The notes under the pieces were generated by a model that was not told where the DNA came from, did not search any database, and saw only the letters and a program-made list of their open reading frames with translations. A stretch of DNA of 64,000 nucleotides from Deltaproteobacteria bacterium (GTDB lineage Bacteria > Desulfobacterota > DSM-4660 > Desulfatiglandales > HGW-15). How positions within the stretch are numbered: position 1 is the first letter of the stretch; every line of letters begins with the position of its first letter. Both the position numbers and the translations under genes were made by a program. Location: contig JAFDEF010000016.1 in NCBI GenBank assembly GCA_019310485.1, positions 1 through 64,000 on the forward strand, given 5' to 3'. Positions 1-64,000 of the stretch are shown one piece after another.

Positions 1-9
1 GCGATCTCT

Positions 10-26
10 TGAACAACCCTTGTTCA
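10..26. promoter_or_regulatory. Inverted repeat upstream of leuB, possible operator
   Basis: A perfect 7-bp inverted repeat (TGAACAA, CCC, TTGTTCA) lies about 110 bp before leuB. Its size and AT-rich arms suit a dimeric repressor site. No regulator gene is next to it in the window, so the role is inferred from symmetry alone. Confidence 0.3.
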
Positions 27-77
27 GTCGCTAATCGAAGAGCGGCTTACCTGGCCGGTACGAGCCGTTCTGTCGGG

Positions 78-104
78 AGGGGGTGGCCGTTAAGGCCACT
101 TCCT
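78..104 (+). promoter_or_regulatory. Leader hairpin before leuB
   Basis: Positions 78-88 pair with 94-104 around the loop GTTAA (11 pairs, two of them G-U). The core arms are GTGGCC and GGCCAC. The hairpin ends about 17 nt before the strong ribosome site AAGGAGG at 121-127. No U-run follows, so it is not a standard terminator; it could stabilise the leader or close off an upstream transcript. Confidence 0.3.
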
Positions 105-134
105 ACCCGGATTTAAAATAAGGAGGACACCCCA

Positions 135-1205
135 ATGGAATTTAAAATAGCTGTTTTGGCAGGTGATTACATCGGGCCGGAGGTCATGGCAGAGGCAATC
201 AAGGTTCTGGAGGCCGTGGGAGAGAAGTTCAACCACACGTTTCATTTCAACGAGGCACTTATTGGCGGAGCAGCTTGGGATGAGTACCGGGAGCATCTTC
301 CCAAACAGACCTTGGACATATGCGAGAATTCGGACGCCATTCTACTGGGAGCGGTGGGCGGACCTGTCAGTGAACAACTCAAACCGAAGTGGTTAAATGT
401 CAGCACGAACGCACTGCTTCCTTTGAGGAAGCGGTTTGACCTGTTTGCGAATCTTCGTCCCGCAAAGCTCTTCCCCGCATTGGCCTCTGCATGTCCGTTG
501 AAAAAAGAGATCGCGGAAAGAGGATTTGACATTCTCGTTGTTAGAGAACTCACGGGCGGCATCTATTTTGGGGAACCGCGTGGTCGAGACGGTTCAGGTG
601 ATGAGGAGAGAGCAGTTGATACCATGGTTTACTCAAGGAGAGAAATAAAGAGAGTTGCCCACGTTGCCTTCAAAGCTGCGCAGGTAAGGAGAAAGAAAGT
701 TACTTCCATTGATAAAGCCAATGTGCTCACGAGCAGCATCTTGTGGCGCGAGGTGGTGGAAGAAGTGGCAAGGGACTACCCTGACGTCGCTTGTGATTCC
801 ATGTTCGTGGACAATGCGACGATGCAGTTGGTGAGAGACCCGGCCCAATTCGACGTGATATTGGCTGGCAACATGTTTGGTGACATTATTTCTGACGAAG
901 CAGTGGGCATTACTGGAAGTCTTGGTATGGGTGCGAGTGCCAGTCTTGGGGAAGGCACCTTTGGACTTTATGAACCAAGCGGCGGCAGTGCTCCGGACAT
1001 TGCAGGCAAGGGTATAGCGAATCCCTTAGCCCAGATCCTGAGTGGAGGCATGATGTTGAAATACTCTTTGAGTATGGAAAAAGAAAGTAACGCCATAGAA
1101 AAGGCTGTGGAAAAGGTGCTTAACGGAGGAAAAGTCAGAACCCCAGATATTGGGGGGAGTAGCACAACTCGTGAAGTCGGTGATGCAATCGTTGAAGCCC
1201 TGTGA
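135..1205 (+). CDS. leuB: 3-isopropylmalate dehydrogenase (LeuB)
   Basis: 356 aa, the usual LeuB length. LeuB oxidises and decarboxylates 3-isopropylmalate to 4-methyl-2-oxopentanoate with NAD in leucine synthesis, in the cytosol. Visible family motifs are the substrate-binding [10 protein letters not shown] and [14 protein letters not shown], the catalytic-Lys block [10 protein letters not shown], the metal-binding Asp block [11 protein letters not shown], and [14 protein letters not shown] near the C-terminus. The ATG follows AAGGAGG at a good distance. It is the first gene in view of a same-strand series running to iorB. No leuA is in the window. Related dehydrogenases act on other 2-hydroxy acids such as malate derivatives, so the substrate is assigned from similarity only. 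Confidence 0.93.
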
Positions 1206-1392
1206 ATAGGCTTCGAAGGGCAATAAAGAGGAAAAGAGCGGTATAGGGTGTGACCGGGATACTTGGGCTCATTTGAGAGTATTTTAACAAAAAGCAGAAT
1301 TATCACTCGTGATGATTCTTCAAGGGGTTCCATTCCATACAGAAAGGCGCCTATAGCCGCTTTTCCTATGCGAGAAACAAGGAGACCTTCTT

Positions 1393-2664
1393 ATGGGCAT
1401 GACCATTACGGAAAAAATACTGGCTAGGGGAGCTGGGTTGAAAGAGGTTGAGCCGGGGCAGTTGATCAATGCCAAGCTGGATCTGATCATGGGAAATGAC
1501 ATCACCACGGCATTGGCGGCTGAGGAACTTGAGAAAATTGGGATCAAGAAAGTCTTCAATAAAGACAGGGTAGTTGTTGTGCTGGACCACTTCACCCCAA
1601 ATAAAGACGTTGATTCCGCGGAGCAGTGTAAAATTGTCCGGCAATTTGCTCGGGAACAGGGGCTGTCCGAATTCTATGAAGCCGGCAATGTGGGAATAGA
1701 GCATCTTGTGCTTCTTGAGAATGGCATTGTCGTGCCGGGGGACATCGTGGTGGGCGGGGACAGCCATACCTGTATGTACGGCGCCATTGGCGCTTTTTCC
1801 ACGGGCGTGGGGAGCACGGACATGGCTGCTGCAATGATTACAGGGGAGCTTTGGTTCAAGGTTCCTGAGACTATGAAGTTTGTGTACACAGGAAAGCTTC
1901 AACCATGGGTAGGAGGGAAGGACCTCATCTTGTATACGATAGGCCAAATAGGCGTGGATGGCGCACTGTATATGGCTATGGAATTCACAGGAGATACCAT
2001 AGATTCGCTTCCCATGCAGGGGAGGTTCAGTATGGCGAACATGGCCATCGAGGCGGGCGCAAAGAGCGGAATATTTGCTCCTGATAAGACGACCGAACAG
2101 TATGTGAAAGGGAGAGCGAAGCGAAAATACGAGTTTTATGCAAGCGATGCCGATGCGCAGTACAAGGAGGTGGTTGAAATTGATGTATGCGGAATTGAGC
2201 CCCAGGTGGCCTTTCCGTCACTTCCGAGCAACACCCGAAACATTAGCGAAGTGGGAGATGTGCCCATTGACCAATGTGCCATAGGCTTTTGCACGAATGG
2301 GACTATTGAAGACTTGAGGGAAGCAGCCAGCGTTCTGAAAGGGCGACGGGTCCATTCGAATGTGAGATTACTCATATTTCCAGGCACCCAGGAAATATAC
2401 CGCCAGGCGATGAAGGAAGGGTTGCTGGAAGTCTTTCTGGATTCGGGAGGAGTCATCAGTTGCCCCACATGCGGACCCTGCTTAGGCGGGCACATGGGTC
2501 TCCTTGCAAAAGGGGAAAGAGCGATTGCAACTTCAAACAGGAATTTCGTGGGAAGAATGGGGCACCCGGAGAGCGAGGTGTATCTCTCTAATCCAGCCAT
2601 TGCAGCAGCTTCAGCGGTTCTGGGCAGAATAGGAAGTCCTGTGGAATTGGGTTTGAAAGCGTAA
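1393..2664 (+). CDS. leuC: 3-isopropylmalate dehydratase large subunit-like (LeuC, aconitase family)
   Basis: 423 aa, the short archaeal/deltaproteobacterial class, against about 466 aa in enterobacteria. With LeuD it isomerises 2- to 3-isopropylmalate using a [4Fe-4S] cluster. The three cluster cysteines are visible: one in GFCTNGT (residues about 298-304) and two in CPTCGPCLGGH (about 358-368). GGDSHTCMYGA and TSNRNFVGRMG are further family blocks. Odd: most relatives read GSCTNGR where this protein reads GFCTNGT, changing two residues beside a cluster ligand. That may mean a related substrate (citramalate, homoaconitate or dimethylmaleate type). The gene is 187 bp after leuB and 21 bp before leuD. 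Confidence 0.85.
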   Translation: MGMTITEKILARGAGLKEVEPGQLINAKLDLIMGNDITTALAAEELEKIGIKKVFNKDRVVVVLDHFTPNKDVDSAEQCKIVRQFAREQGLSEFYEAGNVGIEHLVLLENGIVVPGDIVVGGDSHTCMYGAIGAFSTGVGSTDMAAAMITGELWFKVPETMKFVYTGKLQPWVGGKDLILYTIGQIGVDGALYMAMEFTGDTIDSLPMQGRFSMANMAIEAGAKSGIFAPDKTTEQYVKGRAKRKYEFYASDADAQYKEVVEIDVCGIEPQVAFPSLPSNTRNISEVGDVPIDQCAIGFCTNGTIEDLREAASVLKGRRVHSNVRLLIFPGTQEIYRQAMKEGLLEVFLDSGGVISCPTCGPCLGGHMGLLAKGERAIATSNRNFVGRMGHPESEVYLSNPAIAAASAVLGRIGSPVELGLKA

Positions 2665-2685
2665 GGAAGAGAGGAGGGCCACGGT

Positions 2686-3180
2686 ATGATTTGCAAGGGA
2701 AGAGCATGGAAATTCGGCAAGGATATCAATACGGACGTTATTCTCCCCACGAAGTACATGAACCTCAGGGAGTCCAAGGAACTGGCAAAGCATTGCCTGG
2801 AAAACCAGAACCCTCAATTCGCCAAAGAGGCCAAGGAAGGGGATATCATCGTGGCGGACAAGAATTTCGGATGTGGCTCTTCCCGCGAGCATGCCCCCAT
2901 TTCAATCAAGGGGAAGGGCATAGGGTGTGTGATTGCAAGAAGTTTCGCGAGAATTTTCTACCGAAGTGCGTTTAATATTGGACTTCCAATCCTGGAGAGT
3001 GGGGCAGCTGTTGACGGTATCGAAGATGGGCACGAACTGGAAGTGGATCTTGCAACAGGGGAAATCAAAAACAGAACCACAGGGGAAAGCTTCAACGCAA
3101 CACCAATCCCGGCGTTCATGCAAGAGATCATAGACGATGGGGGATTGATGGGCCATATTAAGAAGAAGCTGAAGACGTGA
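2686..3180 (+). CDS. leuD: 3-isopropylmalate dehydratase small subunit-like (LeuD)
   Basis: 164 aa, matching the short LeuD type that pairs with the short LeuC. This swivelling domain completes the isomerase active site. Motifs: [17 protein letters not shown] at the N-terminus, [12 protein letters not shown] (about residues 62-73), and [16 protein letters not shown]. The substrate-selecting loop after ILPTK reads YMNL, whereas YLNT, YLVM or YLRT types are common in characterised relatives. Together with the LeuC change this leaves the exact substrate open. GAGGAGGG precedes the ATG, and the 21-bp gap to leuC indicates one transcript. Confidence 0.86.
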
Positions 3181-3302
3181 GGGAGAAGAATGCCATTTTC
3201 ATTCTTGAAGTGTGGCTGATTTGATCAATCCTTGCGGGTTTTGATAAGAAGACGGTTTACAAAGATTAAGTAAGCATGAGGCCGCAGAAAGGAGCTCAAG
3301 AA

Positions 3303-4157
3303 ATGAAGAAAAAGCTGACACGATTAGATCTTCAGAAGATGAAGGAAAAAGGTGAAAAAGCAGTATGGATCACAGCGTACGATTACTGGACTGCCCAGTT
3401 TGCGGAGCAGGCAGGGATGGATATGCTTCTGGTCGGAGACTCTTTGGGCATGTGCATTTACGGATATGAGAGCACAATGCCCGTCACCATGGACCAATGT
3501 GTTTATCACTCAGAAGCTGTACGTCGTGGCGCCCCCAACACCTTTGTCATTGGAGACATGCCCTTCCTCTCCTACCAGGTGAGCCCAGAAGAGTCTGTGA
3601 GGAATGCCGGACGTTTCTTCAAAGAAGCCCTGGTGGATGCCATTAAACTGGAAGGTGGACGCTGTGTGTGCCCCCATATCAAGGCCATTTCGGAAAGCGG
3701 CATGCTGGTTATGGCCCACATCGGCCTGACCCCTCAAAGCTCGGGGCAAATAGGTGGTTTCAAAGCCCAGGGGCGTACCGTGGAGACCGCTTTGGAGATG
3801 ATCGAAGATGCCCGAGCTGTTCAAGAGGCTGGTGCATTTGCTCTCCTTGTGGAGGCTGTTCCGCCGGAGGTGTGTAAGATCATCCGTGATGAAATCAAAA
3901 TTCCTGTGTATGGCCTTGGAGCGGGACTTGATGCAGACGGCCAGCTTCTGATCGTGGCTGACATGCTGGGAATCTTCCAAGCCTTCACGCCAAAGTTTGT
4001 CAAACGATACGCCAATGTGGGAGAGGAAATGCTCAAGGGATTCAAGGCGTATGTGGAAGACGTCAAATCCACCCGGTTTCCCGAAGAGAAACACACTTAC
4101 AAAATGATGGATGGAGAACTTGCGAAGCTGAAAACGGCGCTTGAAGGACGGAGTTAG
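3303..4157 (+). CDS. panB: 3-methyl-2-oxobutanoate hydroxymethyltransferase (PanB)
   Basis: 284 aa. PanB adds a hydroxymethyl group from 5,10-methylene-tetrahydrofolate to 2-oxoisovalerate, giving ketopantoate for pantothenate and CoA. The family residues are present: metal-binding Asp in LVGDSLG and GDMPF, the KLEGG block, HIGLTPQS with GGFKAQGR, and the Glu in LVEAVP. The chosen ATG at 3303 sits about 6 nt after AAAGGAGC; an ATG at 3276 would add nine residues but has no ribosome site. PanB and LeuA share 2-oxoisovalerate as precursor, which could explain its place behind leuBCD. panC, panD and panE are not in view. Confidence 0.9.
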   Translation: MKKKLTRLDLQKMKEKGEKAVWITAYDYWTAQFAEQAGMDMLLVGDSLGMCIYGYESTMPVTMDQCVYHSEAVRRGAPNTFVIGDMPFLSYQVSPEESVRNAGRFFKEALVDAIKLEGGRCVCPHIKAISESGMLVMAHIGLTPQSSGQIGGFKAQGRTVETALEMIEDARAVQEAGAFALLVEAVPPEVCKIIRDEIKIPVYGLGAGLDADGQLLIVADMLGIFQAFTPKFVKRYANVGEEMLKGFKAYVEDVKSTRFPEEKHTYKMMDGELAKLKTALEGRS

Positions 4158-4284
4158 ATATACGTCACTGAGGGAGTACCATAGAAATGCGATCTTTTGT
4201 ACTTGTCAAAAGCTTAGGCATTTTCCAAATGAGGATGGTGGCTGTTTTGTATTGCTATCGCAATTAACTCAACAAGGAGGGACG

Positions 4285-6216
4285 ATGAAGAGATTCGACA
4301 CTTTGTTTTCACCCATTACCATCGGGAGCCTTGAACTCAAAAATCGGATTATTATGGCTGCCATGGGTACGAATTTCGGAAAAGAAAGTGGAGAGGTGGG
4401 TGATCGGGCCATCCATTATTATGCCGAGAGGGCCAAGGGGGGTGTTGGGTTGATCATCACAGAATCGAGCCCAACGAGCCAGCTTGGAAGGCACCGGCTG
4501 CGGTGCATCGGTGCATTTGATGATCGGTTCATCCCCGGGCTTCGCCGTTTGGTGGACGCGGTTCATGAGCATGGAGCAGCCATTGCCCTTCAGCTGCTTC
4601 ATGCAGGGAGGAACACAAGCTCCGACATCACAGGAAGTCCAATTCTTGCACCTTCTGCCGTACCAAGATACCCAGGTGCACCTGTTCCAAAGGCAATGAC
4701 TGTAGAGGAAATTAAACAAACCATCTTGGATTTTGGGGAAGAGGCTCGCAGGGCTAAAGAGGCGGGATTCGATGCTGTGGAGATTCACGGTGCTCACGGG
4801 TATCTGATTAATCAATTCCTATCTCCAAGGATAAATAGAAGAAAAGACGAATATGGCGGAAGTGTTAAAAATAGGGGCCGTTTCGCTGTGGAGGTTTTAC
4901 GACAAGTTCGTAGGACCGTGGGAGATACCTATCCGGTTATTTTTAGATTGAGTGCCAAAGAAATGGTGGAAGGGGGCTATGAGTTGAAGGAGGGCCTGAT
5001 ATGGGCCAAAATGGTAGAAGAAGCCGGTGCTGACTTGTTGAATGTTTCAGGCGGAACTGCAGAAGCGTACCACACTGTGGTACAGTTTGTGTCTCCCATG
5101 AATTTCCCGGAAGGCTACCTTGTCCCCCTGGGAGAAGAAACCAAAAAGATGGTGAATATTCCTGTGGCAGTCGCCGATAGACTGAATAACCCTGCCTTTG
5201 CTGAGCAGATACTCAAAGAGGGCAAGGCGGACATGGTGGCTGTGGGAAGGAATTTCCTCGCTGATCCGGACTGGCCAAGGAAAGCGCTGAATGGAGAAGA
5301 AGATCGAATCAGGCCTTGTGTAGCTTGTAACAGATGCCTGTGGTCCCTGCAAAGCATGAATGGCGATGTCATGTGTTTGCAAAATGCCCGCCTGGGCTAT
5401 GAAGCAGAAAGTCAAATTGAACCGGTCAAGGCTGCAAAGAAAATCCTGGTCATCGGAGGAGGCCCTGGCGGAATGGAAGCGGCGAGAGTGGCCCGCAAAA
5501 GGGGGCACCAGGTCGTTTTGTTCGAGAAAAGTGACAAGCTGGGAGGACAGATGCTTCTTGCCGCTGTTCCGCCCTATAAGCAGACGTTGATGAAGGCGGT
5601 AGAATGGCTCATACGGGAACTGGAACATGAGGGCGTAGAAATAAGACTCAATACGGAAGCGACGGCAGCATGTGTCGAGGAGGAAAAACCGGATGGGGTC
5701 ATTGTGGCAACGGGTGCTTCTCCTTATATCCCGGCTGCCTTTTCAGGGCGCAATGCCTTGACGGCATGGGATGTTCTGAAGGGCAGCTCGACTGGGCAGA
5801 AGGTCGTTATTGTCGGCGGTGGGCTCGTTGGGGTGGAAACAGCCGAATTCCTCTGTGAAAGAGGGTGTGAGGTAAAGATCATCGAGATGTTGGATGAACT
5901 GGCGGTGGATATGGAAGGCACCACCAGGCTTCTCCTATTGAAGAGGCTGGCGGATGCAAAGGTGAAGGAAATTCTTTCCAGTGAAGTCGTGGAAGTGAAG
6001 GAAGGAAAGGTCGTGGTAAAAAGGGGCGGAAACAAAGAAATTATAGAAGGCGAGACAATCGTAGTCGCTGTTGGTTCCAAGTCAAACGCGGAACTTCTTG
6101 AAAGCCTAGAGGGCAAATGCCCAGAAGTCGTGGGGATCGGGGATTGTGTTGAACCAAGAAGTGCGATGGAAGCGATCCATGAGGGGTTTTGGGCGGGGCT
6201 CCGAGTATGCTCCTAG
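4285..6216 (+). CDS. Old Yellow Enzyme-type FMN/FAD/4Fe-4S oxidoreductase (2,4-dienoyl-CoA / 2-enoate reductase family)
   Basis: 643 aa with the domain order of 2,4-dienoyl-CoA and 2-enoate reductases. An FMN TIM barrel covers about residues 1-340 and contains EIHGAHGYL and the FLSPRINRRKDEYGG block. A four-Cys [4Fe-4S] site lies at about 345-372 (CVACNRC, then MCLQNA). An FAD/NAD Rossmann half carries GGGPGGMEAARVA and VIVGGGLVGVETAE. Such enzymes reduce activated C=C bonds using NAD(P)H. ATG 4285 follows AAGGAGG by 4 nt; upstream in-frame codons lack a ribosome site. Being inside the leu-pan-ior series suggests an unsaturated acid or thioester intermediate; the substrate cannot be read from sequence. 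Confidence 0.88.
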   Translation: MKRFDTLFSPITIGSLELKNRIIMAAMGTNFGKESGEVGDRAIHYYAERAKGGVGLIITESSPTSQLGRHRLRCIGAFDDRFIPGLRRLVDAVHEHGAAIALQLLHAGRNTSSDITGSPILAPSAVPRYPGAPVPKAMTVEEIKQTILDFGEEARRAKEAGFDAVEIHGAHGYLINQFLSPRINRRKDEYGGSVKNRGRFAVEVLRQVRRTVGDTYPVIFRLSAKEMVEGGYELKEGLIWAKMVEEAGADLLNVSGGTAEAYHTVVQFVSPMNFPEGYLVPLGEETKKMVNIPVAVADRLNNPAFAEQILKEGKADMVAVGRNFLADPDWPRKALNGEEDRIRPCVACNRCLWSLQSMNGDVMCLQNARLGYEAESQIEPVKAAKKILVIGGGPGGMEAARVARKRGHQVVLFEKSDKLGGQMLLAAVPPYKQTLMKAVEWLIRELEHEGVEIRLNTEATAACVEEEKPDGVIVATGASPYIPAAFSGRNALTAWDVLKGSSTGQKVVIVGGGLVGVETAEFLCERGCEVKIIEMLDELAVDMEGTTRLLLLKRLADAKVKEILSSEVVEVKEGKVVVKRGGNKEIIEGETIVVAVGSKSNAELLESLEGKCPEVVGIGDCVEPRSAMEAIHEGFWAGLRVCS

Positions 6217-6238
6217 ATTCCGGAGGGAGGATTGGCTC

Positions 6239-6985
6239 ATGAGTCACATGAAAGTAAGACCTCTTCATGTTGGGAGCGTGAAGCGGAACAAAACCACTTT
6301 TTTGATGGGTGCCCAACCAGAGCCGATTGATTTGCCCATTGTCATGTTTCTCATCCAGACGGAGGACGTCAACGTACTCGTGGACACAGGTACAAGGGAT
6401 CCCAAAGAAACGCCGCCGTTACACAATCCTTACGAACAAAGTGAGGCTCAAAGGGTGGAGAATGTCCTAGGGAAGCTGGGACTCCATCCAAATGACATCA
6501 ATATTGTGATCAACACCCACCTTCATTGGGACCATTGTTCTAATAACCGGCTTTTTGAAAAAGCGATGTTTTATGTTCAAAGGGAAGAACTTCGCTATGC
6601 ATCAGCGCCGCTTCGAGCCCATGCGCACGGTTACGAGGCATTCGAATTGGGGCTGGTGCCCCCGTTTGCCAGCACAAGATTTGAGGTAGTTGAAGGAGAT
6701 CACAAGATCATTGAAGGCGTCTGGGTTCTTTTCACTCCCGGGCACACGCCGGGATCACAAGCCGTCTTGGTGGATTCCGGGGAAAAGTCATGCATCCTGG
6801 CGGGCGATAACATTCCATTATATGAGAACCTCAAAGAGAGAGACATTAGGGCATTTAAGCCCAGCACGCTCTATGTTGATCTTGAAGAATACTATCGAAG
6901 CATTCGAAGACTACTGGAGTTTGATGTGCCGCTAATCCCGGGCCATGAGATCGGCGTCATGAGACAAAAGGATCTCCTGGATTAA
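6239..6985 (+). CDS. Metallo-beta-lactamase-fold hydrolase (lactonase-like)
   Basis: 248 aa. The zinc motif HLHWDHCSNN (HxHxDH type) is at about residues 90-99. The later metal ligands are in GHTPGS, the Asp of AGDNIP, and the His of PGHEIGV near the C-terminus. The arrangement resembles AHL-lactonase-like members of the superfamily, which open lactones or cleave esters and thioesters. GGAGGGAGG precedes the ATG by 8 nt; the gene starts 22 bp after the flavoprotein, so they are cotranscribed. No signal peptide is seen, so it is cytosolic. In this setting a lactone, ester or acyl-CoA hydrolase step is plausible but not shown. Confidence 0.8.
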   Translation: MSHMKVRPLHVGSVKRNKTTFLMGAQPEPIDLPIVMFLIQTEDVNVLVDTGTRDPKETPPLHNPYEQSEAQRVENVLGKLGLHPNDINIVINTHLHWDHCSNNRLFEKAMFYVQREELRYASAPLRAHAHGYEAFELGLVPPFASTRFEVVEGDHKIIEGVWVLFTPGHTPGSQAVLVDSGEKSCILAGDNIPLYENLKERDIRAFKPSTLYVDLEEYYRSIRRLLEFDVPLIPGHEIGVMRQKDLLD

Positions 6986-7097
6986 GCGAAACTAATGCTG
7001 GAGTTCTTTCTCAGTTCTGAATGGGCCTCCTCGGCACCAATCCATCTTCCTCCAACAATATATCTTTCCAATAAGGGGAATCCGAAGAGGTATTCAA

Positions 7098-9011
7098 ATG
7101 GCCGAAATTGATCGCTACCAACCAGGTACGAAGCATTTATTAATGGGCAACGAGGCGATAGCCCGTGGGGCTCTTGAGGCGGGGGTACAATTTGCTGCCG
7201 GCTATCCGGGCACGCCCTCATCGGAGATCATCGCCAGGCTGGCTGATGCGGCTAAGGCGCTGAACGTCCATGTCGAGTGGTCGACCAACGAAAAGGTCGC
7301 CTCCGAAGGAGCGGCTGCAGCTGCCTTTGCAGGACTGCGGAGCTTGGCTGCTATGAAAAATGCAGGGCTGAGTGTAGCCCTGGATTTTCTGACTCATCTC
7401 AGTTACACGGGTCTCGGGAAGCGGGGCGGGGCTATGGTAACCGTGGTCTGCGACGATCCGGAGGGTCACTCCAGCGGGGACGAGACGGACTCCAGGTGGC
7501 TGGCCAAGTTTGCTTCCATCCCGCTTTTGGAGGCAAGCACCGTTGACGAAGCCCGGGACATAATGAAGTGGGCGTTTGATGTGTCAGAAGAGTTCGGATG
7601 CAATGTGATGTTCCGGGGGTATACGCGGCTTTGCCATGCAAGCAGCACTGTAGAAATGAATGATTTGCCGGCCTTCGACCGGGAGGCTCGATCGGACACG
7701 GATCGATCGATCAACCCGTACCTGGCCAAACCTCACCATGGGGCACTCTTGGAGAAATTGAAGGAAATCAAGAAACGCTTTGAGTCCAGTCCCTTCAATC
7801 GGTATGAGGGGCAGGAGGAGCCGGAGCTTCTGATCATCTGCGGAGGGAATGGTTTGCTGTGCGCCTCAGAGGCGGTGGAAATGCTGGGCCTTCAGGACAG
7901 GGTGGGGATTCTAAAGGTGTCGGCCCTGTGGCCTTTCCCCAGTAGCTTGGTCACTGCTTATCTGAAGAAAGCAACCAAGATTTTGGTGGTGGAGGAGGTG
8001 GATCCCTTTATCGAGGGCCACGTAAAGGAGGCCCTGGCGGATGCCGATCTTGAGGGCCGCGAGGTTTACGGAAGGCAGTCGGGGCATATTCCGGACTGCG
8101 GGGAGATCACGCCGGACAGTGCGATACGTGCACTTGCGAAAATTTTCGGGCTGGCCTACCGGGCCAGGGGTGAGAACTATACCCATGCGGTCTCAGAAGC
8201 CGCTGATGATCTGGTGATCAGCAGGGGATTGACCTGGTGTGCCGGATGTCCCCATCGGGCCAGTTTCTGGGCTCTTGAGCGGGCGGTTAAGGCTGACGGC
8301 CGAGATGCCTTTGTGACCGGCGATATAGGCTGTTACACTTTGGATGTCTTTCCTGAAGGCAAAGAGCAGATCAATGTGCTTCATGCCATGGGATCGGGGA
8401 GTGGGCTGGCAGCCGGGTTCGGGCAGCTGCGTCGGTTTAGATATACACAGCCTGTGATCGCGATTTGCGGAGACTCCACATTCTACCATGCATCGATCCC
8501 GGCTTTGATCAATGCTGTGTACAACGGGTCGAACATCGTGCAAATAGTGCTGGACAATGCCGCAACAGCCATGACCGGGTTTCAGTCCCACCCAGGGACT
8601 GGGTTTAATGCAGTTGGGGAGAGTGCACCCAGGATTGATGTGGAGATGTTGTGCCGATCTTTAGGTTGTGAGGTGGCTGTGGGTGATCCATTTGATGTAA
8701 AGGGCACTATCAAGACAATGCGAAAGCTTCTCAAAAGGGAAAATGGGGTCCGAGTTCTCATACTTCGCAGGAGGTGCGAGATTGTGCGGATGCGCAATGA
8801 GAAGGTCAAACCCTATAAGATTGAGATTTTGGAAGAGAAATGCAAAGGCGAAGAATGCAGCGTCTGTTCCAGTGCCTTTAGGTGCCCGGCGCTGTATCAG
8901 GATCCGGACACAGGCAAGACAAGAATCAAGGAGGAGATCTGCTCTGGCTGTGGCGTCTGTGTAGAGATCTGTCCTTTCAAGGCAATCAAGAAGGAGGGGA
9001 GGACGTCATGA
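7098..9011 (+). CDS. iorA: Indolepyruvate:ferredoxin oxidoreductase alpha subunit (IorA)
   Basis: 637 aa, typical IorA. With IorB it oxidatively decarboxylates aryl- or branched 2-oxo acids to acyl-CoA, reducing ferredoxin; it can run in reverse in anaerobes. The N-terminal pyruvate-ferredoxin-type domain has MGNEAIARGALEAG and AAGYPGTPSSEI. The TPP domain has TWCAGCPHR, GDIGCYTL and AICGDSTFYHASI. The C-terminal ferredoxin region contains CKGEECSVC and CSGCGVCVEICPF for two [4Fe-4S] clusters. It overlaps iorB by 4 nt (ATGA), indicating translational coupling. Substrate is inferred from the family; 2-oxoisovalerate would connect it to panB and leu. Confidence 0.93.
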   Translation: MAEIDRYQPGTKHLLMGNEAIARGALEAGVQFAAGYPGTPSSEIIARLADAAKALNVHVEWSTNEKVASEGAAAAAFAGLRSLAAMKNAGLSVALDFLTHLSYTGLGKRGGAMVTVVCDDPEGHSSGDETDSRWLAKFASIPLLEASTVDEARDIMKWAFDVSEEFGCNVMFRGYTRLCHASSTVEMNDLPAFDREARSDTDRSINPYLAKPHHGALLEKLKEIKKRFESSPFNRYEGQEEPELLIICGGNGLLCASEAVEMLGLQDRVGILKVSALWPFPSSLVTAYLKKATKILVVEEVDPFIEGHVKEALADADLEGREVYGRQSGHIPDCGEITPDSAIRALAKIFGLAYRARGENYTHAVSEAADDLVISRGLTWCAGCPHRASFWALERAVKADGRDAFVTGDIGCYTLDVFPEGKEQINVLHAMGSGSGLAAGFGQLRRFRYTQPVIAICGDSTFYHASIPALINAVYNGSNIVQIVLDNAATAMTGFQSHPGTGFNAVGESAPRIDVEMLCRSLGCEVAVGDPFDVKGTIKTMRKLLKRENGVRVLILRRRCEIVRMRNEKVKPYKIEILEEKCKGEECSVCSSAFRCPALYQDPDTGKTRIKEEICSGCGVCVEICPFKAIKKEGRTS

Positions 9012-9619
9012 AGGTCCAGGGAGATCCGATTAATCTAATTATTTGCGGCATTGGCGGGCAGGGCAATATCCTGCTTTCAAGGATTATAGGGAGGATACTG
9101 ACTCGCAAAGGCTATAAGGTGAACATCGGCGAGACCTTCGGTGCCGCTCAAAGAGGAGGGGCTGTTTTTAGCAGCGTGCGGATTTCGAAGGAAAACAACT
9201 ACGGTCCGCTTATACCTGAAGGGCATGGGCACGTGATTTTGAGCCTTGAGCCCTTGGAAGCCTTAAGGAGCCTATGTACATTTGGCAATCCAGAGGTCAT
9301 CACACTGACAAACACGGCGCCTATTTATCCCGTGGGCGTTCTCTCTAAGAGGCTGGAGTATCCGAATCCTGAGAAAACAAAGGAAGCCATTCGAAAGCTC
9401 TCCAAGAAATCGTGGTTCGTTAATGCGACGCAAATGGCGGCGGAACTTGAATCTCCCATTGCAGCGAACATGGTCATGCTCGGCGCCCTCATCGGCATCC
9501 GGACGATGCCTGTCACTGCGGAAGATGCAGAGGCAGAAGTGAGAAGAACTTTCCCTACACCGAGGGTGGATCTCAATCTGGAAGCACTTCACAGAGGAAT
9601 AGAAGCCGTAACACAGTGA
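9008..9619 (+). CDS. iorB: Indolepyruvate:ferredoxin oxidoreductase beta subunit (IorB)
   Basis: 203 aa, normal for IorB (gamma-like domain of 2-oxo acid:ferredoxin oxidoreductases). It opens with NLIICGIGGQGNIL, the glycine-rich nucleotide-fold start, followed by GETFGAAQRGGAVFSSVR, diagnostic for IorB. The ATG overlaps the iorA stop (ATGA), and GGAGGGGAGG lies just before it inside iorA. A start further upstream inside iorA is unnecessary and would lie over its ferredoxin region. The subunit makes the active heterotetramer with IorA. It is the last gene of the run; about 300 bp without a gene follow. Confidence 0.92.
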   Translation: MKVQGDPINLIICGIGGQGNILLSRIIGRILTRKGYKVNIGETFGAAQRGGAVFSSVRISKENNYGPLIPEGHGHVILSLEPLEALRSLCTFGNPEVITLTNTAPIYPVGVLSKRLEYPNPEKTKEAIRKLSKKSWFVNATQMAAELESPIAANMVMLGALIGIRTMPVTAEDAEAEVRRTFPTPRVDLNLEALHRGIEAVTQ

Positions 9620-9937
9620 CTGTGCTTGGTGAGTAGGCTTCTGAACGTATTGGAAAAATAGGAGGGGGTGCGTGTGTCAGCCAGGTTTTCTTGGTTGCGC
9701 AAGGGTTAGCGGGGCGGGCAAGGGTCAACAATGCTAGAGGAATGAGAAAAGCACCCAGCGTAAAATTCACGGTAAATTTGTTCTAATTTTTGGGGCATTG
9801 CGGGTATGGGTGGGCACGGGGCCTATATATTGAAGTGAGTGGGATGTTGAAACTAATGCAGTTCAAAGGGGGCCTTTGCAGGATATCTGAGTCAATCCCA
9901 TTTTTCGTTGAAATTCTTGAAGTGGCCCTGACCCTCA
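9620..9937. other. Gene-free stretch between iorB and IS256 remnant
   Basis: 318 bp without a supported coding region on either strand. No clear terminator with a U-run is seen after iorB. The segment leads into the transposase remnant and is probably decayed island DNA. Confidence 0.5.
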
Positions 9938-10581
9938 TTATGCAGCCTCTCTAGCCAGCTCCAGGTGTTGTCTGATTGCTTCCCTCAGCATGGGCAACCA
10001 CCTGTAGCCTTTTATCTTCCGCAACCTGGGCTCAATCTCAATCAGCGCACTGGCTATCCACCGATGCTTCTGTGAGGAGTTCTTCGAATAATCCACCTTC
10101 GCCGTATATGCCTCTATAAGAGACATCAAGGACTCAAGAGAATTCGTGGTTTTCAGACTTTTCACCATCACCTCGAAAAGCCCCAGCCGATGGAGGGCGA
10201 GTGTCTCTTCCAATCCTTCTTCAAGAGACGATGCAGCCGAGCGGTTTATAAGCCTCAGCTCATTCTTTAGCCTCCTTAACTCAGCCTTGGCCTCCTCATA
10301 TTTCGGCTTCTCATAGGCCCTCTGAAGCTTCCTTCGCCATGTATCTTGCATTCCTTATGAAGGTAGCTTACCACATTCTCCATCTTGTGCCATTGACACC
10401 GCTGAATCAATACCTTGTCCCTGAATACCTTCTTGATCCCTGAATACAACCCCTTGCTGCCATCTATAACACATAACAGCCTCCCTTCCACATTCAGACC
10501 CCCGTCAATCAGAGAGTTGAGAAAATCCTTGATAACTCTCTCATTCTCCGTCCCATTCTGCCCAACAACCTTGCCATCTAT
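9938..10581 (-). pseudogene. IS256-family (Mutator-type) transposase, C-terminal remnant with frameshift
   Basis: Two overlapping minus-strand frames together give about 210 residues of the C-terminal half of an IS256-type transposase. The upstream frame (10581 to about 10276) has LCVIDGSKGLYSGIKKVF and QRCQWHKMENVVSYLHKE. The downstream frame (10351 to 9938) has LQRAYEKPKYEEA, LGLFEVMVKSLKTTNSLESLM and RWLPMLREAIR. The frame changes near 10350. The N-terminal half, including the first catalytic Asp, is missing, and a stop precedes the remaining 5' end at 10582. No terminal inverted repeats are recognisable. The element is dead but marks past transposition next to the tRNA-linked boundary. 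Confidence 0.85.
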
Positions 10582-10605
10582 CTATTATGTCATGGCTATG
10601 AGGGC

Positions 10606-10890
10606 ATGGCCTTAGAAGAACTATGTGGGGAGGCTATGAGAATAAATAAGGACCGACTGAACCCTCTCTATGATCAGTATTCAAACGAAGAAAATCGTCT
10701 TACCCATGCTCTGCTCCACACAATAGGCTCCTCCCAGTGGCTGTTTTCAAGGTTTCTAAGAGAGATAGTTGGAGTGAGTGAATTGGCAACAAGTGCGGTC
10801 GCGCGTTTCAGTGTTGGAGCAAAAGCTCCTGGTCAGCAACCTTGGAATATGTCGGAGCTGGAGAACGCTCCGAATCAGCGGTGTGAGTAG
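10606..10890 (+). pseudogene. Truncated N-terminal fragment of an unrecognised protein
   Basis: A 94-codon frame whose first half (RLNPLYDQYSNEENRLTHAL, then LHTIGSSQWLFSRFLREI) reads like the start of larger proteins that often sit near restriction or defence genes. That resemblance is from memory and not verified. After about residue 50 the reading loses protein-like character and stops at 10890. It begins 25 bp beyond the truncated transposase, so it is probably a gene cut by rearrangement. An ATG at 10636 could be the original start. Confidence 0.35.
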
Positions 10891-10937
10891 AGCGCCAACG
10901 GAACTCACATCCGAGTGAACTCGAATGTTGGCTGATT

Positions 10938-11231
10938 CTATTCCGCATGCAAAGCATCAAGGACCGCGCCAGGATTCCTCGATGCAATTCGTAACAATGC
11001 CTTGGCTGGACCTTCCGGCTTCCTTCTTCCTTGCTCCCAGTTTTGTAATGTACGAACACTAACTCCAATCATTAGTGCGAATTCATTTTGTGACACGTTC
11101 AGTTTCTCTCGCACAGCCTTGATTTCAGGTGGCTTGATTTCAAACAGACGGCTTGGTACCTTGCGGCCCGCTTTGATCTCGCCGGCTTCCTTTATGCTGG
11201 CAACAAGTTTTTCAAATTTCTCTTTTTTCAT
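10938..11231 (-). CDS. higA: HigA-type antitoxin, XRE-family HTH protein
   Basis: 97 aa. The helix-turn-helix is at about residues 40-75 (LNVSQNEFALMIGVSVRTLQ, then NWEQGRRKPEGPA), typical of antitoxins that pair with RelE/HigB toxins and repress their own promoter. The N-terminal helix is charged. It is the second gene of the pair: its ATG overlaps the toxin stop by 4 nt (ATGA), giving the toxin-first order known for higBA. The palindrome in the promoter at 11552-11568 is its likely operator. Family and pair assignment are firm; the exact subfamily name is inferred. Confidence 0.87.
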   Translation of the reverse strand: MKKEKFEKLVASIKEAGEIKAGRKVPSRLFEIKPPEIKAVREKLNVSQNEFALMIGVSVRTLQNWEQGRRKPEGPAKALLRIASRNPGAVLDALHAE

Positions 11232-11542
11232 GATAATAACTCCCTCACCAATTTGCGGAGCAATTTAAGCTGATCCGTCGTCAAATCTTCTTGTTCAGTC
11301 TTCCTGTATGGAAAAAGCATGAAAATAGTGTCAGGAGGATCCCAGTAATAAATGATTCGCAATCCACCTCTTTTTCCGGTACCAGGAAGTTTCCAACGAA
11401 TTTTCCTCAAGCCTCCACTTCCCCTAATCAAGGTTCCGGCATCCGGACGGAGCATCAATGCTGTTTCGAGCATCCGATAATTATCCTCCGATATCAGGCG
11501 TTGAATTTCTTTTGTAAAAATGGAGGTTTCAATGAAAATCAC
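11228..11542 (-). CDS. higB: RelE/HigB-type mRNA-interferase toxin
   Basis: 104 aa from a GTG start. The family pattern IFIETSIFTKEI, GGLRKIRWKLPGTGKRGG, LRIIYYWDPP, then FPYRKTEQEDLT matches RelE/HigB2 toxins that cut mRNA on the ribosome. A longer reading from TTG 11560 is possible in frame, but that codon overlaps the -10 box, so the transcript cannot include it. GTG 11542 coincides with the predicted transcription start, suggesting a leaderless mRNA. It overlaps the antitoxin by 4 nt. Such pairs commonly stabilise genomic islands, which fits the tRNA fragment about 270 bp away. Confidence 0.85.
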   Translation of the reverse strand: MIFIETSIFTKEIQRLISEDNYRMLETALMLRPDAGTLIRGSGGLRKIRWKLPGTGKRGGLRIIYYWDPPDTIFMLFPYRKTEQEDLTTDQLKLLRKLVRELLS

Positions 11543-11548
11543 AGTCGC

Positions 11549-11576
11549 ATTATACGCCAATGGCGTATTTTGTCAA
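11549..11576 (-). promoter_or_regulatory. higBA promoter with overlapping palindromic operator
   Basis: On the minus strand a consensus -35 TTGACA (11576-11571), a 16-bp spacer and a consensus -10 TATAAT (11554-11549) lie just before the toxin. The spacer and -10 are covered by a perfect 8-1-8 palindrome, ATACGCCA and TGGCGTAT (11552-11568), the expected site for HigA autorepression. The start point predicted 7 nt after the -10 falls on the GTG codon. Confidence 0.75.
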
Positions 11577-11698
11577 GGTATTTCGTGAAATAGCAGCCAG
11601 CCATTAAGTGCCAAGGATTTGAGCAATGATACATGACATGTCGATATCAAATCTTGAATCTAATCACAAATTAGTGTTACCAATGTCCTCCCCCAAAC

Positions 11699-11717
11699 AG
11701 GGTGCATATAGGGTGCA
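11699..11717 (+). repeat. Tandem 8-bp direct repeat near att site
   Basis: AGGGTGCA occurs at 11699-11706 and 11710-11717, an 11-bp period (one helical turn), about 100 bp inside the tRNA fragment. Short in-phase repeats at this distance resemble arm-type binding sites of tyrosine integrases or excisionases. The assignment is inference from position and spacing. Confidence 0.35.
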
Positions 11718-11723
11718 AAAGCC

Positions 11724-11752
11724 TTGCACAATTTATCACGATTCGTTATAAT
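11724..11752 (+). promoter_or_regulatory. Sigma-70-type promoter reading toward the tRNA fragment
   Basis: TTGCAC (11724-11729), a 17-bp spacer and a perfect TATAAT (11747-11752). Transcription would run rightward through the tRNA-Asp fragment into the terminator at 11868-11899, so it would make only a short RNA of about 140 nt unless it reads through. It may be an element-end promoter. Confidence 0.4.
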
Positions 11753-11810
11753 TTTATACTCTAAGTGCTTGAAATCCTTGTATGCGTTTGATATTTCTAG
11801 GCAACATGAT

Positions 11811-11858
11811 GGCCTGTCACGCCGGAGGTCGCGAGTTCGAGTCTCGTCGTCCCCGCCA
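11811..11858 (+). mobile_element. Attachment site: 3' half of a tRNA-Asp(GTC) gene, 5' half missing
   Basis: The sequence contains an anticodon loop CTGTCAC (anticodon GTC), an intact T arm (GCGAG, TTCGAGT, CTCGT), the acceptor 3' strand and an encoded CCA ending at 11858. Upstream of the anticodon stem there is no D arm and no matching acceptor 5' strand, and the anticodon stem itself breaks off after four pairs. This is the displaced 3' end left when a tyrosine integrase inserts an element into a tRNA gene and the element restores an intact copy at its other end. The native terminator still follows on the right. The inserted element therefore extends to the left, and its integrase and the intact tRNA-Asp should lie beyond the window start. 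Confidence 0.75.
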
Positions 11859-11867
11859 TTGAAAGCA

Positions 11868-11903
11868 AAAAGCCTGTTGCCGTCCGGTAACAGGCTTTTC
11901 TTT
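11868..11903 (+). terminator. Rho-independent terminator of the former tRNA-Asp gene
   Basis: A 14-bp stem (AAAAGCCTGTTGCC with GGTAACAGGCTTTT, one G-U pair) around the loop GTCC, followed by CTTTC. It lies 10 bp after the tRNA CCA end and is the natural end of the original tRNA transcript. Confidence 0.85.
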
Positions 11904-12040
11904 CAGCTCATGGCCCACACGGAAAGCTTCTTGTTGCGTAAGCAAGAAGGTTTGAGGCGGTTGTGGCGAGGAGCCTTCCAGGAAATTAAAAGTTGGAAGT
12001 GAAGCTGTGGCGTGGAACATGAGAAAGGAACCTAATTGGG

Positions 12041-12313
12041 ATGAAAGAAAGGGGCCACATAAGCCTTTCGATTAGTGATAGAAGTTTCAATATTGATCTG
12101 GGGCTGAATGATGATGAGCTCATAGGGGCTTTTCTGACCATGCTGGCGATTTATGTGAAGAAGCGTGGTCCGATAAAGGTTACCTATTCCTACGGCAGTT
12201 CGCTTTCTTCATCCACCCAGATAATCACAAAGTTGCTGTCAAACCCCGAACAGGTGGAGAGATTCAAGGAAGAAATGAAGCAGTTGTTGCAGGTGGTGAG
12301 GAAATCAGCGTAA
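12041..12313 (+). CDS. Small hypothetical protein
   Basis: 90 aa, not recognised. It starts LSISDRSFNIDLGLNDDEL and ends in a charged helix (NPEQVERFKEEMKQLLQ). There are no membrane segments or cysteines. GAAAGGAA lies about 14 nt before the ATG, a rather long spacing. It is 46 bp before the next small gene, so they may be cotranscribed. It is the first gene to the right of the tRNA fragment, hence probably native chromosome. Coding-like composition and the pairing make it likely real. Confidence 0.55.
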   Translation: MKERGHISLSISDRSFNIDLGLNDDELIGAFLTMLAIYVKKRGPIKVTYSYGSSLSSSTQIITKLLSNPEQVERFKEEMKQLLQVVRKSA

Positions 12314-12359
12314 GTATTGGTGATTGTTACCTGAAATGAAACTGAATCTGGAGGAGGAA

Positions 12360-12575
12360 ATGACGCTTCAACTAAGAGACAAACGCTTTGGTGTGCTTGC
12401 AGTTGAGAAGGGATTTATTACAAAAGAACAGCTATTTGAGGCGCTTAAGATTCAGACAGAAGAAAACATAGAAGACGATAAGCACAGGCTCATAGGTGTA
12501 ATCCTTTACAAACTGGGCTACATTACAGTAGAGCAAATCGAAGAAATCCTTGAAATCATGAGAAAAGCAAAATGA
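12360..12575 (+). CDS. Small protein resembling type II secretion/pilus ATPase N-domains
   Basis: 71 aa from ATG 12360, which has the strong site GGAGGAGG 2-9 nt ahead; in-frame starts upstream (TTG 12324, ATG 12336) have none. The pattern LAVEKGFITKEQLFEALKIQ followed by RLIGVILYKLGYITVEQIEEIL is like the N-terminal helical domain of GspE/PilB and small stand-alone proteins with the same repeat. Such domains bind partners or c-di-GMP in larger proteins. The resemblance is by pattern only; function here is unknown. Confidence 0.6.
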   Translation: MTLQLRDKRFGVLAVEKGFITKEQLFEALKIQTEENIEDDKHRLIGVILYKLGYITVEQIEEILEIMRKAK

Positions 12576-13108
12576 TAGGGTTGCCTGCCGGAAATTCTCG
12601 GTTGCTCCGGTTTGTTAGAATATCCGTCAAGAAATTTTCCCTCACCCGGTTATTCCCTTGAGCTTCACTCCTGCCATTGACAAGAGGCCAATAGTGACTA
12701 TTGTTATACAAATTAGTGCAAATATCCCCAAGCCTTTTTGCTTGCTCGGCATTTTTTGCTGGCCGTAGTGTTCTGGGTTTTGGAATATGATTCACACGAT
12801 TGGAAAGAATGCTGATCACATAAGAGGAGCCGAATTTTCCCCTGGGGCATTATCCTTCCACACGCAAGAAAGCTTCACTATTGTTAGAGCACTCAATTCA
12901 GACACAGCAGGGGTGAGAGATAAGTCCCTTGCTTCAAAAGGTAAGGTGTTCGTCCCTGATCATCCCGTACCTCAGTAACCTTTCTCCAATTCCCCCCGCC
13001 AGAGGGGGCCGTTACAGTTTGTCCGTTTGTTTCATCCGATAAAAAGGTTTTTTGCCCGGCATATTTAACCTATTGCAAATACTTTCATAGAAAGGAGATG
13101 AGTTGGAT
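12576..13108. other. Gene-free stretch before the inositol cluster
   Basis: 533 bp with no convincing gene; short open frames (for example 12787-12978) lack ribosome sites and family patterns. A G/C-rich hairpin (CCCCC at 12993-12997 with GGGGG at 13004-13008) stands about 100 bp before the inositol-phosphate synthase. AAAGGAG at 13091 is the ribosome site of that gene. No clear promoter was found. Confidence 0.5.
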
Positions 13109-14275
13109 ATGAGTAAAATCAAGATCGCAATTGCAGGAGTTGGGAATTGCGCAAGTTCCTTGGTTCAGGGGATTCACTATTACCGGGAAAAGAATCCCAG
13201 GGAGGAAATAGGCCTTATGCACCATGAAATTGGAGGCAACAAGCCTGGTGATATCGAAGTGGTGGCGGCATTTGACATTGATAAGCGAAAGGTTGGCAAA
13301 GACCTGAGCGAAGCCATATTCGCCCCTCCAAACTGTACGACTGTATTTTATCCTGATATGAAACCAACCGGTGTTGCCGTGCAGATGGGGAGGATACTGG
13401 ATGGAGTGTCAGAGCACATGAGGGAATACGACGAAAAATATACATTCTTGCCCGCAGACCTGCGTGAGCCCACAAAGGAAGATGTCGTCAGGACCCTGAA
13501 AGAATCCGGAGCCGAGATCCTGCTCAACTATATGCCTGTTGGTTCAGAGGAGGCCACGCAATTTTACGCGGACTGCGCACTGGCAAGCGGGGTGGCCTTT
13601 GTTAACAATATCCCAGTTTTCATTGCCAGCAGCCCATTCTGGGCAAGACGCTTTAAGGAAAAAAATGTTCCTCTCATTGGTGATGATATCAAATCCCAGC
13701 TTGGAGCGACAATCACGCACCGTATCCTGACAGACCTTTTCAAGAAACGTGGGGTCAAACTTGAACGTACTTACCAGCTAAACACAGGTGGTAACACGGA
13801 CTTTCTCAACATGCTCAACAGACATCGCCTTTCTTCTAAGAAGAAATCCAAAACCGAGGCTGTCCAATCAGTTGCGGCCCGCAGGCTTGAAAATGAAAAC
13901 ATACACATTGGACCAAGCGACTACGTAGCATGGCAAAAAGACAATAAAGTCTGTTTCCTTCGCATGGAAGGAAAACTTTTCGGTGATGTACCAATGAACC
14001 TGGAGCTCAGGTTGTCTGTTGAAGACTCGCCTAACTCTGCCGGCGTTGCCATTGATGCTATTCGGTGCGCCAAACTCGCTCTCGAAAGGGGGCAGGGAGG
14101 AGTCCTTGAAGCTCCTTCAGCATATTTTTGTAAACATCCCCCGCGTCAATTCACCGATGACGAGGCTTACCATCTGGTAGAACAGTTTATATCAGAAGAA
14201 AGGGACCATGTACGAAAAGTGTTTGATTATAGCGGCTGGCAGGGGGAGCAGGCTGGAGCAAAAGGGCTTAAGTAA
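13109..14275 (+). CDS. ino1: Inositol-3-phosphate synthase (MIPS)
   Basis: 388 aa, the short prokaryotic class. It converts glucose-6-phosphate to 1L-myo-inositol 1-phosphate with NAD as bound cofactor. Visible: nucleotide-binding start [51 protein letters not shown] with [15 protein letters not shown], and [11 protein letters not shown] (family C-terminal core). ATG 13109 follows AAAGGAG by about 11 nt; a TTG at 13103 is closer and would add two residues. The 3' end overlaps the next gene by 68 bp in another frame, implying coupled translation. It supplies inositol phosphate to the fused transferase downstream. Confidence 0.93.
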
Positions 14276-15527
14276 ACCCCTTGTGCCGGTACTGGGAAAG
14301 CCAATCATAGAGCGTGTGATTCGCAGTGGAATCAGCGCGGGGATCAAGGATTTCTACGTAGTAACTGGATTCAACGGGACAAGAGTGCGAGAGTTCCTTG
14401 ATGATCTTGCGCTCCACTGCGCCATACGCATCACACACCTGAGTAATAATGAGTGGGACAAGGGTAACGGCCTCTCTGTGCTCAAAGCTGCTGAGTTGAT
14501 TAAAGATGATTTTCTTTTGATGATGGGGGACCACCTTGTTGACCCGGATCTCATCAAAGAACTGATCAGCAAGGGGGTCTCAGATGGTGAAGTTTTGCTG
14601 GCAGTTGATCGAAAACTCAGCAACCCCCTCGTGAATGTCGCCGATGCAACAAAGGTCAAAGTCAATGGGCAAAGGGTTGAATCCATCGGCAAGGGGCTCA
14701 AGGAGTTCAACGCGTTTGACACCGGTTTTTTTCTTTGCTCACCGGAAATTTTCCATGCCATTGAGCAGAGCATTTCCAATGGGGGGGACAGCTCTTTGTC
14801 AGGCGGCATCAACTGGCTGGCAAAGAGAGGAAAGGTGAGATCCATTGAAATTGGAGATAGGTTCTGGATTGACGTGGATGACCCTGTTGCCTTGAAAAAA
14901 GCAGAAAAGGCTCTTTTAGAAAACTTGCATGCAAAGCAAAATGATGGGCCGGTTTCCAGGTATCTTAACCGGCCCCTGTCAACAAAGATATCCCGCTATC
15001 TCGCCGGGCTTCCTCTTACAGCAAATCAAATCTCCTTTATCTCTTTTTCCCTGTGCCTGGTGGCATCAGCACTTTTTTGCATCCCGGGCTACAGGGCTCT
15101 CGTGGTAGGAGGAGTGCTCACTCAGCTTGCTTCAATCCTTGACGGATGCGATGGAGAGATAGCCAGGATCAAGTTTGAGGAAAGCGAGTTTGGGGCATGG
15201 TTTGATGCTGTACTCGACCGCTACGGGGATGCTTTTCTGCTGTTTGCGTTGACCTTGCATGCCTGTGCAGACACTGCCCGCTTGTTTGTTGTTGTGGTTG
15301 GATTTATGGCCATTATCGGCTCCTTTATGGTGAGCTATACAGCAGATAAATACGACTCTCTCATGCGAGAGCGGATCAAGCCCGCTTTTCGAATAGGAAG
15401 GGATATGAGGCTGTTCTTGATTTTTCTGGGTGCGTTGCTGAATCAGGCTTTAGCTGTTCTGGTGATCCTGGCAGTTTTGATGAATGCTGAGACAATCCGC
15501 AGGATCTATATTTGCAGAGGGAAATGA
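14208..15527 (+). CDS. Fused CTP:inositol-1-phosphate cytidylyltransferase / di-myo-inositol-phosphate-phosphate synthase
   Basis: 439 aa with two domains. Residues about 1-235 form a nucleotidyltransferase ([38 protein letters not shown]). Residues about 240-439 form a membrane CDP-alcohol phosphotransferase with a complete D-x2-DG-x2-AR-x8-G-x3-D-x3-D motif ([10 protein letters not shown], then GAWFDAVLD) and several membrane helices. This fusion is the known IPCT/DIPPS, which makes CDP-inositol and joins it to inositol-1-phosphate en route to the osmolyte di-myo-inositol phosphate. It starts inside the inositol synthase gene and ends by overlapping the next gene (ATGA). A lipid headgroup role is the alternative, but the fusion and context favour DIP. 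Confidence 0.85.
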
Positions 15528-16111
15528 GCGCTATTGATGATCTGAAGGAAGAGATCAAGGAGACTCTTTCAAAATCAAAAGTGCCTGAAGACTACCTCCA
15601 TGCCCAAAATACGGTTGAGTGGTTGAGGAAAATTAAGCCGGATGCTGATGAAATCCTCATTGTGGCTGCTCTCGGACATGACGTTGAAAGGGCGATAGAG
15701 GAACGGAAAGTCAGGCGGGAAGACTTCTCCGATTTTGATACATTCAAAGAAGCGCACGCCCAAAATAGCGCGCGGATCTTAAAAGAGAAAATGGAAAAGT
15801 ACCCGATTGGCAACGCTCAGAAGCAGAGAATTTTACGCATTGTCACTCGGCATGAGACAGGTGGCGATCCAGAGTCCGATCTTATAAGGGATGCGGACGC
15901 TCTGTCTTTTTTTGACGTTAATTTGCCGCTTTACTTCAGGCGCGAAGGGCGCGAAAGGGCAATGGAGCGTTCCCGGTGGGGATACGAAAGATTATCTCCA
16001 GGAATTAAGGATTGGGTTGCCGGGTTTACCTATGATAACGAAGCTCTTAATGAAATCGTGAGAGCGCTCTCGCACGACTGCAAAGGCGAGTCGAATACTC
16101 CTAAGAAGTAA
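15524..16111 (+). CDS. HD/DUF4202-like hydrolase, candidate phospho-DIP phosphatase
   Basis: 195 aa from ATG 15524, which overlaps the preceding stop by 4 nt. An HD-type pattern is visible: HAQNTVEWL, then ALGHDVERA, HAQNSARIL, IVTRHETGG and IRDADALSFFD, i.e. spaced His/Asp metal ligands as in HD phosphohydrolases and the DUF4202 family. No signal or membrane segment. The pathway to di-myo-inositol phosphate needs a phosphatase after the synthase step, and its gene has been uncertain; the tight coupling here makes this protein a candidate. Fold assignment is moderate; the role is inference. Confidence 0.65.
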   Translation: MSAIDDLKEEIKETLSKSKVPEDYLHAQNTVEWLRKIKPDADEILIVAALGHDVERAIEERKVRREDFSDFDTFKEAHAQNSARILKEKMEKYPIGNAQKQRILRIVTRHETGGDPESDLIRDADALSFFDVNLPLYFRREGRERAMERSRWGYERLSPGIKDWVAGFTYDNEALNEIVRALSHDCKGESNTPKK

Positions 16112-16275
16112 ACCCGGCTGGGATTTCGCGAAGGCCGTTAAGGGTCACTGCGCGATATCTAACGGAAAGAAAGCGCCTTCCCGCCGGTCGCATCAGAAAA
16201 ACCTTTCCACCCTTTCTATTGAACTATTACGATTGAGGGTTATACTGGAAAGCGGAAGAACGCTCCTTTTGCCAC

Positions 16276-16304
16276 ATCCCCCGCCCCTGAGCGCGGGGAT
16301 TTTC
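16276..16304 (+). terminator. Weak hairpin terminator after inositol cluster
   Basis: ATCCCC pairs with GGGGAT across a GC-rich centre, followed by TTTTC. It lies between two convergent units (inositol genes rightward, lemA leftward). The stem is imperfect and the T-run short. Confidence 0.4.
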
Positions 16305-16884
16305 ACTGGGTGAACTTCACTTTGGGAGCTGCCTGCTTTTCTTTCGGGACCTTGAAAAATGTTGCCTTTTTAAAGCCGAACATACCGGCTACAAGATTGA
16401 TGGGGAAGCGGCGAATAGCAATGTTATACGCCTTGACAGCCTCGTTGTAACGCCGCCTTTCAACCGCAATTCGATTTTCTGTGCCTGCAAGTTCATCCTG
16501 CAATCTGATGAAATTGGTGTTGGCTTTCAGCTCCGGATAACGCTCCACCACAACCAGCAGGCGCGAAAGAGCTGCAGAGAGCTGGCTGTTTGCCCTGATC
16601 TTTTCATCAATATTGGTTGCGCCTGCCACTTTGGCACGCGCTTCAGTTACCTTTATAAATACATCCTTTTCGTGAGCCGCATAACCCTTCACGGTCTCCA
16701 CATAATTTGGAATCAGGTCGTAGCGGCGCTGAAGCTGGTTTTCCACCTGTGCCCATGCTGCTTTCACTTCTTCATCCATGCGCACGAGGCTGTTGTATGT
16801 TCCTTTCAGGTAAAGAAACGGCACTAGGATAACTACAACAATTATGCCTATTATGATAAGCAAGTTTTTTTGCCTGCTGCTCAT
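16303..16884 (-). CDS. lemA: LemA family membrane protein
   Basis: 193 aa. One N-terminal transmembrane helix (about residues 7-26), then the LemA helical domain: YNSLVRMDEEVKAAWAQVEN, QLQRRYDLIPNYVETVKGYA, NQ-type heptads, and RRRYNEAVKAYNIAIRRFP near the C-terminus. It is predicted to be anchored with the helical domain exposed. Molecular function of the family is unsettled. It is 1 bp after the nucleotidyltransferase gene and third in a minus-strand unit with the TPM-domain gene; LemA next to TPM-domain proteins is a frequent pairing. Confidence 0.9.
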   Translation of the reverse strand: MSSRQKNLLIIIGIIVVVILVPFLYLKGTYNSLVRMDEEVKAAWAQVENQLQRRYDLIPNYVETVKGYAAHEKDVFIKVTEARAKVAGATNIDEKIRANSQLSAALSRLLVVVERYPELKANTNFIRLQDELAGTENRIAVERRRYNEAVKAYNIAIRRFPINLVAGMFGFKKATFFKVPKEKQAAPKVKFTQ

Positions 16885-16885
16885 T

Positions 16886-17617
16886 TTATCCCCCTATTGA
16901 ATCCACCAATTTTGACAGCTTACGAACTTCTTTTAAGTAATTTCCATATATTATCTTAATTTCTTCATCGGTTGGTTTAATTTTATCCTGCTTTATATCA
17001 AGCAATTTTTCAAAAAGACTGGAATCCAGGGACAAAGCCTGGCAAGCATTCTGAACTATTTTTCGCATTTCGGAAGGCGGTTCTTCGCCTTTGAGGAAGA
17101 GCAAGGCCCTGAAAATTGCAATAAAAGCGCGGATGGATTGAGTAATAACTTGTCTGAGGTTTTTCCCCTTGCCGGCACTTTCTATGTAGGCCTGGCGCAA
17201 AAGGGTAAGCTTCCCCTTTATCTCCCTCTCGCACTGGAGACGAACATGTTTGGTGTCAAATGAAAGGGTCTTCAGGATATCGTCTCCGTATACTGTAATA
17301 TGATTGTGCTTGAAATTGAGATATTCGATAGGAAATGTATCTGTAGAAGTTTCAACGTAAAACCGCGTAAGAAAAAGTGGCGTGGCTACCTTTCGTTTTT
17401 TCCATCTCTCAACAGTTTTGAAGGCCCTGTCAAGATGATCAATCCCTTGCTCAGAAAGAACGATCATGAAATTGATGTCGGATTTTCCGGCCACATACTC
17501 GCTGCCCGCAGCACTACCGTAAAGGATAATGCTTTCAAGCTCCTGCCCAAACAAGCTCTTATAATCTTGCACGATTTCCTCAAATATCTCTCTTGGATCA
17601 TTGATAGCCTTTGTCAT
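16886..17617 (-). CDS. Nucleotidyltransferase-fold protein with altered metal motif
   Basis: 243 aa. The N-terminal part has the polymerase-beta-like nucleotidyltransferase motif: ILYGSAAGSEYVAGKSDIN, i.e. GS followed by D-x-N where active members usually have D-x-D or D-x-E. The rest is helical, with no membrane segment. Such domains transfer NMP groups or act as antitoxins or regulators. The Asn replacing a metal-binding Asp may reduce or abolish catalysis. It lies between the TPM and LemA genes, 80 bp after the former and 1 bp before the latter. Similar insertions occur in deltaproteobacteria as far as I recall; the function is unknown. Confidence 0.7.
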   Translation of the reverse strand: MTKAINDPREIFEEIVQDYKSLFGQELESIILYGSAAGSEYVAGKSDINFMIVLSEQGIDHLDRAFKTVERWKKRKVATPLFLTRFYVETSTDTFPIEYLNFKHNHITVYGDDILKTLSFDTKHVRLQCEREIKGKLTLLRQAYIESAGKGKNLRQVITQSIRAFIAIFRALLFLKGEEPPSEMRKIVQNACQALSLDSSLFEKLLDIKQDKIKPTDEEIKIIYGNYLKEVRKLSKLVDSIGG

Positions 17618-17697
17618 ACACTCCGTCCTTTCTTGCCTTCTGCTGGCGGGGGGAACCTTCAGTCTATGGACCTGCTTTTTGCGGAAAGCTTAGCAAA

Positions 17698-18504
17698 CTA
17701 AAAGCCTCCTCCGGCGCCGCCGCCGCCGCTCATCCCACTGCCAAAGCCCCCGAAACCGCCTCCAAAGCCGCCGAATCCGCTGCCAAAGCCGCCCCCGTAA
17801 CCCGAGCCATAACCTCTTCCCCCTCCCATAAAGAAGGGCAGAAAAAGGAGCCAGGATCCTCCGCGGCGCCGGGATGAAAGGGCAAAAATCAAGAAAATGA
17901 AAATAAGAAAAGGGAGGAAAGGCAGCGCAGAACGTGTTTTTTGGGGAGGGGGCTTGGGGGTGGGGAGCTGTCCTGTCAGTTTTACCCCTGCATCTTTTGC
18001 TATGATCTGTGAAATGGCGGCAGCACCGTAAAACAAACCCTCGCCAAAGCGGTTTTTCTGAAAATAGGGAATCATGTGACGGTCGCGAATCTCACCCACA
18101 AGCCCGTCTGGCAATATGCCTTCAACCCCGTAGCCTGTTTCGATTCGCATTTTTCGCTCTTTGATGGTAACAAATATGAGCACCCCCTTGTCTACGCCTT
18201 TTTGCCCTATTCCCCAGGTGCTGTAAAGACGATTCACATAGTCATTGTATTCTGCTCCGCCTATATCAGGCATTGTAACCACAACCACCGGCACCTTGGT
18301 TTTTTGGTAGAGCTCACCGGTGATTGCGAGGATCTTTTGCTCGTATTCCCGGGGGATTACATTCGCGAAATCATTAACCAATCCGCGAGGCTTTGGAAAG
18401 GGTCTTTCCGCCCCGCAGGGTGCTGCGCAAATTGCAAGAAGCAGCAAAGCGAGTGCTGAAAAAATTACAGGCTTTATCCTAGATTTTTGAAAGCTCAAAA
18501 GCAC
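17698..18504 (-). CDS. TPM-domain (YgcG-type) membrane protein with Gly-rich tail
   Basis: 268 aa. A signal peptide (about residues 1-32, ending near APCGAE) precedes a TPM domain (about 38-165) with GLVNDFANVIP, KVPVVVVTMPDIGG, and MRIETGYGVEGILPDGLVGEI. A transmembrane helix follows at about 193-210, then an Arg-rich turn and a Gly/Ser/Phe low-complexity tail ending GGGGAGGGF. The TPM domain faces the periplasm in relatives, which have been tied to membrane-protein maintenance; some plant members have phosphatase activity. It is first gene of the TPM, nucleotidyltransferase, lemA unit. Confidence 0.88.
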   Translation of the reverse strand: MLLSFQKSRIKPVIFSALALLLLAICAAPCGAERPFPKPRGLVNDFANVIPREYEQKILAITGELYQKTKVPVVVVTMPDIGGAEYNDYVNRLYSTWGIGQKGVDKGVLIFVTIKERKMRIETGYGVEGILPDGLVGEIRDRHMIPYFQKNRFGEGLFYGAAAISQIIAKDAGVKLTGQLPTPKPPPQKTRSALPFLPFLIFIFLIFALSSRRRGGSWLLFLPFFMGGGRGYGSGYGGGFGSGFGGFGGGFGGFGSGMSGGGGAGGGF

Positions 18505-18834
18505 TTACTCCTGAATGTTATCATTTCTTTGTTAAATACTTTGGATAAGTTCCTTTGTCAATGATTCTTGGAAAAGGCCTTCCTTTTGATGAGGAGATCT
18601 CATGCCGAATCACTCTTGCCTTAAGTCTGCTGGCTAATTGCTGAAACTTTTCTGCGCTGTATGCCACAGCCTTTTGCATTGAAGCGTTAGGGGATGTTCA
18701 GATGAAGCGAAACGAGCTTGAATAGCGAGATGCAATTCTGTATGATGCACGCTCAAAACAACTGCCTTTGGGCGGCGTATCCATTTCCCTTGTTTGGTCT
18801 CTCAGGGATTTGGTTTGCAAGGAGGATGTTATCA
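18505..18834. other. Divergent intergenic region, TPM unit / glycosyltransferases
   Basis: 330 bp between the divergent TPM gene and the first glycosyltransferase. An open frame extends upstream of the glycosyltransferase to 18718 but has no ribosome site or family-like residues. No strong promoter or hairpin stands out. Confidence 0.45.
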
Positions 18835-20127
18835 ATGGGTGAGAGGGCATTCAGGGTTCGAAACATCGGCTTCATTTCAACGAGGATTGCGGGCACAGAT
18901 GGAGTCTCGCTTGAAATAACAAAATGGGCTCAGGTTCTTGAGAGAAACGGGTTCAGGTGTTTTTACCTGGCAGGGGAATGTGATCGTGAAAAAGAAAGGT
19001 GTCTGCTGGTTAATGAGGCCCATTTCCTTCATCCGGAAATCGAAAAAATTACCGCTCAATGTTTTGGCCAGAGAACCAGGCCAAGAGAAATCAGCCGCAG
19101 GATTCATGATCTGCGAGTTTATTTCAAGGAAGAGATTTATGAGTTTGTAAAGCGCTTTGAGATTGATCTCATAATCGCTGAGAATGTGCTGGCGATTCCA
19201 TTGAACATCCCGCTTGGCCTTGCTCTTGTTGAATTCATAGCTGAGAGTGGAATTCCAACCATTGCCCACCATCACGATTTTTCCTGGGAAAGGGATAGGT
19301 TCCTCATAAACAGCGTTGAAGATTACCTCTCTTTTGCATTTCCACCAAACCTGCCCGGTATCAGGCATGCCGTCATCAACTCGATTGCAAGTCATCAGTT
19401 GAGCTACCGAAAAGGCATATCAAATACTATTGTTCCGAACGTGTATGATTTTGCTACCCCGCCTCCTGCCTGGTCGGATAGTTGCAAGGAGCTGCGTGAG
19501 GAAGTTGGCCTGGATGAAAAAGATGTTTTTGTGCTTCAACCCACACGCATTGTGCCTCGCAAGTGGATTGAAAGGAGCGTTGAAATAGTCAACCTGATGA
19601 TGCTCCGGAAGCCCGTGCTCGTGGTATCTCATTCCGCAGAAGATGAAGGTGACGTCTACTACAGGCGGGTCAGCGAATATGCTCACAACCTTGGTGTCAA
19701 ATTGGTATCCATCGAACACCTGGTTGGCGAAAACGCGAGTTCAGGAGGGGAAGGTGGCAAGAGATATACTATCAGTGATGTCTACCATTGTGCGGATCTT
19801 GTCTGCTATCCTTCCGGCTACGAAGGTTTTGGGAATGCTTTTCTCGAGGCAATTTACCACCGCAAGCCGATTGTGGTCAACAGGTACTCCATATATGTTG
19901 TTGATATTGAACCCAAAGGCTTTGATGTTATCAGTATCGAAGGGTTTGTGAGCAGCGACACCATCCGCAAGATTTACGAAGTCTTGAACGATGAGGAGAG
20001 GCGGGAAGAAATGACCCGGAGAAACTACGAGCTCGGGAAGAAACATTTTTCATACGAGGTGCTCGAACGTCTTCTTCTTCATATGGTGGGTGGACTTGAA
20101 AGGCAATCCGAGAGCCAGGAAAAATGA
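18835..20127 (+). CDS. Glycosyltransferase family 4-like protein
   Basis: 430 aa from ATG 18835 (AAGGAGG at 18819-18825). The N-terminal half starts RNIGFISTRIAGTDGVSLEI, the acceptor-side pattern of GT4 retaining transferases; HHHDFSWERD follows mid-domain. The donor-side half has QPTRIVPRKWIERSVEI and YEGFGNAFLEAIYHRKPIVV, containing the E-x7-E motif of GT-B enzymes. No signal or membrane helix. It overlaps the second glycosyltransferase by 4 nt (ATGA). Donor and acceptor are unknown; proximity to the inositol cluster, two units away, may or may not matter. Confidence 0.85.
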   Translation: MGERAFRVRNIGFISTRIAGTDGVSLEITKWAQVLERNGFRCFYLAGECDREKERCLLVNEAHFLHPEIEKITAQCFGQRTRPREISRRIHDLRVYFKEEIYEFVKRFEIDLIIAENVLAIPLNIPLGLALVEFIAESGIPTIAHHHDFSWERDRFLINSVEDYLSFAFPPNLPGIRHAVINSIASHQLSYRKGISNTIVPNVYDFATPPPAWSDSCKELREEVGLDEKDVFVLQPTRIVPRKWIERSVEIVNLMMLRKPVLVVSHSAEDEGDVYYRRVSEYAHNLGVKLVSIEHLVGENASSGGEGGKRYTISDVYHCADLVCYPSGYEGFGNAFLEAIYHRKPIVVNRYSIYVVDIEPKGFDVISIEGFVSSDTIRKIYEVLNDEERREEMTRRNYELGKKHFSYEVLERLLLHMVGGLERQSESQEK

Positions 20128-21377
20128 AATACAATATTGCGCTCCTTCATTACTCATGCCCCCCGGTAGTCGGCGGGGTGGAGGAAATCGTCCGGCAGCA
20201 GGCCTTTCTGCTCAGCCGGTTTTTTCATAAGGTGAAAGTGTTTGCAGGCGATGGAGGACAGTTTTCCGACACCCATGAAATCGAAATCAACCCACTTCTT
20301 GGATCCAGGAACAGGCAGGTGATTAGAGCACAAACCCTCAGCTCAGAAGGTCAGCCTGAAAAGCTGGAGCGTCTCAGCACCAGGATTTACGATTACCTGG
20401 TGAGGGCTCTGAGGGGTTTTGATATCCTGATCGCCCACAATGTCCTGACCATGCCCTTTAATTTACCGCTTTCCGCTGCACTACACCGAATCAGCCAGGA
20501 GGGCAAACTACCGATCATAAGCTGGAATCACGATTCTCCCTATTTTTATCCCGATTATCCAAAGCACCTGGATTTTTTTCCGTGGAACATTCTGAAAAGG
20601 GCATATGCAGGGATAAGCTATGTGGCAATTTCAGAGAGCAGGAGAAAAATGTTTGAAGAGCTTTACGGGCACAGGAAAAACCTGTATGTGGTTCCCAATG
20701 GAATAGATCCTATCCAGTTTTTTCATCTTGATCCTACCACGGTCAGGCTCATCCAGGAAGAGCGGCTTTTTGAGGCTGATTTTCTCATGGTTCAACCATC
20801 GCGCCTTCATCCAAGAAAAAATATGGAGCTTTCAATTCGTGTCACAAAAGCCCTGCACGAGCTTGGGTTCAAATCAAGAATGCTTATCACAGGTGCCCAT
20901 GATCCTCATGAGCCAAAGAGTCTGGGCTACCACCGCAAGTTAAGAGATCTGGCCCGAACCCTCGGAGTTCAGAAAGACGTTCTTATCATTGCTGAGTATG
21001 TCTTTAAGAGCGGGGAGAAACTTGCAGCAGACCGCATAACGATAAGGGATCTGTACTTGATCTCCGATATGCTTTTCTTGCCGAGCTTTCAGGAGGGGTT
21101 TGGCATTCCTCTGCTTGAGTCCGGAATGATTAAGCTCCCTATAGTTTGCTCCAGAATTCCGCCATTCCTGGAGATAGGCGGAGACTCGGTCTGTACCTTT
21201 GAACTGAGTGACAGCCCTGAAAAGATAGCGCAGAAGATTCTGGAGTTTTACAGGAACTTGAAACCGGCCCATATGTTTCGAAAGGTAATGCGCGATTTTG
21301 TATGGGATAACATATACAAAACAAGGCTGTTGCCGTTGTTGAATCATGCGGTGGCGTTACACAAGACCGGCTCTTGA
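20124..21377 (+). CDS. Glycosyltransferase family 4 protein
   Basis: 417 aa. It starts IALLHYSCPPVVGGVEEIVR, a classic GT4 N-terminus, with SWNHDSPYFYPDYP mid-domain. The donor half has VVPNGIDP, QPSRLHPRKNMELSIRV and SFQEGFGIPLLESGMIKLPIV with the E-x7-E motif. The ATG overlaps the previous gene's stop, so both are made together in fixed ratio, as for transferases adding successive sugars. Related pairs build glycosides and oligosaccharides; the product is not deducible here. Confidence 0.88.
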   Translation: MKYNIALLHYSCPPVVGGVEEIVRQQAFLLSRFFHKVKVFAGDGGQFSDTHEIEINPLLGSRNRQVIRAQTLSSEGQPEKLERLSTRIYDYLVRALRGFDILIAHNVLTMPFNLPLSAALHRISQEGKLPIISWNHDSPYFYPDYPKHLDFFPWNILKRAYAGISYVAISESRRKMFEELYGHRKNLYVVPNGIDPIQFFHLDPTTVRLIQEERLFEADFLMVQPSRLHPRKNMELSIRVTKALHELGFKSRMLITGAHDPHEPKSLGYHRKLRDLARTLGVQKDVLIIAEYVFKSGEKLAADRITIRDLYLISDMLFLPSFQEGFGIPLLESGMIKLPIVCSRIPPFLEIGGDSVCTFELSDSPEKIAQKILEFYRNLKPAHMFRKVMRDFVWDNIYKTRLLPLLNHAVALHKTGS

Positions 21378-21387
21378 GGGAAAAATC

Positions 21388-21403
21388 AAGAGGCAACCTC
21401 TTT
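21388..21403. terminator. Short hairpin between convergent genes
   Basis: AAGAGG, CAA, CCTCTT, then TTC on the plus strand; the symmetrical arms also give T-rich ends on the minus strand. Short stem, so weak evidence for a bidirectional terminator after the glycosyltransferases and the small gene at 21408. Confidence 0.3.
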
Positions 21404-21407
21404 CTGG

Positions 21408-21620
21408 CTATGCCCTTTCTGCAATTTCTTCCGGGGTGAAGCAAGCTGTGCAGTTTTTTCCCCACACCGAGTATGTATTATTTTCTTTGTAAGGCTTGAG
21501 GAAAACATAGCCATCTTTCATAAGGTTTTTCAGGACCAGTACCGGGAGGGCATTTCCTTCAACTTCCACCTTTTCGTGATCTTCTTTGCCTGCAACCAAT
21601 TCCTTGAGTTTCATTTTCAT
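21408..21620 (-). CDS. Small hypothetical protein
   Basis: 70 aa, unrecognised. It starts KMKLKELVAGKEDHEKVEVE and ends WGKNCTACFTPEEIAERA, with a CxxC pair near the C-terminus that might bind metal or be redox-active. AGGGAGG lies about 10 nt upstream on the minus strand (GAGGGAGGCCC). It is convergent with the glycosyltransferase genes and monocistronic. Confidence 0.55.
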   Translation of the reverse strand: MKMKLKELVAGKEDHEKVEVEGNALPVLVLKNLMKDGYVFLKPYKENNTYSVWGKNCTACFTPEEIAERA

Positions 21621-22311
21621 AAAAAGGGCCTCCCTCTGAAAATTTCTACCGGAAAAAACTCAATGGGCTTTTGCAGCCTCAGCCTGGCTGTATGACAAGA
21701 ATAAACATACAGCGGCTCCATGTCAAGACAGCAGGGAACCCCTAAATGCGCATCAATTTTTGGTTTGTCTTGCAAAACCAAATGCCTTGGGGGAAACCCC
21801 TGATCGGCTGTCAAGCGATCATCTTTTCGGAAATGTTAGAGATCAAGCCCCCAAACTCGCTGCGTTTTCTTTGGCAGCGTGTGATAAAGGAAACTTTGAT
21901 ATCTCCCGATTCAATCGGGGTTGGCTCAATTTGACTGTCGATCTGCGGCAGTGGCTACCCTGTAAGTTCATCGGTGCTTTTTCACGGGAGTCATTTAAAT
22001 ATTGAGATTTCATGCATGCAGAGGGTCTTGACAAATCGGAAAGCGTGCTTATATTTTTGCCAAAATTTAATTTAGCAACGTAAAATCAAGGACTTAGCTT
22101 TAGCTTGCTTGGGATTGAGAGTCTCGGAGACGTCAAGGAGTAAGAAAGTAGCTTTGCTTAAAAGTATTTGTCTGTATGCAGAACTTCTACAAGGAATTCC
22201 TGAAAAGGCCCGCCATTGCCGCGATCCGCGCACAAGGACTTATCACGCACACCGCCCCTGCACATTGCAGCAGGGGTTTATCTGTATAAATTATTAAGGA
22301 GGTTTTGTGAG
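21621..22311. other. Long intergenic region before groES
   Basis: 691 bp with no supported gene. It contains a short hairpin (CCCGAT at 21905-21910 with ATCGGG at 21914-21919) and the promoter candidate at 22028-22055. No CIRCE element (TTAGCACTC with GAGTGCTAA) is present, so HrcA control of groE by that site is not supported. The last 20 bp hold the groES ribosome site AAGGAGG. Confidence 0.5.
22028..22055 (+). promoter_or_regulatory. Candidate sigma-70 promoter for groES-groEL
   Basis: TTGACA (22028-22033), a 16-bp spacer and TATATT (22050-22055), about 250 bp before groES. The long leader that would result is unusual. No sigma-32-type sequence was recognised. Confidence 0.4.
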
Positions 22312-22599
22312 ATGAAGATACGACCATTGAATGACAGAGTGCTTGTTTTGAGGATCGAGGAAGAGGAGAAGACTTCCGGGGGTATTATTATTCCTGACAC
22401 TGCTAAAGAAAAACCCCAGGAGGGAAAGGTGATCGCAGTTGGTTCAGGTAAGATGAGCGAGAACGGCGGTCGTCTGCCTCTGGACGTCAAAGCCGGGGAT
22501 AGGGTGCTTTTTGGCAAGTATGCTGGAAATGAGATTAAGATAGATGGGGTGGAGCACCTGATAATGAGAGAGGATGATATCCTGGCAATTATAGAATAA
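22312..22599 (+). CDS. groES: Co-chaperonin GroES
   Basis: 95 aa, the normal size. It begins [36 protein letters not shown], here read in parts: the RPLNDRV start, the mobile loop TSGGIIIPD and the [13 protein letters not shown] block are diagnostic. It forms the heptameric lid of GroEL in the cytosol. ATG 22312 follows AAGGAGG by 9 nt. groEL starts 24 bp after its stop, so they form the usual operon. Confidence 0.97.
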
Positions 22600-22617
22600 G
22601 CTAGGGAGGAGGTATAG

Positions 22618-24249
<1,632 letters not shown>

Positions 24250-24264
24250 TGGCGCACTGAGTAA

Positions 24265-24303
24265 AAAGCCCGGGCAGAGCACATGGCCTGTCCGGGCTTT
24301 CTA
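24265..24303 (+). terminator. Rho-independent terminator of groES-groEL
   Basis: A 13-bp stem (AAAGCCCGGGCAG at 24265-24277 with CTGTCCGGGCTTT at 24288-24300, one G-U) and a 10-nt loop, ending in TTTCT. It sits 16 bp after groEL. Confidence 0.88.
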
Positions 24304-24336
24304 GAATTTGGAGCCGATCGTTTTTAGTATACCCCT

Positions 24337-24711
24337 ATGAGTGAGGATATAGGAGATAGCGAACTGAAGGCTGAGCTTGAGAGAAAGCATTTCGCAAGGA
24401 CGGCCCTGGTTGCTGCGTCTCTGGGCGTGGAGGAGGAAGAACTTCGTGAACTGCAATTGGAAGCAATCTGGCAGATGTCGGCGGAGTTCAGAAACGCCCC
24501 GGGCACGAAGTCCCTTTCGGAGAAGTACGGATTTTCAAAAAAGGAAGTGGATGAGTTCCTCAGAGCCCGTGCAGAACAGAAAAGAAAAGCAGGCGAGCAC
24601 AAAGTCCTTGAACCATGCTACGACCAGGGTACCGGTCGATATCTAGATTTTGATGAATGGGAACAACGCCTGATCAGAAACTGGGATAAGCTTTCGCTAT
24701 CCAGGCACTAA
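24337..24711 (+). CDS. Conserved-looking hypothetical protein
   Basis: 124 aa, mostly helical and charged: an N-terminal LERKHFARTALVAASLGVEEEE segment, SLSEKYGFSKKEVDEFLRAR in the middle (helix-turn-helix-like), and CYDQGTGRYLDFDEWEQRLI near the end. I do not recognise a family. Its stop overlaps the stop of hrpA by 4 bp in convergent orientation. No obvious ribosome site precedes the ATG (24337), which lies only 34 bp after the groEL terminator. Confidence 0.55.
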   Translation: MSEDIGDSELKAELERKHFARTALVAASLGVEEEELRELQLEAIWQMSAEFRNAPGTKSLSEKYGFSKKEVDEFLRARAEQKRKAGEHKVLEPCYDQGTGRYLDFDEWEQRLIRNWDKLSLSRH

Positions 24712-27700
24712 GCCATTCTTTTTATCTCTTCTATTCTTTTTCCCAGCCTTTTTTCGGAAACAGGGAACGCTGTTTTGAGGTTCTGGGCGAACAACGACAC
24801 CTTGAATTCTTCAAGTGCCCAGCGGAAGTCTTCAATGGCGAGCCTTTTCTCCGTTGAAGAGTGGCGGGTGAGACTGGCCAACATTTTGTCAAAAGCTTGC
24901 ACAAAAGGCCGCGCCCGGTTCATTTTGGCCGAGTCTTTGGCCGGATCATTTGAGCCTCTCTCTGCTCTTATCCGTATGGCTTTCAGGTAGCGTGGAAGGT
25001 GGGGCAATCTTTCCACTGGGTAGAAATCGAGAAAGTTTTGTGGAACCAGGGAGTCTAGTTCTTTTTGTAAAGCGTTACAGAGGTCCAGAACCGCACTGTT
25101 TGATTTGTTTGAGGCTTCGGTTGATTGGAGTCTCATTGCAGTTCTCCAATACTCCTCGGCTATTGTGATCACGTGGTCCCTGAGTTCTTTCCCCTTTTCA
25201 AACATGTCCACACGCACACTATCAGCATAAGCATGGAAAGCTTCAGGCGTGCGTATGTTTTTTTGAAAGATCTCTTTTAAGAGACGTTCAAGTATGGCGT
25301 TTTCAATAACCTTGGCTCCCCCAAAGTATGAGGAATACTGTTCCGCGCCCTCTGGCAGAGTAATGGATCTTTTCAGAAACTTAATATCCTTTGCAAGGTG
25401 AAGACGTAAAAGGGCCTGAACTCCTTCTCTGTGTGATTTTAATGCCTCGTCCCGTGCTTGGAAAAGCTCAACACGTATGCCTCCCTCGCGCTGTTGAAGG
25501 GCAGGGTAAGCAACAAGCCGGGAGCCAAAGGAAATTCTTTCGGGCAGTGGACCAAAATCCCAGCTTGTGATATGCGTTCTTTCCCACTTTTCCCTCGCTC
25601 TCCTCCAGGCAAGTGAATCCCTGTTCGCGCTTTTGGCAGAAAGCAGTTCAACAAGTGAGCGCAAATCCCTGCCCCCGTGAATTTCTTTACCTGTGCTGTC
25701 AATGACAGAGATGCGGATTTTCAGGTGCTCAGGAATGTTCACCTCCTTGAGAACAGATGCAGGGATGTCAACACCGAACTCTTGATGTATAAACTCGGAA
25801 AGCGAACTCAGCAAGGGTCGGTTTTCTTGCCTCATCTCCTTCACTATGACTTCCACTGTATTATTCACAGGGACTAGCTTTTTCCTGTATCTTTTCGGCA
25901 GACCCTTTATCAGGGCAGTTATCTTTTCACGCACCAGGCCGGGCAAAATCCACTCCAGTTGTTCAGCTGAAATTTCAGAGAGGAGGCCGAGGGGTACTTG
26001 AAGGGTCGGGCCATCCTGCTCTTCCCCGGGAGCAAACTTGTAGGATACCTTATAATCCCTTTTTCCAATGCGTACCATGTCGGGAAACATTTCCAGCTCT
26101 TCCCGCATGGGCTCTCTGACAAGGATTTGCTCTTCTTTCAGCCTCAGGAATCTATCATTTCCTTTTTCTGCAATCGCTTTTTTTAAAGCATTCGTGTCGC
26201 AGACGCCTCTGAGGTTCTTGGAGTAGAAATCAGCTATCACATCCTGACCCACTAGCATATCCCGGCGCCTCAGTTTGTCTTCTATACGAGATACTTCTTT
26301 AAGGAGTTTCATGTTATGCTCCAAAAAGGAGAAGGATCCCTTGATATTACTCTCAACAAGCGCGGATTGAACAAATATTTTATGAGCTTCCTTTTGACTG
26401 ATTGGTGCGTAGCGAACCTTTCTGCCAGTCACAATCGGCAAACCAAAGAGCGTGACTTTTTCAAAAGCCTGCACTTCGCCTCGATTTTTTTCCCAGTGAG
26501 GGTCATAGTAGCTGGATTTACACAAGTCTGCACCCAGGGTTTCCAGCCATTTGGGATCGATCTTGGCGACAGTTCTGGCAAAAAGGCGGGACGTTCTTAC
26601 TATTTCCGCAGCCACAATCCACGACGGGGCCTTGTTAAAGAGGGAGGAACCAGGAAAAATCATGATTTCCCTGCCTCGTGTTCCTTGATAAAGATTCTTT
26701 TCTTTCTTGGTACATATATTGGATAGGAAACCGCTCAAGATGGAGCGGTGAATCCGGTCGTAGAGGGGGGCTTCTTTCTTCCCCTGACTCCCGGCCGGGC
26801 GCAGGGGTATTCTGTGTTCCCTCAAAATTCCCGTTATTTGTTCGTAGGTATACACCCATTCGCGCATACGGTTAAAGGAGAGGAAATTGGCTTTGCAAAA
26901 TTTCCTCATTTTGTTTTGCGTCTTCAGAGATTCCCACTCTCGGTGGTACCTGTTCCATATATTCAATAGCGTAATAAAGTCGGAATCGTTATCCTTGAAT
27001 GGAGCATGCATTTGGTCGGCCTGGTCTGCCTTTTCAGCAGGCCTTTCTCTGGGGTCCTGGATGCTCAAAGCAGAGGCAATAACAGCCACCTCCTTGACGC
27101 ATTCTTCTTTCTTGGCCTCAACGATGATTCTTGAAATGCGAGGGTCCAATGGCATTCGAGCCATCAAGCGTCCAATATCAGTCAGGGTGTAATTTGGGCC
27201 CTTTTTCTTGATTGCCCCCAATTCGAGCAGGAGATCAAACCCATCTTTAATCCTTCTGGTGCTTGGCCTGTCCAGAAATGGGAATGCGGAAGGGTCGCCG
27301 AGGTTCAATGAAATCATCCGGAGGATCACTTCAGCCAAGTTCGATCTCAGGATCTCGGGAGAGGTAAAAGCGGGACGAGACTCGTAGTCTTCTCTGGAGT
27401 AAAGCCTGATGCACACACCATCCTGGGTGCGGCCGCAACGTCCCTTTCTCTGCTCAGCGCTACTTTGGGAGATTGGCTTAACGGGGAGGCTGGTAGTGCG
27501 TGTTCTGGGGAGGTACTCCAAGATTCTCGCAAGCCCTGTATCAATGACATACTTGATTCCCGGAATCGTGAGAGATGTTTCAGCCACGTTGGTTGCCACC
27601 ACGATCTTGGGACCTGTTTTTGAATAGATTCTTTCTTGCTCTGATGCGGGAAGTCTGGCGAAAAAAGGCAAGACAGCAGTATCAGGGAAGTTTCTCCCCT

Positions 27701-36296: not shown

Positions 36297-36683
36297 ATGT
36301 TTTCATTTATCGCAGGTATTGAAAAGATAGGGGGGAACGGTGCCAAGGCCTATCAGTGTGCTTCATGTGGTGGCCTGATCACCCACTCCGACCAGCTTCT
36401 GGCCGTAGAGGGCAAAAACAGGCACTTTCATGTGAATCCCGCGGGTGTAGAATGCGATTTTCATACATTTTTGTCCTGTCCTGGAGCAATAGCGGCGGGA
36501 GAGGCAACCGAGGATCACACGTGGTTTCCGGGCTATGGATGGCGCATGGCTTTTTGCAAGACCTGTGGCCAACACCTTGGCTGGCACTATGAAGCGCTCT
36601 CAACAATCAGGCATCCCAGAAGGTTTTGGGGAATCCTTGTCCCCAATGTGAGGGCAGTATACGAAACCACTCCAACAAAATAA
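36297..36683 (+). CDS. Cereblon-like CULT-domain protein
   Basis: 128 aa. The zinc-binding pattern YQCASCGGLI ... FCKTCGQHLGW (two CxxC pairs) frames VNPAGVECDFHTFLSC and HTWFPGYGWRMAFC. This is the CULT domain of bacterial cereblon homologues. The three aromatic-cage tryptophans that bind glutarimide or uracil-like ligands are present: W in HTWFPGY, W in GYGWRM, W in HLGWHY. Start uncertain: ATG 36297 is 13 nt from AAGGGAG, TTG 36291 is better spaced. Cellular ligand unknown for bacterial members; a role in recognising cyclic imides or degraded protein ends has been proposed. Confidence 0.8.
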   Translation: MFSFIAGIEKIGGNGAKAYQCASCGGLITHSDQLLAVEGKNRHFHVNPAGVECDFHTFLSCPGAIAAGEATEDHTWFPGYGWRMAFCKTCGQHLGWHYEALSTIRHPRRFWGILVPNVRAVYETTPTK

Positions 36684-37127
36684 TAACTTCACCAAGACAC
36701 CGTACTTTCTAGTTCTGTGTGATCCACTGAAGGCTGCCGTTTTCGCGGCTAACTTTTCCCGGGAACTGTTGTCCTAGATTCATTTCTCAGGTGAAACTCA
36801 TGCTAAGATGCCCTCTTATTTTTCTTGCTCTGCACAAGGCCTCCCATATGCCGTACAACCCCCTCGCAGCGAGAAGCTGCAAGGAAGAAACAGCCCATGA
36901 GCTTTGAGACAAGGTGGTATGTGTTGGAGCGCACAAAGAATGAATGTAAAGACTTCAAAGGCATATGATTTGATCGCGTTCAAGCATTGAAGTTGGGCAA
37001 TTGGTGATTATTATTGTTTTGTCGGCATGAGTGAAGAGATCAAAGACGCCAACATAATAATCTTTTCCAAGTCAGGCCACACAATTGAAACCTCAAAAAT
37101 AATTGCCCAGAAAAGGGGGAAAGGAAC
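36684..37127. other. Gene-free stretch before the LonB-like protease
   Basis: 444 bp without a supported gene. A short hairpin (GCAGC, GAGAA, GCTGC near 36875) is visible. The final bases hold the ribosome site AAAGGGGGAAAGGA of the protease. No consensus promoter was recognised. Confidence 0.4.
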
Positions 37128-39566
37128 ATGGATAAAAGATTCAAGGAAGTTCCGGCAGAAGAATTGAGGGCTTATATTGATCCTGAATCCCTGCCATTTG
37201 AAAACACAGCCTCACTTGACCCCCCGAAAGAGAAAATCCTTGGTCAGCTAAGAGCGGGCGATGCAATAAAGTTCGGCATGGGCATGAAAGAAAATGGTTA
37301 CCACATATTTATAGCCGGCCCTCCGAAAGCGGGGTTAACATATACTGCGAGAACATACATCGAAGAACAGGCCAGGAAAGAGCCCACTCCGCCGGACTGG
37401 TGCTATGTGCATAACTTCAAAGAACCCGATAAGCCAAAGTGCCTGAGAGTTTCCCCTGGTCGTGGCAAGGAACTCAAGAAAGATATGAAAGAGTTGATTC
37501 AAGAGGTTCAGAAAAGGCTATCAGAGGTCTTTGACAGCGAAGACTACAGCGCCAGGGAGAAAGAAGCGGAGAAAGGTTTTGAAGAGCAACGAAGGAAAAT
37601 CATAGATAATCTGTCAAAGATTGCCAAGGAGCAGGGCTTTCTTTTGCAAATTTCACAGGTTGGAATGGTTATTATCCCTGCGACAGAGGAAGGCCAGCCT
37701 CTGAGCCAGGAAAACCTTGCTGAGCTGAGCGATAAGGAAAAGCAGAGGCTAAAGGAAAAAAGCGACGCGCTTCAGGAAAAAATGAAAGAGGCGGTTAAGA
37801 ACATTCGAGACGCTGAAGCGAAGCTCAAAGAAAAAAAGAGTGAGCTGGAAAAAGAAGTGGCATCTTATGTTGTGAGCCAGTTGTTGGAACCTTATCTGGA
37901 AAAGTACAAGCAGGATAAAGAAGTTGTTGATTATCTCAAGATGGTCCAGGAGGATATTATTGAAAATCTCGCCGATTTTAGAAAAAAAGAGGAAAGCTCA
38001 CAACAACATGTCCTTCAGTTTCCTGTTCCTCAAAAGGAAATGGCTTTACGAAGGTACGGGGTGAACGTGCTCATTGACAACTCAGAAACCCGGGGCGCCC
38101 CGGTTGTGATAGAGTCAAACCCCATATATCCGAATCTGTTCGGCACAATAGAGCGACAGGCCTGGTTTGGCGCTCTTTTCACTGATTTTACGATGATAAA
38201 GCCGGGGGTTCTTCACAAGGCGAACGGCGGCTATCTGATCATGAAGGCGCTTGACTTACTGAGGTGGTACCTTTCGTGGGAGGCTTTGAAAAGGGCACTT
38301 CGTGACAGGGAGATTCGTATCGAAGACCTTGGAGAGCTCTATGGACTTTTCAGTACGAGAACGATCCGCCCCGAGCCCATTCCGTTGAATATCAAAATAG
38401 TCCTCACAGGAGATCCGTATCTCTTTGAGTTGTTGTACTTGTTTGACGACCGGTTTCAGAAACTTTTCAAAGTCAAAGCGCACATGGACGATCGCATAGA
38501 TAGAAAAGAAGATACGGTGCTCCAGAGTGCCCAAATGATCGGTAACTATTGCAACGAGCAGCATATCCGCCACCTTGATAAGAGTGGGGTGGCGAGGGTC
38601 CTTGAATACAGCATGGAGCGCACAGAAGACAGGGAGAAACTAACACTTGAACTCGGAGACATTAGCGATTTGCTCAAAGAGGCGAACTACTTTGCCGGGC
38701 TTGACGGGACAGAGTTCATTCAGGGGAAACATGTTGAGCAGGCAATTCAAAAACGCATTTTCAGGTCGAATCTTGTGGAAGAGCGCATCAAGGAACTGGT
38801 TGAAAAAGACATCTTTTGGATCGATACAGACGGGTATAAGGTCGGTCAAATTAACGGGATTTCAATCCTTATGACCGGTGACCATGAATTTGGAAAGCCC
38901 AACAGGATTACGGCTACTGTTTCTGTTGGCCGTGAGGGTGTTGTCGCTATTGAGCGGGAATCAAAGATGAGCGGCAACATTCACACAAAAGGTGTCATGA
39001 TTCTAACAAGCTTTCTGAAAGAACGGTTTGCCTATAATAAACCTATATCTTTGACTGCCAGCTTGTGTTTTGAGCAGAGCTACGGACTCGTTGAAGGGGA
39101 CAGTGCATCAAGCACAGAACTTTTTGCCCTTCTCAGTGCTTTGGCAGAGGTTCCCATCTATCAAGGAATTGCAGTGACGGGTTCCGTGAGCCAGAAGGGT
39201 GAGATCCAGCCTGTTGGAGGGGTGACACGCAAAGTCGAGGCTTTTTTTGACATCTGCAAGCATAAGGGCCTGAATGGCCGACAGGGCGTGATCATACCGG
39301 AAAAGAACATTCAAAACCTTATGCTCAAGCAGGAAGTGATCGACAAAGTCAAAGAGGGCATGTTTCACATTTGGCCGATTTCAACAGTGGAAGAGGGAAT
39401 CGAGATTCTGACTGGTATGGAGGCGGGAACACGCCAGGCTGACGGTGGATACCCAGAGGGGACGCTTTTCCGGAAGGTGGACGAACGGCTTACGAAACTG
39501 GCTGAAATTGTCAAGAAATTTGCCAAGGAAACAGAAGGGCAGAAAAGTTCAAACCAGGAGGAATGA
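37128..39566 (+). CDS. LonB-like ATP-dependent protease (AAA_32/Lon_C family)
   Basis: 812 aa, the usual size of the bacterial COG1067 group. The N-terminal AAA-like part contains IAGPPKAGLTYTART where a Walker A is expected (GxxGxGK/RT); the Lys/Arg is missing, so nucleotide binding may be weak. A coiled-coil region follows at about 190-285 (DKEKQRLKEKSDALQEKMKE). Residues about 440-500 carry ALGD-type AAA parts. The Lon proteolytic domain has GDSASSTELFALLSAL (Ser) and GGVTRKVEAFFDICK (Lys dyad partner). No membrane helix, so cytosolic. GGGGAAAGGAAC precedes the ATG. Confidence 0.88.
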   Translation: MDKRFKEVPAEELRAYIDPESLPFENTASLDPPKEKILGQLRAGDAIKFGMGMKENGYHIFIAGPPKAGLTYTARTYIEEQARKEPTPPDWCYVHNFKEPDKPKCLRVSPGRGKELKKDMKELIQEVQKRLSEVFDSEDYSAREKEAEKGFEEQRRKIIDNLSKIAKEQGFLLQISQVGMVIIPATEEGQPLSQENLAELSDKEKQRLKEKSDALQEKMKEAVKNIRDAEAKLKEKKSELEKEVASYVVSQLLEPYLEKYKQDKEVVDYLKMVQEDIIENLADFRKKEESSQQHVLQFPVPQKEMALRRYGVNVLIDNSETRGAPVVIESNPIYPNLFGTIERQAWFGALFTDFTMIKPGVLHKANGGYLIMKALDLLRWYLSWEALKRALRDREIRIEDLGELYGLFSTRTIRPEPIPLNIKIVLTGDPYLFELLYLFDDRFQKLFKVKAHMDDRIDRKEDTVLQSAQMIGNYCNEQHIRHLDKSGVARVLEYSMERTEDREKLTLELGDISDLLKEANYFAGLDGTEFIQGKHVEQAIQKRIFRSNLVEERIKELVEKDIFWIDTDGYKVGQINGISILMTGDHEFGKPNRITATVSVGREGVVAIERESKMSGNIHTKGVMILTSFLKERFAYNKPISLTASLCFEQSYGLVEGDSASSTELFALLSALAEVPIYQGIAVTGSVSQKGEIQPVGGVTRKVEAFFDICKHKGLNGRQGVIIPEKNIQNLMLKQEVIDKVKEGMFHIWPISTVEEGIEILTGMEAGTRQADGGYPEGTLFRKVDERLTKLAEIVKKFAKETEGQKSSNQEE

Positions 39567-39624
39567 GCTTTGAGGATTATTTTCCCAAAAGGCGCGCGAT
39601 TTCCCGTCAAGGAGGTATTGTGTC

Positions 39625-40080
39625 ATGAATGATAAGGGGATGGTTAACATTGGCGTGGTTCACATAGAATCGGATCCCAACAGGGGAAACATGGTAATAT
39701 TAAAAGAGGATGAGAACGCGGAGAGGTATTTCTTGATGTTTGTGGGCGATGCAGAATTCGCGGCCATTGCAAAGGAGAAAGGCCTGGTTGAGCCCAGAAG
39801 GCCGCTGACGCACGATCTATACCTCGCCATAATGGATGAGCTTGATATTGAGTTCAAACGCGTGGAAATATTCGATATGCGGCAGGATACCTATTATGCC
39901 AACGTCGTGTTTAGCACAAAAGATGTGGAACACTCTATAGACAGCCGGCCCAGTGACGGTGTGGCACTGGCATTGAATAGAAAGATTCCTATCCTGGTCA
40001 ACGAAAAGCTTTTCAGGCGCCAGCTCACAGAACAAGAAATCAAGGAGTATGAAGGACTTGTAAAAAGCATCAAGTTTTAG
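39625..40080 (+). CDS. Bifunctional-nuclease (BFN/DUF151) family protein
   Basis: 151 aa. The family is recognised by IDSRPSDGVALALNRKIPI near residues 113-131, with RPLTHDLYLAIMDELD in the middle. Plant members have RNase/DNase activity, and bacterial members are small cytosolic proteins of unknown role. ATG 39625 follows AAGGAGG by about 10 nt. It starts 58 bp after the LonB-like gene on the same strand, so cotranscription is likely; nothing in the sequence shows how the two work together. Confidence 0.85.
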   Translation: MNDKGMVNIGVVHIESDPNRGNMVILKEDENAERYFLMFVGDAEFAAIAKEKGLVEPRRPLTHDLYLAIMDELDIEFKRVEIFDMRQDTYYANVVFSTKDVEHSIDSRPSDGVALALNRKIPILVNEKLFRRQLTEQEIKEYEGLVKSIKF

Positions 40081-40289
40081 AATGTCATCTCAAGTGCTTT
40101 TCATTCACGTGGGCCAGAACACCTCGTTGCTTGTTACAATGAAGATACGCTACCTAATCCTGAGGGGCGCTTGACAGGACAGGCGATTTGAGGGATAATC
40201 ATTTAACATGTCGCCGGATGCTGTTAAGGCTGCTGGAACAAACTGTGCTCTAACCGGGAGGCATGACTGAATCGGAAAGGGGGCAACCT

Positions 40290-40712
40290 ATGAAAAGTGC
40301 TCGGCTGTCAGTACCTCTATTATCCATTGCCTTCATCGTTTGCCTGGTAATGTTATTTTCGCCTGCCTGTACAAGGGTAGGCATTGAACTAGGAGGTCCC
40401 GGCCCAGGATACCATCATGGTGGCCCTCCCCCGCATGCTCCTGCTCACGGGTATCGCGCAAAGTACAGGTACTACTACTACCCCTCAGCACAAGTCTATT
40501 TTGATGTTACCAGAAAGGCTTATTTTTATATGGAAGGTGGTAGGTGGCGCATGTCCCTTTCCCTGCCCGAATACCTCAGGGTGAGGCTTGGAAGCCATGT
40601 TACCATTGATATGGATACTGACAAGCCCTACACTCATTTTGCAGAACACAAGAAAAAATATCCTCCCGGCCAGTTAAAAAAGAAGGGCAAAAAGAAGAAA
40701 TGGTGGAAGTAG
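40290..40712 (+). CDS. Small lipoprotein-like protein
   Basis: 140 aa from ATG 40290 (GGAAAGGGGG upstream). The N-terminal hydrophobic stretch ends in MLFSPAC, a lipobox-like cut before Cys at about residue 28. After it come a Gly/Pro/His-rich stretch (GPGYHHGGPPPHAPAHGY), Tyr-rich YRYYYYPSAQVYFD and KAYFYMEGGRWRM, and a strongly basic tail (KKKGKKKKWWK). It looks like a surface or periplasmic lipoprotein of the Tyr/Trp-motif kind. Function unknown. Its stop is 1 bp from the trmO stop (convergent). Confidence 0.7.
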   Translation: MKSARLSVPLLSIAFIVCLVMLFSPACTRVGIELGGPGPGYHHGGPPPHAPAHGYRAKYRYYYYPSAQVYFDVTRKAYFYMEGGRWRMSLSLPEYLRVRLGSHVTIDMDTDKPYTHFAEHKKKYPPGQLKKKGKKKKWWK

Positions 40713-40713
40713 C

Positions 40714-41178
40714 TTAGCCTTCCTTTTGAAGGTCTCTGTCACGCCACGCTATGCGGGAGTCAGGGATACAATCCAGCCGCGAGTAAGGCTTGATATCAAT
40801 AATTGGAGAACCGTCAAGAGCATCCATCCCCTTTACCTTAAGCAATCGCCCCTTGCGTTCAAGTAAGTCAACAACACAAAAGCCAATCGGATTGGGGCGG
40901 TTTGGAGAACGTGTTGCAAACACACCATGTATCTCCGGGCCCCACGGGGTTTTCGTGCGAACAATGTCCCTTCTGCTCTCATGTTGCCAGTAGAGTACAA
41001 TCAGGTGGGAGCACTTTTCTATATCAAGAAGCCCCGGTTCATACTCTTCAAAGATTTCAAGCGTACACTCCTCCCTTCTATGCCTCCCCTGGGAAGGGGC
41101 ATCTTTTTTCGTTCTGTAGCGCGAGTGAACCACACCTATCTGCTTGAGTTGTGCCGGTCGTGATCTTTGCTTATCCAC
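40714..41178 (-). CDS. trmO: tRNA m6t6A37 methyltransferase TrmO (TsaA/YaeB family)
   Basis: 154 aa, GTG start (CGGGGAGTC ahead). TrmO methylates N6-threonylcarbamoyladenosine at position 37 of some tRNAs using SAM; the fold is a beta-barrel. Family motifs: IGVVHSRYRTKKDAPSQGR at the start, RTKTPWGPEIHGVFATRSPN with RPNPIGF, and VKGMDALDGSPIIDIKPY. It lacks the extra C-terminal domain of the E. coli enzyme, as many homologues do. The promoter with a palindromic operator lies 50-90 bp upstream. Confidence 0.88.
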   Translation of the reverse strand: MDKQRSRPAQLKQIGVVHSRYRTKKDAPSQGRHRREECTLEIFEEYEPGLLDIEKCSHLIVLYWQHESRRDIVRTKTPWGPEIHGVFATRSPNRPNPIGFCVVDLLERKGRLLKVKGMDALDGSPIIDIKPYSRLDCIPDSRIAWRDRDLQKEG

Positions 41179-41237
41179 GAAAAATGACTCCCCGTGAAAT
41201 CCCTGAGTGAGGTTGCGTGCAGCTTGGATGAGTAGGG

Positions 41238-41272
41238 ATTGTACAGCACATGGTTTGATTAATCAAACCATG
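41238..41272 (-). promoter_or_regulatory. trmO promoter overlapped by a perfect 24-bp palindrome
   Basis: On the minus strand, -35 TTGATT (41266-41261), a 17-bp spacer and -10 TACAAT (41243-41238). The perfect palindrome CATGGTTTGATT/AATCAAACCATG (41249-41272) covers the -35 and half the spacer, an ideal position for a repressor. The regulator is not identified in the window. Confidence 0.6.
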
Positions 41273-41286
41273 ATACGTTTTCCAAA

Positions 41287-41318
41287 TGCCCCTGTCTTGC
41301 CTTTTTGGGGCAGGGGCA
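41287..41318. repeat. GC-rich hairpin
   Basis: TGCCCCTG (41287-41294) pairs with CAGGGGCA (41311-41318) around a 16-nt loop containing TTTTT. It lies upstream of the trmO promoter and may be a terminator for a plus-strand transcript or a structural element. Confidence 0.35.
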
Positions 41319-42103
41319 CAATCGAACAAATCCTTTTAGCTGCTCGAAAAGGGACAAATAACGGCAGTAGTTTTGGCTGATTTCTGAAATTCTGCACAAA
41401 ACGCGCCACTTTTGTGTCATTTTTTGCCGATTTCTTACAAAATTTGTCAGCAAGTCGAAGTGGAAAAGGAAGGCGGATTTGTTAACATCCTGGTATTACT
41501 AAGGATATTTGTGTGGATTGGGTTTGGCAAGGATCTTGCTTGTTAAACAGGCAAAAGGGTAAGCGAAGTTCTTTGAGAAAACTTAGTTATTGAGTGCCGC
41601 ACGATTTGGGAGTCCTTTAAAAGTAGATCATAACCAGAGGGCCCAAGGCCAAGAAATCAAAAAGGGAGGCGTCTTGTGCGCGGCACTCACCAAACTTCTC
41701 GAGTGTGCGTGCATCTTTTCTGCCGGCCATCTCCATCGAAAAAGGAAAGAGAGGTGCGAGCCGGGGATTAAAACGGCATTGCGGGAAGTTGGTTAATTCC
41801 GGTTGGCCCACTTGTTTCGGGGTCGGCCTTTAGGGATAGGGGCCACGTTGAGCAGTTAACCTAAAGACAAAACAGATGTAGACCAGGGCAGAGAGTTAAC
41901 CGATCAGACCAACCCTCCTTTCAAAAGGCAGAGCTTTTGGCTTTGCCTTTTCCATTTTTCCTTTACATTTTTTTTCAACAGCGTGGAGAGAGTTCTTCCT
42001 CTTTCCTCCCTCCTTTTTACATTCATCCTGATTGTGTTTTTATCTATAAGGTGATAAAAGACTGCTGGCAAAGCTATCAGGAATTGTTTGAGGAGGATAT
42101 TTT

Positions 42104-43222
42104 ATGGATGTTCCTTTTGTTGATTTGAAGCGCCAGTACGCACCGCTGCTGCCTGAGATAAAAGGCACAATGGACAGTATTATCGAACGCTGTGCCTTTA
42201 TAAACGGTCCAGAAGTCAGAGAGTTTGAGCAAAAGATGGCAAAGTGGTTGGGAGTCCCCTGGGTTTGCGGGGTTTCCAACGGGACGCATGCCCTTTATCT
42301 CACCCTGAAGGCTCTTGGAATTGGAAAAGGAGACGAGGTGATTACGGTTGCAAACACGGCTTTTCCTACAAGTGAAGCAATCAATTCTTCTGGAGCCGAT
42401 GTGGTATTTGTAGATATCTCTCAGGATTATTTTTCAATAGACCCTGAAGCAGTGAGGAGTGCTGTTACTGCTAGAACCAGAGCTGTCATTCCCGTTCATC
42501 TTTACGGAATACCGGCCGAAATGGAAGCAATTACGGAAATAGCAGAGAAACACGATCTGCTGATAGTTGAAGACGTTGCCCAGGCCATGGGGGCTAGGTA
42601 CAAAGGGAAAAAAGTGGGGACAATTGGTGTAGCCGGATGCTTCAGTTTTTTCCCTTCCAAGAACCTTGGTGCTTTTGGTGATGGGGGTGCTGTAGCTTCT
42701 GCTGATAAAGAACTGGCTCGGAGGGTTCGCATGCTGTCCAACCATGGGCGAGAAGAAAAATACACCCACCTTTTGCTCGGCACGAATAGCAGACTCGATA
42801 CACTGAAGGCAGGCCAGCTTTCTATCTGCCTTGACCATCTGGATGAATGGAACCAGGAAAGGAGACAGGCTGCTGCCCTTTATGAGGAGTTGCTCGGCCC
42901 TTTTGAGGAGATTCGCACCCCTGCAGTCCCTGAGGGGTGTGAAGCGGTCTGGCATCTGTACGTGATCAGGTACGAGAAGAGAGATGATCTCGCAGCTTTT
43001 CTAAGACAAAAAGGTATTAGGACCGGCCTTCACTACCCTCTTCCTTTACACAAACAGCCTGCCTATGCTGATCTAGGCCTCAAAGAGGGTTCCCTTCCAC
43101 GAGCAGAGAAAGCTTGCAGGGAAGTCCTCTCATTGCCCATGTTCCCCAAGATCACTCCTGCTGAAATTGAAACCGTCGCAAAGGGCATAGGAGAGTTTTT
43201 GTCGCATCAGGGGAAAGCCTAG
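42104..43222 (+). CDS. DegT/DnrJ/EryC1-type sugar aminotransferase
   Basis: 372 aa. PLP-dependent transferase that aminates a nucleotide-linked keto sugar. Visible: VPFVDLKRQYAPL start, GVSNGTHALYLTLKALGIG (phosphate site), VEDVAQAMGARYKG with the ring-stacking Asp, and GCFSFFPSKNLGAFGDGG with the PLP Lys at about residue 186. GAGGAGG sits ahead of the ATG. It is first in a six-gene plus-strand unit with a GT2 transferase, VTT protein, Gfo/Idh dehydrogenase, a membrane methyltransferase-like protein and an ArnT-like transferase. Its keto-sugar substrate would come from the dehydrogenase. Confidence 0.92.
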   Translation: MDVPFVDLKRQYAPLLPEIKGTMDSIIERCAFINGPEVREFEQKMAKWLGVPWVCGVSNGTHALYLTLKALGIGKGDEVITVANTAFPTSEAINSSGADVVFVDISQDYFSIDPEAVRSAVTARTRAVIPVHLYGIPAEMEAITEIAEKHDLLIVEDVAQAMGARYKGKKVGTIGVAGCFSFFPSKNLGAFGDGGAVASADKELARRVRMLSNHGREEKYTHLLLGTNSRLDTLKAGQLSICLDHLDEWNQERRQAAALYEELLGPFEEIRTPAVPEGCEAVWHLYVIRYEKRDDLAAFLRQKGIRTGLHYPLPLHKQPAYADLGLKEGSLPRAEKACREVLSLPMFPKITPAEIETVAKGIGEFLSHQGKA

Positions 43223-43226
43223 TAAA

Positions 43227-43973
43227 ATGAATGGAGAATCAGTCAAATTATCGGTAGTCATTCCTGTTTACAACGAAGAAGAGAATCTTGGGCCGCTGCT
43301 TGATGAACTTTTCCCTATTTTGAGAGGCCTTGAAAGACCATTTGAAGTGATTTGTGTGGATGACGCCAGCACCGACCGCAGCGCCAATGTTATTAAGGAA
43401 CTATGCGATACGTACAAGGAGCTTCGCCTTGTCCGGCACGGGGTGAATTGCGGGGAAAGCGCCGCGGAAGCCTCGGGCTTCTCCCAATCCAGGGGAGAGG
43501 TGGTGATAACGATGGATGCCGACCTTCAGAATGACCCATCTGACATACCCTCGCTTTTAAAGGCCCTGGAAGATTCAGACGCTGTCTGCGGTGTCCGTGC
43601 GATCAGGGAAGATAGTTGGCTCAAGAGAGTTTCTTCATGGATTGCAAACGGTTTTCGTAACTGGATTACAAATGATAAAGTTTCAGATGCAGGGTGCACT
43701 TTCAGGGCTTTGCGAAAAAACGCCCTGGCAGAGATACCCGTCTTTAACGGAATGCATCGCTTTTTGCCGACTCTCCTTCGATTTCAAGGTTATAGAGTTG
43801 TGGAAATCGAAGTGAACCATCGTCCCAGAATTCACGGCCAATCAAAATATGGCATTGGTAACAGGATGTTTCGCGGAATCGTTGATTGCTTTGCAATGAT
43901 CTGGTGGAGGAGGCGATGTGTGCCGGGAGATCGCTTGCGAAAAGATAGCAGGGAAGCCGCGCATCAAGGATGA
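43227..43973 (+). CDS. Glycosyltransferase family 2 (polyprenyl-phosphate sugar transferase-like)
   Basis: 248 aa. GT-A fold start LSVVIPVYNEEENLGPLLDE, CVDDASTDRS and ITMDADLQNDPSDIPSLL with the metal-binding DAD; later DAGCTFRALR and RIHGQSKYG, as in dolichyl/undecaprenyl-phosphate sugar synthases. ArnC-type relatives have two C-terminal membrane helices; this protein ends without them (MIWWRRRCVPGDRL), so it is the short DPM1-like type. It likely loads a sugar onto a polyprenyl phosphate at the inner membrane. It starts 4 bp after the aminotransferase and overlaps the next gene by 4 bp. Confidence 0.9.
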   Translation: MNGESVKLSVVIPVYNEEENLGPLLDELFPILRGLERPFEVICVDDASTDRSANVIKELCDTYKELRLVRHGVNCGESAAEASGFSQSRGEVVITMDADLQNDPSDIPSLLKALEDSDAVCGVRAIREDSWLKRVSSWIANGFRNWITNDKVSDAGCTFRALRKNALAEIPVFNGMHRFLPTLLRFQGYRVVEIEVNHRPRIHGQSKYGIGNRMFRGIVDCFAMIWWRRRCVPGDRLRKDSREAAHQG

Positions 43974-44722
43974 ACTCAGGCAAAAAGCAAAAGGAAAAGC
44001 AGGGAGAAGGAAGATATTCTTCTGAAAACAAAACTGAAAGCAGGCGCGAGGTACTAAAGGCCATCTTGCTGGCGGCTTTTGTGGTGGGGGCCATGGCAGT
44101 GGTAAGGTTTTCCCCCCTTAGAGAATACGCCAATCCTTCAAATTTTGATCAATTGCGAGTCAGGCTCTCCGAATTTCATGCATGGGCGCCGATTGTCTTT
44201 TTGGTAGGCGGGGCAGTCGCCATTACGCTGGGCGCACCGAGATCCATTGTGAGCATACTGGGGGGAATGGCATTCGGCTTTTTGGCCGGAACTTCCCTGG
44301 CGCTCGGCGCCTCACTTCTTGGCTCCATTGTGATCTTTTTGCTTGCTAGGTGGCTAGGACGGTCTTTTTTCAAACACAGGGTCGGCAAATATCTGAAGAC
44401 GATCAGAGGTCTGGGCCAGGTCGACGGCTTTCTGCTCGTAGTGCTACTAAGGCAGCTACCGCTGACGTGCATGCTGGTCAATGTCCTGATAGGGCTGACC
44501 TCCGTGAGTACCGGCGTATTCTTTTTGGGTTCGATCGTGGGCCTGCTTCCCGAGGCGGCTATTTTTTCTCTGTTTGGAAGCAGCGTCCGGCAAGGCTTTA
44601 TCCTGAGGGTCTCGATCGCCACATTTCTTTTAATCCTCCTTGTTATAGTGATCAGGTTGTATTATAAGAGGTCGTCCCTCGCCGGGAAGCTGGCACGGGG
44701 GTTTGGGAAAGATAGTGCCTGA
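43970..44722 (+). CDS. VTT/TVP38-TMEM64 family membrane protein
   Basis: 250 aa. A cytosolic charged N-terminus (about 30 residues), then five to six hydrophobic segments. The VTT (SNARE-associated) core is seen in GGAVAITLGAPRSIVSILGG, MAFGFLAGTSLALGASLLGS and LLVVLLRQLPLTCMLVNVLIG. Bacterial DedA/VTT proteins flip or recycle lipid carriers such as undecaprenyl phosphate or phosphatidylethanolamine; with a polyprenyl-sugar transferase before it this is a fitting inference. The ATG overlaps the GT2 stop (ATGA). Confidence 0.88.
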   Translation: MNSGKKQKEKQGEGRYSSENKTESRREVLKAILLAAFVVGAMAVVRFSPLREYANPSNFDQLRVRLSEFHAWAPIVFLVGGAVAITLGAPRSIVSILGGMAFGFLAGTSLALGASLLGSIVIFLLARWLGRSFFKHRVGKYLKTIRGLGQVDGFLLVVLLRQLPLTCMLVNVLIGLTSVSTGVFFLGSIVGLLPEAAIFSLFGSSVRQGFILRVSIATFLLILLVIVIRLYYKRSSLAGKLARGFGKDSA

Positions 44723-44795
44723 TTGCCGGGTCGGAGATCTCTCGGAAATAGGAAACAGAGTTTTGATATTTGTGAAATAGTGAAAAGGAGCAAGA

Positions 44796-45764
44796 ATGAA
44801 AATAATGCAAATAGGCACGGGCCGATGGGGGTCAAACCATCTTCGCGTGTTTAGGAACCTGAATGTTGACCTATACATTGCTGAGATTTCAGCCGAGCAG
44901 AGGAAAAAGTGCATAGAGCAGGGGGTGCCAGAAGATCATATCACCTCTGAGTACAGCGAATTCCTGGACAGGGTTTCTGTATTGGATATTGTGACCCCTG
45001 CCTCCACTCATTTTTCCCTTTGCAAGGAATTCATTCTGAAAGGAAAGGATATCTTTGTTGAAAAGCCTGTAACAGAAACCGTGAGACAAGCCGAAGAGCT
45101 TGCATTAATGCTCCAAGAGAGCGACATAATTCTTCAGGTAGGGCATATCTTTCGCTTTGATCCAGCCACGACCTTCATAAAAGATTATATTCAGTCTGGA
45201 GAGCTTGGAGAAATTCATTCCCTATCAGGCAACTTTTCCGGCTTTAAGCGCCCTCGCTCAGATGGTGGTGTTACTATTTCGGACTCAATTCATTTTGTCG
45301 ACTTTTTTAACTATATTATGGGGCGAACACCGGTCAAGGTTATGGCCCGGCTTCATGACATTCTCAAGAGGGGAATGGACGATATGAGCTGGGTTTGGAT
45401 GGATTACGGCGGGGTTTCTGCCATTGTTGAGGCAAATTATTTTTCTCCCCAGAAAAAGAGGCTGGTAACTGTTGTTGGTGCAAAAGCGACACTTGTCTGT
45501 GATTTCGCCTCTTCCCAGGACAAAATCAAGATTTATAAGAACCAACACGTTCTGGACAACAACACCTGGAAAAGCGTGGGAGGCGAGATCATCCATAAGG
45601 AAATCTTGCCTGCCGAACCCCTGTTTCTCGAACTTAAAGATTTTCTCCACTGTGTTGAAACTAGGACTAATCCGAGGGCAGATATCCAATCAGGGCTTGA
45701 TTCGCTGCGGGTGGTTGAAGCTGCAATAAGGTCCCACTCGGAGGGAAGAGTCGTACCCTTGTAA
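44796..45764 (+). CDS. Gfo/Idh/MocA family sugar dehydrogenase
   Basis: 322 aa. NAD(P)-binding start MQIGTGRWGSNHLRVF, the catalytic-block DIFVEKPVTETVRQAEEL (EKP motif at about residues 89-91), and a C-terminal alpha/beta substrate domain with GGVTISDSIHFVDFFNYI. These enzymes oxidise a sugar hydroxyl of nucleotide sugars or inositols. With the DegT aminotransferase five genes into the same strand, a 3-keto (or 4-keto) then amino-sugar route like GnnA/GnnB or WlbA/WlbE is plausible. AAAGGAG lies 7 nt before the ATG. Confidence 0.9.
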   Translation: MKIMQIGTGRWGSNHLRVFRNLNVDLYIAEISAEQRKKCIEQGVPEDHITSEYSEFLDRVSVLDIVTPASTHFSLCKEFILKGKDIFVEKPVTETVRQAEELALMLQESDIILQVGHIFRFDPATTFIKDYIQSGELGEIHSLSGNFSGFKRPRSDGGVTISDSIHFVDFFNYIMGRTPVKVMARLHDILKRGMDDMSWVWMDYGGVSAIVEANYFSPQKKRLVTVVGAKATLVCDFASSQDKIKIYKNQHVLDNNTWKSVGGEIIHKEILPAEPLFLELKDFLHCVETRTNPRADIQSGLDSLRVVEAAIRSHSEGRVVPL

Positions 45765-45836
45765 GCTCCTGGAGAAAGCCTGTATCGGCGCATTACAGGG
45801 GCAGGTGAACTTCAAAACGTAACGGCATAGTTAAAG

Positions 45837-46430
45837 ATGATAAGTGCAGGTGTAGCCCGCATCCACAAAATATTTAATAACAAGGCGCTGAGATCCTTTC
45901 TTGTTAAGCTTCGCTACCCAATTGTCCTTGTATTGTTTGTGCTCTTCATCCCGCACATAAAAAGATCTTTTTTCCTTCCCGCGTTTGTAGTGAGCATGTT
46001 CGGTGAGGCTATCCAGGTATGGAGTTTCGGCTCCCTGGACAAGAATCGGTCCCTTGCAGCTGAAGGGCTGTATGCACTGACAAGGAATCCAATGTATATC
46101 GGCCGCTATTTTCTGGTGTTGGGATTTCTTCTTTTGATGGGCAACGTGTGGGTGGTTGTCGCCTTTAGCGTTCTTTACTACTTTTACATGGTCAACAGGG
46201 TGGGGCGGGAAGAGAAAAAGTTAGAGGAGATTTTTGGCCATGAATACGACGAATATTGCAGCATGGTAAACAGGTTTATTCCTTCTTTGCGGGGTTCGCA
46301 GTTAAAGTCTTTGCTGTTTTTCAGGAAGAAATTTTTTCTCCAAAATCACGGCCACTGGAACCTGCTTGGGGTTCTTTGCTGCTACTTGGTTTTCTTTGTC
46401 TTTGCTTTTTTTATTCTTCCTCCAAAATAA
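45837..46430 (+). CDS. Isoprenylcysteine/phospholipid methyltransferase-like membrane protein
   Basis: 197 aa with about five hydrophobic segments. The ICMT/PEMT-type signature is RNPMYIGRYFLVLG followed by REEKKLEEIFGHEYDEYCSMV and NRFIPSLRG, the SAM-binding half of these membrane methyltransferases. It probably methylates a lipid or lipid-linked substrate, which would fit the surrounding envelope-sugar genes. No strong ribosome site precedes the ATG (TTAAAGATG). A C-terminal extra membrane helix ends at the stop, 9 bp before the next gene. Confidence 0.82.
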   Translation: MISAGVARIHKIFNNKALRSFLVKLRYPIVLVLFVLFIPHIKRSFFLPAFVVSMFGEAIQVWSFGSLDKNRSLAAEGLYALTRNPMYIGRYFLVLGFLLLMGNVWVVVAFSVLYYFYMVNRVGREEKKLEEIFGHEYDEYCSMVNRFIPSLRGSQLKSLLFFRKKFFLQNHGHWNLLGVLCCYLVFFVFAFFILPPK

Positions 46431-46439
46431 GAAGGAGAC

Positions 46440-48044
46440 ATGATAAGTAACACGGAAGCCGGCGTAAGGCCTTTTCTGTTAATGGTATCCATGGCCCTTG
46501 TGGTTTCCTTTGCGTTTCAGGGCACAAGGGGCCTCTATGAAACTTCGGAAGGAAGATATGCTGAGTGCGCCCGGGAGATGGTAGAGACAGGTCAATATCT
46601 GGAGCCAACACTGAACTACCGGCCGCACTGGACAAAGCCACCCCTTACCTACTGGGCCATTGCAGGGGGGATCAAGCTGCTGGGAGCCAACGAGTGGGGA
46701 GTTCGTTTCTACAATAGCGTTGCATCTTTCCTTACGACACTTGTCGTTGCATCTCTGGGTTTCTTGCTCTGGGGCTGGAGCGCAGGAGTGCTGGCTGGCA
46801 TAATCTATGCCTCGTCTCCTTTTCCCGCCTTTGGCGGATACGCTGTTACAATAGACACACTTTTGACCCTGTGGGAGGTGATCGCTGTTTTTTGTTATCT
46901 CAAGGCGACCCATGATACAGGGAAAAAGGATGGCAGAAGGTGGATCATTACCATGTGGGTGTTTCTTGGGCTTGGTTTTCTCACCAAGGGCCCTCCCTCG
47001 CTTCTTCCGCTTTTGCCCATCCTGGTGTGGCATTTCTTGAAAAGACCTGAGGCGAAACTTGCTGACCCGGTGGGTCTTGCACTTTTTGCAGGCACAGGAT
47101 TTTGGTGGTACCTAGTTGTAGGTTTCAGGCACCCTGAGCTTTTCTCTTATTTTATCGGCCATGAGGTTGTCGACAGGGTCGCTTCAAATACCATGCACAA
47201 CCATGAGTGGTACAAGCCCTTTACCATGTATCTGCCGGCTTTGGCTCTTGGCGCGGGCCCCTGGCTCTACTGGGGAGCAGTGTCGTTTTGGAGGAAACGT
47301 CTTTTCCATCCTGCCATCATTTTTCGCTACTTTAGAAAGAAAAAAAAGGAATCTTTTTTGCTGCTATGGTTATTGCTTCCCCTCATAGTTTTTTTCTTGG
47401 TCAAGAGCAGGCTCTATCTCTACGTTCTGCCGCTCTACGCTCCGATCGCACTGGCTATCGGAGCAGGAATGTTGAGTCTGGAGGGAAAGGGCCGGACAGT
47501 TTCCCGGGCTATCAGCGTTGCTGTTGTAACAGCCCTGTTCCTTGTGGGAATCAAGGCAGTTTCATCTTTTTACCCCAACAAGAACAATATGAAGCCCCTT
47601 TTCAAATTGTGCCAGGCAGTGAACACTGATGGCGCCAGGTTTGCCGCGTTTAACGAGCCGAAGCTTTATGGGCTTCAGTTCTACCTAGGCGGCAATTTGA
47701 AAAGGATAACGCTTACAGGAGGGGAAGCCTGGACTGATGGAAGTCTGAAAGATATTGTGAAAGAAGCAAGGAAAGGTGTTCTCCCCCACGCCTATGTTCT
47801 TATTTCACAAAAGAAAAAGGCGCACCTTCTCGTCGGTGCACTAAAAGAGTTTAAGGTCCCCTTCCGTACGGCTGAGAACAAGTACTGGCTTTTATGCGTG
47901 ATACAGCCACTGAAAGTGGCGAACCATCTGCTATCCAGCCCTCTATCTCACGACCCGCGCGTTATTCCAGGCGGGTCTACTTCAGTGCCTTTTCAAGAAC
48001 TTGGTTCAGATCCTCTGCAGCAACAATTTCCAGGGCTTTCTTGA
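46440..48044 (+). CDS. ArnT/PMT-like (GT39/GT83) lipid-linked sugar transferase
   Basis: 534 aa, at least ten hydrophobic segments in the first 350 residues, then a periplasmic C-terminal domain. The family start is [22 protein letters not shown]; ArnT and PMT enzymes have an acidic DE pair here, and this one keeps only one acidic residue (TSEGRYA). The [19 protein letters not shown] block is typical. It uses polyprenyl-phosphate sugars to modify lipid A or proteins at the periplasmic face. AAGGAG lies 5 nt before the ATG. The last 68 bp overlap the end of the convergent lon gene. Confidence 0.88.
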
Positions 48045-49983
48045 TGTCATTGGGTATTTTTCCAAGGTCTGCCTTGTTCTTTGCAGGAAAAACAACGCAT
48101 TTTACTCCCGCCCTGTGAGCGGCCAGAGCTTTTTCCTTAATTCCTCCCACAGGCAATATCCTACCGCTGAGAGTCAGTTCTCCTGTTAGGGCAACATCTC
48201 TCCGGGTCTCCCTTTTTTTCAAAAGGGAAATGAGCGCAACCGCTATGGTCAGCCCTGCAGAAGGGCCGTCTTTTGGTATAGCCCCGGCCGGTACGTGGAT
48301 GTGTATGTCATGTTCGGTAAAGAAGTCTTCAGGTATTTTCAAGGCTGGTGTATGGCTGCGGATATAGCTTAGTGCGGCCTGGGCGGATTCCTTCATGACA
48401 TCGCCAAGGGAGCCGGTAAGCAAAAGTCGGCCCTTGCCTTTCATGCTTGTGGCTTCGATAAAGATGATCTCTCCACCACTTTCGGTCCAGGCAAGTCCGG
48501 TTGCCACACCAATCTTGTCCTTTGCCTCGGCCACCTCAAAGTAGAATTTCCTTGGGCCGAGCATTTCCTGCACTTTTTCAGGCCCAATCACTTTGGGTGA
48601 GGAGTGTTTCCCATTTCTCAATATGTCCCTGGCCACTTTCCGGCAAATGGAGGCTATTTGTCTTTGAAGGTTTCTAAGACCTGCTTCCCTTGTATATTCT
48701 CTGATAATTTTTTGAACTGCCTGGGCTGTAAATTCCGGCGGATACTCTACCAGCCCGGCTTCTTCTATTTCCCTTGGAATCAGGTGCCTGAAGGCAATCT
48801 TTTCTTTTTCGTCCTCGGTATATCCTGAGAGGTAGAGAACTTCCAGCCGGTCTAAGAGAGGGGGCGGGATGAGGTCTGTTGTGTTGGCTGTGGCGATGAA
48901 CATGACCTTGGAAAGATCAAAAGGTACGTCAAGGTAGTGATCAATAAAATGGGTGTTCTGCTCGGGATCAAGCACTTCGAGCAGCGCTGAGGCAGGATCA
49001 CCTTTAAAGTCCTGTCCGATCTTATCAAGTTCGTCCAGCATAAATAATGGGTTCTTGCATTCGACACGACGGATTTCCTGGATTATTCTTCCAGGCAGCG
49101 CACCCACGTAACTTCTTCGGTGTCCCCTGATTTGGGCTTCATCTTTCATGCCGCCCACGGACATGCGAATAAATTTTCTCTCAAGACTTCGCGCAATCGA
49201 CATCCCAAGGGAAGTTTTCCCGGTTCCGGGCGGCCCCACAAAACAGAGGATGGGCCCCCTGGATTCCAGTTGCGCCTTTTTCTTGGCAAGGGCACTAGCT
49301 ACTGCGGACCTCACCTCGTCCAGCTTGAGGGGCTTTGCCAGAAACTGGTATGATCCTTTTTGCATTGCTTCAACGGCTTTAGGCACCGTAGCATAGCCTG
49401 TAATCATAATCACCTCTATAGCCGGGTCTTTGGCCTTGGCTTGCTCCAGCACGCCAAGACCATCCACCTTTTCCATCTTCAGATCAGTCACAATCACATC
49501 AAAACTGTTTTTGTCCAAGAGATCGAGTGCTTCAACCCCGCTGGATGCGGTGCCTACCTCGTAGCCTTCCTTGGAAAGCACATGTTCAAGGTTCATGCGA
49601 GTGGTTTTTTCATCATCCACTACCAGTATCCTGTACTTCCGTGAAGATTTGAGTACCCTTACCGCAAGGTATTCCAGGATTCGATCCTTGATTTCCCTGA
49701 GCCCGTAATGGTCTTCTTCCAGAATGGCCTCGGCCCTTGTTATATCAAGGTTATCCGGTGTGGTAGTGTTCCAAGGGAGACTGGCAAGATATTCAATATA
49801 GTTGGTTCCAATAGTATACTCAGCAGATGATGGGTTGGTTTTGCCAAGCTTTTCAAGTTCCCTGAAAGCCACCTTCTGCACCTGCTCAGGCATATTGGCC
49901 TTTTGTAGTGTTTCCCTGAGATCTTCTATTTCGGAAGGGAATTCCTCGGTATTTTCGCTTTTCTTGAATATTCGCATGGCCAT
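47977..49983 (-). CDS. Lon protease with inserted CheY-like receiver domain
   Basis: 668 aa. Domain order: a short N-terminal helical part of Lon (about 1-113, ending YLAVRVL) without the usual N-terminal LAN domain; a complete receiver domain (about 117-235) with VVDDEKTTR, phospho-Asp in VIVTDLKM, Thr in IMITGYA and Lys in FLAKPLK; the Lon AAA+ module from [16 protein letters not shown] (Walker A) and [10 protein letters not shown] (Walker B); and the protease domain with [14 protein letters not shown] (Ser) and [14 protein letters not shown] (Lys). All receiver switch residues are present, so phosphorylation control of the protease is inferred. No histidine kinase is near. The start is ATG 49983 or 49977. 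Confidence 0.93.
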
Positions 49984-50450
49984 ACTCTCTTTCTTGTAAT
50001 TATATAGAGGATTGTCTCAAAACTGCAATACATAATAGCTAACAAGGGCGAACTCGACGAGTTTTTGAGGTCTGCGCATTTTTTGGTGAATCGCTTGGTT
50101 TGCGCCGAGAGGAGAGGCGTGCCCTTGCATAACCGAAGTATTTTGGACTACGGAATTTTATTTCTTGATGCAACTACGGTATCCAACAGACCCATCGATT
50201 GGGCAGTTGAAATTCTTAAATCCGGTATAACTAGTTTTGACTAGCGGGACCCACTACAAAGGCAGCTAGTTGGAAAAGGAAAATCTAATCTCTTCGTTTC
50301 GCTACGCGCTACAAACGGCGCGGATACTACTTGCAATTGGATCGACATTTTGCTCAAGAAGCTTCGGCCGGGCCTTGGCCAATTCTCCGAAACAAGTCAA
50401 ATCTCTCTGGCTGTCCATATAATGGCCGGTTGGGCTACACAAGGTAATTC
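49984..50450. other. Gene-free stretch between lon and asnB
   Basis: 467 bp holding the lon upstream region and the downstream end of the seven-gene minus-strand operon. No supported gene, no clear terminator; open frames here are fragmentary. Confidence 0.45.
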
Positions 50451-51959
50451 TCAGGCAGCCCACAAGGGTCGATGTGACCATCGCCCGACACTCATGAGTA
50501 TAGGATTCGGGTTTTCGAAAACTTCCATGAAAAGACGATGGTAATAGCATTCCTCTGATGACCTCAATTTCTCGCCTGGATACCGGCTCCGATATTCAAT
50601 ACTTTCTGTCTTGTTCATGGCTGTTGTAAGCGTTTTGTTCAGAAGTTCCAACGTGCCACTCCCTTCGTCGAATTGCTCCTTCTCCCGCCAGATGATATCA
50701 GCAGGTAGAAGATCTTCGAAAGCCTTTCTAAGTATCCATTTTTCCAGCATAGAGGGGCGGAATAATTTAAGCTCCGTAGGAATCAACTGGCCCAGTAAAA
50801 TCATTTGCAAATCCAGGAAAGGAACTCTGCCCTCAATGGAGTGGGCCATGGTCATCCTGTCCACACGTTGGAGGTTAAGATTGTGCAGTGAAGCCACAGA
50901 TCGTCGCAGTTCGAGGTGCAAAGAATCCAGACCAGGGATGGCCTTGTAATAGGTGTAACCGGCAAAAAGCTCGTCGGCCCCTTCACCCGTGAGGATCACC
51001 TTAACATGGTTTGCGGCGAGTCGTGATGTGAAGTAGCATGGGATGGCACTTCGCACTAGATCCTGGTCGAAGGATTCCAAGTAATAGATAATCTCCGGAA
51101 GCTTCGCTTTTACCTCATCGGCGTCAAGCACGTACTCGTGGTGGATAGTGTCGAGCTTACGCGAAACCAGACGGGCAGCTTCTAGGTCGTTACTCCCTTT
51201 GACTCCTACAGAAAAGGTATGCAGTTTGTCCATATGTTTTCTCGCGAGTGCTGCAATGATACTGCTATCGAGGCCACCGGAAAGGAAAGCTCCAAGCGGA
51301 ACGTCACTCATGAGGCGTTTTGTTACAGCTTGTTCTAAGGTTTCTCTGAGCTTCTGAATATATTCCTTTACAGGGGCTCTTTGTGGCAGGACCTCTGGCA
51401 CATGGTAAAATGTCGTAAATCCTGTTTTGGAGTGGAAGAAGGTGCCCGGAGGGAATTCACTAATGTTGTTACAGTAAGGCGCCAAGGCCTTGAGCTCGGA
51501 GGCGAAAAGAAATGCACCATCTTTCTCGCCATAGTAAAGCGGCTTGATACCAATAGGATCGCGAACAGCAAAGAGATTGCGGTCATCAGCAATGGCGAAG
51601 GCATACATGCCATCCAAATACTGCACAGCGGAAGGACCATGATCTTCATAAAGATGAAGGATGGCTTCAGTATCGCTAGCCGTCATGAACGAGTGGGATC
51701 GGGAAAGGTCGGGTAGGAGCGACGGGAAATTATAAATCTCACCATTGGCAATGACGGCTTTTGAGCAATCCTCACTGAAAATCGGCTGGTTTCCCCTTTC
51801 AGGGTCCATAATGCTGAGCCTGCGGTGACCAAGTACGCCCTCATCTCCAGGTGAGACGTAGATTCCTTCTGCGTCAGGTCCACGGTGGGAAAGCAAACCC
51901 ATCATACGTTTTACGGTTGTTTCGTCCATGCTTCCCCAAATGCCAGCAATCCCACACAT
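50451..51959 (-). CDS. asnB: AsnB-type glutamine-dependent amidotransferase (asparagine synthetase family)
   Basis: 502 aa from ATG 51959 (AGGAAAGGA upstream), giving N-terminal Met-Cys so that Cys2 is the glutaminase nucleophile (MCGIAGIWG). The class II glutaminase domain has LSHRGPDAEGIY and IANGEIYNF; the synthetase domain has FLSGGLDSSIIAALA, the ATP-PPi motif, followed by LDAD-type contact and WREKEQFDEGSG. It amidates a carboxylate, aspartate in the parent enzyme. It is the last gene of the minus-strand methyltransferase operon, 16 bp after the SAM-methyltransferase. Ordinary asparagine synthesis is possible, but its place suggests amidation of a pathway compound. Confidence 0.9.
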   Translation of the reverse strand: MCGIAGIWGSMDETTVKRMMGLLSHRGPDAEGIYVSPGDEGVLGHRRLSIMDPERGNQPIFSEDCSKAVIANGEIYNFPSLLPDLSRSHSFMTASDTEAILHLYEDHGPSAVQYLDGMYAFAIADDRNLFAVRDPIGIKPLYYGEKDGAFLFASELKALAPYCNNISEFPPGTFFHSKTGFTTFYHVPEVLPQRAPVKEYIQKLRETLEQAVTKRLMSDVPLGAFLSGGLDSSIIAALARKHMDKLHTFSVGVKGSNDLEAARLVSRKLDTIHHEYVLDADEVKAKLPEIIYYLESFDQDLVRSAIPCYFTSRLAANHVKVILTGEGADELFAGYTYYKAIPGLDSLHLELRRSVASLHNLNLQRVDRMTMAHSIEGRVPFLDLQMILLGQLIPTELKLFRPSMLEKWILRKAFEDLLPADIIWREKEQFDEGSGTLELLNKTLTTAMNKTESIEYRSRYPGEKLRSSEECYYHRLFMEVFENPNPILMSVGRWSHRPLWAA

Positions 51960-51975
51960 CGGTTCGTCCTTTCCT

Positions 51976-53247
51976 CTATACAGCTTGTTTTCTAATCTCA
52001 AATACCCCAATCAGCCCGTGGCCCATTCCTGTTCCCGGCTGGAGTTCCATTTCCAATTTTCTCAGAGCATATCCTAGATGGGGTTCAATGATATTCGCCC
52101 TGACATCTCCCCAATTGATCCATCCCACCCCTTCGATCACTCTCCGCATGTTATGCATGGCCTCTTTTAAAGGTTCAGGGTAAAATGGGAGTACCTCAGG
52201 GGTTCCTTGGAGTTCCGGGGTATCCGGGTCATACTTGCTTAGTATTGAAATAGTATATTGGACCAAGGCGTTGCACGACATGAAAAACATTTCAAAAAAG
52301 TTGTTCAAATGATCAAAACCCGGCCGGGGAACATAGTCTACAAACAGATTTTCCAGATCTGTGCGAAGATATCCTTCGAAGAGAGAATTTACGGTTTGGC
52401 GTATCTTGCGAGGGCAGTTTTTATTATATTCTCCTGTATCGATGTGTCTCCCAATCAATATAGAGCGGTCAAAAAATTTCAGCGTCCTGATCTCTCTCCC
52501 CGATTCTTTGGCAGCCTGATGAATTATCCGCATTATTTCATCTCTTGTCATGAGCCTCAAAAGGAAACTTTCTATATCTATAGACTCTCGCTGGCCTTCT
52601 GGATAGATGTAAGAAATTCGATAGTCCATAAAATATTCTTGGTCTTGACCATAAGCCCAAAGGTCCTGCCATTCATAAGAGTAGCGCCCCAACCAATCCC
52701 CCACCAAGATCGCCCCATCAGGTGCGTGCTTACAAATATCCGAGATAATCTTGATGTTCTCATGGTCATGAAAATGAGAGAGGGTACCATAGGATGTAAA
52801 ATAAACATCAAAAGGCTCTTGCTCCTTCACACAACCGGGAAGGCCGCTGGAAAGATCCCCCTGTATGAATCGCACCTTGGGGATATGCCCATAATAAGCT
52901 TCTGCTTGTTTCAGCAATTCTTCGTTAATATCCAATCCTACATATTCTCTGAGGAGATCGGGGGTGATCACTGCCGTGATATATTCATATATCCCAGGAT
53001 CTTTGGTCGTAACGTTCATCAGAAGGTCGTACCCGTCGCCACTTCCACAACCCAGGTCCAGGATTCGGAGCCGCTCCAAACGTCTTCTTTTACGTTCTAC
53101 AAGTTCGTTTAGTGCTGGGCGTAGAAAGATACCTGTGACCTGATCTTCCCAAAATCTTCTTACGTTGTCATATTTACCAAGGAGGCCTAAAGACTTCTCG
53201 TATTTCCCTGTATGAGCTGCTTGTAAATAAGCGTTTTTTTCAGCCAT
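51976..53247 (-). CDS. Class I SAM-dependent methyltransferase, large form
   Basis: 423 aa. The SAM motif is LRILDLGCGSGDGYDLL (about residues 60-76), with YVGLDINEELLKQAEAYYG, FIQGDLSSGLPG and VYFTSYGTLSHFHDHENI following in the order of Rossmann methyltransferases. The C-terminal 190 residues do not resemble a known extra domain to me. GAGGGGAUGAG-type spacing: GGGGATGAGAAT precedes the ATG. It sits 27 bp after the corrinoid protein gene and 16 bp before asnB. Its presence in a demethylation operon is unexpected: it adds methyl groups from SAM rather than removing them. Substrate unknown. Confidence 0.82.
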   Translation of the reverse strand: MAEKNAYLQAAHTGKYEKSLGLLGKYDNVRRFWEDQVTGIFLRPALNELVERKRRRLERLRILDLGCGSGDGYDLLMNVTTKDPGIYEYITAVITPDLLREYVGLDINEELLKQAEAYYGHIPKVRFIQGDLSSGLPGCVKEQEPFDVYFTSYGTLSHFHDHENIKIISDICKHAPDGAILVGDWLGRYSYEWQDLWAYGQDQEYFMDYRISYIYPEGQRESIDIESFLLRLMTRDEIMRIIHQAAKESGREIRTLKFFDRSILIGRHIDTGEYNKNCPRKIRQTVNSLFEGYLRTDLENLFVDYVPRPGFDHLNNFFEMFFMSCNALVQYTISILSKYDPDTPELQGTPEVLPFYPEPLKEAMHNMRRVIEGVGWINWGDVRANIIEPHLGYALRKLEMELQPGTGMGHGLIGVFEIRKQAV

Positions 53248-53274
53248 ATTCTCATCCCCGCATATCAGATCACA

Positions 53275-53958
53275 TCATCTGGTTTCACCTTTTAATATTT
53301 CAATGGCCTCAAAGGCATTTCTGCAATAGGCGTAAGCCCCTATTTTGTCGGCGAACGACTGGGATATAGGGGCCCCACCTATGAGCACCTTTACATTGCC
53401 ATAAAGCCCCTCCTTTTTGAGCTTGTTGATCACTTCTTCCATAACCCACATGGTAGAGGTTAAGAGAGCAGAAAGCCCTAAGTAAGGTGCTTGCTGCTCT
53501 TTCACTGAGGTTACTATTTTTTCAGTTGGTACATCAGACCCAAGATCAACAACCTCATAGCCGGAGCCCTTAAGCATAATAGAAACAATGTTTTTGCCGA
53601 TATCGTGGAGGTCTCCAGCTACCGTCGCAATTACGAATTTCCCTTTGCTTTTAACACCGGCGTGGACTAGGTGAGATCCCATGATATCCATTGCGGCACT
53701 GACACATTCAGCCGAAGCAAGCATATCCGGGATGAGATACTCCCCGCGTTCAAACTTTTCCCCTACTAACTCCATAGCCTTGGTTAACCCGTCTATAACG
53801 ATTGCTTTGGGATCGACTCCTTTTTCAAGGGCCATATGCACAAGTTCCGTGACTGCGGGCTGACCCTCTAACCCCTCATCAAAACCTTCGTCTTCGGCTT
53901 CAACACGGCCCTGTATGACATTAAATGATATTTTATTAATAAGTTCTCGTGTGTACAT
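53275..53958 (-). CDS. Corrinoid protein of methyltransferase system (MtqC/MttC-like)
   Basis: 227 aa. The N-terminal helical cap (LVHMALEKGVDPKAIVIDGL) and the B12-binding domain with GDLHDIGKNIVSIML, where the DxHxxG His is the lower cobalt ligand, plus SALLTSTM and VLIGGAPISQSFADKIGA. It shuttles methyl groups from an MttB-family protein to the methyl-H4folate transferase. It is 43 bp after the second MttB gene in the same operon. Twenty extra residues (about 20-30, EAEDEGFDEGLEGQ) look like a family-specific insertion in the cap region. Confidence 0.92.
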   Translation of the reverse strand: MYTRELINKISFNVIQGRVEAEDEGFDEGLEGQPAVTELVHMALEKGVDPKAIVIDGLTKAMELVGEKFERGEYLIPDMLASAECVSAAMDIMGSHLVHAGVKSKGKFVIATVAGDLHDIGKNIVSIMLKGSGYEVVDLGSDVPTEKIVTSVKEQQAPYLGLSALLTSTMWVMEEVINKLKKEGLYGNVKVLIGGAPISQSFADKIGAYAYCRNAFEAIEILKGETR

Positions 53959-54001
53959 GGTCTTACATATCCCTTCTTTTCAAAATCCTATCATATTGTT
54001 T

Positions 54002-55543
54002 TTACTGGGCAACATTCTTCAATCCTGGCAGAAGTCCAGGCACTTCCCTGTAAATGCGCTCTACTGTGGCGTTATCCAAATATGGTGATAGTTTTCCTTC
54101 CAATCGCGTCATATAGTCTAGGGCATTTTCTAAGACTCTGTCATTCAATCCACTCGTCTCGAACCTATAAGGACTTGAGACCTCACCAGCATGTAATGCC
54201 TTTCGGATATGGCGTGCATACAAACGATGAGGAGACGACATAACCTTTTTTACCAACTTGGGTACATCTTCCACCAGGGACGGCCCTACCTTGGGCTGGC
54301 GCAGGCATTCTTTGATCATACCGATATGTTCGTTGTCCAGCACTGCCTGCAATGGACAGAAAGTATTTGTGCGGTTCAGGAGCCCGAAGGCATAGTGTAT
54401 ATATTGGGCACCGCTCATGGCCACATAAAGGTGGGTGAAGAGTTTCTCAAAAGTGGCCTGCATTCCCGGGAGACTGGCATCACCCACCCCTGCAGTCGAG
54501 TAACAGGGTATCTTATAAAACCGGGCCAGCTGAACGCAGTCAATATTATACTGGTTGAATTCCGGACACCCGTACAGATCATGAAGGTTGTCCAAACGCG
54601 CACGGACCGGCACACTCCCGTAAAGTACCGGAGCGCCCGGTCTTATCAACTGAGTTAAGACAATACCGGCCAAGATTTCAGCATTAATCTGTGCCACCAT
54701 ACCTGCTTCCTGAATTGGGGCAGTTGAACCACCTTGGGGAGAAGATGATATTACGAGAGGAAGACCTGAGTTCACAATCGCGAAGACCTTCTCCGCTGTG
54801 TCATCAACAAGCTGAAGTGGGCTTTTGAATACACAGGTAATAAACGAGATGATGGGGTTTTCTCTCAAGGTCTCAGATCCGCCAGCAATTATTTCTGCCA
54901 TGCGAACAACGTCTTTCAGTTTTTCCAGATTGGTCAGTCCAGCCTGAACATGTTTGGTTATATTATTCAAACTTGCAAAGAATTTGTTTACATCGTGATT
55001 TTCTGGTGTTATTTCAGGATCCTGTATATTTAGAGGCCGAATAAAGAAGTCCAGATGCTCTAGATACTCACATAGTTTCGCGGCCCGGCTTAGCAATTGA
55101 GAATTTCCTCGCAGTTCTCTGAATCGGGGCGCCATTATTTTGTAGGACTCATCCGTTGTGCTTACATACTCTTCTATTTCAGTCTCCAACCATATATTGG
55201 CCTCAGAACCAGAGCCAAAATAGACACGAGGAACATCTGCCTCCAGTAATAACCGATTCTCCGCTTTCCTCGCCCCCAATACTATGCGTGAGGGGGCATG
55301 CCCAATGGCCTCTCTGACGAGGCCTGAAGGTAAGCTCACACGCCAACAAAATGAATTTTCCTCCTTTTCTTCCCAGACCCTCGCTCCATAACTTTTAAAG
55401 AGCTTCGCAGCTCTTTCATTCATAGACCATATGCCTGGTTCACTCAAAATCTCCATTGAAGCCTGATCCAGCCACCTGATCTGATCCATAGAAAGGCGTT
55501 CGTATGGCTTGACAATGGCACCTTTTCTATAATGTTCTTCCAA
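54002..55543 (-). CDS. Non-pyrrolysine MttB-family quaternary-amine:corrinoid methyltransferase, copy 1
   Basis: 513 aa. Homologous over its length to MttB (COG5598) but with no in-frame UAG, so it belongs with the MtgB/MtpB/MtcB/MtyB group acting on betaines, carnitine and the like, not trimethylamine. Typical segments: MEILSEPGIWSMNERAAKLF, FRELRGNSQLLSRAAKLCEY, LVISSSPQGGSTAPIQEAGM and LTQLIRPGAPVLYGSVPVRA. The start is TTG 55543 (GGAAGG ahead, spacing about 6). It transfers a methyl group from the amine to the corrinoid protein encoded 43 bp downstream. The paralogue at 56425-57888 is clearly diverged. Confidence 0.88.
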   Translation of the reverse strand: MEEHYRKGAIVKPYERLSMDQIRWLDQASMEILSEPGIWSMNERAAKLFKSYGARVWEEKEENSFCWRVSLPSGLVREAIGHAPSRIVLGARKAENRLLLEADVPRVYFGSGSEANIWLETEIEEYVSTTDESYKIMAPRFRELRGNSQLLSRAAKLCEYLEHLDFFIRPLNIQDPEITPENHDVNKFFASLNNITKHVQAGLTNLEKLKDVVRMAEIIAGGSETLRENPIISFITCVFKSPLQLVDDTAEKVFAIVNSGLPLVISSSPQGGSTAPIQEAGMVAQINAEILAGIVLTQLIRPGAPVLYGSVPVRARLDNLHDLYGCPEFNQYNIDCVQLARFYKIPCYSTAGVGDASLPGMQATFEKLFTHLYVAMSGAQYIHYAFGLLNRTNTFCPLQAVLDNEHIGMIKECLRQPKVGPSLVEDVPKLVKKVMSSPHRLYARHIRKALHAGEVSSPYRFETSGLNDRVLENALDYMTRLEGKLSPYLDNATVERIYREVPGLLPGLKNVAQ

Positions 55544-55600
55544 GTTACATCCTTCCCTCTATTATGCCATCGGAAAAGATTCCGCCCCGGGGCGGAATCT

Positions 55601-56401
55601 TTATGATTCCTTGCGAAGGGCCCTCGCGTAACGCCTGCAATGACGGTCTTTCCCCACTAGTGCCTCTGCAGCCTTAACCGCCAGTATTAGATCTGTATCC
55701 AAAGGGTCAAGGATCACTGCATCAAGGTCCTCATATATGGCCATATGTAAGAAGGCCGCGTTTAGCCGAGAGCGGGAAGGGAGTCCATAAGATACGTTTG
55801 AGAGACCTATAACAGTTCTGCTCCCAGGTATCTTTTTCTTGATCTCAGACAACGTGTTTAACGTGATTAAGCCCTGTCTGATATCTGTGACAATAGGGAG
55901 CACCAGTGGATCAAAATATATCTTTTCCATAGGGAGTCCTAACTTTAGGGAGACATCAGCAATTTTCTCGCAAGCAGCAAGACGTCCTTTCACGTCCTCG
56001 GGTATACCCTTTTCATCCAGCGCAAGAGCGACAAGGGGGGCATCATATTCGATTGTCATCGGCACGATTTCTCTTAGACTACTATCCTCTGCCTTTGTGG
56101 AATTGATAAGGCACGGCCTGCCGTCTCTGGCCATGAGACCTTCCTCCAAGACAGCAGGGTCTGCACTGTCAATGGAAAGGGGGGTATCAACCTTCCTTTG
56201 AATGGTTTCAACTGCCCATCTCATTGACAAAATCTCGTCGTCACGAGTCCCTTCGCCTGTTGCGATGTTTACATCGATATAGTTGACCCCTGAGGCGGCC
56301 TGGACCTCTGCTAGGGCAACGAGGTTCTTATCATCCCGTCCCTGAATAATAGACTTAATGGACGGAATGGAGGCATTAATTTTTTCGCCTATAATGATCA
56401 T
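55601..56401 (-). CDS. Methyl-H4folate:corrinoid methyltransferase (MtqA/AcsE-like, DHPS family)
   Basis: 266 aa from ATG 56401 (GGAGGAG upstream); a longer frame to 56476 overlaps the preceding gene without reason. TIM-barrel DHPS-type enzyme: IIIGEKINASIPSIKSIIQG, YIDVNIATGEGTRDDEI, TPLSIDSADPAVLEEGL, KIYFDPLVLPIVTDIRQG and TVIGLSNVSYGLPSRSRLN. These are the folate- and corrinoid-facing segments of AcsE/MtgA/MtqA. It moves the methyl group from the corrinoid protein to tetrahydrofolate, feeding the Wood-Ljungdahl/folate pool. It lies between the two MttB-family genes. Confidence 0.92.
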   Translation of the reverse strand: MIIIGEKINASIPSIKSIIQGRDDKNLVALAEVQAASGVNYIDVNIATGEGTRDDEILSMRWAVETIQRKVDTPLSIDSADPAVLEEGLMARDGRPCLINSTKAEDSSLREIVPMTIEYDAPLVALALDEKGIPEDVKGRLAACEKIADVSLKLGLPMEKIYFDPLVLPIVTDIRQGLITLNTLSEIKKKIPGSRTVIGLSNVSYGLPSRSRLNAAFLHMAIYEDLDAVILDPLDTDLILAVKAAEALVGKDRHCRRYARALRKES

Positions 56402-56424
56402 GTTGTAGGTTCTCCTCCAAAGAA

Positions 56425-57888
56425 TTACTCCATAACAAAAGATTTGAGTCCTGGGATCTCCTCCTTTAAAAGACACCCAATCTCTTTAGGGATGAAGGAC
56501 TGGCGTGGTCTTCCCAGAATATCCCTTACTTTTTTTGTGGCCCTCCTCCAAGTATCCTCTGCCCCTTCGGCGTACCACTTCTCCCTGCTCTCCCGGTCGC
56601 TAAGCTGTGGTTGATACAATTCGGTTCGCATGTGCCGCCGCGTATGTCGTTCTGATACAAAGTGCCCTCCAGGGCCTACCTTCTTGATAATGTCAAATGC
56701 GAGGGTCTCGTCATTTACCCGAATACCCTCCACCGCCCGCATGACCATGCCTATTATTTCGTTGTCAATGACAAGCTTGTCAAAGGAAGCAGTCATACAG
56801 AATTCAAGAAACCCGGCTGCATCGTGGATAAAATTTCCTCCTGCCAGTGCCACCATCAGGGAGGTTATGGCAGACTCATATCCTGCTTGGGCATCGTTCA
56901 CCTTGGAATCAGACATGCCTGCTGTAGCGTAAATGGGTATCCCGTAAAACTGTGCCATTTGAGCGGAGGCGGCATTCATCACTCCCATCTCAACAGCGCC
57001 TGATAGGTACTTCATATCTCGGAGATCGGTAATTGAAGATATGCACCCGTAAAGGGTTGGTGTGCCTGGATTAACGAGCTGGGCCAACATTATACCGGCT
57101 AAAGAGTCCACATTCTGCACTACAAGATTCCCTGCCAGAGTCATTGGCGCCGTTGCGCCGCACAGAGGTTCTGCAGGCACCACCACCGGGATTCCCCTTC
57201 GCGCAACTTCCATGGTAAGGTGAGCATAGGTTTTGTCCAATTTAAAGGGGCTGATAGGACAGGTTATCATTGAAATAAAAGGGCGTTCTCTCAATTTCTT
57301 GGCTGACCCGGCAATGATCTCTGCCATCTTGATCACATTTCTAACTCCCTCTACCGTGTAAACACCCCCCATCACATGTTTACGGGTGTTATTTAATGCA
57401 GCCCCAAACCGGTTCACATCAACATCTTCCGCGGCGAGATCATGGGGATATACATTGATCATGTAAAAATGAATATTGTCCAGGGCCTCTACAAGGCGGG
57501 CCATGGCTACGATATCTTCAAGCTTGGCCCTTCGTGAACCACGGCTTCCAGGATCCTGGACATTGAGCGCGGTGCCCCCAGTACCGAGGTACACCTTCTC
57601 TCCTCCGATCTCACAGTCCAGCGTGCCGTTTTCTTCACGTCCAGTAAGGCAAACAACGGAAGGGGCCTTATGGACTAGTTCCTCTACCAGCTCTCGAGGA
57701 ATCTTTACGATCGACAGGTTACTATCTACCTTGGCTCCAGCGTTACGAAAGAGATCTAGGGCTTCAGGAAAGTTGACCTGGATCCCGACTTCTTCAAGGA
57801 CCCTGAGGCTTGTTTCATGGATTTTCTGCACGTCTTCATCGCTGATCGGCTTATATCGCCCTCCTTTAAGACCTTTTCTAACCTTCAC
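56425..57888 (-). CDS. Non-pyrrolysine MttB-family quaternary-amine:corrinoid methyltransferase, copy 2
   Basis: 487 aa from GTG 57888 with AAAGGAG 5 nt ahead; the open frame extends to 57960 but then overlaps the preceding gene. MttB-family segments: KPISDEDVQKIHETSLRVLE at the start, VYLGTGGTALNVQDPGS, TRKHVMGGVYTVEGVRNVIK, VVVPAEPLCGATAPMTLAGN and QLVNPGTPTLYGCISSITDL. The frame has no UAG codon where MttB has pyrrolysine. It is 26 bp after the MetH-activation-like gene and 23 bp before the folate methyltransferase gene. The ARR-type tail (PRQSFIPKEIGCLLKEEIPG) is normal. Substrate probably a different amine or the same amine at another step. Confidence 0.88.
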   Translation of the reverse strand: MKVRKGLKGGRYKPISDEDVQKIHETSLRVLEEVGIQVNFPEALDLFRNAGAKVDSNLSIVKIPRELVEELVHKAPSVVCLTGREENGTLDCEIGGEKVYLGTGGTALNVQDPGSRGSRRAKLEDIVAMARLVEALDNIHFYMINVYPHDLAAEDVDVNRFGAALNNTRKHVMGGVYTVEGVRNVIKMAEIIAGSAKKLRERPFISMITCPISPFKLDKTYAHLTMEVARRGIPVVVPAEPLCGATAPMTLAGNLVVQNVDSLAGIMLAQLVNPGTPTLYGCISSITDLRDMKYLSGAVEMGVMNAASAQMAQFYGIPIYATAGMSDSKVNDAQAGYESAITSLMVALAGGNFIHDAAGFLEFCMTASFDKLVIDNEIIGMVMRAVEGIRVNDETLAFDIIKKVGPGGHFVSERHTRRHMRTELYQPQLSDRESREKWYAEGAEDTWRRATKKVRDILGRPRQSFIPKEIGCLLKEEIPGLKSFVME

Positions 57889-57914
57889 TATTCTCCTTTC
57901 AATAGAAATAATTT

Positions 57915-58595
57915 CTAGGTTCTTCTCATAGTACAATCCACCCTCGAGCATTCTAAACAAGGATTATGTTCTGAAAAGTCCAAATGAAACGGGCCTATTC
58001 CAAAAATCCCGGAGATAGATTTACGGGGACTCATGAAGCATGAATCCCTGAGCTGAACCTCCAAATGATTTGAGTGGAAAACGTTAAAAAGTTTCTTTTG
58101 ATCCTCTATAGACCAATCGCAGTACCCCGGACTGAATCGTAACGTGAGTCCTTTGCTGTCCATCTTGGTCCTGGTAATAAATTCGCTATGAAATTTATCT
58201 ACCATATTTTCTACTGCCACAGAACCTATTGCATCGAGAATGTAAGCCTCTGATAAGCGGTTTTCCCGCAAAAGTTTCTCGCTTTTTCTCTCGATACCAT
58301 CACCTATTGTGGCTATAAAACAAACAACTTCCTCACACTCACAGGTGTTCATCACCCTCGCAATCTTTCGACTTTTGAAGGAGATGCCTCCTTCCAGTGT
58401 AAGACAATCCTCTTGTTGGGACTCTAACGTTTTTCTTTGATAATATATGAGGGGCTTGATGAGTTTTGCCGCAATAACCGAAAGCTTCATTACTTTGCTT
58501 TGAACAGAACAAGAAAGCCTGGAAGCCTTCCTTCCTCCCAAACATTTGACCAGTTGACTTTTTTTCAAATCAGGCTTGATTTTAACTTTAGTCAT
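57915..58595 (-). CDS. MetH-activation-domain-like protein
   Basis: 226 aa. The C-terminal two-thirds match the B12-dependent methionine synthase activation domain pattern: GDGIERKSEKLLRENRLSEAY, ILDAIGSVAVENMVDKFHSE and LRFSPGYCDWSIEDQKKLF. The tail has NPCLECSRVDCTMRR, a Cys cluster that might hold a metal or Fe-S site. Related genes often accompany corrinoid methyltransferase clusters; a role in reactivating the corrinoid or binding SAM is inferred. It is the first gene of the operon, with GGAGGGAGG about 12 nt before the ATG. The N-terminus is Lys-rich. Confidence 0.8.
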   Translation of the reverse strand: MTKVKIKPDLKKSQLVKCLGGRKASRLSCSVQSKVMKLSVIAAKLIKPLIYYQRKTLESQQEDCLTLEGGISFKSRKIARVMNTCECEEVVCFIATIGDGIERKSEKLLRENRLSEAYILDAIGSVAVENMVDKFHSEFITRTKMDSKGLTLRFSPGYCDWSIEDQKKLFNVFHSNHLEVQLRDSCFMSPRKSISGIFGIGPFHLDFSEHNPCLECSRVDCTMRRT

Positions 58596-58750
58596 TTTTC
58601 AGGGATCCTCCCTCCTGTTCCAAGTATAGAACCGTCTTACAACCGATTTTCCTAATCTCGCCTAGGCCGCATTTTGGCACACAAAATTTGTTGGATAGTT
58701 TGTGGCTTCAAGAAAAGCTTGAGACACAAGAAGACAACATTATACGGTCA

Positions 58751-58779
58751 ACAATAGGAGAAAGGTCTTTTTGTGTCAA
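58751..58779 (-). promoter_or_regulatory. Promoter of the seven-gene methyltransferase operon
   Basis: Minus-strand TTGACA (58779-58774), a 17-bp spacer and TATTGT (58756-58751); start expected near 58744, giving a leader of about 150 nt to the first ATG at 58595. Confidence 0.6.
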
Positions 58780-58783
58780 GTCT

Positions 58784-58810
58784 TTTTAACTGAAATTATT
58801 ATAGTTAAAA
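58784..58810. promoter_or_regulatory. Perfect 8-bp inverted repeat, probable regulator site
   Basis: TTTTAACT (58784-58791) and AGTTAAAA (58803-58810) with an 11-nt spacer. It begins 5 bp upstream of the -35 of the methyltransferase promoter, a typical activator position, and could serve both divergent operons. Which protein binds is unknown; the MarR protein at 63365 is a candidate. Confidence 0.5.
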
Positions 58811-59162
58811 TAATATTTTCTCCTCAATCGGCGGGCACGTATGAGCAAGTCAGCTTTATCTGACCGACTTTAACCTTAACAGATGCCTTAAAGCAAAAGG
58901 GCCAAACTCTTGACGCCTATGCAAGGTTGTGGTATTGGTTTAGCTGACATGGATTTAGCTAATATATTTTTTATACAAAGTTTTCTTACTTAACTATGTC
59001 AAAGCAGGAGCTTTTCTTGGTTTTTTGCTGATTGTGTGATGGGAGTTATCCGAACTCAAGTCAAGTAACCTCGTAGAGTTTGGGCGCAACATCGGTGGAA
59101 TTCGCACGGATCAGCTTAGCTATAATGCATCGAAAGAGATCATAGCCCCTGAAACGTAATCG

Positions 59163-60293
59163 ATGATATGCTACGACCATTTGACAAAGATCTATGGAGA
59201 AGGAAAAAACGCTGTTACAGCGCTGGAAGATGTCACTTTCAGTATTGAAAAAGGCCAAACCGTTATTTTGCTTGGGCCATCTGGATGCGGAAAGACAACA
59301 CTCCTTCGTTGTACAAACCGGCTCGAGTCAATTACCCGTGGCGAAATCCTTGTCCATGGCCAAGATATAATGGATATGGATGTCATCCAACTGCGACGCC
59401 AAATGGGGTATGTGATTCAGGATATAGGCCTATTTCCAAACAAGACTATTGCAGATAACATTGGGGTAGTTCCAAAACTGATTGGCTGGGATTCTCAAAA
59501 AATAGCAGCTCGGGTGGACGAACTTTTGACTATGGTTCGTCTTGAACCTGAGGTTTTTCGGTCACGCTATCCAGTCGAACTTTCAGGAGGACAGCAACAG
59601 CGTGTAGGAGTGGCCCGGGCGTTGGCTGCTGATCCTGACATCCTTCTCATGGACGAACCGTTTGCAGCAATTGATCCTATCAACCGAGAGCAGATTCAGA
59701 ATGAATTCCTTAAACTACAGGAGCATTTAGAAAAAACCATCGTCTTTGTGTCACACGACATTCATGAAGCGGTAAAAATGGGGGACAAGATTGCCCTTTT
59801 CGACAAAGGCAGACTGGTTCAATATGACACGCCCGAGATATTGCTTACGCGGCCGAAAAACAAATATGTAGCGGATTTTGTTGGAGCCGACCGAGCCTTG
59901 AAGGTCCTTGGGATCATTTTGGCAAAAGACATAGTTAATCTCAGACCACGTGATCTTGTTAAAGGGGAAGATTCGGCCGAAGATGTATTGAAGATGATGG
60001 AAGAGAAGGGATTGTCTCATGCCATCGTTATTGCACACGGCAAACCTCTCGGGTACGTTACGCCCCAGAAGCTCAAATACAAAAAGGGCCAGGTGAGAGA
60101 CCTTGTAGAAAAGTACCCAGTGCATATTTCCGAAAGAACACCTGCTCGAGATATTTTGTCTTATATGCTCATGCTGGATTTTTTTACCTTGTACGTTGTG
60201 GACGAAAATGGTGAATTTATAGGAACCGTTGCCTACAATGACATTAAAAAGAAGGTTAAAGAGAGCTATGCAGGTGACCTGAAGACGGACTAA
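59163..60293 (+). CDS. Quaternary-amine ABC importer, ATP-binding protein (OpuCA/ProV-like)
   Basis: 376 aa. ABC domain: Walker A GPSGCGKTTLL (about residue 39), signature LSGGQQQRVGVARAL, Walker B ILLMDEPFAAID, switch VSHDIHEAV. The C-terminal third is a CBS-like regulatory pair (LSHAIVIAHGKPLGYVTP, FFTLYVVDENGEFIGTVAYND), as in OpuA/OpuC that sense ionic strength. Energises uptake of glycine betaine, choline, carnitine or similar. No strong ribosome site before ATG 59163. First of four genes diverging from the methyltransferase operon. Confidence 0.93.
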   Translation: MICYDHLTKIYGEGKNAVTALEDVTFSIEKGQTVILLGPSGCGKTTLLRCTNRLESITRGEILVHGQDIMDMDVIQLRRQMGYVIQDIGLFPNKTIADNIGVVPKLIGWDSQKIAARVDELLTMVRLEPEVFRSRYPVELSGGQQQRVGVARALAADPDILLMDEPFAAIDPINREQIQNEFLKLQEHLEKTIVFVSHDIHEAVKMGDKIALFDKGRLVQYDTPEILLTRPKNKYVADFVGADRALKVLGIILAKDIVNLRPRDLVKGEDSAEDVLKMMEEKGLSHAIVIAHGKPLGYVTPQKLKYKKGQVRDLVEKYPVHISERTPARDILSYMLMLDFFTLYVVDENGEFIGTVAYNDIKKKVKESYAGDLKTD

Positions 60294-60305
60294 GGAGACC
60301 TAATC

Positions 60306-60974
60306 ATGGGCGTTTTGCGCTTTATTGAGAAGAATCTAGATCAGGTCCTTTTCTTGAGCTCGGAGCATATTTTTATGGTTGGTCTGTCGCTGATTATAGG
60401 GACGGCAATCGGCGTTCCCTTGGGAATTCTGATAACAAAGAAGGTGAACCTGGCCAAAAGAGTGATCAACAGTGCCAATATCATCATGACTGTTCCTTCA
60501 ATTGCCCTGTTTGGCTTAATGATGCCGATATTAGCACTCATCGGCGAAGGCCTAGGGAAGGTGCCCGCGATTGTTGCGCTTGTGCTGTATAGCCAGCTGC
60601 CAATTATTCGGAATACTTATGTAGCCATTAAGAATGTTCCTACTTCCGTTAGAGATGCTGGCAAAGGCATGGGGATGAGTAAATGGGAATTGCTTAGAGA
60701 AGTAGAAATACCTATAGCGATGCCGGTGATTATTGCAGGATTGCGAACGGCTGCAGTTATGAACATTGGCATCGCCGCCATCGCTGCGTATATCGGCGCC
60801 GGAGGCCTAGGCGTCTATATCCAGCAGGGTATTGACCGAGTCTATCCGGAAATGATTATCAGTGGGGCCCTGCTGGTTTCTCTCTTTGCTATCCTGATCG
60901 ATGGATTAATGGCTGGAGTAGAGTACCTGCTAACCCCGAAAGGTATTAGACTGGAAAAGATGTTAGCACGTTAA
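60306..60974 (+). CDS. Quaternary-amine ABC importer permease 1 (OpuCB/ProW-like)
   Basis: 222 aa, five to six membrane helices. The EAA loop that contacts the ATPase reads VRDAGKGMGMSKWELLREVEIP; MTVPSIALFGLMMPILA and AIAAYIGAGGLGVYIQQGI are family segments. AAGGAG lies 9 nt before the ATG. It is 12 bp after the ATPase gene and 4 bp before the second permease, so the two form the heterodimeric channel typical of OpuC-type systems. Confidence 0.93.
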   Translation: MGVLRFIEKNLDQVLFLSSEHIFMVGLSLIIGTAIGVPLGILITKKVNLAKRVINSANIIMTVPSIALFGLMMPILALIGEGLGKVPAIVALVLYSQLPIIRNTYVAIKNVPTSVRDAGKGMGMSKWELLREVEIPIAMPVIIAGLRTAAVMNIGIAAIAAYIGAGGLGVYIQQGIDRVYPEMIISGALLVSLFAILIDGLMAGVEYLLTPKGIRLEKMLAR

Positions 60975-60978
60975 CACG

Positions 60979-61713
60979 ATGAGAAAGCTATCCTTAAAGC
61001 TGCCTAATATGATCCTGTTATCAATGGCTTTTGCCAGTGGTGTGGCTCTTGAAAGAAGCGGCACAATTGTCTTTTGGACCGACCCTTACAATTATCCCGA
61101 GTTAATGCGCCTGCTTTTCCAGCATTTGTATCTTGTGGCCATCAGCATGGCAATTGCAACCATAGCGGGACTTGCCATTGGTATTGCCATGACCCGTCCT
61201 AGCCTTAGAAGGTACTGTGGTGTTGTGATGTATATTGTAGGCTTGGGACAAACAATTCCATCTTTAGCCGTTCTCGCCCTGGTTATGAGCTTTTTGGGGA
61301 TAGGAACAAAACCGGCGATTTTCGCTTTGACAGTTTACTCCATCTTGCCCATTGCAAGAAATACATTGGCTGGAATAAAGTCGGTGCCTCTCTCCATTTT
61401 AGACGCTGCTAGGGGGATGGGCATGAGATCCGCTGAAATACTTTTAAATGTCGAACTGCCCTTGGCCATGAAGGTTATCCTGACAGGGTTCAGGGTCGCA
61501 CTGGTGATAAACATCGGGACAGCCACTTTGGCCTATCTTATCGGTGCAGGGGGAATGGGTGACTGGATCTTTTCAGGCATAAATATGATGATGACAGATA
61601 AACTTCTGGCTGGTGCAATTCCGGTGACCATTATGGCGTTGCTGGCAGATTTTCTTGTGGAGCTTTTAAGTGTTGCTTTAGTATCCAAAGGCTTACGGTT
61701 GACAGAGGAGTGA
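60979..61713 (+). CDS. Quaternary-amine ABC importer permease 2 (OpuCD/ProW-like)
   Basis: 244 aa, six hydrophobic segments. EAA loop: ILDAARGMGMRSAEILLNVELPL; TIPSLAVLALVMSFLGIG and NIGTATLAYLIGAGGMGDWI correspond to permease 1. It is longer at the N-terminus by one helix (MILLSMAFASGVALE). Starts 4 bp after permease 1; no separate promoter seen. Cotranscribed with the binding-protein gene 72 bp downstream. Confidence 0.92.
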   Translation: MRKLSLKLPNMILLSMAFASGVALERSGTIVFWTDPYNYPELMRLLFQHLYLVAISMAIATIAGLAIGIAMTRPSLRRYCGVVMYIVGLGQTIPSLAVLALVMSFLGIGTKPAIFALTVYSILPIARNTLAGIKSVPLSILDAARGMGMRSAEILLNVELPLAMKVILTGFRVALVINIGTATLAYLIGAGGMGDWIFSGINMMMTDKLLAGAIPVTIMALLADFLVELLSVALVSKGLRLTEE

Positions 61714-61785
61714 GGATGTGCGTGCGCAAAATGCGCAGGGCATGCATTTGCAAAACAACAATCAATTGAAAAAGGGAGGAAAATT

Positions 61786-62703
61786 ATGAAAAAGGGATTC
61801 AGACTATTATTAGCTTGTGCTGCGGTAACCTTCGCGGCCTCCATATGCCTGCTGGCTAGCGGTATGTCTGCAGAGAAGAGAATCATTATAGGGGGAAAGA
61901 ATTTCACGGAACAGTACTTGCTGCCTGAACTTGCAAAGGACCTCCTGGAAAAGGCGGGTTTTAAGGTGGAACTTAAAACGGGTTTGGCTACGAATCTGGT
62001 TCGAAAGGCACTGGAACAAGGGGAGATTGATTTGTACTATGAATACACTGGCACGGCTTATACTGTCTTTTACAAGCAAAGAGATCCGGAAATAATGAAT
62101 GATTCTATTAAGGTATACAATTGGGTCCGTGATGAAGATAAGAATAAGGGCCTAATATGGCTGGATCCGGTTCAGTTCAACAATACTTACACCTTGATGA
62201 TGCAAGAAGGCCAGGCTCGGAAAAAAGGCATAGAATCAATCTCAGATCTAGCCAATTATGTAAACAGGCACCCCAAAGGCCTCATATTCGGTATTGGAAC
62301 GGAGTTTTGGGAAAGGCCGGACGGTTTCAAGAAGCTCATGAAGGTATACGGCTTCAGTGTTCCGGCAGAGATGATAAAGAAAATGTCGATTGGGCTTGCA
62401 TACACTGCCTTGAAGAATGGGCAAATCGGAATAGGCATGGGGTTTGCCACAGATGGCCGTATTGCAGCTTTTGGATTTGTCAATCTGGTGGACGACAAGA
62501 AATTCTTTCCTGTATATAACCCAGTTCCGGTCGTACGGGCAGAGGTGCTTAATAGATATCCAGAGATCCGCAACATATTGAAACCCTTAGCAGATAATCT
62601 TAACACAATAGAAATGCAGGAAATGAATAAGCGTGTGGACGTGGATCATGAATCTGAAGAAAAGGTGGCAAAGGACTGGTTGAGGAAGAAGGGCCTACTG
62701 TAG
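61786..62703 (+). CDS. Quaternary-amine ABC importer substrate-binding protein (OpuCC/ProX-like)
   Basis: 305 aa. Signal peptide about 1-30 (ending GMSAEK); there is no convincing lipobox, so a soluble periplasmic protein. Binding-protein pattern: IIIGGKNFTEQYLLPELAKD, LVRKALEQGEIDLYYEYTGTAY (family substrate-pocket block with Tyr residues), KGLIFGIGTEFWERPDGFKK, and LAYTALKNGQIGIGMGFATDGRIAAFG. Aromatic residues around the YYEYTG block form the cation-pi box for trimethylammonium groups in OpuC/ProX. AAGGGAGG lies 8 nt before the ATG. Confidence 0.93.
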   Translation: MKKGFRLLLACAAVTFAASICLLASGMSAEKRIIIGGKNFTEQYLLPELAKDLLEKAGFKVELKTGLATNLVRKALEQGEIDLYYEYTGTAYTVFYKQRDPEIMNDSIKVYNWVRDEDKNKGLIWLDPVQFNNTYTLMMQEGQARKKGIESISDLANYVNRHPKGLIFGIGTEFWERPDGFKKLMKVYGFSVPAEMIKKMSIGLAYTALKNGQIGIGMGFATDGRIAAFGFVNLVDDKKFFPVYNPVPVVRAEVLNRYPEIRNILKPLADNLNTIEMQEMNKRVDVDHESEEKVAKDWLRKKGLL

Positions 62704-62744
62704 TTAGGGTATGGCCGTCAGTAAGTCTGAGACAAGAAGCAGTG

Positions 62745-63284
62745 ATATCTCTTTATCCCGCTGGAGGAAAGGACAGCCTCTGCCAAAACCAGGAAGGCCG
62801 ATCTTTTTGTTTCATTGCATGCCAACAGGAATGAAGACAAAAAATACGGGGACTGGAGACCTTTTATCTTAATGTGGCAACTGTGGCAACTGACCCCCAG
62901 GCCATGATAATTGCAGCAAGGGAAAATGCCTCCACGCAGAAAGGCCTTGGGGAGCTTCAGTTGATCCTTCAAAAGCTCTTGATGAATAACAATATCCAAA
63001 AATCCACAAACTTGGGGAATAAAGTACAAGAGGCTATAGTCTCCCATCTAAGCAGTAAATATAAAGGAACCAAGGACTTGGGCATAAAACACGCCCCGCT
63101 CTATGTCCTTATTGGAGCTGAAATGCCTGCTATCCTGGTTGAAACGGGGTTTATTTCCAATCCGTTGGAAAGAAAACACCTGCTCTGGACAAGTTACCAG
63201 AAGGACTTAGCTAAGGGGATATGCTCCGGAATCGTGTCTTATCTTAGCGGAACAACAGATGGATCGCACCGCTCACTTAGGTAA
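62745..63284 (+). pseudogene. N-acetylmuramoyl-L-alanine amidase (Amidase_3) remnant, truncated and frameshifted
   Basis: The first frame reads PLEERTASAKTRKADLFVSL then HANRNEDKK, the middle of an Amidase_3 catalytic domain. A run of six A at 62839-62844 then shifts the frame; adding one A would continue KIRGLETFYLN and join the open frame at 62874. That frame ends with HAPLYVLIGAEMPAILVETG and FISNPLERKHLL, including the catalytic Glu. The N-terminal half with the first zinc His and Glu is missing, so it is non-functional. It would have cleaved the peptide from the sugar chain of peptidoglycan. Confidence 0.8.
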
Positions 63285-63364
63285 TATTTTGTTGTTTTCT
63301 TTTCCATTTTCGTGCTAAATAGAGAAATAAAGTCATACCTTTTCAAACCACGGAGCATGTGACG

Positions 63365-63856
63365 ATGCATCGAAAAAGGAAAATTAATCCTAAAGAAATG
63401 TCTTCCGATATCTACGAAAAACGAACCAAGGAAATTATCTTTTCAATCCGAAGGCTTATTCAGGCAAGTGAGCTCTATTCCAAGGAATTGAACAAGAAAT
63501 ATTCTGTCAGCGCGGCACAGCTCAACTGCCTCCTTGCCCTCTATGAAAACGGCCCCCTCTCTCCTTCCCAGATCGCCAAGCATATCCTTGTAAATTCCAG
63601 TACTGTGACAGGGATCATTGACCGCTTGGAGGAGAAAGACTTCGTGGAAAGGTTAAGGGTATCTCCTGACCGTCGGATAGTCACTATAGAGTTGACAAGA
63701 GCCGGAAAAAAGCTTGCCAAGAATGCCCCGCCACCCATTCAACAAAAGATCATTAACGGTTTAAGAAGACTTTCAAAGAAAGAGATCGATCAGACAGCTT
63801 TTGCCCTTGCTAAACTCACCAACATGCTTGATGTCGAAGACCTGGAAGTCACGTAG
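63365..63856 (+). CDS. MarR-family transcriptional regulator
   Basis: 163 aa from ATG 63365 (GGAG 10 nt upstream; GTG 63359 is an alternative). Winged-helix pattern: SAAQLNCLLALYENGPLSPS, QIAKHILVNSSTVTGIIDRL (recognition helix), EEKDFVERLRVSPDRRIVTI (wing with the D-x-R motif), and LTRAGKKLAKNAPPP. MarR proteins bind palindromic sites and respond to ligands. Separated from the importer operon by the amidase remnant, on the same strand. It is the only regulator gene near the methyltransferase and importer operons and so a candidate for their control. Confidence 0.88.
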   Translation: MHRKRKINPKEMSSDIYEKRTKEIIFSIRRLIQASELYSKELNKKYSVSAAQLNCLLALYENGPLSPSQIAKHILVNSSTVTGIIDRLEEKDFVERLRVSPDRRIVTIELTRAGKKLAKNAPPPIQQKIINGLRRLSKKEIDQTAFALAKLTNMLDVEDLEVT

Positions 63857-64000
63857 CCCTTAGAAGACCCCAAGATTTCTTCTCGGTTAATGATTCCTCT
63901 CGCCCACCTGAGTGTCCTGATCCAGGTTGAGATTTTCAATCCCTTGACATCTGTGTAGGGTTAAGATAACCTTTCAATACAGATCACTTCAGTTGACATT

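What the first reader, a model, noticed from the sequence alone, without database searches (positions are those of the whole stretch)
11811..11858. tRNA-Asp 3' fragment marks the right end of an integrated element
Only the anticodon loop, T arm, acceptor 3' strand and CCA remain, followed by the native terminator. That is the signature of the displaced attR site after tRNA-targeted integration. Because the tRNA reads rightward, the element lies to the left, beyond the window. IS256 debris, a gene fragment and a toxin-antitoxin pair next to it support this.
Basis: partly seen in the sequence, partly recalled or inferred. Interest (0 to 1): 0.7.

Follow-up and report, generated by a model that had tools for sequence, protein, structure and literature searches.

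The report
Right end of a tRNA-inserted element
A 48-base tail of an aspartate tRNA gene, with an enzyme-binding repeat beside it, marks where one end of a mobile DNA element was spliced into a bacterial chromosome; the mechanism is well known, and only the local details are new.

Summary
In detail: window 11811-11858 is the 3' 48 nt of tRNA-Asp(GTC), cut in the anticodon arm and followed by a strong terminator. It is best read as the displaced attR of a tyrosine-integrase element. The strongest evidence is new. The 19-bp motif AGGGTGCATATAGGGTGCA lies 93 bp left of the fragment and occurs three times in this genome. The other two copies flank a sibling element: C23 has tRNA-Arg(ACG) plus an integrase, C22 the displaced tRNA-Arg fragment. 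In 41 genomes, 9 of 9 matches (up to 1 mismatch) lie within about 160 bp of a tRNA gene or tRNA 3' fragment. tRNA-Asp is a hotspot: 6 of 40 relatives carry displaced tRNA-Asp 3' fragments cut in the same arm. Caveats: window base 1 is the contig end; intact tRNA-Asp, tRNA-Val(TAC) and the cognate integrase are absent from this draft genome, so the left end was not seen. The element end is damaged: IS256 remnant, truncated gene, and a toxin-antitoxin pair that looks like an integron cassette. The leuBCD-panB-iorAB block to the left is accessory and may be cargo. New member of a known kind; low to moderate interest.

The parts
11811..11858 (+). Displaced 3' fragment of tRNA-Asp(GTC): part of anticodon arm, T arm, acceptor 3' strand, CCA (attR core)
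   Evidence: 100% over 48 nt to intact tRNA-Asp of relatives; no tRNA called in window
11859..11905 (+). Terminator hairpin after the fragment, host side of attR
   Evidence: z -5.58, 0 of 200 shuffles as good
11699..11717 (+). Arm-type site candidate AGGGTGCATATAGGGTGCA (two GGGTGCA copies, 11-bp period)
   Evidence: 3 exact copies in genome, all at tRNA-integration ends; 0 expected in window; 4 exact matches in 395 genomes
11688..11783 (+). Element arm (P'-arm-like) homologous to the arm at the displaced tRNA-Arg fragment on own contig C22
   Evidence: 73% over 99 aligned columns; 3-way alignment with C22 and G012
11601..11680 (.). 83% similar to the leader upstream of a truncated integron-type integrase on own contig C78
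   Evidence: the C78 gene has Phage_int_SAM_4, 1.3e-30
11228..11560 (-). RelE-like toxin gene
   Evidence: PF06296 1.1e-6
10938..11231 (-). HTH antitoxin gene (NadS / MqsA-like)
   Evidence: NF041265 above cut-off; HTH_3
10862..10935 (.). attC-like site at the downstream end of the toxin-antitoxin pair, decayed
   Evidence: homologous sequence at the same place in copies of G015, G005 and G031; fold only weakly better than shuffles, z -1.47
10801..10865 (+). 65-bp stretch shared with the C22 element end
   Evidence: 77%
10549..10793 (+). 5' fragment of an element gene that is long (419 aa) on C22
   Evidence: 95% over 245 bp
9886..10570 (-). IS256-family remnant, truncated, two frames
   Evidence: 85% to G006 copy; NF033543 4.9e-10; PF00872
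135..9619 (+). Accessory block leuB-leuC-leuD-panB-OYE-MBL-iorA-iorB, possible cargo
   Evidence: Models; the lineage's own leuCD is on C22

Best explanation
The fragment is attR of an integrative element that used tRNA-Asp(GTC) as attB. A tyrosine integrase recombined the element's attP, which carried a copy of the tRNA 3' half, with the chromosomal gene, crossing over in the anticodon loop. The tRNA was rebuilt at the left junction from the element's copy, and the original 3' half with its terminator was pushed to the right junction, at 11811-11905. Sequence left of 11811 is element: first the arm with its integrase-binding repeat (11699-11717), then decayed cargo (integron piece with a toxin-antitoxin cassette, truncated gene, IS256 remnant), probably then the leu/pan/ior block. 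Shown: fragment, arm homology with the sibling element, specificity of the repeat, hotspot in relatives. Inferred: crossover point, integrase binding to the repeat, extent of the element to the left, and that an intact tRNA-Asp lies in an assembly gap.
For: 48-nt exact tRNA-Asp 3' end without a 5' half. The 19-bp repeat has 3 exact copies in the genome, all at tRNA ends. The sibling element shows both ends: C23:1039-1115 tRNA-Arg(ACG) with integrase and repeat, and the displaced tRNA-Arg 3' fragment with repeat at about C22:114970-115120. In 41 genomes 9 of 9 matches lie within about 160 bp of a tRNA gene or tRNA 3' fragment, with 0 matches to the reversed control. Relatives of the C23 integrase, 45-73% identical, sit beside 5 of the 6 matches outside the own genome; the sixth (G012) is beside a displaced tRNA 3' fragment. 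One viral contig (L315) has the repeat on both sides of a tRNA-like 3' fragment, as in an attP. Seven other displaced tRNA-Asp fragments, cut in the anticodon arm, in 6 of 40 relatives.
Against: No intact tRNA-Asp, no 5' half and no integrase adjoining it in the assembly. No integrase in the 11.8 kb left of the fragment (the nine Pfam integrase matches are on other contigs). Genes right of the fragment were not found beside tRNA-Asp in 18 loci of relatives, and no tRNA-Asp was found in 81 loci with relatives of the right-flank genes, many of them cut by contig ends. In one relative (G038) the displaced fragment is 1.6 Mb from the intact gene, so a fragment can lose its partner.
Confidence: 0.93

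Rival explanations
1. The attR is genuine, but the rest of the element was deleted or moved by later events (IS256-linked), so the leu/pan/ior block is ordinary accessory chromosome joined to the remnant, not cargo. (A rival on the element's extent only, not on the attR.)
For: IS256 remnant and truncated gene sit exactly between the block and the element end; precedent of separation in G038.
Against: The block itself looks foreign: window leuC is 55-61% identical to relatives' copies while the C22 copy is 59-73%; no leuCD locus of 13 examined has panB, OYE, MBL or ior genes beside it; GC 0.514 against 0.474.
Confidence: 0.45
2. Plain tRNA pseudogene from local duplication or partial deletion of tRNA-Asp, without an element.
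For: Degenerate tRNA-Asp copies of another shape occur in G012, G039 and G007; no intact partner seen here.
Against: The same arm and repeat as the tRNA-Arg element; breakpoint in the anticodon arm as in 7 fragments of relatives.
Confidence: 0.04
3. Assembly or binning artefact: chimeric join at the tRNA repeat.
For: Draft genome of 103 contigs, 2.14% contamination; tRNA-Asp missing elsewhere.
Against: The flank is the arm expected for an attR and matches own-genome element ends; the fragment is followed by a terminator, as on C22.
Confidence: 0.02
4. Functional half gene of a split tRNA-Asp, joined in trans.
For: No intact tRNA-Asp in the assembly.
Against: No 5' half found; tRNA-Val(TAC), its neighbour in relatives, is missing too, which points to a gap.
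Confidence: 0.01

Closest known systems
tDNA-targeted genomic islands as mapped by Islander (PMC4383910; passages seen)
   Same: Displaced 3' tDNA fragment as endpoint, anticodon-centred subsite A (2083 islands in their table)
   Different: Intact tDNA and integrase filter cannot be satisfied here because the contig ends
Sibling element of this genome in tRNA-Arg(ACG), contigs C23 and C22
   Same: Same 19-bp repeat, related arm, 245-bp 95% shared gene piece, cut in the anticodon arm
   Different: Different tRNA target and different genes near attR; this one holds an integron piece and IS256
Elements beside tRNA-Asp and tRNA-Met (G032), tRNA-Leu(CAG) (G033), tRNA-Arg(ACG) (G037, G031)
   Same: Same repeat type and a related integrase beside the tRNA
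   Different: Targets and repeat letters vary; beside tRNA-Asp in G032 only a 33-residue integrase match was seen

Membership tests
tRNA-targeted integrative element (genomic island) | Displaced 3' tRNA fragment, identical to the tRNA end through CCA | tested here: met
tRNA-targeted integrative element (genomic island) | Intact cognate tRNA upstream in the same orientation | tested here: inconclusive
   contig ends at window base 1; tRNA-Asp absent from the assembly
tRNA-targeted integrative element (genomic island) | Tyrosine integrase within the element | tested here: inconclusive
   none in the 11.8 kb seen; the sibling element has one beside its tRNA
tRNA-targeted integrative element (genomic island) | Element-specific arm sequence beside the fragment | tested here: met
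tRNA-targeted integrative element (genomic island) | Empty site in a relative | tested here: inconclusive
   no syntenic relative found
Integron gene cassette (the toxin-antitoxin pair) | attC site at the gene's downstream end | tested here: inconclusive
   homologous attC-like end in 3 relatives' copies (the attC label is recalled, from no call); weak fold
Integron gene cassette (the toxin-antitoxin pair) | Integron integrase or its leader next to the first cassette | tested here: inconclusive
   leader-like 80 bp at 83%; no integrase gene here

The most novel reading that the evidence does not exclude
A single lineage of integrases keeps its arm-type site (GGGTGCA-N4-GGGTGCA) nearly fixed while its core has been exchanged among at least five tRNA genes (Asp, Arg, Met, Leu and, by my reading of the G012 fragment, Ala), so arm and core specificity evolve separately; and the Asp element here delivered a second, foreign leucine/pantothenate/ior gene block.
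Probability: 0.35. Interest if true: 0.4.

Novelty: new member of a known kind. Interest (0 to 1): 0.27.

Why it matters
The repeat gives a way to find both ends of this element group even in draft genomes where tRNAs are lost in gaps, and it offers a set of related integrases with the same arm site and different tRNA targets for studying how target choice changes. Otherwise it is a well-understood mechanism.

Tried and rejected
Looked for the intact tRNA-Asp or its 5' half in the own genome: by tRNA model, pattern and BLAST with a relative's tRNA-Val/tRNA-Asp pair; none. Looked for synteny of the right flank with tRNA-Asp in relatives and in 80 GTDB loci plus G006; none. Looked for the leu/pan/ior block in relatives; only separate pieces. 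Searched the phylum for the leuB type: 140 of 395 genomes at E <= 1e-90, best 64% outside the own genome, which has a second copy on C10; the four family and twelve order members listed there had no match at that cut-off. Split tRNA idea rejected for lack of a 5' half. Of the five viral contigs with the repeat, 2 of 5 (L316, L318) have an integrase relative and L315 an attP-like arrangement; L314 and L317 showed neither. Paper searches for the repeat letters (10 papers listed, none about arm sites by title) and for arm-type sites (listings and abstract starts only) gave no description of this repeat; that does not show that none is in print.

Full report
Observation. The window starts at base 1 of contig C68 (65,368 bp) of a 103-contig draft genome. 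Bases 11811-11858 are the 3' 48 nt of tRNA-Asp(GTC) with CCA, 100% identical to intact tRNA-Asp genes in several relatives. No tRNA is called in the window, and a strong hairpin follows (z -5.58). The match to the tRNA breaks off in the 5' strand of the anticodon stem (my reading).

The partner is missing from the assembly. The tRNA model gave 43 matches in the own genome. ARAGORN on the loci fetched for them shows no tRNA-Asp and no tRNA-Val(TAC). BLAST with a relative's Val/Asp pair finds only this fragment for Asp. In relatives the two tRNAs are neighbours (17 of 18 tRNA-Asp loci), so one gap explains both losses. This is an inference.

What lies left of the fragment. The best evidence is on own contig C22, where the sequence 11688-11783 recurs at 73%. 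There it is followed by another displaced tRNA 3' end, of tRNA-Arg(ACG). The intact tRNA-Arg(ACG) is on C23:1039-1115 with a converging tyrosine integrase (PF00589 2.2e-22). The integrase reading frame looks truncated at its start. Both C22 and C23 carry AGGGTGCATATAGGGTGCA, as does window 11699-11717, and these are the only three exact copies in the genome. The window and C22 also share 245 bp at 95% and 65 bp at 77%. I read C23 and C22 as attL and attR of a sibling element; the two contigs are not joined in the assembly.

Specificity of the repeat. With up to one mismatch, AGGGTGCANNTAGGGTGCA has 9 matches in 6 of 41 genomes and none for the reversed control. All 9 lie within about 160 bp of a tRNA gene or tRNA 3' fragment: tRNA-Asp and tRNA-Met (G032), tRNA-Leu (G033), tRNA-Arg (G037, G031), C23, C22, the window, and a tRNA 3' fragment in G012. 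A relative of the C23 integrase, 45-73% identical, lies beside the five matches of G032, G033, G037 and G031; the one at G032 tRNA-Asp is a 33-residue piece. Exact matches in 395 genomes of the phylum number 4, in 2 genomes, three of them in this one. In viral contigs the repeat occurs in 5 stretches. In L315 two copies flank a tRNA-like 3' fragment, which is the layout of an attP; in L318 and L316 an integrase relative lies beside it; L314 and L317 show neither. That the repeat is an arm-type integrase site is inferred from this layout.

Hotspot. Seven other displaced tRNA-Asp 3' fragments, with foreign sequence from the anticodon arm on, occur in 6 of 40 relatives: G025, G010, G004, G035, G038 and two in G033. 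This is a lower bound, since the search scored at most 7 candidates a genome. In G025, G004 and G033 the fragment lies downstream of the intact gene on the same strand, 9 to 106 kb away; in G038 it is 1.6 Mb away. The G025 element has a more distant integrase (29%) near its fragment and no such repeat, so different element groups use this tRNA.

The damaged end. The IS256 remnant 9886-10570 abuts the 245-bp gene piece. The toxin-antitoxin pair 10938-11560 has relatives in G015, G002, G005, G009 and, in part, G031; three of those copies (G015, G005, G031) share an attC-like sequence at the same end (the attC label is recalled). On its other side 11601-11680 is 83% identical to the leader of a truncated integron-type integrase on own contig C78. 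So the pair was probably an integron cassette; the attC fold is weak.

Is the leu/pan/ior block cargo? Window leuB, leuC and panB pass their NCBIfam cut-offs and leuD passes a subfamily one. Window leuC is 55-61% identical to copies of relatives, whereas the C22 copy is 59-73%, so C22 holds the lineage's own copy. None of 13 leuCD loci has panB, OYE, MBL or ior genes beside it. GC is 0.514 against 0.474 right of the fragment; other own-genome stretches range from 0.456 to 0.544, so GC alone proves little. The block is accessory. That it belongs to this element is likely but not shown; a rearrangement at the IS256 remnant is the main alternative.

Against the reading. The left end was not seen, no empty site was found, right-flank genes were not beside tRNA-Asp in any of 18 relative loci, and no tRNA-Asp was in 81 loci with right-flank relatives. 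These gaps do not touch the arm evidence.

Known kind. Islander defines islands by an intact tDNA and its displaced fragment and lists an anticodon-centred subsite (PMC4383910, passages seen). This case meets the fragment and arm features; the intact gene and integrase could not be tested.

Noticed in passing
10862-11680: Possible remnant of an integron: attC-like site, toxin-antitoxin cassette and a leader resembling that of a truncated integron integrase on own contig C78.
   Followed up: partly
56817-56916 (-): Rfam PYLIS_3 (mttB pyrrolysine insertion sequence) match, 61.6 bits, inside a 511-aa frame 56425-57960 that holds no in-frame TAG: probably an MttB relative without pyrrolysine.
   Followed up: partly
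135-9619: Second, divergent leuBCD set with panB, an old-yellow-enzyme fusion, a metallo-beta-lactamase-fold gene and iorAB, all on one strand.
   Followed up: partly
L085 (G039) and L153 (G012), downstream of tRNA-Asp: Partial tRNA-Asp copies after the intact gene; in G012 the anticodon arm is replaced by other hairpin letters.
   Followed up: no
L276 (own contig C79): Another tRNA-like 3' fragment (weak tRNA-model match at C79:8611-8674) about 0.75 kb from a tyrosine integrase: probably a further element end, without the GGGTGCA repeat.
   Followed up: no
L043 (own contig C28): tRNA-SeC(TCA) called by ARAGORN: the organism may use selenocysteine.
   Followed up: no
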